A stretch of 39,684 nucleotides of DNA from a virus. Made by a program: the position numbers and the translations under genes. Of the stretch, positions 1-39,684 are shown in pieces; within the stretch, counting starts at the first letter, position 1, and the number at the start of each line of letters is the position of its first letter. The stretch spans positions 1 through 39,684 of the IMG/VR virus record IMGVR_UViG_3300035138_000061; one strand, given 5' to 3'. Under the pieces are notes generated by a model. It was not told the origin of the DNA. It ran no database searches and saw nothing but the letters and a program-made list of their open reading frames with translations.

Positions 1-303
1 GCATCGTTTAAAGCAGCTTTGCGTAAAAAAGCAAAATGGAATTTGGTTGATGCTAATAATGACGTTTTAGAAGGTATCCGATTACAATCAAGAATGTTAA
101 ACGCTGGAGAGTATGGAGTATGTCAATGTTGTACGAATACTATTCATGAGTACGGTGCCTATTTATGGGATGCTAATGCTCAAAAACGGGGTGAGGATAA
201 ACCGTTAAAACAACATGATCATACTAAAGATGCAGAAAGATATGTACTGAATACATATGCAGGGGACACCATGCTTGATTATACTAAGTTAACGCAACGA
301 TAG
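1..303 (+). CDS. terL: Terminase large subunit, C-terminal fragment (5' partial)
   Basis: The frame is open from the first base, so this is the last 100 residues of a longer protein cut by the window edge; the TTG at 19 is not a real start. The stretch around NDVLEGIRLQSRML, a Cys pair (CQCC) followed by NTI.E, and the ending WDANAQKRGEDKPLKQHDHTKDAERY.L.T is typical of the C-terminal RNase H-like nuclease domain of phage terminase large subunits. The KDAERY segment carries one of the metal-binding acidic residues of that fold. The enzyme packages DNA into proheads. The adjacent portal gene supports the call. The ATPase half lies outside the window. Confidence 0.82.
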   Translation, partial: ASFKAALRKKAKWNLVDANNDVLEGIRLQSRMLNAGEYGVCQCCTNTIHEYGAYLWDANAQKRGEDKPLKQHDHTKDAERYVLNTYAGDTMLDYTKLTQR

Positions 304-312
304 GAGGATGCC

Positions 313-606
313 ATGAGTAGAGACAATTACAGTGCAAAGAAAACAATTGGCAAAGGATTGGATCAGATATTCATAATTTGTTTATCTTCTGCTTTTGCTG
401 CTTTATTAGCGACTATGTGGAAGGATATCACTGATCAAGACTTCAAAGTATCTAACGTAAAGCAAGTAGTTGAAAGCATATCGGGTTTGGTGGTAGTATT
501 GACTCCAGTGATTTCTGCGGTATTTCGGATGATCCGTAATTTTCATAAAAATTTTTTTGATAACGGAATAGATGAATTCAAGCGTATGATAAAGGAATGT
601 AAATAA
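313..606 (+). CDS. Small two-helix membrane protein (possible holin)
   Basis: A 97-residue protein starting at ATG 313, nine bases after the terminase stop, with GGAGG at 302-306. It has two hydrophobic segments, about residues 18-37 (IFIICLSSAFAALLATMW) and 56-73 (ISGLVVVLTPVISAVFRMI), separated by a polar loop and followed by a basic and acidic amphipathic tail. Two-helix proteins of this size are often holins or other membrane-active phage proteins. No endolysin is visible in the window to support a lysis cassette, so holin is only a guess. I do not recognise a specific family. Confidence 0.6.
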   Translation: MSRDNYSAKKTIGKGLDQIFIICLSSAFAALLATMWKDITDQDFKVSNVKQVVESISGLVVVLTPVISAVFRMIRNFHKNFFDNGIDEFKRMIKECK

Positions 607-622
607 CAGAATAGGGGACAGT

Positions 623-874
623 ATGGATTATAATATGGATTTCGGACAAGCATTAAAAGCATTAAAAAAGGGTAATAGGGTTGCCCGAAAGGGGTGGAAT
701 GGTAAAGATATGTGGTTACTTTTACAGAAACCAGATAAAGATAGTAAAATGACATTACCATATATTTACATTGAGTATCCGATCCAAAGTAAGGCTTATC
801 CTTTAGGATCACGAGTACCTTGGCTAGCGTCACAAACAGATGTATTATCTGAGGATTGGTTTATTAGGTATTAA
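623..874 (+). CDS. tad2: DUF2829 family protein, Tad2-like anti-Thoeris sponge
   Basis: An 83-residue protein with the DUF2829 signature: MDFGQALKALKKGN.VARKGWNGKDMW in the N-terminal half and VPWLASQTDVLSEDW at the end. DUF2829 is the family of Tad2, shown in Bacillus phages to bind and sequester the glycocyclic ADP-ribose signal made by the ThsB TIR protein, so that the Thoeris effector is not activated. The start at 623 is preceded by AGGGGA about five bases away; an in-frame ATG at 635 would shorten it by four residues. It sits between terminase and portal, an unusual place for an accessory gene, suggesting a cargo insertion. Family assignment is strong; anti-Thoeris activity here is inferred from the family. 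Confidence 0.85.
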   Translation: MDYNMDFGQALKALKKGNRVARKGWNGKDMWLLLQKPDKDSKMTLPYIYIEYPIQSKAYPLGSRVPWLASQTDVLSEDWFIRY

Positions 875-895
875 CATAAATAATTAGGGGGCAGT

Positions 896-2290
896 ATGGC
901 GGCAACTAAATTGGTAGGGAGGACATCTATACCGGTAAAACGGCAAAATGATGGTAAAATCATTAATGCTGGTTCTGGGTATCGGGTGGATGGTTGGGAA
1001 AATTTATTTACCGGGATGGGAATTGCTAATCGTGATCGTAAAATAAGTTCAGAATTTAAGCAAGGGTATCTGCTTACTGAACCGGAATTGGATGCATTAT
1101 ATTGCGATGAAGGAATTGCTACCCGGATTATTGATTTACTTCCTGATGAGATGTTACGGAAGGGATGGACCATAGATGGTGATCCTGAAGGACTGGTTAA
1201 TGGGGTATTTGATGAGTTAAATGTAGTAAAAGAAATTAGCCGGTTACTGAAATGGAATAGATTGCATGGTGGAGCTGTTTGTGTATTAGGGTTGGATGAT
1301 GGTAGCGCCAATCTGGAACAACCATTGAATACTGATACTTTACGAAATCTAATATTTCTGAGAACGTATAGTCGCTGGAGAGTTAACTGGACTCCCATAG
1401 ATTTGTATCAGGATCCAAATAGTCCAAAATTTGGAAAAGTTGAAATGTACAATATCTATCCGTTGGATGGATCACCCTTCTTTAAAGTTCATGAGAGTAG
1501 ATGTATCGTGATGGATGGTCGAGATGTTCCGGAAATTATTCGCAGGGCCAATCAAGGTTGGGGAGTGTCAGAACTTCAACGTTGCTTACCGTATGTACGT
1601 GCTTTGGGTAATGTGTTGAACGGTTGTGAGAGTGTTGTTGAAGACTTTGTTACCAGCATTCTGAGCATTGAAAATCTACAGGATATGATTTACGGTGGTC
1701 AGGAAGAAATTGTCAAGAAACGAATTGAGATTCTGGACCTATCCCGACATATCATAAATACGTTACTTCTTGACAGCCGGGAAACTTATCAGAAGCAATC
1801 AAGCACTGTCACCGGATTGCCAGAATTAATCGATAGGTTTTGGGAAGCGTTAAGTGTAGTCACTGGATATCCGCAAAGAGTGCTAAAAGGTGCGCAAAAA
1901 GGCGGCCTTAATAACAAAGGTGAAGGTGAAACGGAAGACTGGTACAATTTAGTCGGATCCAAGCAGATACTTGAATTAAAACCAATACTTGAATTGCTGA
2001 CTAAACTGGTTTTCCTATCAAAAAAGGGACCATTCCGGGGAGTGGAACCTGAGAACTGGAATATTACTTTCAATCCACTTAAAGAACAATCTGAGCAAGA
2101 TGAAGCAACTGTGGAGAAAATTCGTGCCGAAACTGATCAAATTTACATAGCCAATGGGGTGTACGATCCAGCGGAGGTTGCAATCAGCAGATTTGGTGGT
2201 GAGCGGTATGGGAAGCGTATCCAATTGGCATTTGATAGAACACCTCCCACAGAAATTATGGGTACTGAAGGCGAAGGGGAGGAGTTATGA
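896..2290 (+). CDS. Portal protein (DUF1073 family)
   Basis: A 464-residue protein, starting at ATG 896 after AGGGGGC. It resembles DUF1073 portal proteins: a short N-terminal arm, then LTEPELDALYCDEGIATRIIDLLPDEMLRKGW, a conserved portal entry segment, the HGGAV/LGLDDG region, and later VTGYPQRVLKGAQKGGLNNKGEGET, which matches the conserved LFG.SP.G.NATGE-like loop of this family. Twelve copies would form the ring at the capsid vertex through which DNA is packaged and to which the neck binds. The stop overlaps the next small ORF (ATGA at 2287-2290). The length is normal. Confidence 0.88.
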   Translation: MAATKLVGRTSIPVKRQNDGKIINAGSGYRVDGWENLFTGMGIANRDRKISSEFKQGYLLTEPELDALYCDEGIATRIIDLLPDEMLRKGWTIDGDPEGLVNGVFDELNVVKEISRLLKWNRLHGGAVCVLGLDDGSANLEQPLNTDTLRNLIFLRTYSRWRVNWTPIDLYQDPNSPKFGKVEMYNIYPLDGSPFFKVHESRCIVMDGRDVPEIIRRANQGWGVSELQRCLPYVRALGNVLNGCESVVEDFVTSILSIENLQDMIYGGQEEIVKKRIEILDLSRHIINTLLLDSRETYQKQSSTVTGLPELIDRFWEALSVVTGYPQRVLKGAQKGGLNNKGEGETEDWYNLVGSKQILELKPILELLTKLVFLSKKGPFRGVEPENWNITFNPLKEQSEQDEATVEKIRAETDQIYIANGVYDPAEVAISRFGGERYGKRIQLAFDRTPPTEIMGTEGEGEEL

Positions 2291-2430
2291 CTATAGTGAT
2301 ACATGATGTAAATGGGGAAGGGTATGAGATTAATGATATGGATGAAGATAATGAATGGAATTTCCAAAGTGCTGTCAAGTATCAGGAAGTAGTGCTTGAT
2401 GATAAAGGAGGTGAGATTAATGACAACTAA
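2287..2430 (+). CDS. Small acidic protein, 47 residues
   Basis: This ORF starts in an ATGA overlap with the portal stop, so translation would be coupled to the portal gene. The product is short and acidic (many Asp, Glu and Asn, for example NDMDEDNEW) with no membrane segment. Its 3' end contains the AAAGGAGGTGA ribosome binding site of the next ORF, so its translation would run through that site. I do not recognise it. It is too short to be sure it is coding, but overlap and spacing fit a real gene in this compact genome. Confidence 0.5.
   Translation: MTIVIHDVNGEGYEINDMDEDNEWNFQSAVKYQEVVLDDKGGEINDN
2404..2414 (+). promoter_or_regulatory. Perfect Shine-Dalgarno (AAAGGAGGTGA)
   Basis: Eleven bases nearly fully complementary to the 16S rRNA 3' end, placed about eight bases (from GGAGG) before the ATG at 2420. 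It is the strongest ribosome binding site in the window and is the main reason to believe that the 32-residue proline-rich ORF is translated. Confidence 0.85.
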
Positions 2431-2518
2431 TGCTCCAAGGGAAAAACCCCCGGGTATAGTTCCACCTCCTCCACCGCCACCGCCACCGCCACCATCACCA
2501 CCCGAAAGTGGAGGATAA
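2420..2518 (+). CDS. Poly-proline miniprotein, 32 residues
   Basis: This ORF runs from ATG 2420 to TAA 2516-2518 and encodes 32 residues with eleven consecutive prolines (residues 15-25), then SPPESGG. Runs of proline stall ribosomes unless rescued by EF-P, so either the peptide matters or the stall does. The last codons (GGA GGA) supply the ribosome binding site for the MuF gene at 2522, only three bases after the stop. A translational control role on that gene is therefore possible. No known family is recognised. The antisense ORF across the same DNA is poly-glycine and is a shadow. Confidence 0.65.
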   Translation: MTTNAPREKPPGIVPPPPPPPPPPPSPPESGG

Positions 2519-2521
2519 ATC

Positions 2522-4123
2522 ATGAATTCGAAAGACATACTGTTGTATGAAAAACGAAAGCTATTAATGAAGAATGCTAAACATAAAAAACGGTTGCCAA
2601 GATCACCGAAGTGGTTATATCCATACGCTATTGAACGCGAATGGGTACGGGAATTGACTCAATTCGTAAGTAATTTGCAAGCATTTACTATTATGGAAAT
2701 GCTTCCAACTTTACGAAAGATAGTGAATGAAGCACGCTCAGAATTGCTGATTAAAACTGATGCATGGTCCAGTGATTTTGAAAAATTGATGACACGATTG
2801 AATTTATCATTAGATGAAGCAATGAATATTCCTAATTATCGTATAAAAGCATTAAATATTGGGCAAAAGACGAGTAAATGGAACAGCGCGCAATGGCAGA
2901 AAACTTTACGTACAGTACTGGGAGCATCAACTGCTTTTTATGAACCGTGGTTGCAGAATATGCTCAATTCATTCGCGACTAATAATGTAAATCTCATACG
3001 TTCACTGGGTCAGAATACCTTCCATGATATTGAACAAATGGCACTACAGGGGATACGTAATGGACTGCGACATGAAGTTATCCGGGATGAAATCATAGAT
3101 AAGTTTGGTGCCACTAAGAGCAGGGCGAAATTAATTGCACGTGATCAGGTATCTAAGCTCAACGGTCAGTTGACTAAAGTGCGTCAACAGAATTTGGGTA
3201 TTTCGGAATACCTATGGCGTGGAGTTAATGATGAACGTCAAAGACCAAGTCATCGCAAAATGAATAATCGGAAATGTGATTGGGATGATTCAACCGTGGT
3301 GTTATCTTCCAGCGGTAAGTGGATCAATCGATCAAGTATTGGAGGAGTAAAATTGCATCCGGGACAGGATTATCAGTGTCGATGTTGGGCTGAAGCAGTT
3401 TTTGATTTTACTGCAGAAGATGGAACCATTCTACAAACACCCGTACCAAAGGCAAAAGTGAAAAAACAAATGAAATTAACTCATGAGCAATTACAGGGTA
3501 CTATTAAATTACGTAAAGTAAACGACAGATTAGAGCGTGTAAATAAGATGGAAAAGACAATGAAAACAATTTCATCCCCTGATTTGACTGATCCAAAATT
3601 ATTGAATGATGAAGCGTTTGAAGCTGTAGTCGAAAGGATGTATTTTTATTATAGACATTTTAAAATAAAACCATGGTGGATTGGTTATGAAAGAGATACT
3701 GATGCTTATGCTTTAACTCTTAGAAGAGTGGGGGAAACAGAAAGTAGAATTGCTTTAGGACCAGTTTGGGGTGTTGATCATAAATTTAAAGAATACATAA
3801 AGGAGGGTATGGAATTAAAATGGGGGGCCAGGTGTGATATTGGAAAAGAATATAAATCAGTTATGGATCATGAGATGTTTCATGTAATCCAAAATACGCA
3901 ATTGTTCGAAATTCCCAAACCTAAACAATTAGAAGAGATTCAAAAGATTTATAAATCTATGACGGGAGAACAAATTAAACAGGAGATAGGCGAGTATGCA
4001 GCTAAAAGTGTTGAAGAATTTGGAGCTGAATGTTGGAGTGAATATTTAAATAGTAGTAAACCACGACCAATGGCTATGAAGGTAGGTAAACTTATACATG
4101 AATTACTGGAGGATAAATTATGA
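2522..4123 (+). CDS. MuF-type head morphogenesis protein fused to a lethal-factor-like zincin domain
   Basis: A 533-residue protein with two parts. The N-terminal ~320 residues resemble the phage Mu gpF/SPP1 gp7 head morphogenesis domain: RDQVSKLNGQLT, then WRGVNDERQRPSH...WDDS, and the closing LHPGQDYQCRCWAEAVF. This minor capsid protein normally binds the portal and is carried in the virion. The C-terminal part (about 350-533) holds HEMFH at 450-454, an HExxH zinc-protease motif, followed about 45-50 residues later by VEEFGAECWSEYL, an Asp/Glu-rich helix placed like the third zinc ligand of anthrax lethal factor (ATLF-like domain). MuF proteins with C-terminal toxin domains are known in phages. 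Function could be an injected effector or a virion protease. MuF part confident; zincin fold likely. Confidence 0.83.
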   Translation: MNSKDILLYEKRKLLMKNAKHKKRLPRSPKWLYPYAIEREWVRELTQFVSNLQAFTIMEMLPTLRKIVNEARSELLIKTDAWSSDFEKLMTRLNLSLDEAMNIPNYRIKALNIGQKTSKWNSAQWQKTLRTVLGASTAFYEPWLQNMLNSFATNNVNLIRSLGQNTFHDIEQMALQGIRNGLRHEVIRDEIIDKFGATKSRAKLIARDQVSKLNGQLTKVRQQNLGISEYLWRGVNDERQRPSHRKMNNRKCDWDDSTVVLSSSGKWINRSSIGGVKLHPGQDYQCRCWAEAVFDFTAEDGTILQTPVPKAKVKKQMKLTHEQLQGTIKLRKVNDRLERVNKMEKTMKTISSPDLTDPKLLNDEAFEAVVERMYFYYRHFKIKPWWIGYERDTDAYALTLRRVGETESRIALGPVWGVDHKFKEYIKEGMELKWGARCDIGKEYKSVMDHEMFHVIQNTQLFEIPKPKQLEEIQKIYKSMTGEQIKQEIGEYAAKSVEEFGAECWSEYLNSSKPRPMAMKVGKLIHELLEDKL

Positions 4124-4308
4124 AGGGACCACGACCAAAATGTTTAGAATGTGTGCATTTTGTAGATATCAAAGGAGCAATATGCGAAGCATTTCCAGAA
4201 GGAATACCGGATGCTATATATGTAGGGGGGTATGATCATACAAAACCATTTTTCGGGGATGGTGGAATACGATTTGAACCTATTAAAAGTAAACAAGAAG
4301 CAGTATAA
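4120..4308 (+). CDS. Small Cys-containing phage protein
   Basis: A 62-residue protein that overlaps the MuF stop by four bases (ATGA). It has the layout C..C.HF...G..C.AFP.GIP, then YDHTKPFFGDGGIRFEP. This pattern recurs in small proteins next to MuF and portal genes in many phages and prophages. Three cysteines (in LECV and AICEAF) could bind a metal. The role is unknown; a structural or accessory part in head assembly is inferred only from position. Confidence 0.7.
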   Translation: MKGPRPKCLECVHFVDIKGAICEAFPEGIPDAIYVGGYDHTKPFFGDGGIRFEPIKSKQEAV

Positions 4309-4337
4309 CAATTTACGTATAATACACTGGGGGTTAA

Positions 4338-4547
4338 ATGGATTTATTACACTTGTTTGCGGCAATAGAACGTTTCTTGAAGGAAAGATTGGCACAGAAA
4401 TTTACCGGGCAGATCGTAATAACTATTAATTGCAATGATGGTGGTATTGGCAATGCTCAAATAACCAGTACCTTTAGTATAGAACGTCCGAAAGGTAAAT
4501 TGAATAGGAATGAAATGAAAATGAAATCAAAAAATAATTGTTTATGA
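4338..4547 (+). CDS. Small hypothetical protein, 69 residues
   Basis: This starts at ATG 4338 with GGGGGT six bases upstream. The N-terminal half is an amphipathic helix (LLHLFAAIERFLKERLAQKF); the middle looks like a beta strand pair (GQIVITIN, QITSTFSIERP); and the tail is very basic (KLNRNEMKMKSKNN). It is the last gene before the tandem terminators at 4564-4669. No family recognised. Overlapping ORFs in other frames here are shadows. Confidence 0.55.
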   Translation: MDLLHLFAAIERFLKERLAQKFTGQIVITINCNDGGIGNAQITSTFSIERPKGKLNRNEMKMKSKNNCL

Positions 4548-4563
4548 TAATTTTTTCATAGGT

Positions 4564-4606
4564 ATCTTCCCGTTTTTAAATTATCTTATCGGGTAGGATG
4601 CTTTTT
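4564..4606 (+). terminator. Probable Rho-independent terminator (first of two)
   Basis: ATCTTCCCG (4564-4572) pairs with CGGGTAGGAT (4590-4599) with one bulged T and one G-T pair, over an AU-rich loop, and is followed by CTTTTT. The loop is long and the stem imperfect, so it is weaker than the next one. Confidence 0.5.
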
Positions 4607-4631
4607 AAGTCTGTTACCATCAGTCACTTTG

Positions 4632-4669
4632 AGCCCGTATAAAACCTCAAATTTATACGGGCTTTTTTT
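4632..4669 (+). terminator. Strong Rho-independent terminator
   Basis: A perfect 12-base-pair stem, AGCCCGTATAAA (4632-4643) with TTTATACGGGCT (4652-4663), an eight-base loop and a run of seven T. It separates the packaging/portal block from the capsid block. No convincing promoter was found between it and the gene at 4713, so some read-through or an unrecognised phage promoter must drive the capsid genes. Confidence 0.9.
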
Positions 4670-4712
4670 ATTTAGGGTAATTAAACGTTTAAATATATAT
4701 TGGAGGTATACA

Positions 4713-5855
4713 TTGTTACGTTTCGATATTGGTGAAATTACTAACTTGTACCCTACTAACGAAGGATTTTTACGGGGATACGCACGTGTCACTCGTACTG
4801 GTGTTTTTAATTACCGCAATCCTGATGGTACTTCCCGAAGAGAATTGCGACATCCTGATGATGTGTTCAATCTCGACAGCCTAAATACAATGAAAATGAT
4901 TCCGGTTACTAACGGTCATCCAGCGACTAAACTGGTGACAGCAGAAACTGCCAAATCATTATCTATTGGTTATACTGGAGAATCATTTAAACCTGATGGT
5001 AAATATGTAATCATGCCTATTGTTATTACGGATAAAGCTGGAGTAGAAGCTGTAAATAATGGCAAAGAGGAGTTATCATTGGGATATGAAGTTGAATTAG
5101 ATGATGAACCCGGTAGTTATGATGGTATGGAGTATGATTTTAGACAACGTAATATAAAGTATAATCATTTAGCAATAGTAGATCGGGGACGTGCCGGACC
5201 AGATGTGCGATTGAATACGGATGAAGCTGAAGAAATTCGAGAAAATAATCAACCAAATCAACCATCTCAACAGAGGAGTGAAAATATGGCAAAATTACGA
5301 TTGGATACTGGATGCGAGTATGAGGTACCACAGGAAGTAATTGCTGCTTTCGATACAGCAAAGAAAAACAGTGATACTCTTCAAACCAATTTAGATCAAG
5401 CCAACGCAGATGCTGAAAAACTTCGGGCTGATGCGGATACTGCTAAAGAATCAGCCAAGAAACTTCAGGAACGTATTGACGGATTATCCCAGGAAATTGC
5501 CACAGCTGTTGCTGCCCGTATTGAATTGGAGCGTACAGCTAATGATATCTTAAGTAAAGAAGTAAAAGTGGATGGAATGACTGATGATGAAATTCGTAAA
5601 GCAGTTATTCTGGACCAATTCCCTGATGCAAAATTAGATGAACAATCAGAAGCGTATATAGCAGCACGTTTTGACGCTGCTGTAGAATTGGCAAGAACCA
5701 CGGACAATTCAGAAAATGGCGCAGCTCATCAACGTAAAACTGTACACAGTGATGCAGCATCTTCCAGCGGATCGAATGAAGATAAAGTTGCGAAATCTCG
5801 AAAGGATATGATTTCACATCTGGAATGTGCATATAAAACGACAAAAGAGAAGTAA
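4713..5855 (+). CDS. DUF2213 prohead protease with C-terminal scaffold region
   Basis: 380 residues, started at TTG 4713 because GGAGG at 4702-4706 is six bases upstream; the longer open frame from 4629 runs through a terminator and is not coding. The N-terminal ~185 residues match DUF2213: RGYARVTRTGVF.Y, ELRHPDDVF, PVTNGHP, SLGYEVELD and YNHLAIVDRGRAG, a family that includes prohead proteases placed just upstream of capsid genes. Residues about 215-290 are a long Ala/Glu/Asp/Lys coiled coil typical of internal scaffolds, followed by a charged tail. So protease and scaffold are one polypeptide, as in lambda C. A nested start at 5286 would give the scaffold alone. Confidence 0.85.
   Translation: MLRFDIGEITNLYPTNEGFLRGYARVTRTGVFNYRNPDGTSRRELRHPDDVFNLDSLNTMKMIPVTNGHPATKLVTAETAKSLSIGYTGESFKPDGKYVIMPIVITDKAGVEAVNNGKEELSLGYEVELDDEPGSYDGMEYDFRQRNIKYNHLAIVDRGRAGPDVRLNTDEAEEIRENNQPNQPSQQRSENMAKLRLDTGCEYEVPQEVIAAFDTAKKNSDTLQTNLDQANADAEKLRADADTAKESAKKLQERIDGLSQEIATAVAARIELERTANDILSKEVKVDGMTDDEIRKAVILDQFPDAKLDEQSEAYIAARFDAAVELARTTDNSENGAAHQRKTVHSDAASSSGSNEDKVAKSRKDMISHLECAYKTTKEK
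5286..5855 (+). CDS. Nested in-frame scaffold protein (internal start)
   Basis: ATG 5286 is in frame with the DUF2213 gene and has GAGGAG at 5273-5278, seven bases upstream, a much better ribosome binding site than expected inside a gene. The product would be 189 residues: MAKLRLDTG..., a predicted coiled coil and a basic tail, with no protease domain. This is the same arrangement as lambda Nu3 within gene C. The start falls just after a low-complexity linker (NQPNQPSQQ), a natural domain boundary. Expression is inferred from sequence. Confidence 0.65.
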   Translation: MAKLRLDTGCEYEVPQEVIAAFDTAKKNSDTLQTNLDQANADAEKLRADADTAKESAKKLQERIDGLSQEIATAVAARIELERTANDILSKEVKVDGMTDDEIRKAVILDQFPDAKLDEQSEAYIAARFDAAVELARTTDNSENGAAHQRKTVHSDAASSSGSNEDKVAKSRKDMISHLECAYKTTKEK

Positions 5856-5902
5856 TTTACCGATAATAACTAAATTATTATACTATTTAAAAAGGAGACA
5901 AC

Positions 5903-6679
5903 ATGTCGCAAACTTCATATTCCTTGTATATGGGTAAAGGAGCACATGGTAGTAAGGCTGAGAGCAGATTTGATGCAGTTGCGTCATTAATTGCCATAGG
6001 GGATATCCCTATTGGACGTGCAATATTTCGAGCACCTGGTTTGGAACAATCGGGTAGACTTCCGATTAATGATCAAGTAGTGATACTCGATGATGCAGGT
6101 ACTTTTACCGCTGGAGATATTGTTACTACTGTTAATGGTACTGCCATTACAACCTCATTTACTACGGATAAAGATACCACCATGGCGGCACATGCTGCGG
6201 CAATTCTCGCAGGTATCACGGATGCTGCTGCTTGCGCATATTCAGCAGTAGCGCATACTATTACTCTAACAATGAATAATACAGCTATTGCTACCTGTGT
6301 TACCAGTGTGGCAGGTATAACGGGGACTATGACCATTACTTCTGAAACTATATCAACTAATGATTTAGCAGCGGATGTGATTGGTGCTTGTATTAATAAT
6401 GGTACATTACTTCAGGATGCTGATGGATTAGTTCAGTATGCAGAAGATGATGTGATGAGTGTAGTTACTGAAGGAGCACTATATCTGTATCCTGAAGAAA
6501 CGGTTACTTCAGATGATTCAGTATACGTACGAATCACGGCAGATGGAGCGAGTAAGCCGGTTGGTGGTTTTGGTAAATCAGCTGATAGTGGTAAATGTGT
6601 GGTACTTCCTGGAGCACGATGGGGTGAAGGTGGCACGACTACTGAAGTTGCTAAATTGATATTGAATCTACCCCAATAA
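5903..6679 (+). CDS. Capsid cement/decoration protein with an inserted domain
   Basis: A 258-residue protein from ATG 5903 (AAAAAGGAGA upstream), directly before the major capsid gene. The N-terminal (AVASLIAIGDIPIGRAIFRAPG) and C-terminal parts (DDVMSVVTEGALYLYPEETV.SDD.VYVRIT...GKC) resemble the structural cement proteins found between scaffold and capsid genes. Residues about 63-150 are an extra Thr/Ala-rich beta domain starting DDAGTFTAGDIVTTVNGT, nearly the same as an insertion in the tail sheath at 10506, also at DNA level. It probably binds the outer capsid surface. Confidence 0.75.
   Translation: MSQTSYSLYMGKGAHGSKAESRFDAVASLIAIGDIPIGRAIFRAPGLEQSGRLPINDQVVILDDAGTFTAGDIVTTVNGTAITTSFTTDKDTTMAAHAAAILAGITDAAACAYSAVAHTITLTMNNTAIATCVTSVAGITGTMTITSETISTNDLAADVIGACINNGTLLQDADGLVQYAEDDVMSVVTEGALYLYPEETVTSDDSVYVRITADGASKPVGGFGKSADSGKCVVLPGARWGEGGTTTEVAKLILNLPQ
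6147..6177 (+). repeat. 31-base direct repeat, copy 1 (inserted domain in cement gene)
   Basis: Bases 6147-6177 are identical to 10564-10594 in the tail sheath gene. Both code for TTSFTTDKDTT inside the shared inserted domain, and flanking DNA (for example around 6089 and 10506) is also closely alike. Confidence 0.9.
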
Positions 6680-6727
6680 ATACAATATCGAAATAATTAT
6701 TTTAATTTTTAATCAAGGAGAAACCAC

Positions 6728-7687
6728 ATGGGAAAGAAATACATTAATCTGGATTCGAATGAGAGTGTATTTTTCGATAGGGAACTTGAGCATATCAAGG
6801 CGCAAACCTATGATGTAAAAACACCTTTATTGAAGGCAGTAGAAAACATACCAGTTAGCACGGAAGCTGGTCCGGCTGCTGAAACTACTACTTACCGGCA
6901 GTACGATGAAGTTGGTATTGCGAAATTAATCAGTAATTATGCAGATGATCTTCCTAGAGTAGATATCAAGGCAAAAGAATTCACAAGCAAAATCAAATCA
7001 GTAGGTGATGCTTATGGATACAATATTCAGGAGATACGCGCCAGTGCTTCTGCAAATAAAAATCTACCTACCCGTAAAGCAACTGCAGCAAGAAAAGCAG
7101 TTGACCAGAAAATCAATAAAATTGCTTGGAAAGCACGCGCTGATGACGGAATTAACGGTGGATTGGTTGGAATGTTGTATAATGCCAATGTTACTAAAGG
7201 TAAAGTAACCATTGGAGCAACTACGGCAGTGTACCCTTTCAGCGGTAAGAATGCTACAGAAATTCTTTATGATCTCAATAAACTGGTCGATGATGTTATT
7301 ACCCTTACTCATGGTGTGGAAATACCGGATACTGTTTTACTTCCGATAGCACAGTATAGTCTGATTTCAACAACGTATCGATCAACTACCAGTGATTTGA
7401 CCCTTCTTGAAGCGTTTCTCAAGAATAGGCCTTACATTACAAAAGTTGATTGGATTGCTGAATTTAAAGACGTTAATCCAATTCCTTCCACTGGTGTAGC
7501 ATCAAATACTGATGTTATGGTAGCTTTCCGGCGTGATCCTGATGCATTGACTCTTGAAATACCTCAGCCTTTCGAACAGTTTGAAGTGGAACGTCGTGGT
7601 TTGGAATATGTTGTTCCATGTCATGCGCGCTGTGGTGGAGTTATTGTATACTATCCTTTATCAATAAATATTGTTGAAGGTATCTAA
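6728..7687 (+). CDS. Major capsid protein (DUF2184, HK97-like fold)
   Basis: A 319-residue protein, start ATG 6728 after AAGGAGAAACC. It matches DUF2184 capsid proteins in layout: an N-terminal arm, VPVS.EAGPAAETTTYRQYDEVG-like segment, DLPRVD.K..EFT..IKS.G.AYGYNIQEIRASA (the E-loop to spine helix region), NKIAWKARADDGINGGLVGMLYN, then the conserved end with AFRRDPDALTLEIPQPFEQF and VPCHARCGGV.VYYP. It forms the icosahedral shell. Position after protease-scaffold and cement genes agrees. No cleavage site could be defined from sequence alone. Confidence 0.9.
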   Translation: MGKKYINLDSNESVFFDRELEHIKAQTYDVKTPLLKAVENIPVSTEAGPAAETTTYRQYDEVGIAKLISNYADDLPRVDIKAKEFTSKIKSVGDAYGYNIQEIRASASANKNLPTRKATAARKAVDQKINKIAWKARADDGINGGLVGMLYNANVTKGKVTIGATTAVYPFSGKNATEILYDLNKLVDDVITLTHGVEIPDTVLLPIAQYSLISTTYRSTTSDLTLLEAFLKNRPYITKVDWIAEFKDVNPIPSTGVASNTDVMVAFRRDPDALTLEIPQPFEQFEVERRGLEYVVPCHARCGGVIVYYPLSINIVEGI

Positions 7688-7703
7688 TTATTATAAGTAA
7701 ATA

Positions 7704-7723
7704 AAGGGGATGAATGTCCCCTT
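7704..7723 (+). terminator. Hairpin after the capsid gene (possible attenuator)
   Basis: AAGGGGA (7704-7710) pairs perfectly with TCCCCTT (7717-7723) over a six-base loop. No T run follows, so it is not a classic terminator. It could stabilise or trim the highly expressed capsid mRNA. Confidence 0.4.
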
Positions 7724-7746
7724 ATAATTAAAATCTGGAGGTTTCA

Positions 7747-8166
7747 GTGATTGTTAAGAATACTAAGACATTTGTTACTTATGCTGGTCCAATTTTCTTT
7801 TATCCCGGTATGAATGAATTCGATAATGAGAAATCAGAAACATTGATCGAAATGGATGTTTTTGAACAAATGGTTAATGATGGTACTCTTGTTATCATGG
7901 GCAGAAATGGGGATGAAGAGCAAATCCAAAATACATCTTCTGAAGTAGTAAGACAGGTAGCTAAAAAAGCAGAACGGATAGATATTAGTAAATTAAATGT
8001 TGAGAATGCTGCTAAAATTATCCGTGGCATGTATAATGTTGCTGAATTAAAAGAAATTCAGGAACGGGATATGCGTAAAGGAGTGCAGGAAGTGATAGCA
8101 ATTCAATTGCGAAGAATTGATGAAGCTGTCGTTAAGAAAAATGAAACTACTGAAGAAAGTGAGTAG
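7747..8166 (+). CDS. Hypothetical protein after the capsid gene
   Basis: A 139-residue protein starting at GTG 7747, five bases after GGAGG (7737-7741). The N-terminus is short and beta-rich (KTFVTYAGPIFFYPGMNEF); residues about 70-125 are helical and charged (AKKAERIDISKLNVENAAKIIRGMYN, then AELKEIQERD). Genes in this slot, between the capsid and DUF4054 connector genes, are usually minor structural or connector-associated proteins. The mid segment resembles short helical repeats that bind partners. Family not recognised. Confidence 0.6.
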   Translation: MIVKNTKTFVTYAGPIFFYPGMNEFDNEKSETLIEMDVFEQMVNDGTLVIMGRNGDEEQIQNTSSEVVRQVAKKAERIDISKLNVENAAKIIRGMYNVAELKEIQERDMRKGVQEVIAIQLRRIDEAVVKKNETTEESE

Positions 8167-8168
8167 CC

Positions 8169-8570
8169 ATGTCATTTTCAGCTTTACAAACTATCCAGTT
8201 ACGGGCGCCACAATGGTCAACTGATCCACGTTTAATCAGTTTGATTCCGTGGGCAAGTCAAGGATTGAGCGAAAATGTTTGTGGTAATCGATACGGTGAG
8301 GCTGTAGGTTTGAAGGTATTGCATATACTGGCGAAGGAAGCTGCTGCCGGGGGTGATCCAGGTTCTGGGTCATCTTCTGGTAGCGGTATAACTGGTACTT
8401 TAGTAGGCGAACGGGAAGGACAGTTATCTCGAACCTATGCCAAACCGTATAGTACATCAACCAGTTCGGTCAGCGCTGGAATGGAGGACTTTACTACAAC
8501 CTCTTTTGGGAGGGAATTGATTGCTTTACTTAAATCAGTAACATTTTCAGCACGGAATAGGTGTGTATAA
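8169..8570 (+). CDS. Head-tail connector protein (DUF4054)
   Basis: A 133-residue protein with the DUF4054 layout: FSALQTIQLRAPQWSTDPRLISLIPWAS near the start, a helix ending VLHILAKEAAAGG, a Gly/Ser-rich linker (GSGSSSGSG) and then LVGEREGQLSRTYAKP ... TSFGRELIALLKS. These proteins are gp6-like adaptors that dock on the portal and build the neck. The ribosome binding site is weak, so translation is probably coupled to the preceding gene, which ends two bases before. Confidence 0.78.
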   Translation: MSFSALQTIQLRAPQWSTDPRLISLIPWASQGLSENVCGNRYGEAVGLKVLHILAKEAAAGGDPGSGSSSGSGITGTLVGEREGQLSRTYAKPYSTSTSSVSAGMEDFTTTSFGRELIALLKSVTFSARNRCV

Positions 8571-9082
8571 TGGCCAAAGGTATCCGTGATGTGGATAAAG
8601 GGTGGAAAGACTTCCGTAAACGCATGGAAGGTGCCAAAGGTAAACACGTAACAAAGGTTGGGTTGCCATCCGGTAGCACTCCAGCGGTAGTTGGCAAGAA
8701 AGGTGGCAATAAACCTTTTCTGGATTTGGTTCAGATTGCAGCCGTGCATGAATTTGGCGCTCCAAATCGAAATATCCCGGAACGATCATTTATTCGATCT
8801 ACTACTGATGAAGAAAAAAAGAATTTAGCACATATTGCTAATTTGCAACATCAGAAGTTTATTGCTGGAAAAATAGATTTAAAAACAGCATTGGGAATTA
8901 TTGGAGAGTATCTTACCGGTAAAATGAAGAATAAAATCCGTCAACGGATACCTCCGCCTAACTCACCACAAACTATTAAACGTAAAACGGTACAGGGCAA
9001 AAAGGGAGATGTCCCATTAATTGATACTGGTCAATTAGTTCAATCGATTACTCACGTGGAACACATACAGGGGGCAAAGTAA
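8570..9082 (+). CDS. gpG-like virion morphogenesis / tail completion protein
   Basis: A 170-residue protein started at ATG 8570, which overlaps the previous stop by one base; the longer frame from 8561 lacks a ribosome binding site. Its core AAVHEFGAPNRNIPERSFIRST is a hallmark of the Mu gpG / HK97 gp10-like neck family, in which this loop contacts the connector. A lysine-rich N-terminus and the C-terminal PLIDTGQLVQSITH also fit. It likely helps join heads and tails. Confidence 0.75.
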   Translation: MAKGIRDVDKGWKDFRKRMEGAKGKHVTKVGLPSGSTPAVVGKKGGNKPFLDLVQIAAVHEFGAPNRNIPERSFIRSTTDEEKKNLAHIANLQHQKFIAGKIDLKTALGIIGEYLTGKMKNKIRQRIPPPNSPQTIKRKTVQGKKGDVPLIDTGQLVQSITHVEHIQGAK

Positions 9083-9432
9083 TGGCTGAAGGTTTACCAG
9101 GTCCATTTCGGCAGATAGTTACATGCTATCCGTATTTGTCCGGTAGTTATACGAAAGGTGAATGGTCTCAAGAAGTCGGCGTTTCCGTTGAAATATACGC
9201 TTCAATCCAACCTACTAATGAACGTGATTTAAAAACTTTACCGGAAGGAAGATATCAAAGTGATGCATATACACTTTTTACCACTTACGGGGAGTTAACC
9301 AGTTATTCAGTAGATCGGACTGGAGATAAAGTGATTTTATATGGTGAAGAATATGAAATTGCTTCAAAACGTCCATGGGGAAATAATATCATTAATCACT
9401 ATAAATATATTGCGGCAAAATTATGTCAATAA
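9082..9432 (+). CDS. Head closure / neck protein
   Basis: A 116-residue, beta-rich protein overlapping the previous stop by one base, with GGGGGC upstream. The pattern VEIYASIQPTNERDLKTLPEGRY.SDAYTLFT..ELTS ... DKVILYGEEYEIASKRPW is common to small phage neck proteins that form the head-closure or tail-joining ring. Gene order (connector, gpG-like, this, tail terminator, sheath) supports it. Confidence 0.65.
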   Translation: MAEGLPGPFRQIVTCYPYLSGSYTKGEWSQEVGVSVEIYASIQPTNERDLKTLPEGRYQSDAYTLFTTYGELTSYSVDRTGDKVILYGEEYEIASKRPWGNNIINHYKYIAAKLCQ

Positions 9433-10217
9433 AAATATTAAGGGATGCTATCTGGGATTGGGCAATAGCAAATGTCCCTAGAGCAATTACTTTCGATACA
9501 GGGAGCATTACCGGTGGGTATATTGAAGTGAATGTAAGTGGTACGATAGTAAATACTCCATTTGATTCAGATAAAGAAACTACTCTTACAAATTTATGCG
9601 ATGATATACTGGCTCAAGTAGATAATGTCGGTGAAGTGGTAATGTACTATTCATCCGGTAAAATTAAAATTATATCCTGTAATAATGCGTCATTAACTTT
9701 AGTCATAAATAATCAGTTTTTAGGTGATATTGAATTTGGGATTGAGAATGCTGTATCGGTAATTTGGATGAATGAAAATGGTCCCCGTCCTGAATTACCA
9801 TATATATCATTAAATATTTCGACATACGACAAAGCTGGAAATACTTCGGATATCTTTCCAGCGAATGATGCAGGGTTGTTGAATAGTCATCAACTAATTG
9901 AATTTACTTTAGAAATACAGTCCTACGGTGAAGAATCATATCAAATAGTATCGGATTTATATCAATCTATCGATCGTACATCCGTACGTCAAGATTTATA
10001 TGAAACTGATAATATTGTATTTTTTGACGATATTGGCGGCGTGCGGGATATGAGTACATTAATAGGTACTCATGAGGAAAAACGTGCATTGCTTGAATTA
10101 CGTGGTAGAACGTCGCAACTATTTACGGATAAGATTGGAATAATTGAAACTGTAAATGCAGAATTAACTGTTACCGGGATAAAACAGGATATTATTATGA
10201 ATATAACCACATCTTAA
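9423..10217 (+). CDS. Tail terminator / neck protein with an inserted domain
   Basis: A 264-residue protein overlapping the preceding gene by ten bases. The conserved tail-terminator (LIC_12616-like) start, a helix DAIWDWAIANVP followed by VIWMNENGPRPELPYISLNI, is split: about 95 residues are inserted between ANVP and VIWMNENG. The insertion (residues about 20-113) has the same plan as those in the cement and sheath proteins: TGSITGGYIEVNVSGT, then PFDSDKETTLTNLCDDILAQV. The rest (NSHQLIEFTLEIQSYGEESYQIVSDLYQSI) is standard. It caps the tail tube and sheath at the neck. Confidence 0.72.
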   Translation: MSIKILRDAIWDWAIANVPRAITFDTGSITGGYIEVNVSGTIVNTPFDSDKETTLTNLCDDILAQVDNVGEVVMYYSSGKIKIISCNNASLTLVINNQFLGDIEFGIENAVSVIWMNENGPRPELPYISLNISTYDKAGNTSDIFPANDAGLLNSHQLIEFTLEIQSYGEESYQIVSDLYQSIDRTSVRQDLYETDNIVFFDDIGGVRDMSTLIGTHEEKRALLELRGRTSQLFTDKIGIIETVNAELTVTGIKQDIIMNITTS

Positions 10218-10235
10218 TGAAAATGGAGGGATGTT

Positions 10236-11597
10236 ATGAGTTTAGCTGAAATTGTTAATGTAGTAATTACTCAAGAAGCTGCCGCCATAGAACAAGCAGG
10301 ATTCAATGTGGCATTGATTCTTGGAACTAATGGTAATTTTGCGAATAGAACTGAAGAATTTGAAGCTGTGGATGCTACTTTGGCAGCAGCATTAAATGGT
10401 GGTACTGCTTCTGCTGAATACGCGGCAGCTACCGATTTGAAAGCACAATCTCCTTGTCCAGTTAAATTTAAGGTTGGTCAGATCGGAATTGCTAAAGTAT
10501 TAACTGATGATGCGGGTACTTTTACCGCTGGGAGTATATCTTTAAAAGTAAATGGTACCACAGTTACAACCTCATTTACTACGGATAAAGATACTACTAT
10601 GGCTGCTTTGGCTACTGCCATAGAAGCACTAACTGATATTAGTACGGCAGTTTATTCAGCAGGTTCACACACGATTACGATTACTCCAGTTTCAACCAGT
10701 TATGCTGGGATAACTGATATTGATTTAACGGGAATTACAGGGACTATGGCTGCTATTGCGGTAACAACTACCGGATCAGCAGTTGAAACTGTTACCAGTG
10801 CGTTAAATGGTATTCTCCTTCAGGATACTGATTGGTATGGATTAATTACAACTTCCCGAACACAAGCAGATCAAGAATTGGCAGCTGCATGGGTAGAATC
10901 AAATAACCGTATATATTTTGCAGCAAGTAATGATGAAGATATTCCGGGAACTACCGATGCTGCGGATAGTACCACTTTACCAGCGGTATTGAAAGCAGCA
11001 AATTATGCTCGAACTGCGGTTATTTATACGGAGAATTCTGATACAGAATATCCTGATGCTGCATTGTTTGGGAAATTGCTTCCGTTGGTTGCTGGTAGTT
11101 TCACAGCGAAATTTAAAACGTTATCTTCTATTACTTCAGATGAGCTTACCGTTACACAATCAGGGAATGTTCGAGATAAGAATGCCAATACTTATGAACC
11201 AATCGGGGGTAAAAGTATTTTTGCTGAAGGTACCACGGCAGCTGGAGAATTTATTGATATCATAATGTTTATTGATTGGTTGAAAGCACGTATCACTGAA
11301 GAAGTGTATGCTGTATTAATTGCAAATGCAAAAGTACCTTATAGTCCAACCGGATTGGTACAAATAAGCTCAGCAATTGAAAAAGTGTTACGTATCGGAC
11401 AAGCTAATGATGGCATTACTACCTATATTCAGGATTCAGACGGGGATCAAGCAGGTGGTTTTCTGGTGACTCTCCCAACTTATGCTGATATTCCAGCAGC
11501 AGATAAATCCAATCGTCAATTAAATAATGTTCGTTTTCAAGCGTGGTTATCAGGAGCAATTCATGCGGTAACAATAAATGGTGTAGTTTTATATTAA
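10236..11597 (+). CDS. Contractile tail sheath protein (DUF3383)
   Basis: A 453-residue protein from ATG 10236, with GGAGG upstream. The start MSLAEIVNVVIT and ANGG/FAN... segment, the centre DTDWYGLITTSRTQADQELAAAWVES and the end TYADIPAADKSNRQLNNVRFQAWLSGAIHAVTINGVV are typical of DUF3383 sheath proteins; the last part folds into the conserved sheath core. Residues about 88-188 are an insertion (DDAGTFTAGSISLKVNGT...) nearly identical to that in the cement protein. The presence of a sheath gene defines the phage as a myovirus. The polymer contracts on infection. Confidence 0.88.
   Translation: MSLAEIVNVVITQEAAAIEQAGFNVALILGTNGNFANRTEEFEAVDATLAAALNGGTASAEYAAATDLKAQSPCPVKFKVGQIGIAKVLTDDAGTFTAGSISLKVNGTTVTTSFTTDKDTTMAALATAIEALTDISTAVYSAGSHTITITPVSTSYAGITDIDLTGITGTMAAIAVTTTGSAVETVTSALNGILLQDTDWYGLITTSRTQADQELAAAWVESNNRIYFAASNDEDIPGTTDAADSTTLPAVLKAANYARTAVIYTENSDTEYPDAALFGKLLPLVAGSFTAKFKTLSSITSDELTVTQSGNVRDKNANTYEPIGGKSIFAEGTTAAGEFIDIIMFIDWLKARITEEVYAVLIANAKVPYSPTGLVQISSAIEKVLRIGQANDGITTYIQDSDGDQAGGFLVTLPTYADIPAADKSNRQLNNVRFQAWLSGAIHAVTINGVVLY
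10564..10594 (+). repeat. 31-base direct repeat, copy 2 (inserted domain in sheath gene)
   Basis: Identical to 6147-6177 in the cement gene. It lies in the shared inserted domain and indicates recent duplication or gene conversion between two structural genes. Confidence 0.9.
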
Positions 11598-11617
11598 TTT
11601 TAGTAAAGGAGTAATTT

Positions 11618-12052
11618 ATGGCTGTATTTAATTATGATCCTAAAAAAGTCATCATAACTGTTGCCGGAATAGCGCTCACCGGACTGTCAGATGATTTTAT
11701 CGAATGTGATCGAGATGAGGATAGTTTCCTTAAACGCGCTGGTGCTGATGGTATAGTGAGTCGAGCAAAAAATGGTAACCGATCTGGTTTTATCAATATT
11801 ACTTTACATTCAACATCTCCAAGCAATGCTGTATTGACTGGATTATTAGCTACTGATGAAGCTACTGGTGCTGGAATAGTTCCGGTAGTTATTAAAGAAG
11901 TAGACACTAATTCAGCAATAATTAGTGCATTTGCATGGGTAAAACGGCCAGCAAAATCTGACTATGGTAAAGAAGTAAAAGATAGGCAATGGATGTTAGA
12001 CTGTGCTGATTTAGATATAATTAATGCTGGCGCATCAGCAATTTCAGCTTAA
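11618..12052 (+). CDS. Tail tube protein (DUF3277)
   Basis: A 144-residue protein from ATG 11618 (AAAGGAG upstream), right after the sheath gene. The pattern YDPKKVIITVAGIALTGLSDD.I...RDEDSFLKRAGADGIVSRAKN.NRSG.I.ITL..TSPSN matches DUF3277 tube proteins. Hexamers stack to make the inner tube through which DNA passes. Length is normal. Confidence 0.87.
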   Translation: MAVFNYDPKKVIITVAGIALTGLSDDFIECDRDEDSFLKRAGADGIVSRAKNGNRSGFINITLHSTSPSNAVLTGLLATDEATGAGIVPVVIKEVDTNSAIISAFAWVKRPAKSDYGKEVKDRQWMLDCADLDIINAGASAISA

Positions 12053-12079
12053 CTTTTAATAAAACACTGGAGGTAAATT

Positions 12080-12589
12080 TTGAATACGATTGACACACGT
12101 ATTAATGGTGTACGTGTAGTAATTACTGAGAAAACTGCTACGCAATCTGCTCTTTTACTTGCGAGAATAGTCAAGTACTTCGGTTCAGGAATAATTAAAA
12201 TAATTGATAATTTCAAACATCTGGCATCTTCCGGCGGAGAAATATCTAATGTCACGGCGCTATTGGATTCAAATGTAACGTTGGATGGATTTGTTGATGC
12301 TATTAATGATATAAGTGATAAAATTGATCCTGAGATTTTTGTGAATTTACTTCAGGAGATTTCTGGTGGCGCTAAAATTCAACATCCAGTTAATAGCGGT
12401 GAAATGATGGAAGTAAATAATGATACTTTTGATGCTATCTTTACGGGTAGGACTAAATTAATGTATCAGGTTGTATTTTTTGTATTGAAAGTGAACTTCG
12501 GTGATTTTTTCAAGGTAGGCGACAGTGGGATAATTCCAACTCCTCCAGTGTCGCCACCGATGGGCAAAAAGAACGTATCAAAAAATTAA
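12080..12589 (+). CDS. Tail assembly chaperone, short form (gpG-like)
   Basis: A 169-residue protein started at TTG 12080, six bases after GGAGG (12069-12073). It lies between tube and tape measure genes, the standard place for tail assembly chaperones, and is helical after a short beta start. Near its end lie an in-frame T TTT TTC slippery heptamer (12505-12511) and a stem-loop. A -1 shift there joins it to the frame that runs to 12777, giving a longer form of about 232 residues. Without shifting it ends in a Pro/Gly/Lys tail. The chaperones are expected to coat the tape measure during tail assembly and to be absent from virions. Confidence 0.78.
   Translation: MNTIDTRINGVRVVITEKTATQSALLLARIVKYFGSGIIKIIDNFKHLASSGGEISNVTALLDSNVTLDGFVDAINDISDKIDPEIFVNLLQEISGGAKIQHPVNSGEMMEVNNDTFDAIFTGRTKLMYQVVFFVLKVNFGDFFKVGDSGIIPTPPVSPPMGKKNVSKN
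12505..12558 (+). promoter_or_regulatory. Programmed -1 ribosomal frameshift signal
   Basis: T TTT TTC at 12505-12511 is an in-frame XXXYYYZ heptamer. Six bases downstream GGCGACA (12518-12524) pairs perfectly with TGTCGCC (12549-12555); GGT (12514-12516) and ACC (12556-12558) extend the stem with one bulged A. The -1 frame is open from here to 12777. A second heptamer, A AAA AAT at 12580-12586, sits one codon before the zero-frame stop, but has no stem behind it that I can see. Confidence 0.75.
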
Positions 12590-12777
12590 TGAGTACGTTT
12601 CCAGAAGAATTGCAATTTGAAGCTGATTTATGGAGGTTGGTAATGAGAGGTACTGCAAGTTGGACTGAATTGAATACTACTTGGTCATTTATGGATGTTC
12701 AGGCAGCATTATCTTTCCTTAATTTACAATCAGCTATTGAAGAAATTCTGATGCCAAAAATTGGAGATATTAAATGA
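12589..12777 (+). CDS. Tail assembly chaperone, frameshift extension (T part)
   Basis: The open frame has an ATG at 12589, but no ribosome binding site precedes it (only an A-rich stretch). The same frame is open upstream to at least 12511, so it is best read as the C-terminal part of a -1 frameshift product (12080-12511 joined to 12511-12777). The residues EELQFEADLWRLVMRGTASWTELNTTWSFMDVQAALSFLN are helical with several Trp, like T extensions in other phages that contact the tape measure or tube. The stop overlaps the tape measure ATG (ATGA at 12774-12777). Confidence 0.7.
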   Translation: MSTFPEELQFEADLWRLVMRGTASWTELNTTWSFMDVQAALSFLNLQSAIEEILMPKIGDIK

Positions 12778-14417
12778 CACTTCGGGAACTAATTACTTGG
12801 GTTGGTTTCGATGTTAGTACGGCAAATTTGGATAAGTATGATCGTGCTGTACAAAATGTAATGGATACCTCTACAAGATTACATAGTAATTTAATTCGAT
12901 TAGCGGATCAAGTTACTCAGGTAGGTAAACGAATGACGCTGGGATTGTCCCTTCCGATAGCAGGAGTGGCAACTGCCGGAGTAATAGCTACTGCTAAAGT
13001 TGAAAAATTCCAAACATCTTTTGAAGTAATGTTGAAGAGTGCGGACAGAGCAAAATCTTTGATGGGAGAACTGTTTCAATTTGAAGCAGTTACTCCTTTT
13101 AATTTAGAGCAGGTAATGACCGCAACTAATAAATTACTTATTGCTAAAGAACCAGTAAAGAATATCACGAATCAATTAAGAATGTTAGGAGATGTAGCAG
13201 CAGGGGATGCTCAAAGACTTCAAAGCATAGTATATGTTTTAGGACAGGTACGGGCACTGGGGTATCTCCAGGGACAAGATATCATGCAATTTACCAATGC
13301 TCTGGTGCCTATACGTGCCGCTATTGCAAAAGTTACTGGAGTGGAGGGTAAAGCACTCCAGAAGATGATCGAACAACGCAAAATTACAGCAGATATGACG
13401 CAAAAAGCACTTGAACTCATTGCAAAAGAGCGAGAAGGAATGATGGCAAAACAAGCCCGGACTTTAGGGGGTTTATGGTCTTCTTTGATGAGTGCTATTT
13501 TTCGTATCCGGGCTGCTATTGGAGAAATGATTAGTGAAACTTTAAATTTACGGAAGATACTTGATAATGTTATTGCTTGGATTGATAAATTAACCAAATT
13601 TATTAAAAATATGGATCCAGCAATGAAAAAAGTAATTGTTTGGATGGGAATGATATTATTTATTATTGGTCCTTTACTTACAATAGTAGGCACAATAGCA
13701 AAAGTTTTACTTTTAGTAAAAGGGGCAATAGTAGGTATGGGGTTGGCCGGTGTTACGGTCAATCTCACTACTATAGTACCTTTACTTGGGAAAGCTGCAC
13801 TTGCGATAGGAGTAATTGCCATTAAATTAATAGCCATTGGAGCTGCTATTGCTGGAATACTCATTATTGCGGAAGATATTGTCGGATATTTTACTGGAAA
13901 AGAATCAGTTATCATTCCAGCGTTATTGCGATTACTTAATTGGCTTAAAAAACAAATAGCAGATTTATTTGGAATATCCCTTGAACAGTTAAATTCATAT
14001 ATTGATAGATTCATAGAAGGATTTAAATTAGCATTTAAAACTATTAAAATATTTTTTATGGATTTACTTAACGATATGAAGAATTTAATTATGAAACATG
14101 GTATAGTGAATATGCTTTTAAATCCTGTAGGGACTATTGCTGAAGAAACTGCCGGGCCAGCAACTAAAATGGCTGAAGGTATCTCGAAATGGTGGAATAA
14201 AAAATGGGAAAATTTTGATGAGTATCGAAAAGCAGGTGGAAAAATTGGAGATATTCGTATCGATATTCAAGGTATCCATTTAGCAGTACCTGAAGGGACA
14301 CCGAAACAACAGCAGGAAGCATTACAAACCGAAACTGATAGTCTTATCAAAATAGGTATCATTGAGCAGATTAAAAAATACATAGTTTCAGATATTCAGT
14401 CAGGAACAAGAGGTTAA
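12774..14417 (+). CDS. Tape measure protein
   Basis: A 547-residue protein beginning in an ATGA overlap. The N-terminal ~250 residues form the tape measure domain: helical, with TRLHSNLIRLADQVTQVGKRMTLG, GVATAGVIATAKVEKFQTSFEVMLKSADRAKSLMGELFQFEAVTPF and ITADMTQKALELIAKEREGMMAKQA, as in TP901-1-type proteins. Two hydrophobic stretches, about 285-316 and 340-375, would be membrane-inserting parts used during DNA entry. At roughly 1.5 Angstrom per residue it suggests a short tail of the order of 80 nm. A long antisense ORF here is a shadow. Confidence 0.87.
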   Translation: MTLRELITWVGFDVSTANLDKYDRAVQNVMDTSTRLHSNLIRLADQVTQVGKRMTLGLSLPIAGVATAGVIATAKVEKFQTSFEVMLKSADRAKSLMGELFQFEAVTPFNLEQVMTATNKLLIAKEPVKNITNQLRMLGDVAAGDAQRLQSIVYVLGQVRALGYLQGQDIMQFTNALVPIRAAIAKVTGVEGKALQKMIEQRKITADMTQKALELIAKEREGMMAKQARTLGGLWSSLMSAIFRIRAAIGEMISETLNLRKILDNVIAWIDKLTKFIKNMDPAMKKVIVWMGMILFIIGPLLTIVGTIAKVLLLVKGAIVGMGLAGVTVNLTTIVPLLGKAALAIGVIAIKLIAIGAAIAGILIIAEDIVGYFTGKESVIIPALLRLLNWLKKQIADLFGISLEQLNSYIDRFIEGFKLAFKTIKIFFMDLLNDMKNLIMKHGIVNMLLNPVGTIAEETAGPATKMAEGISKWWNKKWENFDEYRKAGGKIGDIRIDIQGIHLAVPEGTPKQQQEALQTETDSLIKIGIIEQIKKYIVSDIQSGTRG

Positions 14418-14419
14418 TT

Positions 14420-15157
14420 ATGGCTATTATTGAAACGATAGATTTACTTATTGGACGTAAATCAAAACCACCAAGCATTCTCTCCAGCGAAAATGGTTTA
14501 GTGCTGTTAAAATTGGATGTTGCCATAAACGAAGAACATATTTACGAAAATAGAATACCTCAATTTCCTATCGATACTGCGAATACTATCTCAGATCATA
14601 TTTGGAAATTACCAGATCAATTAAAAATACAGGGACAAGTTTCGAATGCGCCTATACAAAGTATTATTACGTCATTAAAAGATACTACTGCTATTGGTGG
14701 AACTGAAGCAAATAAAGTATTAACTGCTTATGAAGTATTATTAGCATTAACCGGACGTAAATTAGTACGTAATTATGAAGATATTGCTGGTAAAGGAATT
14801 CCATCTCAACCTATTATAATCGATATTATCACTAATTTATGTGTTTTTAATAATATGGTTGTTCGATCCTTGCGTATTCCACGAAATGCCAGTGTTAAAG
14901 ATGAGTTGATGTTTGATGTGGAATTTGTTCAGATCACCAAAACAACAATTCAGGATACCAATATCCAATATGTTAATGAAAAAATATATGGAGCTGAAGG
15001 AGTAGAAAATCAAAAACCAACTCAAGATGTCGGAAAACAACCGCAGGTAGAAACAAAAGCAGATAATCGAACTATACTTAAGAGATTAACAGACGGCGGT
15101 AAAAAGAATTTAGATAAGTATGGTGATACGATTAAACAAATAATGTTTGGGGAGTAG
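14420..15157 (+). CDS. Dit-like baseplate protein
   Basis: A 245-residue protein two bases after the tape measure gene, with AGAGG upstream. Its N-terminal domain has LKLDVAINEEHIYENRIPQFPIDTANTISDHIWKLPDQLKIQGQVSNAP, the pattern of Dit-like N-terminal domains that link tube to baseplate (usually E..I..FPIE.G..I.DH...P..L.I.G.VS.AP). It ends in a charged linker (ENQKPTQDVGKQPQ). It probably forms the ring around the top of the hub. Confidence 0.72.
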   Translation: MAIIETIDLLIGRKSKPPSILSSENGLVLLKLDVAINEEHIYENRIPQFPIDTANTISDHIWKLPDQLKIQGQVSNAPIQSIITSLKDTTAIGGTEANKVLTAYEVLLALTGRKLVRNYEDIAGKGIPSQPIIIDIITNLCVFNNMVVRSLRIPRNASVKDELMFDVEFVQITKTTIQDTNIQYVNEKIYGAEGVENQKPTQDVGKQPQVETKADNRTILKRLTDGGKKNLDKYGDTIKQIMFGE

Positions 15158-15158
15158 T

Positions 15159-15488
15159 ATGATAACTATACCTATGATAGATGCACCTTCATTTAAATTT
15201 TCCTTAGTATTATCGGTAAACGAATACCAACTAAAATTTGATTGGAATAGTTATGGGTCATTTTGGAGTATGGCTATACTGGACTTAGATGATGAGATTT
15301 TATTATGTGGAGTTAAAATTGTGATCGGATATCCGCTACTACTCCAGCGTGGATATAGCACAGATTTACCGTCAGGAGATTTTTGGTGTATAGATACCAG
15401 TTTAGAATCTATGTTTGATGAACCGGGTAGGTATGATTTTGTAAAAAATAGAAAACTTGAATTAATCTATATGGGTGATGATGAATGA
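15159..15488 (+). CDS. Baseplate plug-like protein
   Basis: A 109-residue beta-rich protein. I start it at ATG 15159, four bases after GGGAG; the frame from TTG 15147 would overlap the upstream gene. The arrangement ITIPMIDAPSFKFSLVLSVNEYQLKFDWNS..SFWSMAILD.DDEILLCGVKIVIGYPLL ... DLPSG.FWCID fits the small proteins (DUF6983-like) found between Dit-like and hub genes, which plug the tube end. Last four bases overlap the next start. Confidence 0.65.
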   Translation: MITIPMIDAPSFKFSLVLSVNEYQLKFDWNSYGSFWSMAILDLDDEILLCGVKIVIGYPLLLQRGYSTDLPSGDFWCIDTSLESMFDEPGRYDFVKNRKLELIYMGDDE

Positions 15489-16327
15489 GTAATGAATATT
15501 ATTTCGATCGTATAGCTCAAGTACGTATTGGGAAAGCTGGAGAAACTGGGTTTTTGACTTCAAAGTTACGTATAGAATTTCATATTTCTAAAACTACCAA
15601 AGCAGATTCAAATAAATGTTCATTAAGCATTTATAATTTATCCGATAAGTATAGTTATCAAATTACAGCAAATGATGGAGTTATTGTAGAATTAATGGCC
15701 GGGTATAACGATAATCAAACATTAGATTTAATATTTTTAGGGGATGTAATTAGTGTACTTCGTGACGATAGCCAACCTGACCGGCGGATAACGCTGGAAT
15801 TGGAAGATGGTGGGAATTTTATTCGTAAACAAAAATTATCTTTATCTTTAAAATCAGGTGTAACAGTAAAAGATGCTATATTAGCGGTATTGGATTCATA
15901 TGGTGGAAATTATCAGAATAAATTGTTAGATACTATTCCTAACGTTTCATTAAATGTTGGTTTAGCTTTTGCGGGATACGCTTCTGATTTTTTAAATCTT
16001 ATAAGTAAAGCGTATAATTTGGAATGGTCGATACAGAATGGTATACTTCAAATTAATGATATTAGTAGTACGGTATATACCACTGCTACATATTTACGTG
16101 CGATAAAACCTCCCAGTAGAATTTATAAAAATAGATCCAAAGATGAAAGTGATACTAATTTTAATGGTTATAGAATACATTGTTTATTACAACCTAAAGT
16201 GATACCAGGCGGTCAGGTAATTTTTAATAATAGTAAATTTAAAGTATTGCATGTTTCGCATAATGGAGATACTTTCGGGAATAATTGGGAAACGATTATA
16301 ACAGTGAAGGATATTGAAAATGCATGA
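15485..16327 (+). CDS. Baseplate hub protein (gp27/Mu gp44-like)
   Basis: A 280-residue protein in an ATGA overlap with the plug gene. Beta-rich N-terminal: LTSKLRIEFHISKTTKADSNKCSLSIYNLSD, then VELMAGYNDNQTLDLIFLGDV, a hub signature, and later VKDAILAVLDSYG and a middle domain AYNLEWSIQNGILQIND. These are hallmarks of hub proteins that trimerise below the tube and hold the spike. The gene order hub, spike, gp25-like, J agrees. Confidence 0.75.
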   Translation: MSNEYYFDRIAQVRIGKAGETGFLTSKLRIEFHISKTTKADSNKCSLSIYNLSDKYSYQITANDGVIVELMAGYNDNQTLDLIFLGDVISVLRDDSQPDRRITLELEDGGNFIRKQKLSLSLKSGVTVKDAILAVLDSYGGNYQNKLLDTIPNVSLNVGLAFAGYASDFLNLISKAYNLEWSIQNGILQINDISSTVYTTATYLRAIKPPSRIYKNRSKDESDTNFNGYRIHCLLQPKVIPGGQVIFNNSKFKVLHVSHNGDTFGNNWETIITVKDIENA

Positions 16328-16976
16328 TGAAGATTCATCAATAAATACTGCTTTACGGAATTTTATGTTAGATATTCTTTCAGAACTGCATACATGCATG
16401 CCAGGAAAAATTGAACAATATAATAGTACCACTCAAAAAGCTGAAGTAAAACCATTACTTAAGAGAGCAATGAAAGATGGTACTCAATTAGCTTACCCTG
16501 TAATATCTGATGTTCCCGTTTGTTTCCCCAGTGGGAATGATGCTTCTATAACATTTCCTTTAAGTAAAGGGACTATTGTATTATTATTATTTTGTGAAAA
16601 ATCATTAAATAATTGGGTTGTTTCGGGGAATGATTCAGATACAGAACAAGGTAGATTACATAGTTTAACCGATTGTATAGCTTTACCCGGTATAATTCCT
16701 TTTAATACTGTAAGTAAAGCTGCGGACAGTACTGCTGTAGAAATATCTCTTAAAGATCAAAAAATTGTAATAAAAGCTGATGGAAGTATTGAGTTGGGAA
16801 TTGGGGATATCATTAATCCATTACAAAAAGTAGTAACCGAAGCATTTGTTACTGCTTTTAATTCTCATACGCATATTTGCGCGGCGCCTGGATCCCCCAG
16901 TGGTACACCTTCTTTAAGTACACCACCTATAACTATGGGCAGTGAACATCTCACATCAAAGGTACAAGCAGTATGA
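16320..16976 (+). CDS. Baseplate spike protein (gp138/gpV-like)
   Basis: A 218-residue protein started at ATG 16320 (AAGGA at 16307-16311) that overlaps the hub stop. The N-terminal domain has MPGKIEQYNSTTQKAEVKPLLKRAMKDGT, VPVCFPSGND and FPLSKGTIVLLLFCEKSLNNWV.SG, the OB-fold of Gp138-type spikes. The C-terminal part (IKADGSIELG) should be a beta-helix and is followed by FNSHTH, a His motif which in spike tips may bind metal. The central spike pierces the cell envelope. Confidence 0.78.
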   Translation: MHDEDSSINTALRNFMLDILSELHTCMPGKIEQYNSTTQKAEVKPLLKRAMKDGTQLAYPVISDVPVCFPSGNDASITFPLSKGTIVLLLFCEKSLNNWVVSGNDSDTEQGRLHSLTDCIALPGIIPFNTVSKAADSTAVEISLKDQKIVIKADGSIELGIGDIINPLQKVVTEAFVTAFNSHTHICAAPGSPSGTPSLSTPPITMGSEHLTSKVQAV

Positions 16977-17335
16977 AAGATTTAATGTTAAATCCAGTTA
17001 GTCATGATTTAGTGATGTCAGAATACGATTTACTTTTAGTAAGTGATTTAGATCAAATTACACAGAATATTAAAATACGTTTACTTTTCTTATATAGTGA
17101 ATGGTTTTTAAATATCAATAAAGGAGTACCCTACATAGAACAAATAGGTGTAAAAAATCCAAATATTGCTTTGATAGATTCCTTACTGAAAGCAACTATA
17201 GCAGAAACGACAGGAGTAACTCAAATAATTAGTTATTCATCATCATATTCTGCCACATTACGGACTTTTGATATTAATTTTATTGTCGAAACGGAATTTG
17301 GAGAAAGTATTATTCAAAATATAACATTGGGATAA
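16973..17335 (+). CDS. Baseplate wedge protein (T4 gp25/P2 W-like)
   Basis: A 120-residue protein in an ATGA overlap with the spike gene. It has LVMSEYDLLLVSDLDQITQNIKIRLLFLYSEWFLNINKGVPYIEQI, a W/gp25-like core that resembles lysozyme in fold, and ends with a beta hairpin (SATLRTFDINFIVETEFGE). It nucleates sheath assembly on the baseplate. The position before baseplate J is the usual one. Confidence 0.8.
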   Translation: MKDLMLNPVSHDLVMSEYDLLLVSDLDQITQNIKIRLLFLYSEWFLNINKGVPYIEQIGVKNPNIALIDSLLKATIAETTGVTQIISYSSSYSATLRTFDINFIVETEFGESIIQNITLG

Positions 17336-17338
17336 ATT

Positions 17339-18514
17339 ATGAGTTATGGAGTGACCGCAGCTGGTTTTAGTCGTAAAGGATTGCCCGCAATTCAAACTGA
17401 TTTAATAGCAGCCTTGGAAAATATTTTTGGAGACATCAATACTAATGACGATGCAGTTTTTGGACAATTAATAGGAGTATTTTCGAAAATAGCTGCTGAT
17501 TGGTGGGAACAACTTGAAAATGTATATTATTCTTTTGTACCATCCAGTGCTTCGGGGAGTAGCTTAGATGGAATATGTGAAATTAACGCAATAACAAGAT
17601 TATCAGCAGTTCAGACTACTGTGGTTTGTCAAGTAGATGGTACGCCAGCAACATCTATTCCAGCCGGGTCACAGGTACGAAGCACTGCTGGTGATCTATT
17701 TACTTTAGATACTACCGTAGTGTTAACAGGCAGTCCAGATGATGCGAATTTTACAGCAATTGAGTATGGTCCTATTCCAGCGCTGGCTGGGACTATTACG
17801 GAAATTGTTACACCTATTTCTGGATGGGATACGGTAGATAATACAGATGCGGGAGTAGTTGGAAGGTATGAAGAAACAGATGCTGAATTGCGTCAACGCA
17901 GAATTGCTTTTATTTCGATTATAGGAGCAGCAACAGTTGAAGCCATAGGCGGTCGAATACTTCAAGAAATTGACGGAGTCACAGCGGTAAGTATATATAC
18001 GAATAGAGAAGATACCACCGATATATATGGTAGACCACCGCACAGTGTTGAAGCAGTAGTGTTGGGTGGAGATGATGATGATATTCGAGCGAAATTGTGG
18101 GAAACGGTTGCAGCCGGTATTCAAACGTACGGAAATGAATCCGGGACTATAACGGATTCAAATGGAGATACTCAGGATGTGTATTTCTCACGTCCTGTGA
18201 CTGAGTATGTTTGGATAATAGTCACTGTAGATAGTTATTATAATGAAGAGATTTTTCCAGTTGATGGATCTGATGCTATTAAAGAAGCACTGGTTGAGTA
18301 CGGTTCAACTTTTGGAATGGGTAAGGATTTAATTATTGACCGGTGGCAAGTACCAATTTATACGGAAGTACCCGGAATAGGTGGAATGACGATTCAACAT
18401 GCAGTCACAAGCACTCCTTTAGGTACTCCATCATATGGTACGTCAAATATTGCTATTGGACCAACAAGTATTGCCGAAATGGATACGGATAGAATCACTG
18501 TAAATTTGCCTTAA
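17339..18514 (+). CDS. Baseplate J-like protein (Mu gp47 family)
   Basis: A 391-residue protein with the baseplate J hallmarks: SRKGLPAIQTDLIAALENIFGDINTNDDAVFGQLIGVFSKIAADWWEQLENVYYSFVPSSASGSSLD near the start, GTPATSIPAGSQV, then the typical TDAELRQRRIAFISIIGAATVEAIGGRILQEIDGVTAVSIYTN. It forms the outer wedge of the baseplate. The ribosome binding site (GGGAT) is modest; the gene starts three bases after the previous stop. Confidence 0.88.
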   Translation: MSYGVTAAGFSRKGLPAIQTDLIAALENIFGDINTNDDAVFGQLIGVFSKIAADWWEQLENVYYSFVPSSASGSSLDGICEINAITRLSAVQTTVVCQVDGTPATSIPAGSQVRSTAGDLFTLDTTVVLTGSPDDANFTAIEYGPIPALAGTITEIVTPISGWDTVDNTDAGVVGRYEETDAELRQRRIAFISIIGAATVEAIGGRILQEIDGVTAVSIYTNREDTTDIYGRPPHSVEAVVLGGDDDDIRAKLWETVAAGIQTYGNESGTITDSNGDTQDVYFSRPVTEYVWIIVTVDSYYNEEIFPVDGSDAIKEALVEYGSTFGMGKDLIIDRWQVPIYTEVPGIGGMTIQHAVTSTPLGTPSYGTSNIAIGPTSIAEMDTDRITVNLP

Positions 18515-18531
18515 AAGTAAAGATAAGTTTT

Positions 18532-20595
18532 ATGCCATTTATTATCGACATACATTGTGATCAAACCTTGATAACTAATATATTTCCAGCGTTTCCAGCT
18601 CAATTAAATTTATCTTATATTTTAACTACATATCCAAATATTAAAGCTGAAATTTCTGATGCTTCAGATATTAATGTGTATAGTGTAGCAGCTTTGGATT
18701 ATGTTCCGGTAATAGTGGACTTAGAATTATCTGCAGATAAATTATTACTTTATTTTAGTGCGGATATTGATAATTTAGAAAATAAAAATTTCAGAGTAAC
18801 TGTAGGTTATGAATCCAGTTCAAATGATTCTACAGTATTTTCAAATTTATATGAAAGATTTTGGGGATTTAATCAAACATTATCGACTGCTCCACAGGAT
18901 GCTTGTCTTGCTTCTGGAGCAATTTATACAAAAAATACAAGTACATTTGCTTACGATACTCTTTTTTATAAAGGTGTACGTGGGTATAATGGGTACGGTA
19001 CATGCGGCGTGATTTCTTGTTTAACTTACGGAGTTGAATTTGCAATTCATTTACGAATGCAAAAACGAAATGCCAGCGGTGTAGGTACTATGTATTATAT
19101 GATTACTTATCCTCATTTAAATTTAATATTTAAAATCATACAGAGTGCATCGAATTATTTATCAATTAATCTACAACAGGCGTATAATCAAAATAAATCA
19201 GCATCCATAAATATTAATAGTTGGGCTGATTACTCATTTCATGATGTATTTTTTGTAGTTAATTTTAATATGTCTACTAACAGTAGCATTGTAAAAATTT
19301 ATGCAGATGGATACCCAGTTACAGTCGGATTTGGAGGATATTGGACCGGATTTAGTTCTACTGGTAATTTGGACGGTAGTTGGAAAATAGCTGGAGAATC
19401 AAGTGCACAAAATTATGCTGTCATAGATTTACTAGGAATAATACCAGGACCAATAAGTGCGGAGTATATTTTAACTTCAGCTAATCAGTATCTAAATAGT
19501 GGATTTTGGGTAGTAGATGATATTACGGAAAATGGTAATGTTGTACCTCCTACTCCAGTAGCAATTATTATTGGAAATAAAGTAAATAGTTTACTTATAC
19601 AACAATTAAAAAAGCAATTAGGAGATGATTCAGAATACGTTATTCCTACAGTAGCGGAAATAGTATCCGAACCTGAAATTACTGAATTAACTTTACGAAA
19701 AAATACTTCCGGTTATCTTTATGCTAAAAATAATAATGGAGATTTCCCTGACCCATTTGTTTCCGGCGATGAATTACACTGGACTAAACCATCAAGTAGA
19801 TTCGAACTTTCTATATCTTCTGGAAGGTTGAGATGTTATTATAATTCGCCTTATGATGATGCTTTTGTAATGAGAAATGATCAAGTAGCAATTCAATCTA
19901 AATTATACATTTATTGCTCTTTGGAATCAGCTGTTACTGCTTACAAGAATTTTCTGGGTTTGGGGATACACACCGAAGATGTAGTAAGTGGAGTTGAAGA
20001 TTATGTATATTTTATACTTAGAACTAATGATTCAGCCTATGCTTGCCGTATAGGAGAGGTAGTTAATTCAGTAAATAATACTTTGGATTTATTATCACCA
20101 ATATCAACACCTCATGGTACTTATGGTTTTTGGCTATTTGCTGATGGTAATAATATATCAGCTTTTGATGATTTCCATTTAACGGATTTGAACGGGGTTA
20201 CGAATACGCTGGATAATGGTCTTCCGGGAGTAGTTATGTACGGTGGATACGCTACTGCTTATTTATATGATTATTTTGTAATGGCAGATCGATATATTAC
20301 GGTTATAGGTTTAATTACAGGGGATTCAGTTGAATTACGTAAATCAAATGACGACGTAATAGTTTCGGCCAGCGAATCTGGAGGAGTAGTAACTTTAGAT
20401 ATTTACAAGAAAGCACCTACTGAATTTTACAAACTGGTTATTATTCGAGATTCAGTAGATATCATAGAGTATACAGCGAGTGTCGGGGATTATATTTGCG
20501 GCGGAGATGAGTATGAACTTCTTACCCCACGTAATATTCTTGAGGAGAAAGTACAAAGTTTACTTATAACACAATTTAAAAAGCAATATTTATAA
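18532..20595 (+). CDS. Tail fibre / receptor-binding protein, two-module fusion
   Basis: A 687-residue protein, probably a receptor-binding or fibre protein because it follows baseplate J. Module A (1-370) contains a region like a concanavalin/LamG lectin (about 100-325, ending DGSWKIAGESSAQNYAVIDLLGIIP). It ends with NKVNSLLIQQLKKQLG. Module B (about 390-687) ends with EKVQSLLITQFKKQYL, the same tail motif. Module B is a close paralogue of the whole next gene. The natural reading is that two genes have fused after loss of a stop after module A. Function in host binding is inferred. Confidence 0.7.
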   Translation: MPFIIDIHCDQTLITNIFPAFPAQLNLSYILTTYPNIKAEISDASDINVYSVAALDYVPVIVDLELSADKLLLYFSADIDNLENKNFRVTVGYESSSNDSTVFSNLYERFWGFNQTLSTAPQDACLASGAIYTKNTSTFAYDTLFYKGVRGYNGYGTCGVISCLTYGVEFAIHLRMQKRNASGVGTMYYMITYPHLNLIFKIIQSASNYLSINLQQAYNQNKSASININSWADYSFHDVFFVVNFNMSTNSSIVKIYADGYPVTVGFGGYWTGFSSTGNLDGSWKIAGESSAQNYAVIDLLGIIPGPISAEYILTSANQYLNSGFWVVDDITENGNVVPPTPVAIIIGNKVNSLLIQQLKKQLGDDSEYVIPTVAEIVSEPEITELTLRKNTSGYLYAKNNNGDFPDPFVSGDELHWTKPSSRFELSISSGRLRCYYNSPYDDAFVMRNDQVAIQSKLYIYCSLESAVTAYKNFLGLGIHTEDVVSGVEDYVYFILRTNDSAYACRIGEVVNSVNNTLDLLSPISTPHGTYGFWLFADGNNISAFDDFHLTDLNGVTNTLDNGLPGVVMYGGYATAYLYDYFVMADRYITVIGLITGDSVELRKSNDDVIVSASESGGVVTLDIYKKAPTEFYKLVIIRDSVDIIEYTASVGDYICGGDEYELLTPRNILEEKVQSLLITQFKKQYL
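20135..20195 (+). repeat. 61-base direct repeat, copy 1 (fibre module B)
   Basis: Identical over 61 bases to 21052-21112 in the next gene. It codes for FADGNNISAFDDFHLTDLNG. Flanking sequence is only moderately similar, so this looks like gene conversion or a conserved recombination patch. Confidence 0.9.
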
Positions 20596-21518
20596 TGGCA
20601 ATTACTTTTAATAAATTAGTATCCGGTTGTCTTTATGCTAAAAATAATAATGGTGACTTTCCTGATCCATTTATTACATCGGATACAGCTCACTGGGATG
20701 TCCCTTCAAGTAAATATGATTTATCTGTAGTTGCAGGTAGATTGAGAATTTATTACAATGTAGGAGTGAACGGTTCAAGAACAATTCGTAATAATCAAGT
20801 ATCTTCCCGGACTAAAACGTATATATTTGCTTCATTAGAATCTGAAGATAATCCATCTTGGACCAATTTTATGGGAGTAGCTGCGCATATACAAGATATC
20901 ACATATCAAAATGAAAATAGTATCCTTTATTATTTACGAACTAATAATACATCAACGAATACTCGTATAGCAGAAGCAATAAATGGAAAATATTTTTCAT
21001 TAGATTATTTGCCTATAGTGTGGAAACCTCATGGTACTTATGTCTATTGGTTATTTGCTGATGGTAATAATATATCAGCTTTTGATGATTTCCATTTAAC
21101 GGATTTGAACGGTATTTCTACAGTTCATGATCAAGGGCAACCCGGATTAGTCCCGTATGGTGGATATACAGTAACTTTCGTAAATGATTATATTGTAATG
21201 ACAGATCGATACCTCACAGTAACTGGTTTACTTTTAGGAGATGTAGTTGAACTCCGTAAATCAAATGACGACGTAATTACTTTTGCTAATGAATCTTCAG
21301 GTATTGCTGTATTAGATGTATATAAAGAAGTTATAACTGATATCTATAAAATAGTCATAGTTCGAGATTCACAAGATGCTGGTGAATATGTAGTAAGCAC
21401 TGGAGATTATATTTGCGGAGGAGATATTTACGAAACCATTACCCCTCCAGGTATTATCGAAAATAAAGTAAATAGTTTATTAATTGAACAATTTAGGTGG
21501 CAATATGGCACAGGGTGA
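20595..21518 (+). CDS. Tail fibre protein, paralogue of the preceding module
   Basis: A 307-residue protein overlapping the previous stop by one base. It aligns along its full length with residues about 390-687 of the preceding protein: SGCLYAKNNNGDFPDPF at the start, a shared 20-residue block FADGNNISAFDDFHLTDLNG, then VELRKSNDDVI, GDYICGGD, and the tail motif ENKVNSLLIEQFRWQYG. The most variable parts lie between these blocks, as expected for surface-exposed fibre parts. No glycosidase motif was seen. No trimerisation domain is apparent. Confidence 0.68.
   Translation: MAITFNKLVSGCLYAKNNNGDFPDPFITSDTAHWDVPSSKYDLSVVAGRLRIYYNVGVNGSRTIRNNQVSSRTKTYIFASLESEDNPSWTNFMGVAAHIQDITYQNENSILYYLRTNNTSTNTRIAEAINGKYFSLDYLPIVWKPHGTYVYWLFADGNNISAFDDFHLTDLNGISTVHDQGQPGLVPYGGYTVTFVNDYIVMTDRYLTVTGLLLGDVVELRKSNDDVITFANESSGIAVLDVYKEVITDIYKIVIVRDSQDAGEYVVSTGDYICGGDIYETITPPGIIENKVNSLLIEQFRWQYGTG
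21052..21112 (+). repeat. 61-base direct repeat, copy 2 (fibre paralogue)
   Basis: Identical to 20135-20195. It lies at the equivalent codons of the paralogous gene. Confidence 0.9.
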
Positions 21519-22002
21519 TAGAACTTTATTCGCGCAAATGGTACAAATTTTTTGCGAACTAATTGGTGAGTTAGAAGTTGCTACAGAAGAGGTTGCTACA
21601 TTAAGATACCTCAGTGTAGCAGAAGGGGAGCAATTAGACGTTATTGGAGAAATAGTAGTCGAACCAAGACTGGGGCGAAATGATACTGATTATAAAACTG
21701 CTATTGAAGCAAAAATCCAAATTAATGCCAGTTGCGGAGAACCAGAACGTTTAATAGCAGCAATAGAACAGCTAACTCAGTCTACAGAAATTCATTTGAT
21801 ACCAGCGTATCCAGCTGGAATTTATGCTACTTTTATAGAAAATTCGAGTATCACACTTCCAGCGACATTATTTCAATCATTACTTCGCGTATGTGCAGCT
21901 GGAGTAAAATTATATTTACTTGAAATAGCTGAGACTGATCCATTTACATTTGATACGGGACCGGGTTGGGACGTGGGACATTTAGGAACATTATATGTAT
22001 AG
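21505..22002 (+). CDS. Baseplate protein (DUF2612-like)
   Basis: A 165-residue protein started at ATG 21505 with AGGTGG at 21495-21500; it overlaps the previous gene by 14 bases. It has ATLRYLSVAEGEQLDVIGEIVVEPRLGRNDTDYKTAIEAKIQINASCGEPERLIAAIEQLT, the DUF2612 pattern of baseplate proteins that follow or flank baseplate J (like gp53 or gpI). It is likely to attach fibres to the wedge. Its separation from the J gene by two fibre genes suggests that the fibre pair was inserted. Confidence 0.78.
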   Translation: MAQGDRTLFAQMVQIFCELIGELEVATEEVATLRYLSVAEGEQLDVIGEIVVEPRLGRNDTDYKTAIEAKIQINASCGEPERLIAAIEQLTQSTEIHLIPAYPAGIYATFIENSSITLPATLFQSLLRVCAAGVKLYLLEIAETDPFTFDTGPGWDVGHLGTLYV

Positions 22003-22016
22003 AATTTGGAGGAGAT

Positions 22017-22952
22017 ATGGCACATCCATATAGTACATTCCCGGATATTTGCTCATTAGATACAGGGAATTTTAGTACACCTACTACCGCAATTCAAGAA
22101 GACGGTTGGCCAGACAGTTCTGTGCCGGCAGCTCAACATTTTAATTGGTTTGCTCATTGGACCAGTAAATGGGTGAATTATTTGGCAAGTATTGTGCCAG
22201 ATGATTTATTGACGCAATTATCAACTCATGCTTCGGGTATAGCATCAAATGCTGCAGATATAGCAACAAATATTTCTAATATATCATCAAATGCAGGAAA
22301 TATTGCTACAAATACAGGTAACATATCAACAAATACTTCAGGTATAGCTACAAATGTATCAGACATAAGTGCGCTGGATGGACGTGTCACTACTAATGAA
22401 AATGATATAGATTCTGCGGAAGCAGCCATCGCAACTAATATCACCGATATAGCATCAAATACCAGCGACATTTCCGGGATGCACAGTGCAGGAGTGCTAC
22501 CTTCTTGGTATAATCCTACTGACGTATATTTATCATCAGATAATGGATCAATAACTCCTGTTTTAGTTGATATTTCTTTTACTGTTTTTAATGGATTAAT
22601 TTTTGTTAGATGGGATAATGTTTTAACTGTATTTGGTTCAACAAATACTACCGATACTATGCGATTAGAAAAAACTACATCTGATTGGCCATCTTATATC
22701 GTATCACCGGGACATCTTCCAAATCGATACCCAATATCAGTAGAATGCGATGGTCATATTTGTCCGGGAGCAATAGTCATACCTACAAATGTAGATTATA
22801 CAAATTCATTTAGTAGATGGACTATTTATATCTCGAAACCGTCAACTTTTGCATCAGAAAATTATAATGAATATTTCGGAACATATTTCAGAAATACTTC
22901 AGGACTACCAGCTGGTGGTCTTATTTATAGAACTTCTATCGTTACACCGTAA
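22017..22952 (+). CDS. Tail fibre protein with coiled-coil repeat
   Basis: A 311-residue protein started at ATG 22017 (GGAGGAG upstream; the longer frame overlaps the previous gene). N-terminal ~70 residues (YSTFPDICSLDTGNFSTPTTAIQEDGWPDSSVPAAQHFNWFAHW) resemble attachment domains of phage fibres. Residues about 75-155 consist of short Asn/Ile/Ala repeats (such as IATNISNISSNAGNIATNTG), a trimeric coiled-coil shaft. The last ~150 residues form a beta-rich tip with no recognised family. It closes the structural block; a terminator follows. Confidence 0.75.
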   Translation: MAHPYSTFPDICSLDTGNFSTPTTAIQEDGWPDSSVPAAQHFNWFAHWTSKWVNYLASIVPDDLLTQLSTHASGIASNAADIATNISNISSNAGNIATNTGNISTNTSGIATNVSDISALDGRVTTNENDIDSAEAAIATNITDIASNTSDISGMHSAGVLPSWYNPTDVYLSSDNGSITPVLVDISFTVFNGLIFVRWDNVLTVFGSTNTTDTMRLEKTTSDWPSYIVSPGHLPNRYPISVECDGHICPGAIVIPTNVDYTNSFSRWTIYISKPSTFASENYNEYFGTYFRNTSGLPAGGLIYRTSIVTP

Positions 22953-22956
22953 ATAT

Positions 22957-22993
22957 GATAGTATTGACAGAATACCTCCAGTGCAATACTATC
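22957..22993 (+). promoter_or_regulatory. Inverted repeat carrying promoter-like boxes
   Basis: GATAGTATTG (22957-22966) and CAATACTATC (22984-22993) are perfect 10-base inverted repeats with 17 bases between. TTGACA (22964-22969) and TACTAT (22987-22992), exactly 17 bases apart, overlap the arms, so this is both a hairpin and a near-consensus sigma70 promoter. A transcript would start at about 23000, on the terminator stem. It may be an operator-promoter or chance. Confidence 0.5.
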
Positions 22994-22999
22994 TTAAAA

Positions 23000-23033
23000 G
23001 CAGGGTAAGTGAAATTGCCCTGCAATTTTTTTT
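23000..23033 (+). terminator. Rho-independent terminator ending the late region
   Basis: GCAGGGTAA pairs with TTGCCCTGC (one G-T pair) over a five-base loop, followed by AA and eight T (23026-23033). It lies 47 bases after the last tail-fibre codon and closes the structural block. Confidence 0.88.
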
Positions 23034-23344
23034 GGAATTTTCAGTGTATTTTTATAAATTACATAAAATTTATTTATGATAATTACTATAACTACAATAA
23101 ATACAGGCTAATTTTTTTTTCTTAAAAAAGTAGATTTTTATTCTATTTTTTCGTATATTTAAAGAGCTGTTTGATTTATGATATCATTTAACAAAGGATG
23201 TGCACTATGATAAATTCCACTTAAGTGAAATCTCACCAACATTCATCGTGACTGATTGTACGGGAAAGACTTATGGCCTGATCTGATCAGTAAAAATGAG
23301 GTTTTACTGATTGAAGTATAATTTTTAACATTTTGGAGGTAAAC
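23034..23344 (+). other. AT-rich regulatory gap between structural and replication blocks
   Basis: No full gene is found in the gap. It holds an AT-rich stretch (23040-23170), a sequence AAAGGATGTGCA (23193-23204) identical to the leader at 38758-38769, a five-codon ORF MINST (23207-23224), the palindrome CACTTAAGTG (23218-23227), and a hairpin (23286-23311). A TATAAT box at 23317-23322 lacks a good -35 box. It may include a promoter or replication origin; neither can be proved here. Confidence 0.6.
23286..23311 (+). promoter_or_regulatory. Hairpin upstream of the replication block
   Basis: ATCAGTAAAA (23286-23295) pairs perfectly with TTTTACTGAT (23302-23311) over six bases. No T run follows, so it is not a terminator. 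It lies 33 bases before the gene at 23345 and just before a TATAAT box, so it could be an operator or an mRNA element. Confidence 0.5.
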
Positions 23345-23857
23345 ATGGCCACGAAACTGAAAGCAACTAAAACCACTATCGCATCAAGCAAATCTACTAA
23401 AAAATCAAATGGCAAGAAATCCACGCCCATCTTGAAGAAAAAACCAGTAGTCAAGCAAACTGCAAAAAAGGTTTCGGGGAAACTTCAAACCGTGGTCAAA
23501 GCTGGTACCCGCAGAAAAGCAACGGAAGTTCAAGAAGCAAATTTGCCGAAAGTGTCAGTACGTAACTACATCGTTGATCTTCTTTTGCAGCAAAAATGGA
23601 CTGATGAAGAAATTCATGAAGCAGTCCTTAAATATTTCGGGGACTTGGGGTATCGCACCAAAAAGGCCTACATACAACTCACCAGAGCGGATATGAACGC
23701 TGGTCATATAAAGACACTCATTACTTCGGGGACAATGACCAGTTTCATCGATAAATTGGAACGGAATGAAAAAGGTAAGTTAGTTCATATACCATATCGT
23801 CCCAGCGCTCTGAGGAAGAGTCAATTGCAATTCGACGTAATAACCGACAATCAATAA
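23345..23857 (+). CDS. Lys-rich hypothetical DNA-binding-like protein
   Basis: A 170-residue protein started at ATG 23345; the TTG at 23333 lies in the ribosome binding site TTGGAGG. The first ~65 residues are disordered, rich in Lys, Thr and Ser, like histone tails. Residues about 70-125 form a compact helical domain (VRNYIVDLLLQQKWTDEEIHEAVLKYFGDLGYRTKKAYIQLTRADMNAG) with helix-turn-helix character. The first gene of the replication block, it may coat or regulate DNA. No family recognised. Confidence 0.65.
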   Translation: MATKLKATKTTIASSKSTKKSNGKKSTPILKKKPVVKQTAKKVSGKLQTVVKAGTRRKATEVQEANLPKVSVRNYIVDLLLQQKWTDEEIHEAVLKYFGDLGYRTKKAYIQLTRADMNAGHIKTLITSGTMTSFIDKLERNEKGKLVHIPYRPSALRKSQLQFDVITDNQ

Positions 23858-23885
23858 CTGCACATCGATTGAGTGTTGGTATCTA

Positions 23886-23912
23886 AAGGGTGGGTATTTT
23901 ATACCTACCCTT
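23886..23912 (+). terminator. Possible terminator hairpin
   Basis: AAGGGTGGGTA (23886-23896) pairs with TACCTACCCTT (23902-23912) with one G-T pair over five bases. A T-rich but broken stretch (GCTTTGTTGTATTTTTATTTT) follows, so termination may be partial. It separates the Lys-rich protein gene from the helicase gene. Confidence 0.6.
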
Positions 23913-23970
23913 GCTTTGTTGTATTTTTATTTTCCCTAAAGTAAAATAGACAATAAATAGGAGATACCAA

Positions 23971-25317
23971 GTGAGGGTATTGCGTCCATACCAAAAAGAG
24001 GGCGTGCGATACGGGCTGAAGACACAGCATCCGTTTTTAGCTTGGGAAATGCGACTTGGAAAAACACTAACTTGTATTCGCACCATTCAAAAACAATCTG
24101 ATTCCAAACTTATTTTAGTTATTGGTCCATTTGCTGCTATATACAGTTGGATAACTGAATTAAATATAGAGCATGAAAAAAGTATCTTCCTATACGGATC
24201 AAGGGATACCCGTCTATCAAAACTTGACGAAGTATTGCAATATCCTTCGGGCAGAATATGGGCACTAATAAATAAAGAAGGATATCAAGTTATCCCGGAG
24301 ATTGCTGGTACTCTTTGGGATACGGTTATATGGGATGAATCTATTTTCCTATCAAATCCGGGAACTAAAATCTCAAAATTTTTTCTCAAGTATTTTCGTT
24401 CAGTAAAACACCGCTGGGCACTATGTGGTACTCCTGCCAGCGAATCTCCACTTCAATGGTATAATCAGTTAACTTGGTTGGACCGAAAAATGTGTAAAGA
24501 GAAAAACTATTATTCTTTTAGACATAAACATTTTATTCAAGATAAATTCGAATGGATACTTTCGGGGAAAGGTGAAAAATATTTAGCATATATTTTAGAT
24601 CATAATGTTTCTATACTTAAACGTAAAGATGTAAATTTAGGTGGTAGTAAAATACGGCAACTTCGGTATGTGGAATTGCCTAAAAAAATACGAAAGATGT
24701 ATAATAAATCATTAAAATCATTTTTCTTTGAGTATGACGGTATTTTACATAGGAGTATTTACGCCACTCAACACTACATCTGGTTGCGTAAATTTTGTTC
24801 TGGATTTAATTCTGAGTTGAATTTTGCATCTTATCATAAATGTACTGAATTATGGAATTTAATTCAAAATGATTTTAGAAATGAGTCATTAGTTATCTGG
24901 TGCCACTTTGTGGATGATGTTTGCGGAGTATATTGGTTTCTGAAAGATAAAGGTATAAGTGTTGATTTTATTTATGGGGACGTTATAGTCGCCGAAAGAG
25001 AGCGTAAACGACAACAATTCCAAGAAAAGAAAATTCAAATATTAGTGATTCTTACACAAACTATGAGTTTTTCAGCAAATTTATCCGCAGCATCCGCATT
25101 AATTTATTTTTCACATAATGAGAGTGGTAAAATCCGAAGTCAATCTGAGGATAGACATTTGGATCAATTTTCTCATGATGGTTTACTTATAATAGATTTA
25201 ATTTGTATTGATACTATTGAAGAGGATATCCTGAACGGGTACGATCAAAAAGAATTATCAAACGCTGGAGTAAATTGGATTTTAAACGCTTTAAAGAAAA
25301 GGAGAAATGAATTATGA
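23971..25317 (+). CDS. SNF2-like superfamily 2 DNA helicase
   Basis: A 448-residue protein from GTG 23971 with TAGGAGA upstream. Motifs in order: Q-like LRPYQKEGV (4-12), Walker A MRLGKT (27-32), motif II WDES at 121-124 (in place of DEAH), motif III CGTPAS (152-157) and motif VI QSEDRHLDQ (391-399), which matches the QAEDRAHRIGQ motif of SNF2 enzymes. Phage members of this group probably act in replication restart or recombination. WDES is a divergent Walker B; the key Asp and Glu (122, 123) are kept. Overlaps the next gene by four bases. Confidence 0.83.
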   Translation: MRVLRPYQKEGVRYGLKTQHPFLAWEMRLGKTLTCIRTIQKQSDSKLILVIGPFAAIYSWITELNIEHEKSIFLYGSRDTRLSKLDEVLQYPSGRIWALINKEGYQVIPEIAGTLWDTVIWDESIFLSNPGTKISKFFLKYFRSVKHRWALCGTPASESPLQWYNQLTWLDRKMCKEKNYYSFRHKHFIQDKFEWILSGKGEKYLAYILDHNVSILKRKDVNLGGSKIRQLRYVELPKKIRKMYNKSLKSFFFEYDGILHRSIYATQHYIWLRKFCSGFNSELNFASYHKCTELWNLIQNDFRNESLVIWCHFVDDVCGVYWFLKDKGISVDFIYGDVIVAERERKRQQFQEKKIQILVILTQTMSFSANLSAASALIYFSHNESGKIRSQSEDRHLDQFSHDGLLIIDLICIDTIEEDILNGYDQKELSNAGVNWILNALKKRRNEL

Positions 25318-25961
25318 GACTTCTTAATAATAATATGGCAAAAATACGTTCAAATAAAATTGTATTTAATGCCAAAAATCAAGTATTGAAGGAGAAAATT
25401 GACGATTTCTGTGATATGAAAGATACTGATTGTTTGATCACTGTTGATCCGGGGTATAATACTGCTTTAGCAGCATTCTATAGTAATGGTATCTATATTC
25501 AAAAATTTTCTATTCCAGATAAATTGGCTGAAATTGAAAAATTATATACAGCTCAATTGACTTTTGAAAAAGCATTAAATAATGTATCAGATTATGCCAT
25601 AGGCACTATTGATTATTCCGGTAGAATGGTGTTAATCGAGAATGTATCGGTTTGGGGCGAATCTGGTGCCAGTGGAAAAGCAAATGCTGGAAAAATATCA
25701 CAACAGTCAGAAGTATCTTCTGCACGCGGTGATTTACTTAAGTTAGCACGGTTAATCGGATTGTATTGCGGAGTGTGTTTTGATAATAATGATATTTGTA
25801 ATTTAATTACTGCTATAAATTGGAAAGGGCAATTGACTAAAAAAGCAACTAAAGAATGGGTTGAAATGGAATTGGGGTGTAGATTAGATATGACCGATCA
25901 TGAAATAGATGCTATCGGGATAGGATTAAGCGTACTTAATGAGTGGAAAGGATATAAATAA
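25314..25961 (+). CDS. RuvC-like Holliday junction resolvase
   Basis: A 215-residue protein in an ATGA overlap with the helicase gene (AAGGAG upstream). RNase H-fold motifs are visible: D45 in LITVDPGYNTALA, E109 in VLIENV, and D195/D199 in DHEIDAIGIG. These match the catalytic acidic residues of RuvC-like nucleases. It should cut branched DNA before packaging. The TTG-less alternative start at 25335 has no ribosome binding site. The stop overlaps the next ATG by one base. Confidence 0.8.
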   Translation: MRLLNNNMAKIRSNKIVFNAKNQVLKEKIDDFCDMKDTDCLITVDPGYNTALAAFYSNGIYIQKFSIPDKLAEIEKLYTAQLTFEKALNNVSDYAIGTIDYSGRMVLIENVSVWGESGASGKANAGKISQQSEVSSARGDLLKLARLIGLYCGVCFDNNDICNLITAINWKGQLTKKATKEWVEMELGCRLDMTDHEIDAIGIGLSVLNEWKGYK

Positions 25962-26536
25962 TGGCAGCAATAAAATTACCCAAACCGTTTAAATCAGTAA
26001 AATTTCTTAAAGATTTTAGAAATTGTACCGATTGTCAATTATGGAGTAGACAGTATAATTTACTTGTTGGAAGGGGTGTTCTACCCTGTGATTTACTTAT
26101 AATAAGTGATTTCCCTTCGCGAAATGATGAATTATCCGGTAAAGTTTTATCTGGTAATGAAGGGAGGTTATTTGATTATATGATAGAGAAATCTGGTATG
26201 AGTAAATTTACTTACTATATCACATACACTCTTCTTTGCTGTCCGATAGACAAGAAAAATGGAAGTATTCGAGAACCTACAATTTCAGAAATTGCTATGT
26301 GTCGAAAAAATATTTTCATGATTATAAAACAATCACAAGCTAAATTTTACTTACTTTTAGGAGATTTACCGAAGAGATATCTTGGAACTTCTTTACCGGG
26401 ATATTATAGTATACAACATCCTCTAAATATATCATTAACAGGAGCAACTAAAAGTCCATTATATCTGCAAAATTTACGGAAATTGGAGGAGATTTATGCC
26501 ACCATTGAAACTAATACAACCGATAAAAGTCAGTGA
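25961..26536 (+). CDS. Uracil-DNA glycosylase superfamily protein (family 4-like, Fe-S)
   Basis: A 191-residue protein. CTDC at 22-25, C93/C94 in YTLLCCP and C114 in EPTISEIAMC fit the four iron-sulfur ligands of family 4 glycosylases, and GKVLSGNEGRLFDYMIEKSG fits the loop after motif 1. The usual motif GEAPG is replaced by SDFPS (49-53), so the canonical water-activating residue is altered; the second catalytic motif HPS appears as IQHPL near the end. It may be a changed-specificity glycosylase or a non-catalytic binder. In a phage predicted to alter thymidine it could recognise modified bases. Fold likely; activity unknown. Confidence 0.72.
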   Translation: MAAIKLPKPFKSVKFLKDFRNCTDCQLWSRQYNLLVGRGVLPCDLLIISDFPSRNDELSGKVLSGNEGRLFDYMIEKSGMSKFTYYITYTLLCCPIDKKNGSIREPTISEIAMCRKNIFMIIKQSQAKFYLLLGDLPKRYLGTSLPGYYSIQHPLNISLTGATKSPLYLQNLRKLEEIYATIETNTTDKSQ

Positions 26537-27503
26537 ACTTATTATTCCAGCGTACTGTGGTGAGGATTTCGGTAATGTATCTTATTCACTGGATAAAGTG
26601 GGGATTACTCAAAGTTTATTAGGAAATTTTCAATGTTGTCGAAAATGTTTTTTACTCAAATTACATAGATGGGAATCTCTTGAGAAAGAGCGAAAAACCG
26701 GATACGGTTCTTTAATGCATGAAATACTAGGTACAGTATACACTGGATTTATGAATAAAGTTTTCTCTTATAATGACTTTATTGATGTAATTACTTCAGT
26801 AATAGATCAATTTACGTTTAATAAATTATGGGATACTTATTCAGTAGAAATAGCCAAAGCAAAAGCTCAGGCCATAGCAGAGGTATACATTAAAGTATTC
26901 AAAAAGGATTTTGAGGATTTTAGATTTGAAGGAATTGAGGAAGTGCTTGAAGTATCTTTTCAAGATGCTATACTCCGGGGGAAAGTTGATGGAAAATTTC
27001 GAGATAAACATGGCGGAATTTGGAATATGGAGCATAAAAATTATGGTAGAATTAATCCTGAAATCATGCCTATGCTGTTAAATTTTGATATGCAAAATTT
27101 ATTTTACATGTTAGTTGAAGAAATTAAAAATAATAGTAGACTAAAAGGCACCTTCTATAATATAATTCGAAATCCACAGGTGCGTAAAAAAGATGGTGAC
27201 GCATCCGAAGTGTATAGACTGATAAAGCAAAAGGTGACTAATGATCCAGCCTATTTCTTTTACAGGTATTGGATACCTTACAGTAGAAAACAATTCGAGT
27301 CATTCAAAAAAGAATTATCATGTAAGTTAGACGATATTCAATTTGCCTTATCAGTAGATGAGTGGTATCAAAATCAGATATTTTACAAAAATGAACAAGG
27401 ATGCTATGGTATGAATTATGCTTGTGATTTTATTCAAGCGTGTAGTATGGACTCACTAAATGGCTATATTCAAAAACAATTTTTATTTGGAGAACTTCAA
27501 TAG
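26496..27503 (+). CDS. PD-(D/E)XK nuclease, Cas4/RecB-like with Fe-S cysteines
   Basis: A 335-residue protein overlapping the previous gene by 41 bases, start ATG 26496 after GGAGGAG. Core residues: H75 in LMHEILG, D165 in GKVDGKF, E179 and K181 in NMEHKNYG, and the following Q in DMQNLFYMLVEE. Cysteines at CCRKC (near 47-51) and three near the C-terminus (GCYGMNYACDFIQAC) fit an iron-sulfur cluster as in Cas4 and AddB. It probably processes DNA ends together with the RecA-fold ATPase downstream. Confidence 0.8.
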   Translation: MPPLKLIQPIKVSELIIPAYCGEDFGNVSYSLDKVGITQSLLGNFQCCRKCFLLKLHRWESLEKERKTGYGSLMHEILGTVYTGFMNKVFSYNDFIDVITSVIDQFTFNKLWDTYSVEIAKAKAQAIAEVYIKVFKKDFEDFRFEGIEEVLEVSFQDAILRGKVDGKFRDKHGGIWNMEHKNYGRINPEIMPMLLNFDMQNLFYMLVEEIKNNSRLKGTFYNIIRNPQVRKKDGDASEVYRLIKQKVTNDPAYFFYRYWIPYSRKQFESFKKELSCKLDDIQFALSVDEWYQNQIFYKNEQGCYGMNYACDFIQACSMDSLNGYIQKQFLFGELQ

Positions 27504-27515
27504 AAAGGGACTATG

Positions 27516-28484
27516 ATGGCATTACCGCTTAAAAAACGTTTACCAATCGTACCTACCCGAAAAACAATTATTCCAGCGACAAAAACAACTCAACTTCCAG
27601 TGAAAACAAAAGCAACTTCCGATTTAACTAATTTAACGCTTCCCGAAACAATAGAAGCAGATAATTTAGGAGGGGGCATGGAAACGACCAGCTGGATGCT
27701 TTACGGGGTTAAACGGATAGGTAAATCAAGTTTAGCTGCAAAATTTCCGGGATCGATAATTTTCAAATTTGAAATAGCATCCCAAAGAGTACGATCTGTA
27801 TCATGTAATTGCCCCACCTGGTTACACTTTTTGAAATATATTGAATTATTAAAAGTAGAGAAAACACAGCAAAGAGGTAGTTGGCAAAGACAAATAGTAG
27901 TAATTGATACTCCATTTGAAGCGTATGCGAGATGTAAAGAATATATATGTAAGCAAAATGGGATACTCTACACCAGTGATGCTCGTGATCATGGAGGTAT
28001 TTGGGACAAAATATCATCAGAATTTCGACGGGCACACATGGAATTACAAGCATTAGGACTTGGTTTGATTGTAGTATGTCATGATCAAGTAAATGAATGT
28101 TCTACCCGTAGTGGTCAAAAATTTGATATGGTTGTCCCGAAATTGTCAAAACAAGCAGATGATTTATATCGTGCTATTATTGAAAATGTTATCTATTATC
28201 ATTATCGGGATAGGCAACGTTGGATGACGCTTCGTGGGTCAGATTTTGTTTTTGCTGGAGTAATTGGTGATGAGGAGGATCCAGTATTTATGACTCCTAA
28301 TGGTAAAAAGATATATGCAATTTACGCTGGAGAAACAGCAGGTGAGGCCTTTACTAATTTAGAATTGGCCTTTAATTGTCAGCAGGAATTTACCTATGCT
28401 GATGAATCAGAGCAATTTGAAGCTGAGGCAAAGCAACTTTCTATTACGGAAAAAATACGTAATAAACAGAAGTTTAATAAGTAA
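27516..28484 (+). CDS. RecA-fold ATPase, Sak4-like recombinase
   Basis: 322 residues from the second of two ATG codons (27513, 27516); AAAGGGA is better spaced for 27516. After a Lys/Thr-rich tail, Walker A GVKRIGKSS is near 63-71 and the strand IVVIDTPFEAYA has a Walker B-type Asp. GLGLIVVCHDQVN resembles a sensor. These features are shared by phage Sak4-like single-strand annealing ATPases (AAA_24), which work with a ssDNA-binding protein; such a protein is encoded next. Product can also be called a generic NTP-binding protein. Confidence 0.77.
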   Translation: MALPLKKRLPIVPTRKTIIPATKTTQLPVKTKATSDLTNLTLPETIEADNLGGGMETTSWMLYGVKRIGKSSLAAKFPGSIIFKFEIASQRVRSVSCNCPTWLHFLKYIELLKVEKTQQRGSWQRQIVVIDTPFEAYARCKEYICKQNGILYTSDARDHGGIWDKISSEFRRAHMELQALGLGLIVVCHDQVNECSTRSGQKFDMVVPKLSKQADDLYRAIIENVIYYHYRDRQRWMTLRGSDFVFAGVIGDEEDPVFMTPNGKKIYAIYAGETAGEAFTNLELAFNCQQEFTYADESEQFEAEAKQLSITEKIRNKQKFNK

Positions 28485-28537
28485 ATTTACGCGCAATAAT
28501 GCGCAAACTATTAACAATTAATTAATTGGAGGTTTTT

Positions 28538-29536
28538 ATGGCGAAAGGCAATGTATTTAAAAATCGTTTAACTCAGATGCAAGCAGCAGCAAATGATGCT
28601 ATGACTGAGTACGTACCTGGTGGATTAAAGGTGCCAGATGATATTTACAATGCCAGAGTTCAAGCAGAACTCACTGAAAGTGCTGCAGGAAATTTAATGA
28701 TTACACGTACCTTTACGATTATGGAAGGGGATTATCAAGGATTAAAAATATGGGATCATATTGTATTAGAAAAATTGGATGATGACGGGGATCAACGCAT
28801 ACCATCATATATGGGAATTATCCAATCAAGACGGTGGTTGGAATCAATGGGGATAGAATTCCCGGAAGATGATTTAGGGCAATTGGATGAAATAATTACT
28901 CAAGTTTCTGATTGCGCACCTGCTTGTCGTATACGCTCCAAAACGTCACATTCGAAAAATACAGATGATGAGTATACCCATGTTACTGTATTAGAAGTGC
29001 TATATTGGGATGAAGAGGGTGAAGCAGCCTATAACGCTGGAGTAGAACAGCCAGCATCAGAAGGGGAGCAAGAAGGTGAACCGGAAGGTGAACAAGAAGG
29101 GACACAAGAAGGTGAACCGGAAGGTGAAATTACTTTTGAAAATTTGTTGACTTTCGCAGCAAGTCAAGGAATAGAAGAGCTGGATGATAGCATGGATGGA
29201 GAAACTATTATTGCCACTCTTTTAACTTATCAGTATAAAGCAAATGAAATTACTGATGAAGAAAGAGAAATGTTGCTTGCTATCGGTTTACCGGAAGAGC
29301 AGATTATAGAACCAGTACCTAAACAGGTAACAATACCGAAACCTGCTCCAAAGAAAGCATCAGCAAAATCTGCTCCAGCAAAATCTGCTCCAGCAAAACC
29401 GGCACTACCACCTAAACGTCCAGCGGTAACAACTCCAGCTAAAACTATATCGAAAAAACCTCCCGTTTCAACAGCTAAAAAATCAGCAACAGGGAAAGGG
29501 AAATTGTTACCACGTATAGGTATTTCGCGCAAGTAA
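28538..29536 (+). CDS. DUF669-like ssDNA-binding protein with long acidic and basic tails
   Basis: 332 residues from ATG 28538 (TTGGAGG upstream; the TTG at 28526 is part of that site). N-terminal ~150 residues form an OB-like domain: VPDDIYNARVQAELTES..GNLMITRTFTIMEGDYQGLKIWDHIVLEK..., as in DUF669 proteins linked to Sak4 recombinases. A 24-base tandem-like repeat then encodes an EGEPEGEQEG linker, next a helical VSR-like domain (FENLLTFAASQGIEELDDSMDGETIIATLLTYQ), and finally a Lys/Ala/Pro-rich tail (KSAPAKSAPAKPA). Acidic plus basic tails are common in ssDNA-binding proteins that recruit partners. Confidence 0.72.
   Translation: MAKGNVFKNRLTQMQAAANDAMTEYVPGGLKVPDDIYNARVQAELTESAAGNLMITRTFTIMEGDYQGLKIWDHIVLEKLDDDGDQRIPSYMGIIQSRRWLESMGIEFPEDDLGQLDEIITQVSDCAPACRIRSKTSHSKNTDDEYTHVTVLEVLYWDEEGEAAYNAGVEQPASEGEQEGEPEGEQEGTQEGEPEGEITFENLLTFAASQGIEELDDSMDGETIIATLLTYQYKANEITDEEREMLLAIGLPEEQIIEPVPKQVTIPKPAPKKASAKSAPAKSAPAKPALPPKRPAVTTPAKTISKKPPVSTAKKSATGKGKLLPRIGISRK
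29069..29128 (+). repeat. Internal repeat coding for the EGEPEGE linker
   Basis: A 24-base unit at 29069-29092 is repeated exactly at 29105-29128, with a 12-base variant between. It codes for repeated QEGEPEGE and likely varies in length by slippage. Confidence 0.85.
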
Positions 29537-29575
29537 ATGTTGATATTATTTTAATTAGTAAATGAGAGGGAAGAC

Positions 29576-31543
29576 ATGGCTGCAACTAAATTTATTTCAT
29601 CACGTCATAAATCATTTAATTTAAGCCCGTGGAAAATAGATATGCGCCATGTCACCTCTTATGTTTCTTTAGACTTTGAAACTACCGGATTAGATCCATA
29701 TCGAGGAGATTTACCTTTTGCTTGGTCTTCTTGTAATGAAGAAGGTGAAATTATAATTAGCAGATATGATAACGATAAACAATCACGCCAGCGTTTACAA
29801 ACAATTTTATCGGATAATACTATCGGTAAAGTATCCCATAATATGCATTTTGACAAAAATATGGCTATATCAGATGGGTATTATATTCCTGAAAAAACTA
29901 TTTGGCATTGTACGAAATTAATGTGTAATATTTTGTATAATCTTGAACCGTCATATGAATTAGATGATTTAGCATACGCATATGGAAGATATCCGAAAGA
30001 TGCGGATATTCCGATTAAACAAGCGGCAAAAATATATGGTAATTATTCTAAAATACCGAAGTATTTAATGGATAAATACCAATTAAGTGATGCTGAAAGA
30101 TGTATGCTACTATTTCTTACTTTCTGGCCTAAAATTTGTGCTGATCCAACTTTATTAGAACTTTACTTAATAGAAATTGCTTTAGTCCCTGTTACTATGC
30201 GTTTTGAACGTCGTGGAATAATGGTAGATAAAAGAGAATCTGAACGCTTATTAACATGGATCGAAAGTGAATTAAAACAAGTAGAATTGGATAAAGAAAA
30301 TTATTTTCCACATCCGATAAATGTACATAGTCCTAAACAATTAGTTAGATTTCTTTATACTGAGGTAGGTTTACCGATACTATCAATGAATAAATCTGGG
30401 TTAGCTCCATCAACAGATAAAGATGCTATATCTGAGTTGCGTCATCATATCGAAACTACTTCTCATGATGTAACGCAATTAGCAATTCTGGACATTATAC
30501 TTAAAGAAAGAGCATATAATAAAGGCAAGCAAATGATTCGATCTTATTTAGATGCTTGTAATAGTAAATTTATCCTATGTCCCCATATTAATACACATCA
30601 AGCACGTACTGGACGAGAAAGTGGTACCAACCCAAATCTCCAAAATGTGCAAAAATCTGCTGCATTAAAAACACGATACCCAGTCCCGGCACGTAATTGT
30701 TTTAGAACTCGACCAGGGTATGTTTTACTTTTAAAAGATTATGCTGGTATTGAAATTCGAATAGCCATACAACTCACTGGGTCTAAACGTTTAATTGAAA
30801 TGCTACATAAGGGTTTTGATTTTCATTCAGCCTGTGCAGAAGCATTCTATGGAGAATATTTTACCGATCCGATCAAAGGAATTAAATTCTACATAGAACG
30901 TGATCCAGCGAATAGGAAAAAAGAATATCGAAAATTAATTGATAAAATTGGGCATGAAGCAGCTCAAAAACAATTATTCAAAAAAGTAAAATCTATCTTG
31001 CGTAGTGCTGCTAAAAATGCACGTTTCGCTATGCTTTACGGAGCAGGCAAAAAACAAACAGCAAAAACTTTAATGTTATCATTAGATGAAGTGAGTATTG
31101 GGTATGACCGGGATCGTGAATTATTCCCTGAATTCTATCAATTAATGCATCAATGTGAAAGGGATATTAAATTGCGCGGTTATGTAGAAACAATTTTTAA
31201 ACGTAAACTTTACGTAAATCCACGCGCATCGTATGCTTCAACTGATTATAAAGTTCAAGGTTCAGCAGGAGAGTTATTTAAACGATCTCAAATCCGGGTA
31301 GATAGGTATTTACAGGATTTTTGGAGTGGATACGATATATCTATCTGGTTAGTGGTACATGATGAAATGATTATTGAAATACCGCGAGTATTATTATCTT
31401 ATTTACCCATAATAAATTCTGATATAGATTATTTAATGACAACTTATGATGAAATAACAGTACCTTTAGAAGTTGGTAATAAATTATCAACCTATCTATG
31501 GTCCAAGTCATATAATATTGATAAATTAGGTAGGAAAATTTAA
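29576..31543 (+). CDS. DNA polymerase I-type (family A) with 3'-5' exonuclease
   Basis: A 655-residue protein. Exonuclease domain: D33 and E35 in LDFETTGL, HNMHFDKNM and SDAER.MLLF. Polymerase: D388 in LLKDYAGIEIR (motif A, with AG in place of the usual SQ), RSAAKNARFAMLYGAG (motif B, keeping Lys, Phe and Tyr), VQGSAGELFKRS, and HDE at 595-597 (motif C). There is no 5'-3' nuclease. Phages with base-substituted or hypermodified DNA often encode such a polymerase. Motif A change may affect the fingers or dNTP choice. Start ATG 29576 follows GAGAGGGAAG. Confidence 0.9.
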   Translation: MAATKFISSRHKSFNLSPWKIDMRHVTSYVSLDFETTGLDPYRGDLPFAWSSCNEEGEIIISRYDNDKQSRQRLQTILSDNTIGKVSHNMHFDKNMAISDGYYIPEKTIWHCTKLMCNILYNLEPSYELDDLAYAYGRYPKDADIPIKQAAKIYGNYSKIPKYLMDKYQLSDAERCMLLFLTFWPKICADPTLLELYLIEIALVPVTMRFERRGIMVDKRESERLLTWIESELKQVELDKENYFPHPINVHSPKQLVRFLYTEVGLPILSMNKSGLAPSTDKDAISELRHHIETTSHDVTQLAILDIILKERAYNKGKQMIRSYLDACNSKFILCPHINTHQARTGRESGTNPNLQNVQKSAALKTRYPVPARNCFRTRPGYVLLLKDYAGIEIRIAIQLTGSKRLIEMLHKGFDFHSACAEAFYGEYFTDPIKGIKFYIERDPANRKKEYRKLIDKIGHEAAQKQLFKKVKSILRSAAKNARFAMLYGAGKKQTAKTLMLSLDEVSIGYDRDRELFPEFYQLMHQCERDIKLRGYVETIFKRKLYVNPRASYASTDYKVQGSAGELFKRSQIRVDRYLQDFWSGYDISIWLVVHDEMIIEIPRVLLSYLPIINSDIDYLMTTYDEITVPLEVGNKLSTYLWSKSYNIDKLGRKI

Positions 31544-31575
31544 TTTTACTTATAATAACTATCCCAGAGGTATAA

Positions 31576-33639
31576 ATGATTACTTTTAAAAGTTCAGTGA
31601 ATCCAATTATTAAACGTAAAAAGGTAAGAAAAAATATCTTTGAGCAATTTGGATTTATTGTGAAAGATGAGATAGGTGATCATGTTATAGGTGATTGTCC
31701 ATTTTGTAAGAAAAAAGATCACTTCTTTATAAATACGAAATCTCCCAACAAAACTTGGGACTGTAAAAAATGTTTACGTAAGGGAGGTTTTAAAGAATTC
31801 GTACAACAAATGTATCATTTTTGTAAAGAACAAACTAATGATAATATATTACAATTACTACAGAAGGATCGTGGGAATTCGATTAGTATAGAAACTTTAC
31901 GAAAAAGAGTAGTTTTTCATTCAGGTACTCAACAATATATAATTCACTATAAAAATAACAGAGGTGAAATAATTGGGTTAAAATTATATAATTTTAAGTC
32001 ATTAATATCTGCTGCTGGGTTTACTTTAGATTTATACGGATTATGGAATTTAGATGAAATAATAGCATCAGAACAAATATTTATCTGTGAGGGTGAATGG
32101 GACTATATGTATTGGTATGATTGTCTAACTTCCTTGGGAATTGACATTCCTATTGTAGCAGTTCCAGGAGCAGGATCATTACAAGAACACAATATGATTT
32201 TATTCCAGAATAAAATAGTTTATTTACTTTACGATAATGATGACGCTGGTCGAAAAGGAGTAGAACGGGCGACTAAAATGTTAGATGGAATTGCTACTGA
32301 TATTTTTAAAATAGATTGGCCTGATACTTTAGATAATGGTTTCGATATACGTGATTTAGCTATTCAGGGAGAAATGGAATATGATGAAGCGTACAATTAT
32401 ATTTATGATAAATTAATTGAGTCTAAAGTAAATCATAATGGTAAAGTTACTGCGGGAATGATTAATAGCAATCTCTGTCCATTAGAACCAGTCCCTCCTT
32501 TGGAAGTTTTCAACGAATACCAAAGACATTTACATATGCCAGATATTTCAATGTTATATATAATTTTTAGCACTGTTTTAGCCGGTAGATTAATTGATGA
32601 CCCATTATGGATGATTATAGTAGCACCTCCCGGCGCGACCAAAACGGAACCTATACTCTCTTTATCAAATACTTGGTGCGTTGAAACATTAAGCACCTTA
32701 ACACCTACCGCATTAATATCAGGTTCTACCCGACAAATCAATGGTGACCCTTCATTAATTCCTAAATTGAATGGTAGGGTATTAATAGTAAAGGATTTTA
32801 CAGCAATAATGTCATTGCCACAGACTGAGCGAGAAGAGATTATAGGGATACTACGGGATGCATATGATGGAGAATGTGGTAGATTTTTCGGGAATGGGAT
32901 CACCCGAAAGTATAACAGTAAATTTGGAATATTGGCAGCAGCTACTCCAGCGATAGAAGCATTTGTCGAGAATCATTCAGCAATGGGAGAAAGATTTTTA
33001 CGCTGGAGAAATTATCTGCCAACAAGTTTGTACAAACGTCAAGTCTATGTGCAGAAAGCTATTGATAATGTAGGGAAAGGCCCGATGATAAGAGAGGAGT
33101 TATCGCAAGCTGCTCAGTTGATCCTTCTTGCTGATTATAGTGGTTATACGCCAATTATTCCTACATTTATTAAAAAACATATTATTCAATTATCGTTACT
33201 GGTGGCACAATTGCGTGCGGTAGTGCCACGTGATCCGTATAGTAAAGAAGTAGTAGATTTAACAGAAGCAGAATTGGCTACACGTTTAAGTAAAGAATTT
33301 AGTCAATTAGTCATAGCTGCTGCTATGTTAGGAAGGAAATATGAGGTAGGTTTATTCGAATATAATTTAGCAATACAAGTTGCCCGAAGTAGTGCCCCAT
33401 ATAGGGTATTGGTTATTTTGCGGTTAGTTTATGAAGCAGGAGATAAAGGTATACGATCTACTGAAATAAATGAAAAGGTACGTTTGTCTTCGGCAACTAT
33501 TCAAATATTATTACAAAATTTAGTCATATTAAATTTCATAGAAAAGGAGCAAATTGTAGGAGAGAAGTTGAAAAAATATGTATACAAAATTACAGATGAA
33601 ATGCGATATTTTATCACTAACAGTAAATTATTTTCATGA
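31576..33639 (+). CDS. DNA primase with AAA-type ATPase domain
   Basis: A 687-residue protein. Zinc finger: C41, C44, C63, C66 (CPFC and CKKC). Toprim domain: E172 in FICEGEWDY and D220/D222 in YDNDDAG. Then an ATPase domain with Walker A-like PPGATKTE (K356) and Walker B VLIVKDF, and a C-terminal winged helix (RSTEINEKVRLSSATIQILLQNLV). This resembles primase-helicase proteins of phages and plasmids of the DUF3987 type. Joins primase and helicase activity for lagging-strand synthesis. Start AGAGG-preceded ATG. Confidence 0.83.
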   Translation: MITFKSSVNPIIKRKKVRKNIFEQFGFIVKDEIGDHVIGDCPFCKKKDHFFINTKSPNKTWDCKKCLRKGGFKEFVQQMYHFCKEQTNDNILQLLQKDRGNSISIETLRKRVVFHSGTQQYIIHYKNNRGEIIGLKLYNFKSLISAAGFTLDLYGLWNLDEIIASEQIFICEGEWDYMYWYDCLTSLGIDIPIVAVPGAGSLQEHNMILFQNKIVYLLYDNDDAGRKGVERATKMLDGIATDIFKIDWPDTLDNGFDIRDLAIQGEMEYDEAYNYIYDKLIESKVNHNGKVTAGMINSNLCPLEPVPPLEVFNEYQRHLHMPDISMLYIIFSTVLAGRLIDDPLWMIIVAPPGATKTEPILSLSNTWCVETLSTLTPTALISGSTRQINGDPSLIPKLNGRVLIVKDFTAIMSLPQTEREEIIGILRDAYDGECGRFFGNGITRKYNSKFGILAAATPAIEAFVENHSAMGERFLRWRNYLPTSLYKRQVYVQKAIDNVGKGPMIREELSQAAQLILLADYSGYTPIIPTFIKKHIIQLSLLVAQLRAVVPRDPYSKEVVDLTEAELATRLSKEFSQLVIAAAMLGRKYEVGLFEYNLAIQVARSSAPYRVLVILRLVYEAGDKGIRSTEINEKVRLSSATIQILLQNLVILNFIEKEQIVGEKLKKYVYKITDEMRYFITNSKLFS

Positions 33640-33649
33640 GAGGTTTAAG

Positions 33650-34270
33650 ATGTGCGCTGTTATCGGAAGTTTAGTGAAATATGCGGATACCCGATGTAAA
33701 TTTTTATTGACTAATTTATTCAAAGAGTCAGTAATCCGTGGTCAGGAAAGTTTTGGGTATTATGTAGTAACAAATCATGGAATATTATGGGATAATAATG
33801 CTCCAAGTATTCGAATCAGACAAATAATACAAGCATTGGAAGATAACACGGTAATATTGATTCATTGCCGTTATTCTACCAGTGGAAATACCGGACAACC
33901 CATAGTAATAGATAATAATGGATTAATTTTTAATGGTAATATTCATATGGGTACTAAAGAAGAAATTGAGCATGAATTTAAAATTAAAATGAAAACGGAT
34001 AACGATGGTGAAGTTTTTCTAACTTATTTAACTTCCCGGAAGCATATACAAATATTAAATGATCCCGATGTATCCTTCTTCGGGGCTTGGTATATTGGTG
34101 GGTGTTTATATGCAGCAAGGAATAAACGAAGACCGGGATACATCTATCGGGAACAAGGCAACACTTATTTAGTATCTACTAAAGATATCTTAAGTAAAGC
34201 TGGAGGAGATACACTCAAAGCAGTAGCTTTACCCAATGGGCATGAAATATTAGTGGGGCGAAGATGTTAA
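33650..34270 (+). CDS. Stand-alone class II glutamine amidotransferase
   Basis: 206 residues from ATG 33650 (GAGAGG upstream); the earlier frame from 33578 is in primase DNA. Class II (Ntn) signature: C2 nucleophile after Met removal, RGQESFG (30-36), HCRYST with R74, FNGN with N95-G96 and D119 in TDNDGE. These equal Arg73, Asn98/Gly99 and Asp123 of GlmS, so glutamine binding and ammonia release look intact. No synthetase domain is fused. It overlaps the DNA amino acid transferase gene by seven bases, so ammonia is probably used by the modification pathway. That role is inferred. Confidence 0.85.
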   Translation: MCAVIGSLVKYADTRCKFLLTNLFKESVIRGQESFGYYVVTNHGILWDNNAPSIRIRQIIQALEDNTVILIHCRYSTSGNTGQPIVIDNNGLIFNGNIHMGTKEEIEHEFKIKMKTDNDGEVFLTYLTSRKHIQILNDPDVSFFGAWYIGGCLYAARNKRRPGYIYREQGNTYLVSTKDILSKAGGDTLKAVALPNGHEILVGRRC

Positions 34271-35124
34271 CATATTATCAATACCATTTAAAAAGTTACG
34301 AATACGGAGATATTGATCCAGCGTATAATTTACTTAAGTATATTTGCGATAGATATGAACTGAATATTGAACAACGGTATTGGCTTGCTTTCCTTTACGG
34401 TTGCACTTATTGTGGCGCTACTGTATTTTACATATATAATGAATTCCCTGATTTTGAGAATGTGAATATACCACGATTGGAACGCTGGTGGAATGAACAT
34501 AAACATCGTTTACTATTTCAAACTGATCGTATGCGAATACGAAGTAATAATCAGTTTGTAGCAGCTTATCGATCGTACCAGGATCGGCTTGACGGCCGTC
34601 GGCAGCAAGATTTTATCGAAAACGATATTTGTACTTTCCCGGATGCAGGTCTGAATTATAATTATCTTTACCAACGATTATTAGAAGTAAAATATTTCGG
34701 TAGGTATAGTTTATTTCTCTGGCTGGAATGTATGCATGAATTGACTGGAGTAAATATCATGCCTACCCGTATAGATTGGCGGAATGCTAAAAATTGTTTT
34801 AATGGAGTAATGAATTGTTTTGGTTTACCTGAACGAGATATAGTTACTAAAGAAGAGAGTATGGTCGCGGATCAGTTATTTTTGGTAATTTTAAATCAAT
34901 TGCGTACTTATTATCCTCAGTTAAAAACGACTGTCTGGAATACGGAAACTACTTTATGCGCATATAAAAAATATTGTCATGATAAACGGTATGTAGGATA
35001 TTACTGGAAACGGATGTGTGCTGAAATAGAAAAAATGAAAAATAATACTCCAAGTAAAGTATGTTGGAATGCTTTACTTGATTATATTAACGATCCTAAA
35101 GAAAGGGAAAATTATGGCTATTAA
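34264..35124 (+). CDS. Amino acid:DNA transferase (aGPT-PPlase2-like)
   Basis: A 286-residue, almost all-helical protein. Key stretches: TYCGATVFYIYNEFPDFENV (48-67), LERWWNEHKHRLLFQTDRM (72-90), NNQFVAAYRSYQ and LGRYSLFLWLECMHELTG-like helix. These resemble the alpha-glutamyl/putrescinyl thymine pyrophosphorylase clade 2 family, which displaces pyrophosphate or phosphate from phosphorylated 5-hmdU in DNA with an amino acid. It overlaps the amidotransferase gene by seven bases and the ParB-like gene by eleven. Which amino acid is attached is not predictable. Assignment rests on family resemblance and on neighbours. Confidence 0.75.
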   Translation: MLTYYQYHLKSYEYGDIDPAYNLLKYICDRYELNIEQRYWLAFLYGCTYCGATVFYIYNEFPDFENVNIPRLERWWNEHKHRLLFQTDRMRIRSNNQFVAAYRSYQDRLDGRRQQDFIENDICTFPDAGLNYNYLYQRLLEVKYFGRYSLFLWLECMHELTGVNIMPTRIDWRNAKNCFNGVMNCFGLPERDIVTKEESMVADQLFLVILNQLRTYYPQLKTTVWNTETTLCAYKKYCHDKRYVGYYWKRMCAEIEKMKNNTPSKVCWNALLDYINDPKERENYGY

Positions 35125-35902
35125 ATTTATTTCTAAAAGTAAACAACCTAAACGAGTAGCACGCACAGAGCAGGAAGCACTACCAGCGGCGCCTACTACC
35201 AATCATCAGCTTAACATGCAATTAGTTCCGTTAGAGTCTGTTAAACTATGGTCTGAAAATCCATGGAATCATCAAAAAATAATTCCTCAATTGGCGAAAG
35301 CATTGGCTATTCACGGGCAAGTATCCGCTGTGATCGTTTGGCGCAAAAATAACACCATATACAAAGGAAACCATACCCACCGTGCAATTACTTATCTCCG
35401 GGACAATTTAGGCAAAATTGCGCAGGAATTGAGTATAACAATATCGGATATTATGGAAATAATTGATCCACGATATATTAAAGTGGAATATCGGGATTTC
35501 CCCAGCGAGAATGCTGCGACTGCTTATGGTTTATCAGATAATAATCTGGGGCAAGGAGGGAAATATGATGATAATTTACTTTTAAAAATTATGCAATCAG
35601 ATCAATCCTATTTCTCAGATACTAATCGCACTGGATTTACGGAGAAAGATTTAAAAGCATTTCAACTAAGCACTATGAGTGATATTAGTAAATTAGCCAA
35701 TACTGATGTTGCAGGAGATTCCCAACAAATGGGTGAATTTGCTATTATTCTATTCGATAGTGTATTCGAATTAACTGCTTTTAAACAAGCATTTGGTATG
35801 GCGGTTCATGAACGAAAAATAAATTTTTCAACTATTATGTCATCTATGACTGATGAATGGCGCCAATGGTTTATAGAACATATAGATGATTTACCTTTCT
35901 AA
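35114..35902 (+). CDS. ParB-like nuclease/CTPase-fold protein
   Basis: 262 residues started at ATG 35114 (GAAAGGGAA upstream); the longer frame lies in the previous gene. After a basic tail it has VPLESVKLWSENPWNHQKIIPQLAKALAIHGQVSAVIVWRKNNTIYKGNHTHRAITYL, the ParB-type domain; GNHTHRA is the counterpart of GERRYRA. SENAATAYGLSDNNLG follows. No typical HTH for centromere binding was seen. ParB-like proteins accompany thymidine hypermodification operons and are thought to bring enzymes to DNA or act in phosphate chemistry. It is unlikely to be a segregation protein because no ParA is present. Confidence 0.77.
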   Translation: MAIKFISKSKQPKRVARTEQEALPAAPTTNHQLNMQLVPLESVKLWSENPWNHQKIIPQLAKALAIHGQVSAVIVWRKNNTIYKGNHTHRAITYLRDNLGKIAQELSITISDIMEIIDPRYIKVEYRDFPSENAATAYGLSDNNLGQGGKYDDNLLLKIMQSDQSYFSDTNRTGFTEKDLKAFQLSTMSDISKLANTDVAGDSQQMGEFAIILFDSVFELTAFKQAFGMAVHERKINFSTIMSSMTDEWRQWFIEHIDDLPF

Positions 35903-35913
35903 AGGAGAACAAT

Positions 35914-36483
35914 ATGAAAATTGTAGGAATTTGCGGAGCACCAGCTACTGGAAAAACGACATTGGTACATGCTATAATTGATCATTATGGTATAGATACT
36001 AAGTGTATTTCGGATTTTCAATCATTGAAATATCTATATTCTAAAAGACATAAAATTATTATACTTGGAATATATGATAAAACTACCGCTTTTGGTGGTA
36101 CGGACAAATTAAGTATGTCTGTAATTAATGATGCTGAAGAATTCATTAGAGCTGGATTGGACTATTCTGATTTTGAAAAAGCTACTATCATTTACGAAGG
36201 GGATAGGTTGTGGTGTGCACGTTGGATTGAATTTATTATCAATTTAGATATTGAATATCTATTTCTTTATCTAAAATTAAATCATGATGAATTCGCACAT
36301 AGACATATTCTACGGATGCATGATAAAGTGGGGCAAGAGATTCAATTTATTAACTCTCGAATAACTAAATACGCAAATTTAATGAATACTTTCCCGGTAT
36401 TCCAAGTAGCAGATAATAGCACTTTAGTTAATCAAAAAGGTATCCTTCAAACTATCTATAATTTTATCGAAAAGAAAGATTAA
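35914..36483 (+). CDS. P-loop kinase, 5-hydroxymethyl-dU DNA kinase-like
   Basis: A 189-residue P-loop protein: Walker A GAPATGKTT (8-16), IIILGIYD (49-55), and FGGTDKLSM (60-68), a motif typical of 5-hmdU DNA kinases (HMUDK). The Asp in YDKTTAFGGTD fits the acidic residue that activates the hydroxyl. It would phosphorylate 5-hydroxymethyl-dU in DNA so that the transferase can substitute the phosphate. AAAGGAG lies seven bases before the start. Adjacent genes strongly favour this over a generic nucleotide kinase. Confidence 0.78.
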   Translation: MKIVGICGAPATGKTTLVHAIIDHYGIDTKCISDFQSLKYLYSKRHKIIILGIYDKTTAFGGTDKLSMSVINDAEEFIRAGLDYSDFEKATIIYEGDRLWCARWIEFIINLDIEYLFLYLKLNHDEFAHRHILRMHDKVGQEIQFINSRITKYANLMNTFPVFQVADNSTLVNQKGILQTIYNFIEKKD

Positions 36484-36485
36484 TT

Positions 36486-37838
36486 ATGGCAGCAATTAAA
36501 ATGAGTACAAATCCATGTATTCGAGATAAACTAAAAACAAATTACACCTCTCCCCGTTGGTCAGGGGAGGTACTGGATTGTAGTATGCCAATGACTTTCG
36601 ATCAATACTCAAGATGCTCATTCGATTGTTTGTATTGCTTCTCTTTTTTCCAGCGGTCTTTGAAAAAATATAATCCAATTACTGAAACATCTAAATTATA
36701 CACTGAGGAATTGCCTGCAACTATCAATAAAAAAATATTCTTGAATATGTTTACGGGTAATAGCACTGCTCAAAATTTTAAACAATTCAAAGGGTATATT
36801 CAGAATAGAATGGTAATGCAGTGGGGAGGGATGTCTGATCCATTTGATATTTTTGAAAAACGATATGGTGTTGGATTAGATATTCTAAATAATCTTTACG
36901 AAATAGAATATCCAATTTGTTTTAGCACTAAAGGTATTTGGTGGCTAGATGATGAACGATATGCTTGTTTATTTCGTGGGAATGATTTCTGGAATGTAAA
37001 AATAAGTATTATCAACTTGGATCCCGGTAGAGCATCTCAAATGGAGCGCGGAGTAAGCACTCCCATGGAAAGACTTGAAGCAATTAATCGTTTAGTTACC
37101 GGCCAGATCGGAAAGGGGGGCAAAGGTTTGAACGCTGGAGTAACTTTACGGTTACGTCCATTCATAATTGGATATTCTGATATAAATGATGAGTATCTTG
37201 ATTTAATTGAATTAGCGAGTAAAGCTGGCATTAATGCAGTAAGTACGGAATTTCTTTGTATTGAAGGAAGGACTACTTCGGAAAGTAAAGAACGATTTAA
37301 TGCTATGAGTGAGATTTGTAGTATCGATATAATTGATTTTTACCGAAGGAATTCACCGCATGCAGCGGGATATATGCGATTAAATTGGAAGATAAAAGAA
37401 CCGTATGTAGATAAGATGCAGTCTTTATGTGATAAATTAGGAGTACGTTTTTATGTTTCAGACGCACATCATAAAGATAGATGCAATAATGGATGTTGTT
37501 GCGGCCTACCTGAAAGCTGGAATTATTCGAGAGGACAATTTACTCATGCTTTAATGATAGCAAAAGAGTACGGGAAAGTACATTTTCAAGAAATAGAGAA
37601 AGGTATGCCAGATGAATGGAAAACGCAACCGATAGTGACCGCTTGCGGACTAAACGTGGCAAGGGGCAATCCAAGGGATCGAGCACGTTTCCGTACCTTC
37701 TCTATCCGGGACTATATCCGGTACATCTGGAATCATCCAAATCAACCACGATCTCCTTATAAATACTTTCATGGACTTCTTGTTGCTGATACGGTAGATT
37801 ATGAAGGTAATGTTGTGTATAGGTATAAACCTTATTAA
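36486..37838 (+). CDS. Radical SAM enzyme (SPL-like) for DNA base modification
   Basis: A 450-residue protein with the radical SAM motif C44xxxC48xxC51 in SRCSFDCLYCFSFFQ, placed after a short N-terminal part as in spore-photoproduct-lyase-like enzymes. GGMSDPFDIFEKRYG and LDILNNLYEIEYPICFSTKG fit the SAM-binding barrel. A second Cys group (C333, C337-C339, C387) could hold an auxiliary cluster or metal. In phage M6 a radical SAM isomerase rearranges an amino-acid-linked thymidine; this gene is likely to do the same or similar. Weak own ribosome binding site, so translation may be coupled to the kinase gene, two bases upstream. Confidence 0.8.
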   Translation: MAAIKMSTNPCIRDKLKTNYTSPRWSGEVLDCSMPMTFDQYSRCSFDCLYCFSFFQRSLKKYNPITETSKLYTEELPATINKKIFLNMFTGNSTAQNFKQFKGYIQNRMVMQWGGMSDPFDIFEKRYGVGLDILNNLYEIEYPICFSTKGIWWLDDERYACLFRGNDFWNVKISIINLDPGRASQMERGVSTPMERLEAINRLVTGQIGKGGKGLNAGVTLRLRPFIIGYSDINDEYLDLIELASKAGINAVSTEFLCIEGRTTSESKERFNAMSEICSIDIIDFYRRNSPHAAGYMRLNWKIKEPYVDKMQSLCDKLGVRFYVSDAHHKDRCNNGCCCGLPESWNYSRGQFTHALMIAKEYGKVHFQEIEKGMPDEWKTQPIVTACGLNVARGNPRDRARFRTFSIRDYIRYIWNHPNQPRSPYKYFHGLLVADTVDYEGNVVYRYKPY

Positions 37839-37849
37839 TGGAGGGGATC

Positions 37850-38062
37850 ATGTCAGCGAAAAAAATATTGAAAAAACCCGAACCAGACGGTTCTCATTGG
37901 TTTCTAAACGGTAACCATTCCTGCGGTTGTAGATTTAGGACTGATGATAAATTAGTATGGTGTAGTGGTATTAATTGTCCATTTATCGTGACTAAAGCAT
38001 ATTTTATGACTTGGTATTGGTATGATAAGGAAACTGGTATTTTTGTAAAATTACCTTTTTAG
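37850..38062 (+). CDS. Small Cys-rich protein
   Basis: A 70-residue protein started at ATG 37850, six bases after GGAGGGG; the ATG at 37838 is only in the overlap with the radical SAM stop. It has CGC...WCSGINCPF, spaced as a possible zinc-binding knuckle, and an aromatic C-terminus (AYFMTWYWYDKETG). It is probably cotranscribed with the modification genes. Function unknown. Confidence 0.6.
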   Translation: MSAKKILKKPEPDGSHWFLNGNHSCGCRFRTDDKLVWCSGINCPFIVTKAYFMTWYWYDKETGIFVKLPF

Positions 38063-38074
38063 AAAGTAAATATT

Positions 38075-38299
38075 ATGTTGAAAAAAGTGTGGGTTACTAA
38101 ATGCTGTGAACGATTATATAGCATTACTCTTGAAAGTAAATGTAATGAATCACCTGTAAATGCTTATTCATCCGTATTTCCAAGTCAAATATCAAATGGA
38201 CAAGTTCAACGTCATACGCTAAAAATTGGATTATTAGATATGGATGATTTATTGGATATTCGAAATACAATAAATGAATTTTTACAACAAATGGAGTAA
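38075..38299 (+). CDS. Hypothetical protein, 74 residues
   Basis: It starts at ATG 38075, 12 bases after the previous stop, with a weak AGAAAG site. It has three Cys in its first 25 residues (KCCERLYSITLESKC) and a helical end (LLDMDDLLDIRNTINEFLQQME). No family recognised. Its overlap-free, tight placement and matching codon use support coding. Confidence 0.55.
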   Translation: MLKKVWVTKCCERLYSITLESKCNESPVNAYSSVFPSQISNGQVQRHTLKIGLLDMDDLLDIRNTINEFLQQME

Positions 38300-38301
38300 C
38301 T

Positions 38302-38691
38302 ATGGAAATACAATATTGTAGAAATTGTGGTGGTATACTTGTTGGAGATGGTAAAAAGATACCTTTACGTTGTTCTCGGTTTGCTTCAACCGATCTAAAC
38401 GATTACGAACATGTAGAAGAGGTGTATTATTGCCAGGAAATCTATTTACCGGGATGGATCGATGCTAAACTTAACCCCCCGATACCCTTTACTTATAGAG
38501 ATTCATTGCGAAATAAACCCAGATTATACGTATTACACATAGATAAAATACCTGATGATTCATTTTTAGGGTATTATAATATATTAGGAGAGTATCGACA
38601 CTGGACCATATTAGGATATCACGGAATAACTACAGTGCTTCATTATATGATGATACCTCCTTTCCCTGACATTGAGCCTATGATTTATTGA
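38302..38691 (+). CDS. Hypothetical zinc-ribbon-like protein
   Basis: A 129-residue protein from ATG 38302 with GGAGT upstream, two bases after the previous stop. The start is CRNCGGILV...LRC, a half zinc ribbon, with another Cys in YYCQEIYLPGW. The rest is aromatic and beta-rich (GYYNILGEYRHWTILGYHGITTVLHYMM). No family recognised. It is the last gene before a new promoter. Confidence 0.6.
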   Translation: MEIQYCRNCGGILVGDGKKIPLRCSRFASTDLNDYEHVEEVYYCQEIYLPGWIDAKLNPPIPFTYRDSLRNKPRLYVLHIDKIPDDSFLGYYNILGEYRHWTILGYHGITTVLHYMMIPPFPDIEPMIY

Positions 38692-38718
38692 AAATAGTTC
38701 TTGACTTTATGAGGATTT
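38691..38718 (+). repeat. 28-base promoter repeat, copy 1
   Basis: Bases 38691-38718 are identical to 39104-39131. The repeat includes the -35 box and half of the spacer, so it marks a conserved early promoter module. Confidence 0.9.
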
Positions 38719-38729
38719 TACAGTATAAT
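38701..38729 (+). promoter_or_regulatory. Sigma70-like promoter
   Basis: TTGACT (38701-38706), 17-base spacer, TATAAT (38724-38729). It is near-perfect and lies 42 bases before the start at 38772. Part of a repeat shared with the promoter at 39114. Confidence 0.9.
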
Positions 38730-38771
38730 TAAGTATAAGGTAATTAACACTCAAAATAAAGGATGTGCAAA

Positions 38772-39035
38772 ATGAAAAAGACTTTAAAAGTAAACGAAAG
38801 AGAAGCAAAAGTGATGGAGTGTATTTACAACCGTGATTTTCCAACACAAAAAGGTATTCAAGAAATGTTCGTTAAATTTTGTATTCAAACTATCAATATA
38901 GAGAATGATTTCGGCGCTTCTGTATCTTTAGAAATATCTAATTTAGTGACTAAAGGCTTAATTCAATTTGACGGCAATAATCAAGATTGGATTAACCTTA
39001 CTCAAGAAGGTAGACAATTATATTTTTCGAAATAA
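38772..39035 (+). CDS. Small winged-helix-like protein
   Basis: An 87-residue protein started at ATG 38772, eight bases after AAAGGA; ATG 38763 would leave no spacing. The layout is a helix (LKVNEREAKVMECIYN), a helix rich in charged residues and LEISNLVTKGLIQFDGNNQDWINLTQEGRQL, which is like the recognition helix and wing of small winged-helix proteins. It may regulate phage or host genes early in infection. Own promoter and terminator flank it. Confidence 0.6.
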   Translation: MKKTLKVNEREAKVMECIYNRDFPTQKGIQEMFVKFCIQTINIENDFGASVSLEISNLVTKGLIQFDGNNQDWINLTQEGRQLYFSK

Positions 39036-39060
39036 TTACTTTCGTAAAGTATTGATTTTA

Positions 39061-39094
39061 AAAGGTTCAGTTGTCCAGCGACTGAACTTTTTTT
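39061..39094 (+). terminator. Rho-independent terminator
   Basis: GTTCAGT (39065-39071) pairs with ACTGAAC (39081-39087), extended by G-T and A-T pairs, then seven T. It ends the single-gene unit 38772-39035. Confidence 0.85.
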
Positions 39095-39103
39095 ATTTTA
39101 TGT

Positions 39104-39131
39104 AAAATAGTTCTTGACTTTATGAGGATTT
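39104..39131 (+). repeat. 28-base promoter repeat, copy 2
   Basis: Identical to 38691-38718, covering the -35 box and the first part of the spacer of the promoter at 39114. Confidence 0.9.
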
Positions 39132-39142
39132 CATAATATAAT
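39114..39142 (+). promoter_or_regulatory. Sigma70-like promoter
   Basis: TTGACT (39114-39119), 17-base spacer, TATAAT (39137-39142), 33 bases before the ATG at 39176. Confidence 0.9.
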
Positions 39143-39175
39143 AAAGAGGTAAGGTAATTAACAAAGGAGAGAAAG

Positions 39176-39400
39176 ATGGACTCAAGTATCAAAAAAATTC
39201 AAGAAGCAATCGCAAGGAAAGTAAACACAGTAATCGAAATTAATGGACTTGAATATTTAATCCGCAGAGGTGCCCAATATCGTGGCGGTAAAATTGGTAT
39301 TGAGATTTATGCACATAATCATACCGCTAATCAATTTTTAAGTAGAGAAACGGACGTCGAATCAGCTGCGGATTTTATGGAAAATTATAAAGTTCAATAA
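39176..39400 (+). CDS. Small hypothetical early protein
   Basis: A 74-residue protein with AAAGGAGAG upstream. It begins with a helix (SSIKKIQEAIARKV), then beta strands (VIEINGLEYLIRRGAQYRGGKIGIEIYAH) and a helix (VESAADFMENYK): a small alpha-beta fold. No family recognised. Own promoter and terminator suggest a separately regulated early gene. Confidence 0.6.
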   Translation: MDSSIKKIQEAIARKVNTVIEINGLEYLIRRGAQYRGGKIGIEIYAHNHTANQFLSRETDVESAADFMENYKVQ

Positions 39401-39427
39401 TTAACGATCCATAGGAGATTTACAAAT

Positions 39428-39458
39428 AAAACCTACCTAATTTTGGGTAGGTTTTTTT
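39428..39458 (+). terminator. Rho-independent terminator
   Basis: ACCTACC (39431-39437) pairs with GGTAGGT (39446-39452), flanked by A-T pairs, and is followed by six T. It ends the unit of the gene at 39176. Confidence 0.85.
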
Positions 39459-39476
39459 ATTTATAAAGAATACTTC

Positions 39477-39505
39477 TTGATTTTTATATTACTTAATAGT
39501 ACAAT
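39477..39505 (+). promoter_or_regulatory. Sigma70-like promoter
   Basis: TTGATT (39477-39482), 17-base spacer, TACAAT (39500-39505), 41 bases before the ATG at 39547. Same architecture as the two upstream promoters but a different flank. Confidence 0.85.
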
Positions 39506-39546
39506 TATAGAGAAGATATTTTTACAATTTTCAAAGGCGGTAACAA

Positions 39547-39684
39547 ATGGATCGTAACTCAAACATGATCATTTTAGGGGAGTGGAATACGCATGTAGGA
39601 CGTAAACCATTTCAAGTCTGCTTGATAACTGATGATATCAAATCCAAATTTGTAGTATGTAACAGTGACGGGAAATCAACAGAA
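39547..39684 (+). CDS. Small hypothetical protein (3' partial)
   Basis: An open frame from ATG 39547 to the window end, 46 codons, with AAAGGCGG about seven bases upstream and a consensus promoter before it. The fragment begins MDRNSNMIILGEWNTHVGRKPF and looks beta-rich. It is the third single-gene early unit in a row. No family recognised. Confidence 0.55.
   Translation, partial: MDRNSNMIILGEWNTHVGRKPFQVCLITDDIKSKFVVCNSDGKSTE

Follow-up and report, generated by a model that had tools for sequence, protein, structure and literature searches.

Among described systems, one of the closest is the set of phages M6 and PaMx11, which comprises a 5-hydroxymethyl-dU (5-hmdU) kinase, a 5-phosphomethyl-dU (5-PmdU) glycinyltransferase, a radical SAM isomerase, a PLP enzyme, and a ThyA-type hydroxymethylase. 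The operon described here shares with it a kinase and an amino acid:DNA-type transferase (ADDT) of related families, the fold of the latter matching PaMx11 gp46, but it includes an amidotransferase and a radical SAM enzyme of another family, with no PLP enzyme seen in the operon and no ThyA in the surrounding fragment. The 5-NeOmdU pathway of ViI-like phages (Ackermannviridae) also uses ADDT homologues (26–29% identical, 348 phage records); these loci differ in having neither amidotransferase nor radical SAM gene nearby, and several lie near a ThyA-family gene. Also close are the phage TET/JBP cassettes, in which ParB, TET, and tailoring genes stand together—for example, in Nonlabens phage P12024L, Pelagibacter phage HTVC112P, and Rhodococcus phage Tonitrus (PMC11955845). 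Such cassettes likewise combine ParB with amidotransferase, ADDT, and kinase, or with a glycosyltransferase; in the type described here, however, a radical SAM enzyme replaces the oxygen-dependent TET.

The window, meaning the whole stretch analysed, is a 39.7 kb fragment (39,684 nt) of the incomplete genome of an uncultivated virus, IMGVR_UViG_3300035138_000061, and has no end repeats. Portal, capsid, tape measure, and baseplate genes of myovirus type lie to the left of the operon, which is preceded by a family A DNA polymerase and a primase-like gene; a DNA-level search of phage records with the window sequence gave no match. The operon (33650–37838) consists of five plus-strand genes, neighbours overlapping or standing 2–11 bases apart:

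33650–34270, + strand: class II (Ntn) glutamine amidotransferase, proposed to supply ammonia (PF13522, TIGR01134, conserved residues, synteny)
34264–35124, + strand: ADDT-family transferase, proposed substrate 5-PmdU in DNA (PF18724, predicted fold)
35114–35902 (ATG at 35114), + strand: ParB-like protein, probable DNA-binding accessory factor (PHROGs)
35914–36483, + strand: P-loop protein resembling 5-hmdU DNA kinases (phrog_800, Ploopntkinase3, M6 gp54 profile)
36486–37838, + strand: radical SAM enzyme resembling spore photoproduct lyase (SPL), proposed oxygen-independent maker of 5-hmdU (CxxxCxxC, structural model, gene context)

All five genes are real and carry every motif named in a preliminary description of this DNA, which had proposed thymidine hypermodification through a 5-hmdU kinase and an amino acid:DNA-type transferase. 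That proposal is upheld by the PF18724 match, the PaMx11-like fold, and the M6 gp54 profile, and we consider it very likely that the operon is a thymidine hypermodification cassette; the recurrence of the gene set in many other contigs is more than chance would give. Neither ThyA, TET (PF12851), nor a cytosine-C5 methylase was matched anywhere in the 39.7 kb window—the cassette itself holds no PF12851 oxygenase—and no GNAT acetyltransferase was recognised in the operon.

The explanation that we favour overall, with moderate confidence, is oxygen-independent formation of 5-hmdU in DNA, followed by a kinase step and glutamine-fed amination, such that the operon would hypermodify thymine in phage DNA after replication and without oxygen. 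Judging from gene context, the SPL-like radical SAM enzyme would take hydrogen from the 5-methyl group of thymine in DNA to yield 5-hmdU, a task that falls to TET/JBP in related phages and, in M6 and ViI, to enzymes of ThyA type. The P-loop kinase, as its family suggests, would phosphorylate this base to 5-PmdU; the amidotransferase would then free ammonia from glutamine, and the transferase, assigned by fold and family, would replace the phosphate with this presumed nucleophile; the product would be 5-aminomethyl-dU, which GNAT may acylate in relatives.

Transferase, kinase, and target base

The window transferase matches PF18724 at 69.7 bits (4e-19), well above the curated cut-off of 26.2, and carries FQTDR at residues 85–89. 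Its AlphaFold model (pLDDT 91.5) had a single convincing match in the PDB, the PaMx11 gp46 5-PmdU glycinyltransferase (8z2n/8z2m); 8z2n (E 9e-4, TM 0.63) was the sole fold with E < 0.01. By family profile and modelled fold, then, the protein is a true relative of the 5-PmdU transferases. ADDTs 37–46% identical to it occur in many uncultivated virus contigs, as found by an alignment-based search (scanning with the window transferase alone as query gave none), and most relatives that pair an amidotransferase with ADDT also have the kinase and a ParB-like gene.

The P-loop protein, with motifs GAPATGKTT and GGTDKLS, matches phrog_800 (1.9e-9) and, slightly below the cut-off of 27 bits, Ploopntkinase3 (PF18751; 25.9 bits, 8e-6). 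Its profile aligns with M6 gp54 at an hhalign probability of 96.7%; on these profile comparisons it is a distant relative of gp54 and a predicted 5-hmdU kinase. The ParB-like protein (best PHROGs ParB-like match 7e-14; the operon contains the motif GNHTHRA) has counterparts in most TET cassettes as well as in 48 of the 90 non-redundant loci with the radical SAM gene; its probable role is to keep the enzymes on DNA or to move them there.

Both TET and TAGT (TET-associated glycosyltransferase) families can act on cytosine, which leaves room for a scheme in which 5-methylcytosine would be the substrate and a 5-hydroxymethylcytosine derivative the product. We regard this as very unlikely: a cytosine-C5 methylase was present in only 4 of 69 contigs, thymine is already methylated, and the kinases and transferases that have been characterised work on 5-hmdU derived from thymidine (PMC6449724), as the relatives of the kinase and ADDT do in M6, ViI, and PaMx11 (PMC6449724; 8z2n). 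For these reasons thymine is the likelier base.

The amidotransferase and its partner

The first protein of the operon matches GATase_6 (PF13522, 3.5e-4) and purF (TIGR01134, 5e-8), and shows the class II glutamine amidotransferase signature of N-terminal Cys2, Arg, Asn-Gly, and Asp as M-C2, R74, N95-G96, and D119. These catalytic residues are widely kept among 102 relatives (C2 in 97, R74 and N95 in 100 each, G96 and D119 in all 102). The preliminary description took the amidotransferase to make the set unusual; it proves instead to be a constant partner of this ADDT clade, lying directly upstream of ADDT in 102 of 102 copies (median gap 0) and present in all 49 rows of the clade in the ADDT tree. 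The only gene recognised between the two is a GNAT acetyltransferase, in 44 of the 102.

Because the amidotransferase is tied to this clade whatever the source of the hydroxymethyl group, its simplest role would be ammonia delivery to the transferase, and we give glutamine-fed amination to 5-aminomethyl-dU, with ammonia as the putative nucleophile, about an even chance of being right. Against our overall explanation, 29 of 35 de-replicated ADDT loci with a radical SAM gene have no amidotransferase. A different use of the same genes is suggested by the ADDT relatives that attach amino acids (the 8z2n glycinyltransferase) and by the frequent partnership of class II amidotransferases with synthetases: ADDT would attach an amino acid, and the amidotransferase would help to turn its carboxylate into an amide, leaving an amino-acid amide of thymine. 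An amidoligase-like ORF in locus L018, recognised by eye only, would fit; such ORFs, however, occur in few relatives, the window operon showed no recognisable ATP-dependent amide synthetase, and the amidotransferase keeps to ADDT itself, accompanying it in every one of the 49 rows of the clade. We judge the amide product rather unlikely, and the earlier suggestion that the modification is kept as an acid or amide now appears less probable than a glutamine-fed primary amine. The recurring amidotransferase–transferase pair, on the ammonia route, predicts a short path to an amine-bearing base.

The radical SAM family and the hydroxymethyl group

The last protein of the operon belongs to the radical SAM superfamily, having the CxxxCxxC motif (C44/C48/C51, conserved in at least 111 of 113 relatives) and a modelled partial TIM barrel (pLDDT 83). 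Its best Pfam value is only 0.38, and NCBIfam rSAM_PA0069 matches at 1e-8. The top PDB matches of the model are all SPL, itself a radical SAM enzyme that acts on thymine in DNA, and the fold also matches PFL-AE and others. The resemblance to SPL is distant (15–16% identity, TM 0.42–0.55): going by sequence spacing only, no conserved cysteine stands out about where the hydrogen donor of SPL would be expected, and the near-invariant C32, C258, C338, and C339 are the family's own. A search of 50,697 phage records returned nothing for the window protein, its relative from Bacteroides fragilis S82 had one weak metagenomic match only in phage records, and the family was found in no plasmids. In L008, what looked like a 677-aa fusion proved to be a spurious frame.

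The preliminary description had assigned this protein to the M6 remodelling type. We rejected identity with the gp53 isomerase: phmmer gave no match between the window protein and gp53, the two having a radical SAM core in common (hhalign 96.6%) without being orthologous. In L004 a second radical SAM protein, next to the window-type one, matches gp53 at 2e-101 (phmmer), and close gp53 homologues also stand beside window-type genes in L153 and L155. Both of these last loci contain the full M6-type complement of PLP enzyme, radical SAM isomerase, ADDT, and kinase, lack ThyA, and carry the window-type enzyme in addition.

Across 90 non-redundant radical SAM loci, ADDT or kinase lies within 5 kb in 42 and TAGT in 30. 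All 138 ADDT, kinase, and TAGT genes in the scanned loci are at most 3 kb from the radical SAM gene, with none in the remaining 932 kb. Beyond these loci, another glycosyltransferase adjoins or lies near the radical SAM gene in L005, L007, and, weakly, L001, and radical SAM–TAGT fusions occur in both orders (L159 and L165; L065). Three downstream chemistries—amination, M6-type modification, and glycosylation—share a need for the 5-hydroxymethyl group, so that forming this group is the parsimonious role for the radical SAM enzyme. In T6-like phages, TAGT can work on a base that already bears glucose (PMC13390438), and its presence alone is therefore no proof of a nearby 5-hydroxymethyl maker.

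The distribution of TET points the same way. Whole-contig Pfam scans found TET/JBP in 46 of 50 amidotransferase–ADDT contigs that lack the radical SAM gene, and a profile search whose query does match elsewhere found that gene in none of the 50. Contigs with the radical SAM gene had TET in 4 of 78 (1/50 plus 3/28) and ThyA in 1 of 78 (0/50 plus 1/28), absence counts to be read in light of the fact that the virus contigs, including the window (part of each set of 28), may all be fragments. De-replicated at 80% identity, the amidotransferase-positive loci comprise 37 with TET only, 6 with radical SAM only, none with both, and 7 with neither (Fisher p = 1e-4, treating as independent loci that are not fully so). 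At least four switches between the two states appear on the ADDT tree, where L210 (radical SAM) is sister to L074 (TET) with support 100/96; a phylogenetically independent paired test had all three informative pairs in the expected direction, too small a number at p = 0.25. The preliminary description had held that lack of a ThyA-like hydroxymethylase would overturn the hypermodification reading, a test that is invalid, given that most relatives rely on TET/JBP and that both enzymes are usually missing from the radical SAM type.

Four contigs (L010–L012 and L154) carry TET and radical SAM together, which counts against replacement and would suit a role as a late tailoring enzyme, one that, like M6 gp53, rearranges or oxidises the attached group while a host gene, or one not linked to the cassette, supplies 5-hmdU. 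The core shared with gp53 and the partial state of the contigs lend themselves to the same account. Yet a late tailoring enzyme would have to serve three unlike chemistries that share only the 5-CH2-OH group, in L153 and L155 the M6-type isomerase has a gene of its own next to the window-type one, and ThyA was not found in 77 of the 78 contigs. On balance late tailoring seems unlikely, and gene context makes the supply of the 5-hydroxymethyl group the probable, if not secure, function of the radical SAM enzyme.

Oxygen and hosts

Since TET/JBP enzymes depend on oxygen, the oxidation of thymine in DNA by phages that infect strict anaerobes has been a puzzle, one that a radical SAM enzyme would explain. 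We located the radical SAM gene in 17 cellular genome loci, from MAGs or genomes, with host assignments that may err where MAG contigs are mis-binned. They fall in Bacteroides, Phocaeicola, Prevotella, Mediterranea, and other Bacteroidaceae; in Clostridia, Lachnospiraceae, Atopobiaceae, Victivallales, Methanobrevibacter, and Azobacteroides; and in bins of rumen Spirochaetaceae, Bacilli, and one hot-spring Bacteroidetes/Chlorobi of uncertain oxygen status. These are mainly anaerobes of gut, rumen, and termite. Isolated phages with a cassette-like TET, by comparison, infect Nonlabens/Persicivirga, Pelagibacter, Stenotrophomonas, Caulobacter, Synechococcus, Methylophilales, Microbacterium, and Gordonia, all aerobic groups. 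Radical SAM genes in anaerobes as against TET phages on aerobes fit an oxygen-independent replacement.

We know of no enzyme demonstrated to hydroxylate a methyl group of DNA by radical SAM chemistry, and the literature searched, which was incomplete, yielded no earlier report that connects radical SAM enzymes of phages with TET/JBP or with 5-hydroxymethyluracil. Belief and doubt are evenly balanced on the broader proposal that this family is the anaerobic counterpart of TET/JBP and the first oxygen-free hydroxylase of the thymine methyl group in DNA, starting several pathways in phages of gut, rumen, and termite anaerobes and here joined to an amination that would give 5-aminomethyl-dU directly. 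If true, it would add a new DNA-modifying activity, form an oxygen-dependent and oxygen-independent pair like HemF/HemN, and perhaps offer a means of preparing modified DNA. A radical SAM gene of this family also occurs in a prophage of the named isolate Bacteroides fragilis S82.

Kinase and the small-terminase label

The P-loop kinase-like gene of the window (35914-36483) is a relative of gp54 of Pseudomonas phage M6, a gene recorded as follows:

M6 gp54, 41685-42248 in Pseudomonas phage M6 (L028): annotated 'terminase small subunit'

The same label is attached to phrog_800. Because gp54 lies in the modification cluster, where its neighbours encode a PLP enzyme as well as radical SAM and ADDT-like proteins, because M6 has a second small terminase (gp11), and because the window kinase is its kin, the name given to gp54 and phrog_800 looks like a misannotation.

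Radical SAM copies and TET/JBP oxygenases

Five contigs (L163, L164, L173, L174, and L221) each hold the radical SAM gene twice, and the two copies frequently lie on either side of genes for ParB and TAGT or ADDT. Exceptional contigs carry both TET and the radical SAM gene (L010, L011, L012, and L154); in the first three, TAGT is also present, as is a SPASM radical SAM protein. Such exceptions could reflect an additional role or a switch that is under way. The annotations of several isolated phages (among H44-H66) give TET/JBP genes other names: SNF2 repair protein, DnaJ, oxidoreductase, and even queuine tRNA-ribosyltransferase.

Other genes in and around the cassettes

Between ADDT and GNAT, contig L018 carries an ORF (8106-8966) that contains the motifs HEIEWGD, HIHIHV, and IEFR and, judged by eye, looks like an amidoligase; it recurs in L024, L069, and L070 and matched no family in Pfam. 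In L065, a 446-aa protein (10942-12279) with a sulfotransferase-like stretch, TGTGRSGTTYF, is placed between ADDT and kinase, with a radical SAM-TAGT fusion downstream. The replication module of the window includes a uracil-DNA glycosylase superfamily protein (25961-26536; PF03167, 1.6e-10), encoded by the same phage that probably modifies thymine.

A prophage of Bacteroides fragilis

The ParB-ADDT-kinase-radical SAM set of Bacteroides fragilis S82 (L238, 7949-11233), directly followed by terminase and portal-like genes, is part of a prophage in a cultivated anaerobe—good experimental material.

Follow-up and report, generated by a model that had tools for sequence, protein, structure and literature searches.

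The window, that is, the whole stretch of 39,684 nucleotides analysed here, is a 39.7-kb virus contig (IMG/VR record IMGVR_UViG_3300035138_000061) that carries phage head and tail genes, a DNA polymerase A, and a primase. It also holds the following features:

33650..34270, + strand: GAT, a stand-alone class II (Ntn) glutamine amidotransferase domain with predicted nucleophile Cys2; 206 aa, translation starting MCAVIG
34264..35124, + strand: ADDT, an amino acid:DNA transferase-fold enzyme of 286 aa (PF18724, E 4e-19) and the proposed user of ammonia
34264..34270, + strand: overlap of 7 bases between the GAT stop and the ADDT start, read from the sequence
35114..35902, + strand: ParB-like domain protein (PHROG 498, PHROG 620), a frequent neighbour of the GAT-ADDT module
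35914..36483, + strand: P-loop kinase (Ploopntkinase3, E 8.3e-6, just under the cut-off), the proposed 5-hydroxymethyl-dU (5-hmdU) DNA kinase making the leaving group
36486..37838, + strand: radical SAM-like protein, recognised by its CxxxCxxC motif (Pfam Radical_SAM weak, E 0.38)

The start of GAT is set at 33650 in preference to an in-frame ATG at 33578, inside the primase gene, because the homologues begin with Met-Cys, while its 3' end overlaps the transferase gene exactly as the initial annotation had read it. The ParB-like gene matches PHROG 498 (DNA methyltransferase, E 1.2e-14) and PHROG 620 (ParB-like, E 7.1e-14), with no match in Pfam.

On its own, the window GAT matches Pfam GATase_6 weakly and below the cut-off (E 3.5e-4); as a single query, it finds no relative in viral_contigs and only chance-level matches among named phages (E 0.3-0.8) and in the PDB (phmmer). 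A relative in the viral locus L044 matches GATase_7 clearly (E 1.3e-9), and a PDB search with a profile of 25 GAT members returns PurF, GlmS, and asparagine synthetase (best E 9.6e-9). The AlphaFold2 model (pLDDT 91.7) is placed by VIA-align closest to E. coli PurF (Z 19.1, rmsd 3.1, 196 aligned), with GlmS (Z 18.1) and EgtC (Z 17.2) among the other matches, and Foldseek, which ranks by E-value, puts GlmS and EgtC above PurF, with EgtC third. Only residues 1-235 of PurF are covered by the alignment to the model, so the protein has no synthase domain; the GAT domain fills all 206 residues and is not fused to a QueC domain. The window protein has C2, R74, N95, G96, and D119, which, by PurF/GlmS, we take to be the catalytic, glutamine-binding, and oxyanion residues (Arg, Asn-Gly, Asp), and the same positions are conserved in the 110 distinct loci described below: C2 in 107 of the 108 readable members, R74 and N95 in 109 of 110 each, and G96 and D119 in all 110. 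Identity between the window GAT and the other sequences is low, at 26-37%, and its residue 33 is Glu, a position held by His in the other 68 that can be read. Both halves of the earlier claim, namely that the glutaminase residues of the GlmS/PurF type are kept and that a synthetase domain is lacking, are thus borne out, and the alignments and the model confirm 33650-34270 as a stand-alone class II glutaminase domain of predicted activity.

The window ADDT scores 69.7 bits against PF18724 (curated cut-off 26.2). Its model (pLDDT 94.7) superimposes on PUGT 8z2m, which the PDB title names as the PaMx11 5-PmdU glycinyltransferase, with Z 19.5 and rmsd 3.3 over 253 aligned residues, and the next structural match, 8-oxoguanine glycosylase, lies far below (Z 9.2). 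Used alone as a query, the window ADDT finds no relative in viral_contigs and 348 records of named phages, the matches listed being of the Ackermannviridae type. The alignment of its clade finds 524 confirmed relatives in IMG/VR, of which the best 80 were fetched. In a tree of ADDTs, 23 GAT-linked representatives, which stand for the 110 loci, split from 13 others with 93% support; PhiW-14 gp109 is among these 13, the PhiW-14 record itself lying outside the GAT search. At ADDT position 247, all of these same 23 representatives have Tyr, the nine Ackermannviridae proteins (9/9) and that of contig L009 have Asp, and the PUGT alignment is ambiguous. The replacement of Asp by Tyr247 is only suggestive, hinting at a nucleophile other than an amino acid in the GAT-linked ADDTs.

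The loci that carry both genes were reached through the window radical SAM gene, whose 27 viral relatives led to L023 and L029, with the order ParB-GAT-ADDT. Starting from ADDT, GAT lies upstream in 79 of 80 loci (the best 80 of 524), and in the 80th, L111, the contig ends at ADDT; starting from GAT, ADDT lies downstream in 77 of 80 (the best 80 of 181), and the three other contigs end 1-84 bases past GAT. Merging the two sets gives 110 distinct loci with the pair, counted after removal of L001 (the window itself), L035 (on the same contig as L023), and loci identical to another over the final 150 residues of their GAT frame. Between the two genes, 68 of the 110 loci have no other profiled family and 42 have only a GNAT, and GAT and ADDT overlap in 58 of the 66 measurable adjacent pairs of relatives, with ADDT starts set by script. 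A homing endonuclease-like gene, identified by eye, lies between GAT and ADDT in L123 (4591-5208).

Across 53 loci, the distance matrices of GAT and ADDT correlate at 0.91 over all pairs, compared with 0.84 for GAT and kinase, 0.78 for GAT and ParB, and 0.71 for GAT and TET; with distant pairs only, the values are 0.89 (partial 0.75) for GAT and ADDT and 0.57-0.65 for GAT with TET, kinase, or ParB. Some correlation is expected from a common history by itself, and the co-variation therefore supports, rather than proves, a physical partnership of GAT and ADDT. Moreover, in 48 of the 110 loci GAT is present with neither a GNAT nor an amidoligase detected in the span, which makes ADDT its constant partner. 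Conversely, in the whole records of 11 phages whose ADDT lies outside the clade (nine Ackermannviridae, PaMx11, and M6), the GAT profile matches nothing at E <= 1, nor at the same threshold in contig L009, whose ADDT is also outside the clade; as a positive control, the same profile finds the GAT of LUZ24 with E 1.2e-22. The coupling of GAT to a DNA transferase, put forward in the initial annotation, is therefore strongly supported by the reciprocal co-occurrence, the co-variation, and the GAT-less non-clade phage records, and by gene order it is confirmed as general in the loci examined.

Counted as lower bounds, because only fetched spans were scored and many loci are contig fragments, at least 96 of the 110 pair loci have a TET/JBP gene, 90 a ParB profile match, 74 a kinase profile match, 57 a GNAT, and six an amidoligase-like gene. 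In the three loci that were read among those with no kinase profile match (L129, L131, and L189), divergent P-loop proteins are visible by eye, and in L156 (3211-4257) a low-molecular-weight phosphatase domain appears, again by eye, fused to the kinase. A radical SAM gene of the window type is found in five of the 110 loci; its carriers are the window (36486-37838), L023, L123, L155, and L188. TET is absent from all five, for which the check extended to whole records, and present in 96 of the 105 others (Fisher P 1.6e-5, for loci that are not independent and in some cases short). It is as if the window-type radical SAM enzyme took over or followed the methyl-functionalising step; in L015-L017, which have no GAT-ADDT pair, the enzyme and TET coexist. 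The relative in L023 matches Pfam Radical_SAM just under the cut-off (E 2.9e-6).

Contig L009, a natural comparison for the window, carries two radical SAM genes (4931-6268 and 7983-9269) that flank a kinase and an ADDT with no GAT; one is close to M6 gp53 (E 6.8e-98) and the other is of the window type, 55% identical to that of the window. An M6-like identity of the window enzyme was considered and set aside: its profile match to M6 gp53 is not evidence because the profile already included the M6-like L009 protein, and the window protein is not recovered by direct phmmer with M6 gp53.

Regarding the base, the window record contains neither a TET/JBP gene nor a thymidylate synthase homologue, so that nothing in this record, which may be incomplete, shows where the hydroxymethyl group comes from; a thymidylate synthase homologue occurs in the records of L105 and L150, among 17 searched. 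A C5-cytosine methylase is found in only one of 20 records, the TET-less L023, whereas the 13 records that have TET show none, which makes thymine the likelier base and disfavours 5-hydroxymethyl-C as the substrate, host methylation being still possible.

In the model preferred here, GAT and ADDT would form a two-subunit, glutamine-dependent enzyme that aminates DNA bases. The P-loop kinase would initially phosphorylate a 5-hydroxymethylpyrimidine in DNA, most likely 5-hmdU by analogy with known pathways. Both a 5-hmdU DNA kinase step and an intermediate bearing pyrophosphate have been described for other phages (PMC6449724, PMC5977210). Cys2 of GAT, as its residues and computed fold suggest, would then attack glutamine and free ammonia, and the ammonia would reach the ADDT active site and displace the (pyro)phosphate to give 5-aminomethyl-dU, in the manner of PurF acting with PRPP. 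PurF exchanges pyrophosphate for ammonia, and it is both the top VIA-align match of GAT and the source of this proposed logic, but the acceptor proposed here is ADDT, a separate helical protein, and the substrate would be DNA. GNATs and amidoligases both act on amines, and their presence fits ammonia as the nucleophile because the proposed product has an amine: judging from the genes present in the relatives, this amine could be acylated by the GNAT or joined to a carboxylate by the amidoligase, while in the window the radical SAM-like protein would stand as the other enzyme instead. That GAT feeds ammonia to ADDT, and that ADDT uses it on phosphorylated 5-hydroxymethyl-dU to yield 5-aminomethyl-dU, is probable, though with a good deal of room for other readings; we infer it from gene content, and gene linkage does not name the substrate. 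Points against it are the six amidoligase-bearing loci, where amidation is possible, the catalytic residues lost from the L036 homologue, the lack of a TET/JBP gene and of a thymidylate synthase homologue in the window record, and the divergence of the window GAT from its relatives. The chances are about even for the wider proposal that GAT-ADDT is a PurF-like amidotransferase on duplex DNA, that a one-step glutamine route replaces glycine plus oxidase, and that the radical SAM-like enzyme of the window takes the place of TET/JBP, perhaps as the source of the modified methyl group or as an enzyme that reworks it.

The closest comparison is with the glycine route. Wen et al. 2024 are said to have described glycine being added and then cut, leaving 5-aminomethyl-dU, a step for which the FAD enzyme of PaMx11 is presumably the lyase, and for M6, Lee et al. 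reportedly describe a radical SAM enzyme that acts once glycine has been added. The PaMx11 genes run from PUGT through the FAD oxidoreductase to the acetyltransferase (gp46-gp48), and then to a P-loop protein, an HMUDK_hel protein, and a thymidylate synthase homologue. PaMx11 resembles the GAT-linked loci in the family and fold of ADDT/PUGT, in a GNAT and a P-loop protein recognised by profiles built from those loci (the E-values obtained with profiles for PaMx11 and M6 proteins refer to sets of only eight proteins and overstate the matches), and in a likely common 5-aminomethyl-dU stage; in contrast, it installs glycine and has an FAD enzyme, and its record has no GAT match. The PaMx11 acetyltransferase used as a query finds the GNATs of GAT-linked loci (best E 1.3e-7), a relatedness that weighs little because GNATs are a large superfamily. 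The PaMx11 FAD enzyme (gp47) has no match at E <= 10 among 12,961 ORFs, which cover the window in full and, for its relatives, the spans fetched; in the same sequences at E <= 1, there is no match to the M6 PLP enzyme, and the M6 radical SAM enzyme finds only L009, which has no GAT. Since the GAT-linked spans lack these enzymes, GAT would occupy the place of those that convert the glycine adduct. The absence alone is no pointer to ammonia, because the ORF set includes four Ackermannviridae spans in which the FAD and M6 enzymes likewise have no match.

Several alternatives have to be set against the release of ammonia for direct attack by ADDT. The initial annotation had offered two chemistries, of which ammonia as the direct nucleophile is favoured here; the other, in which GAT ammonia would serve an ATP-dependent ligase that amidates the carboxylate of an amino acid installed by ADDT, is unlikely. 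It draws on the Amidoligase_2-like genes near the pair, which follow ADDT in L023, L105, L117, L150, and L156 and precede GAT in L091, carry the motifs GxExE, GGExNTxPT, HxH, and EFR, and in L105 exceed the PF12224 cut-off (E 3.1e-7); GAT lies beside amidoligases in LUZ24 too. However, such a ligase is what amidation needs, and none is found in the window by PF12224 or by a custom A6 profile, the latter being the better test because PF12224 missed the known L023 copy. None is detected in 104 of the 110 loci either, and the search of 23 records (22 with GAT-ADDT, plus L009) with the A6 amidoligase profile matches only the L023 gene already known. Amidation would therefore fit a minority of loci at most, unless another ligase fold serves. 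In L117 (8473-9852), the amidoligase-like protein is fused to a low-molecular-weight phosphatase domain (PF01451). Improbable to a similar degree is that the Cys-bound gamma-glutamyl thioester of GAT acts as an acyl donor to a DNA amine, or that GAT carries out an EgtC-like Ntn hydrolysis of a base amide: its stand-alone domain and the high rank of EgtC among the structural matches agree with this, whereas the conserved glutaminase residues R74, N95, G96, and D119 do not, and a tailoring role alone would not account for the tie to one ADDT clade.

Less likely again is a chiefly structural or regulatory role for GAT as a subunit of ADDT, with glutaminase activity secondary or lost. The homologue in L036 (7998-8720) would suit it, as it has Ser2, His74, and Asp95 and is still paired with ADDT and the kinase, in a record with no second GAT; its catalytic residues being lost, the ADDT there may act without glutaminase activity. 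Nevertheless, C2, R74, and N95 are intact in every other readable member of the 110. Lastly, GAT could act elsewhere, for example in host nucleotide metabolism or cell-wall modification, since phage GATases with an amidoligase are discussed as cell-wall modifiers (PMC10580990), and the LUZ24 cluster is of this kind; the reciprocal pairing of GAT with a DNA-modifying enzyme family makes this very improbable.

The Gat-QueC protein of phage 9g, which makes dG+ in DNA, likewise employs a GAT domain in DNA base modification, but there GAT and QueC are one protein, whose substrate is a 7-deazapurine, and the passages on it in PMC6884629 name no ADDT. The GATase of LUZ24/PaP3-like phages matches the GAT profile and differs in its size (~510 aa), in its neighbours (COOH-NH2 ligase, amidoligase, RimK, and GGCT genes), and in having no ADDT annotated nearby. 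The Ackermannviridae (ViI-like) ADDTs are transferases of the same type, with a conserved core common to the window ADDT; they are, in contrast, longer (398-411 aa), and none of the nine records examined has a GAT match.

If one ADDT clade does work with its own glutaminase, phages would also be using nascent ammonia to aminate DNA, and amidotransferase channelling would extend to a DNA substrate. In the account attributed to Lee et al. 2022, phage thymidine hypermodifications reportedly start from free amino acids or amines placed on 5-hmdU and are then sculpted. The suggestion that the chemistry is undescribed holds only in part: the predicted product, 5-NmdU, is a known hypermodification, tied to N-alpha-GlyT in the titles of Wen et al. 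2024 and of the PUGT structures, while the glutamine/ammonia route and the GAT-ADDT pairing appear new in the literature searched, with an earlier mention possible, in Iyer et al. 2013 above all. That literature yielded no measurement of the predicted base, which, given TET/JBP genes in most pair loci, may be widespread. As a two-protein system, GAT-ADDT could also serve as a biocatalyst for placing a reactive amine on DNA.

Three further features of the window are recorded here. A protein of the Uracil-DNA glycosylase superfamily (25961-26536, E 1.6e-10) is encoded by this phage, which is predicted to modify thymine. A 12-base tandem repeat (29059-29128) lies within the ORF 28526-29536. Near the right end (38684-39509), a 50-nt repeat with a TTGACT...TATAAT-like pattern occurs three times, and its first two copies precede small ORFs or gaps.
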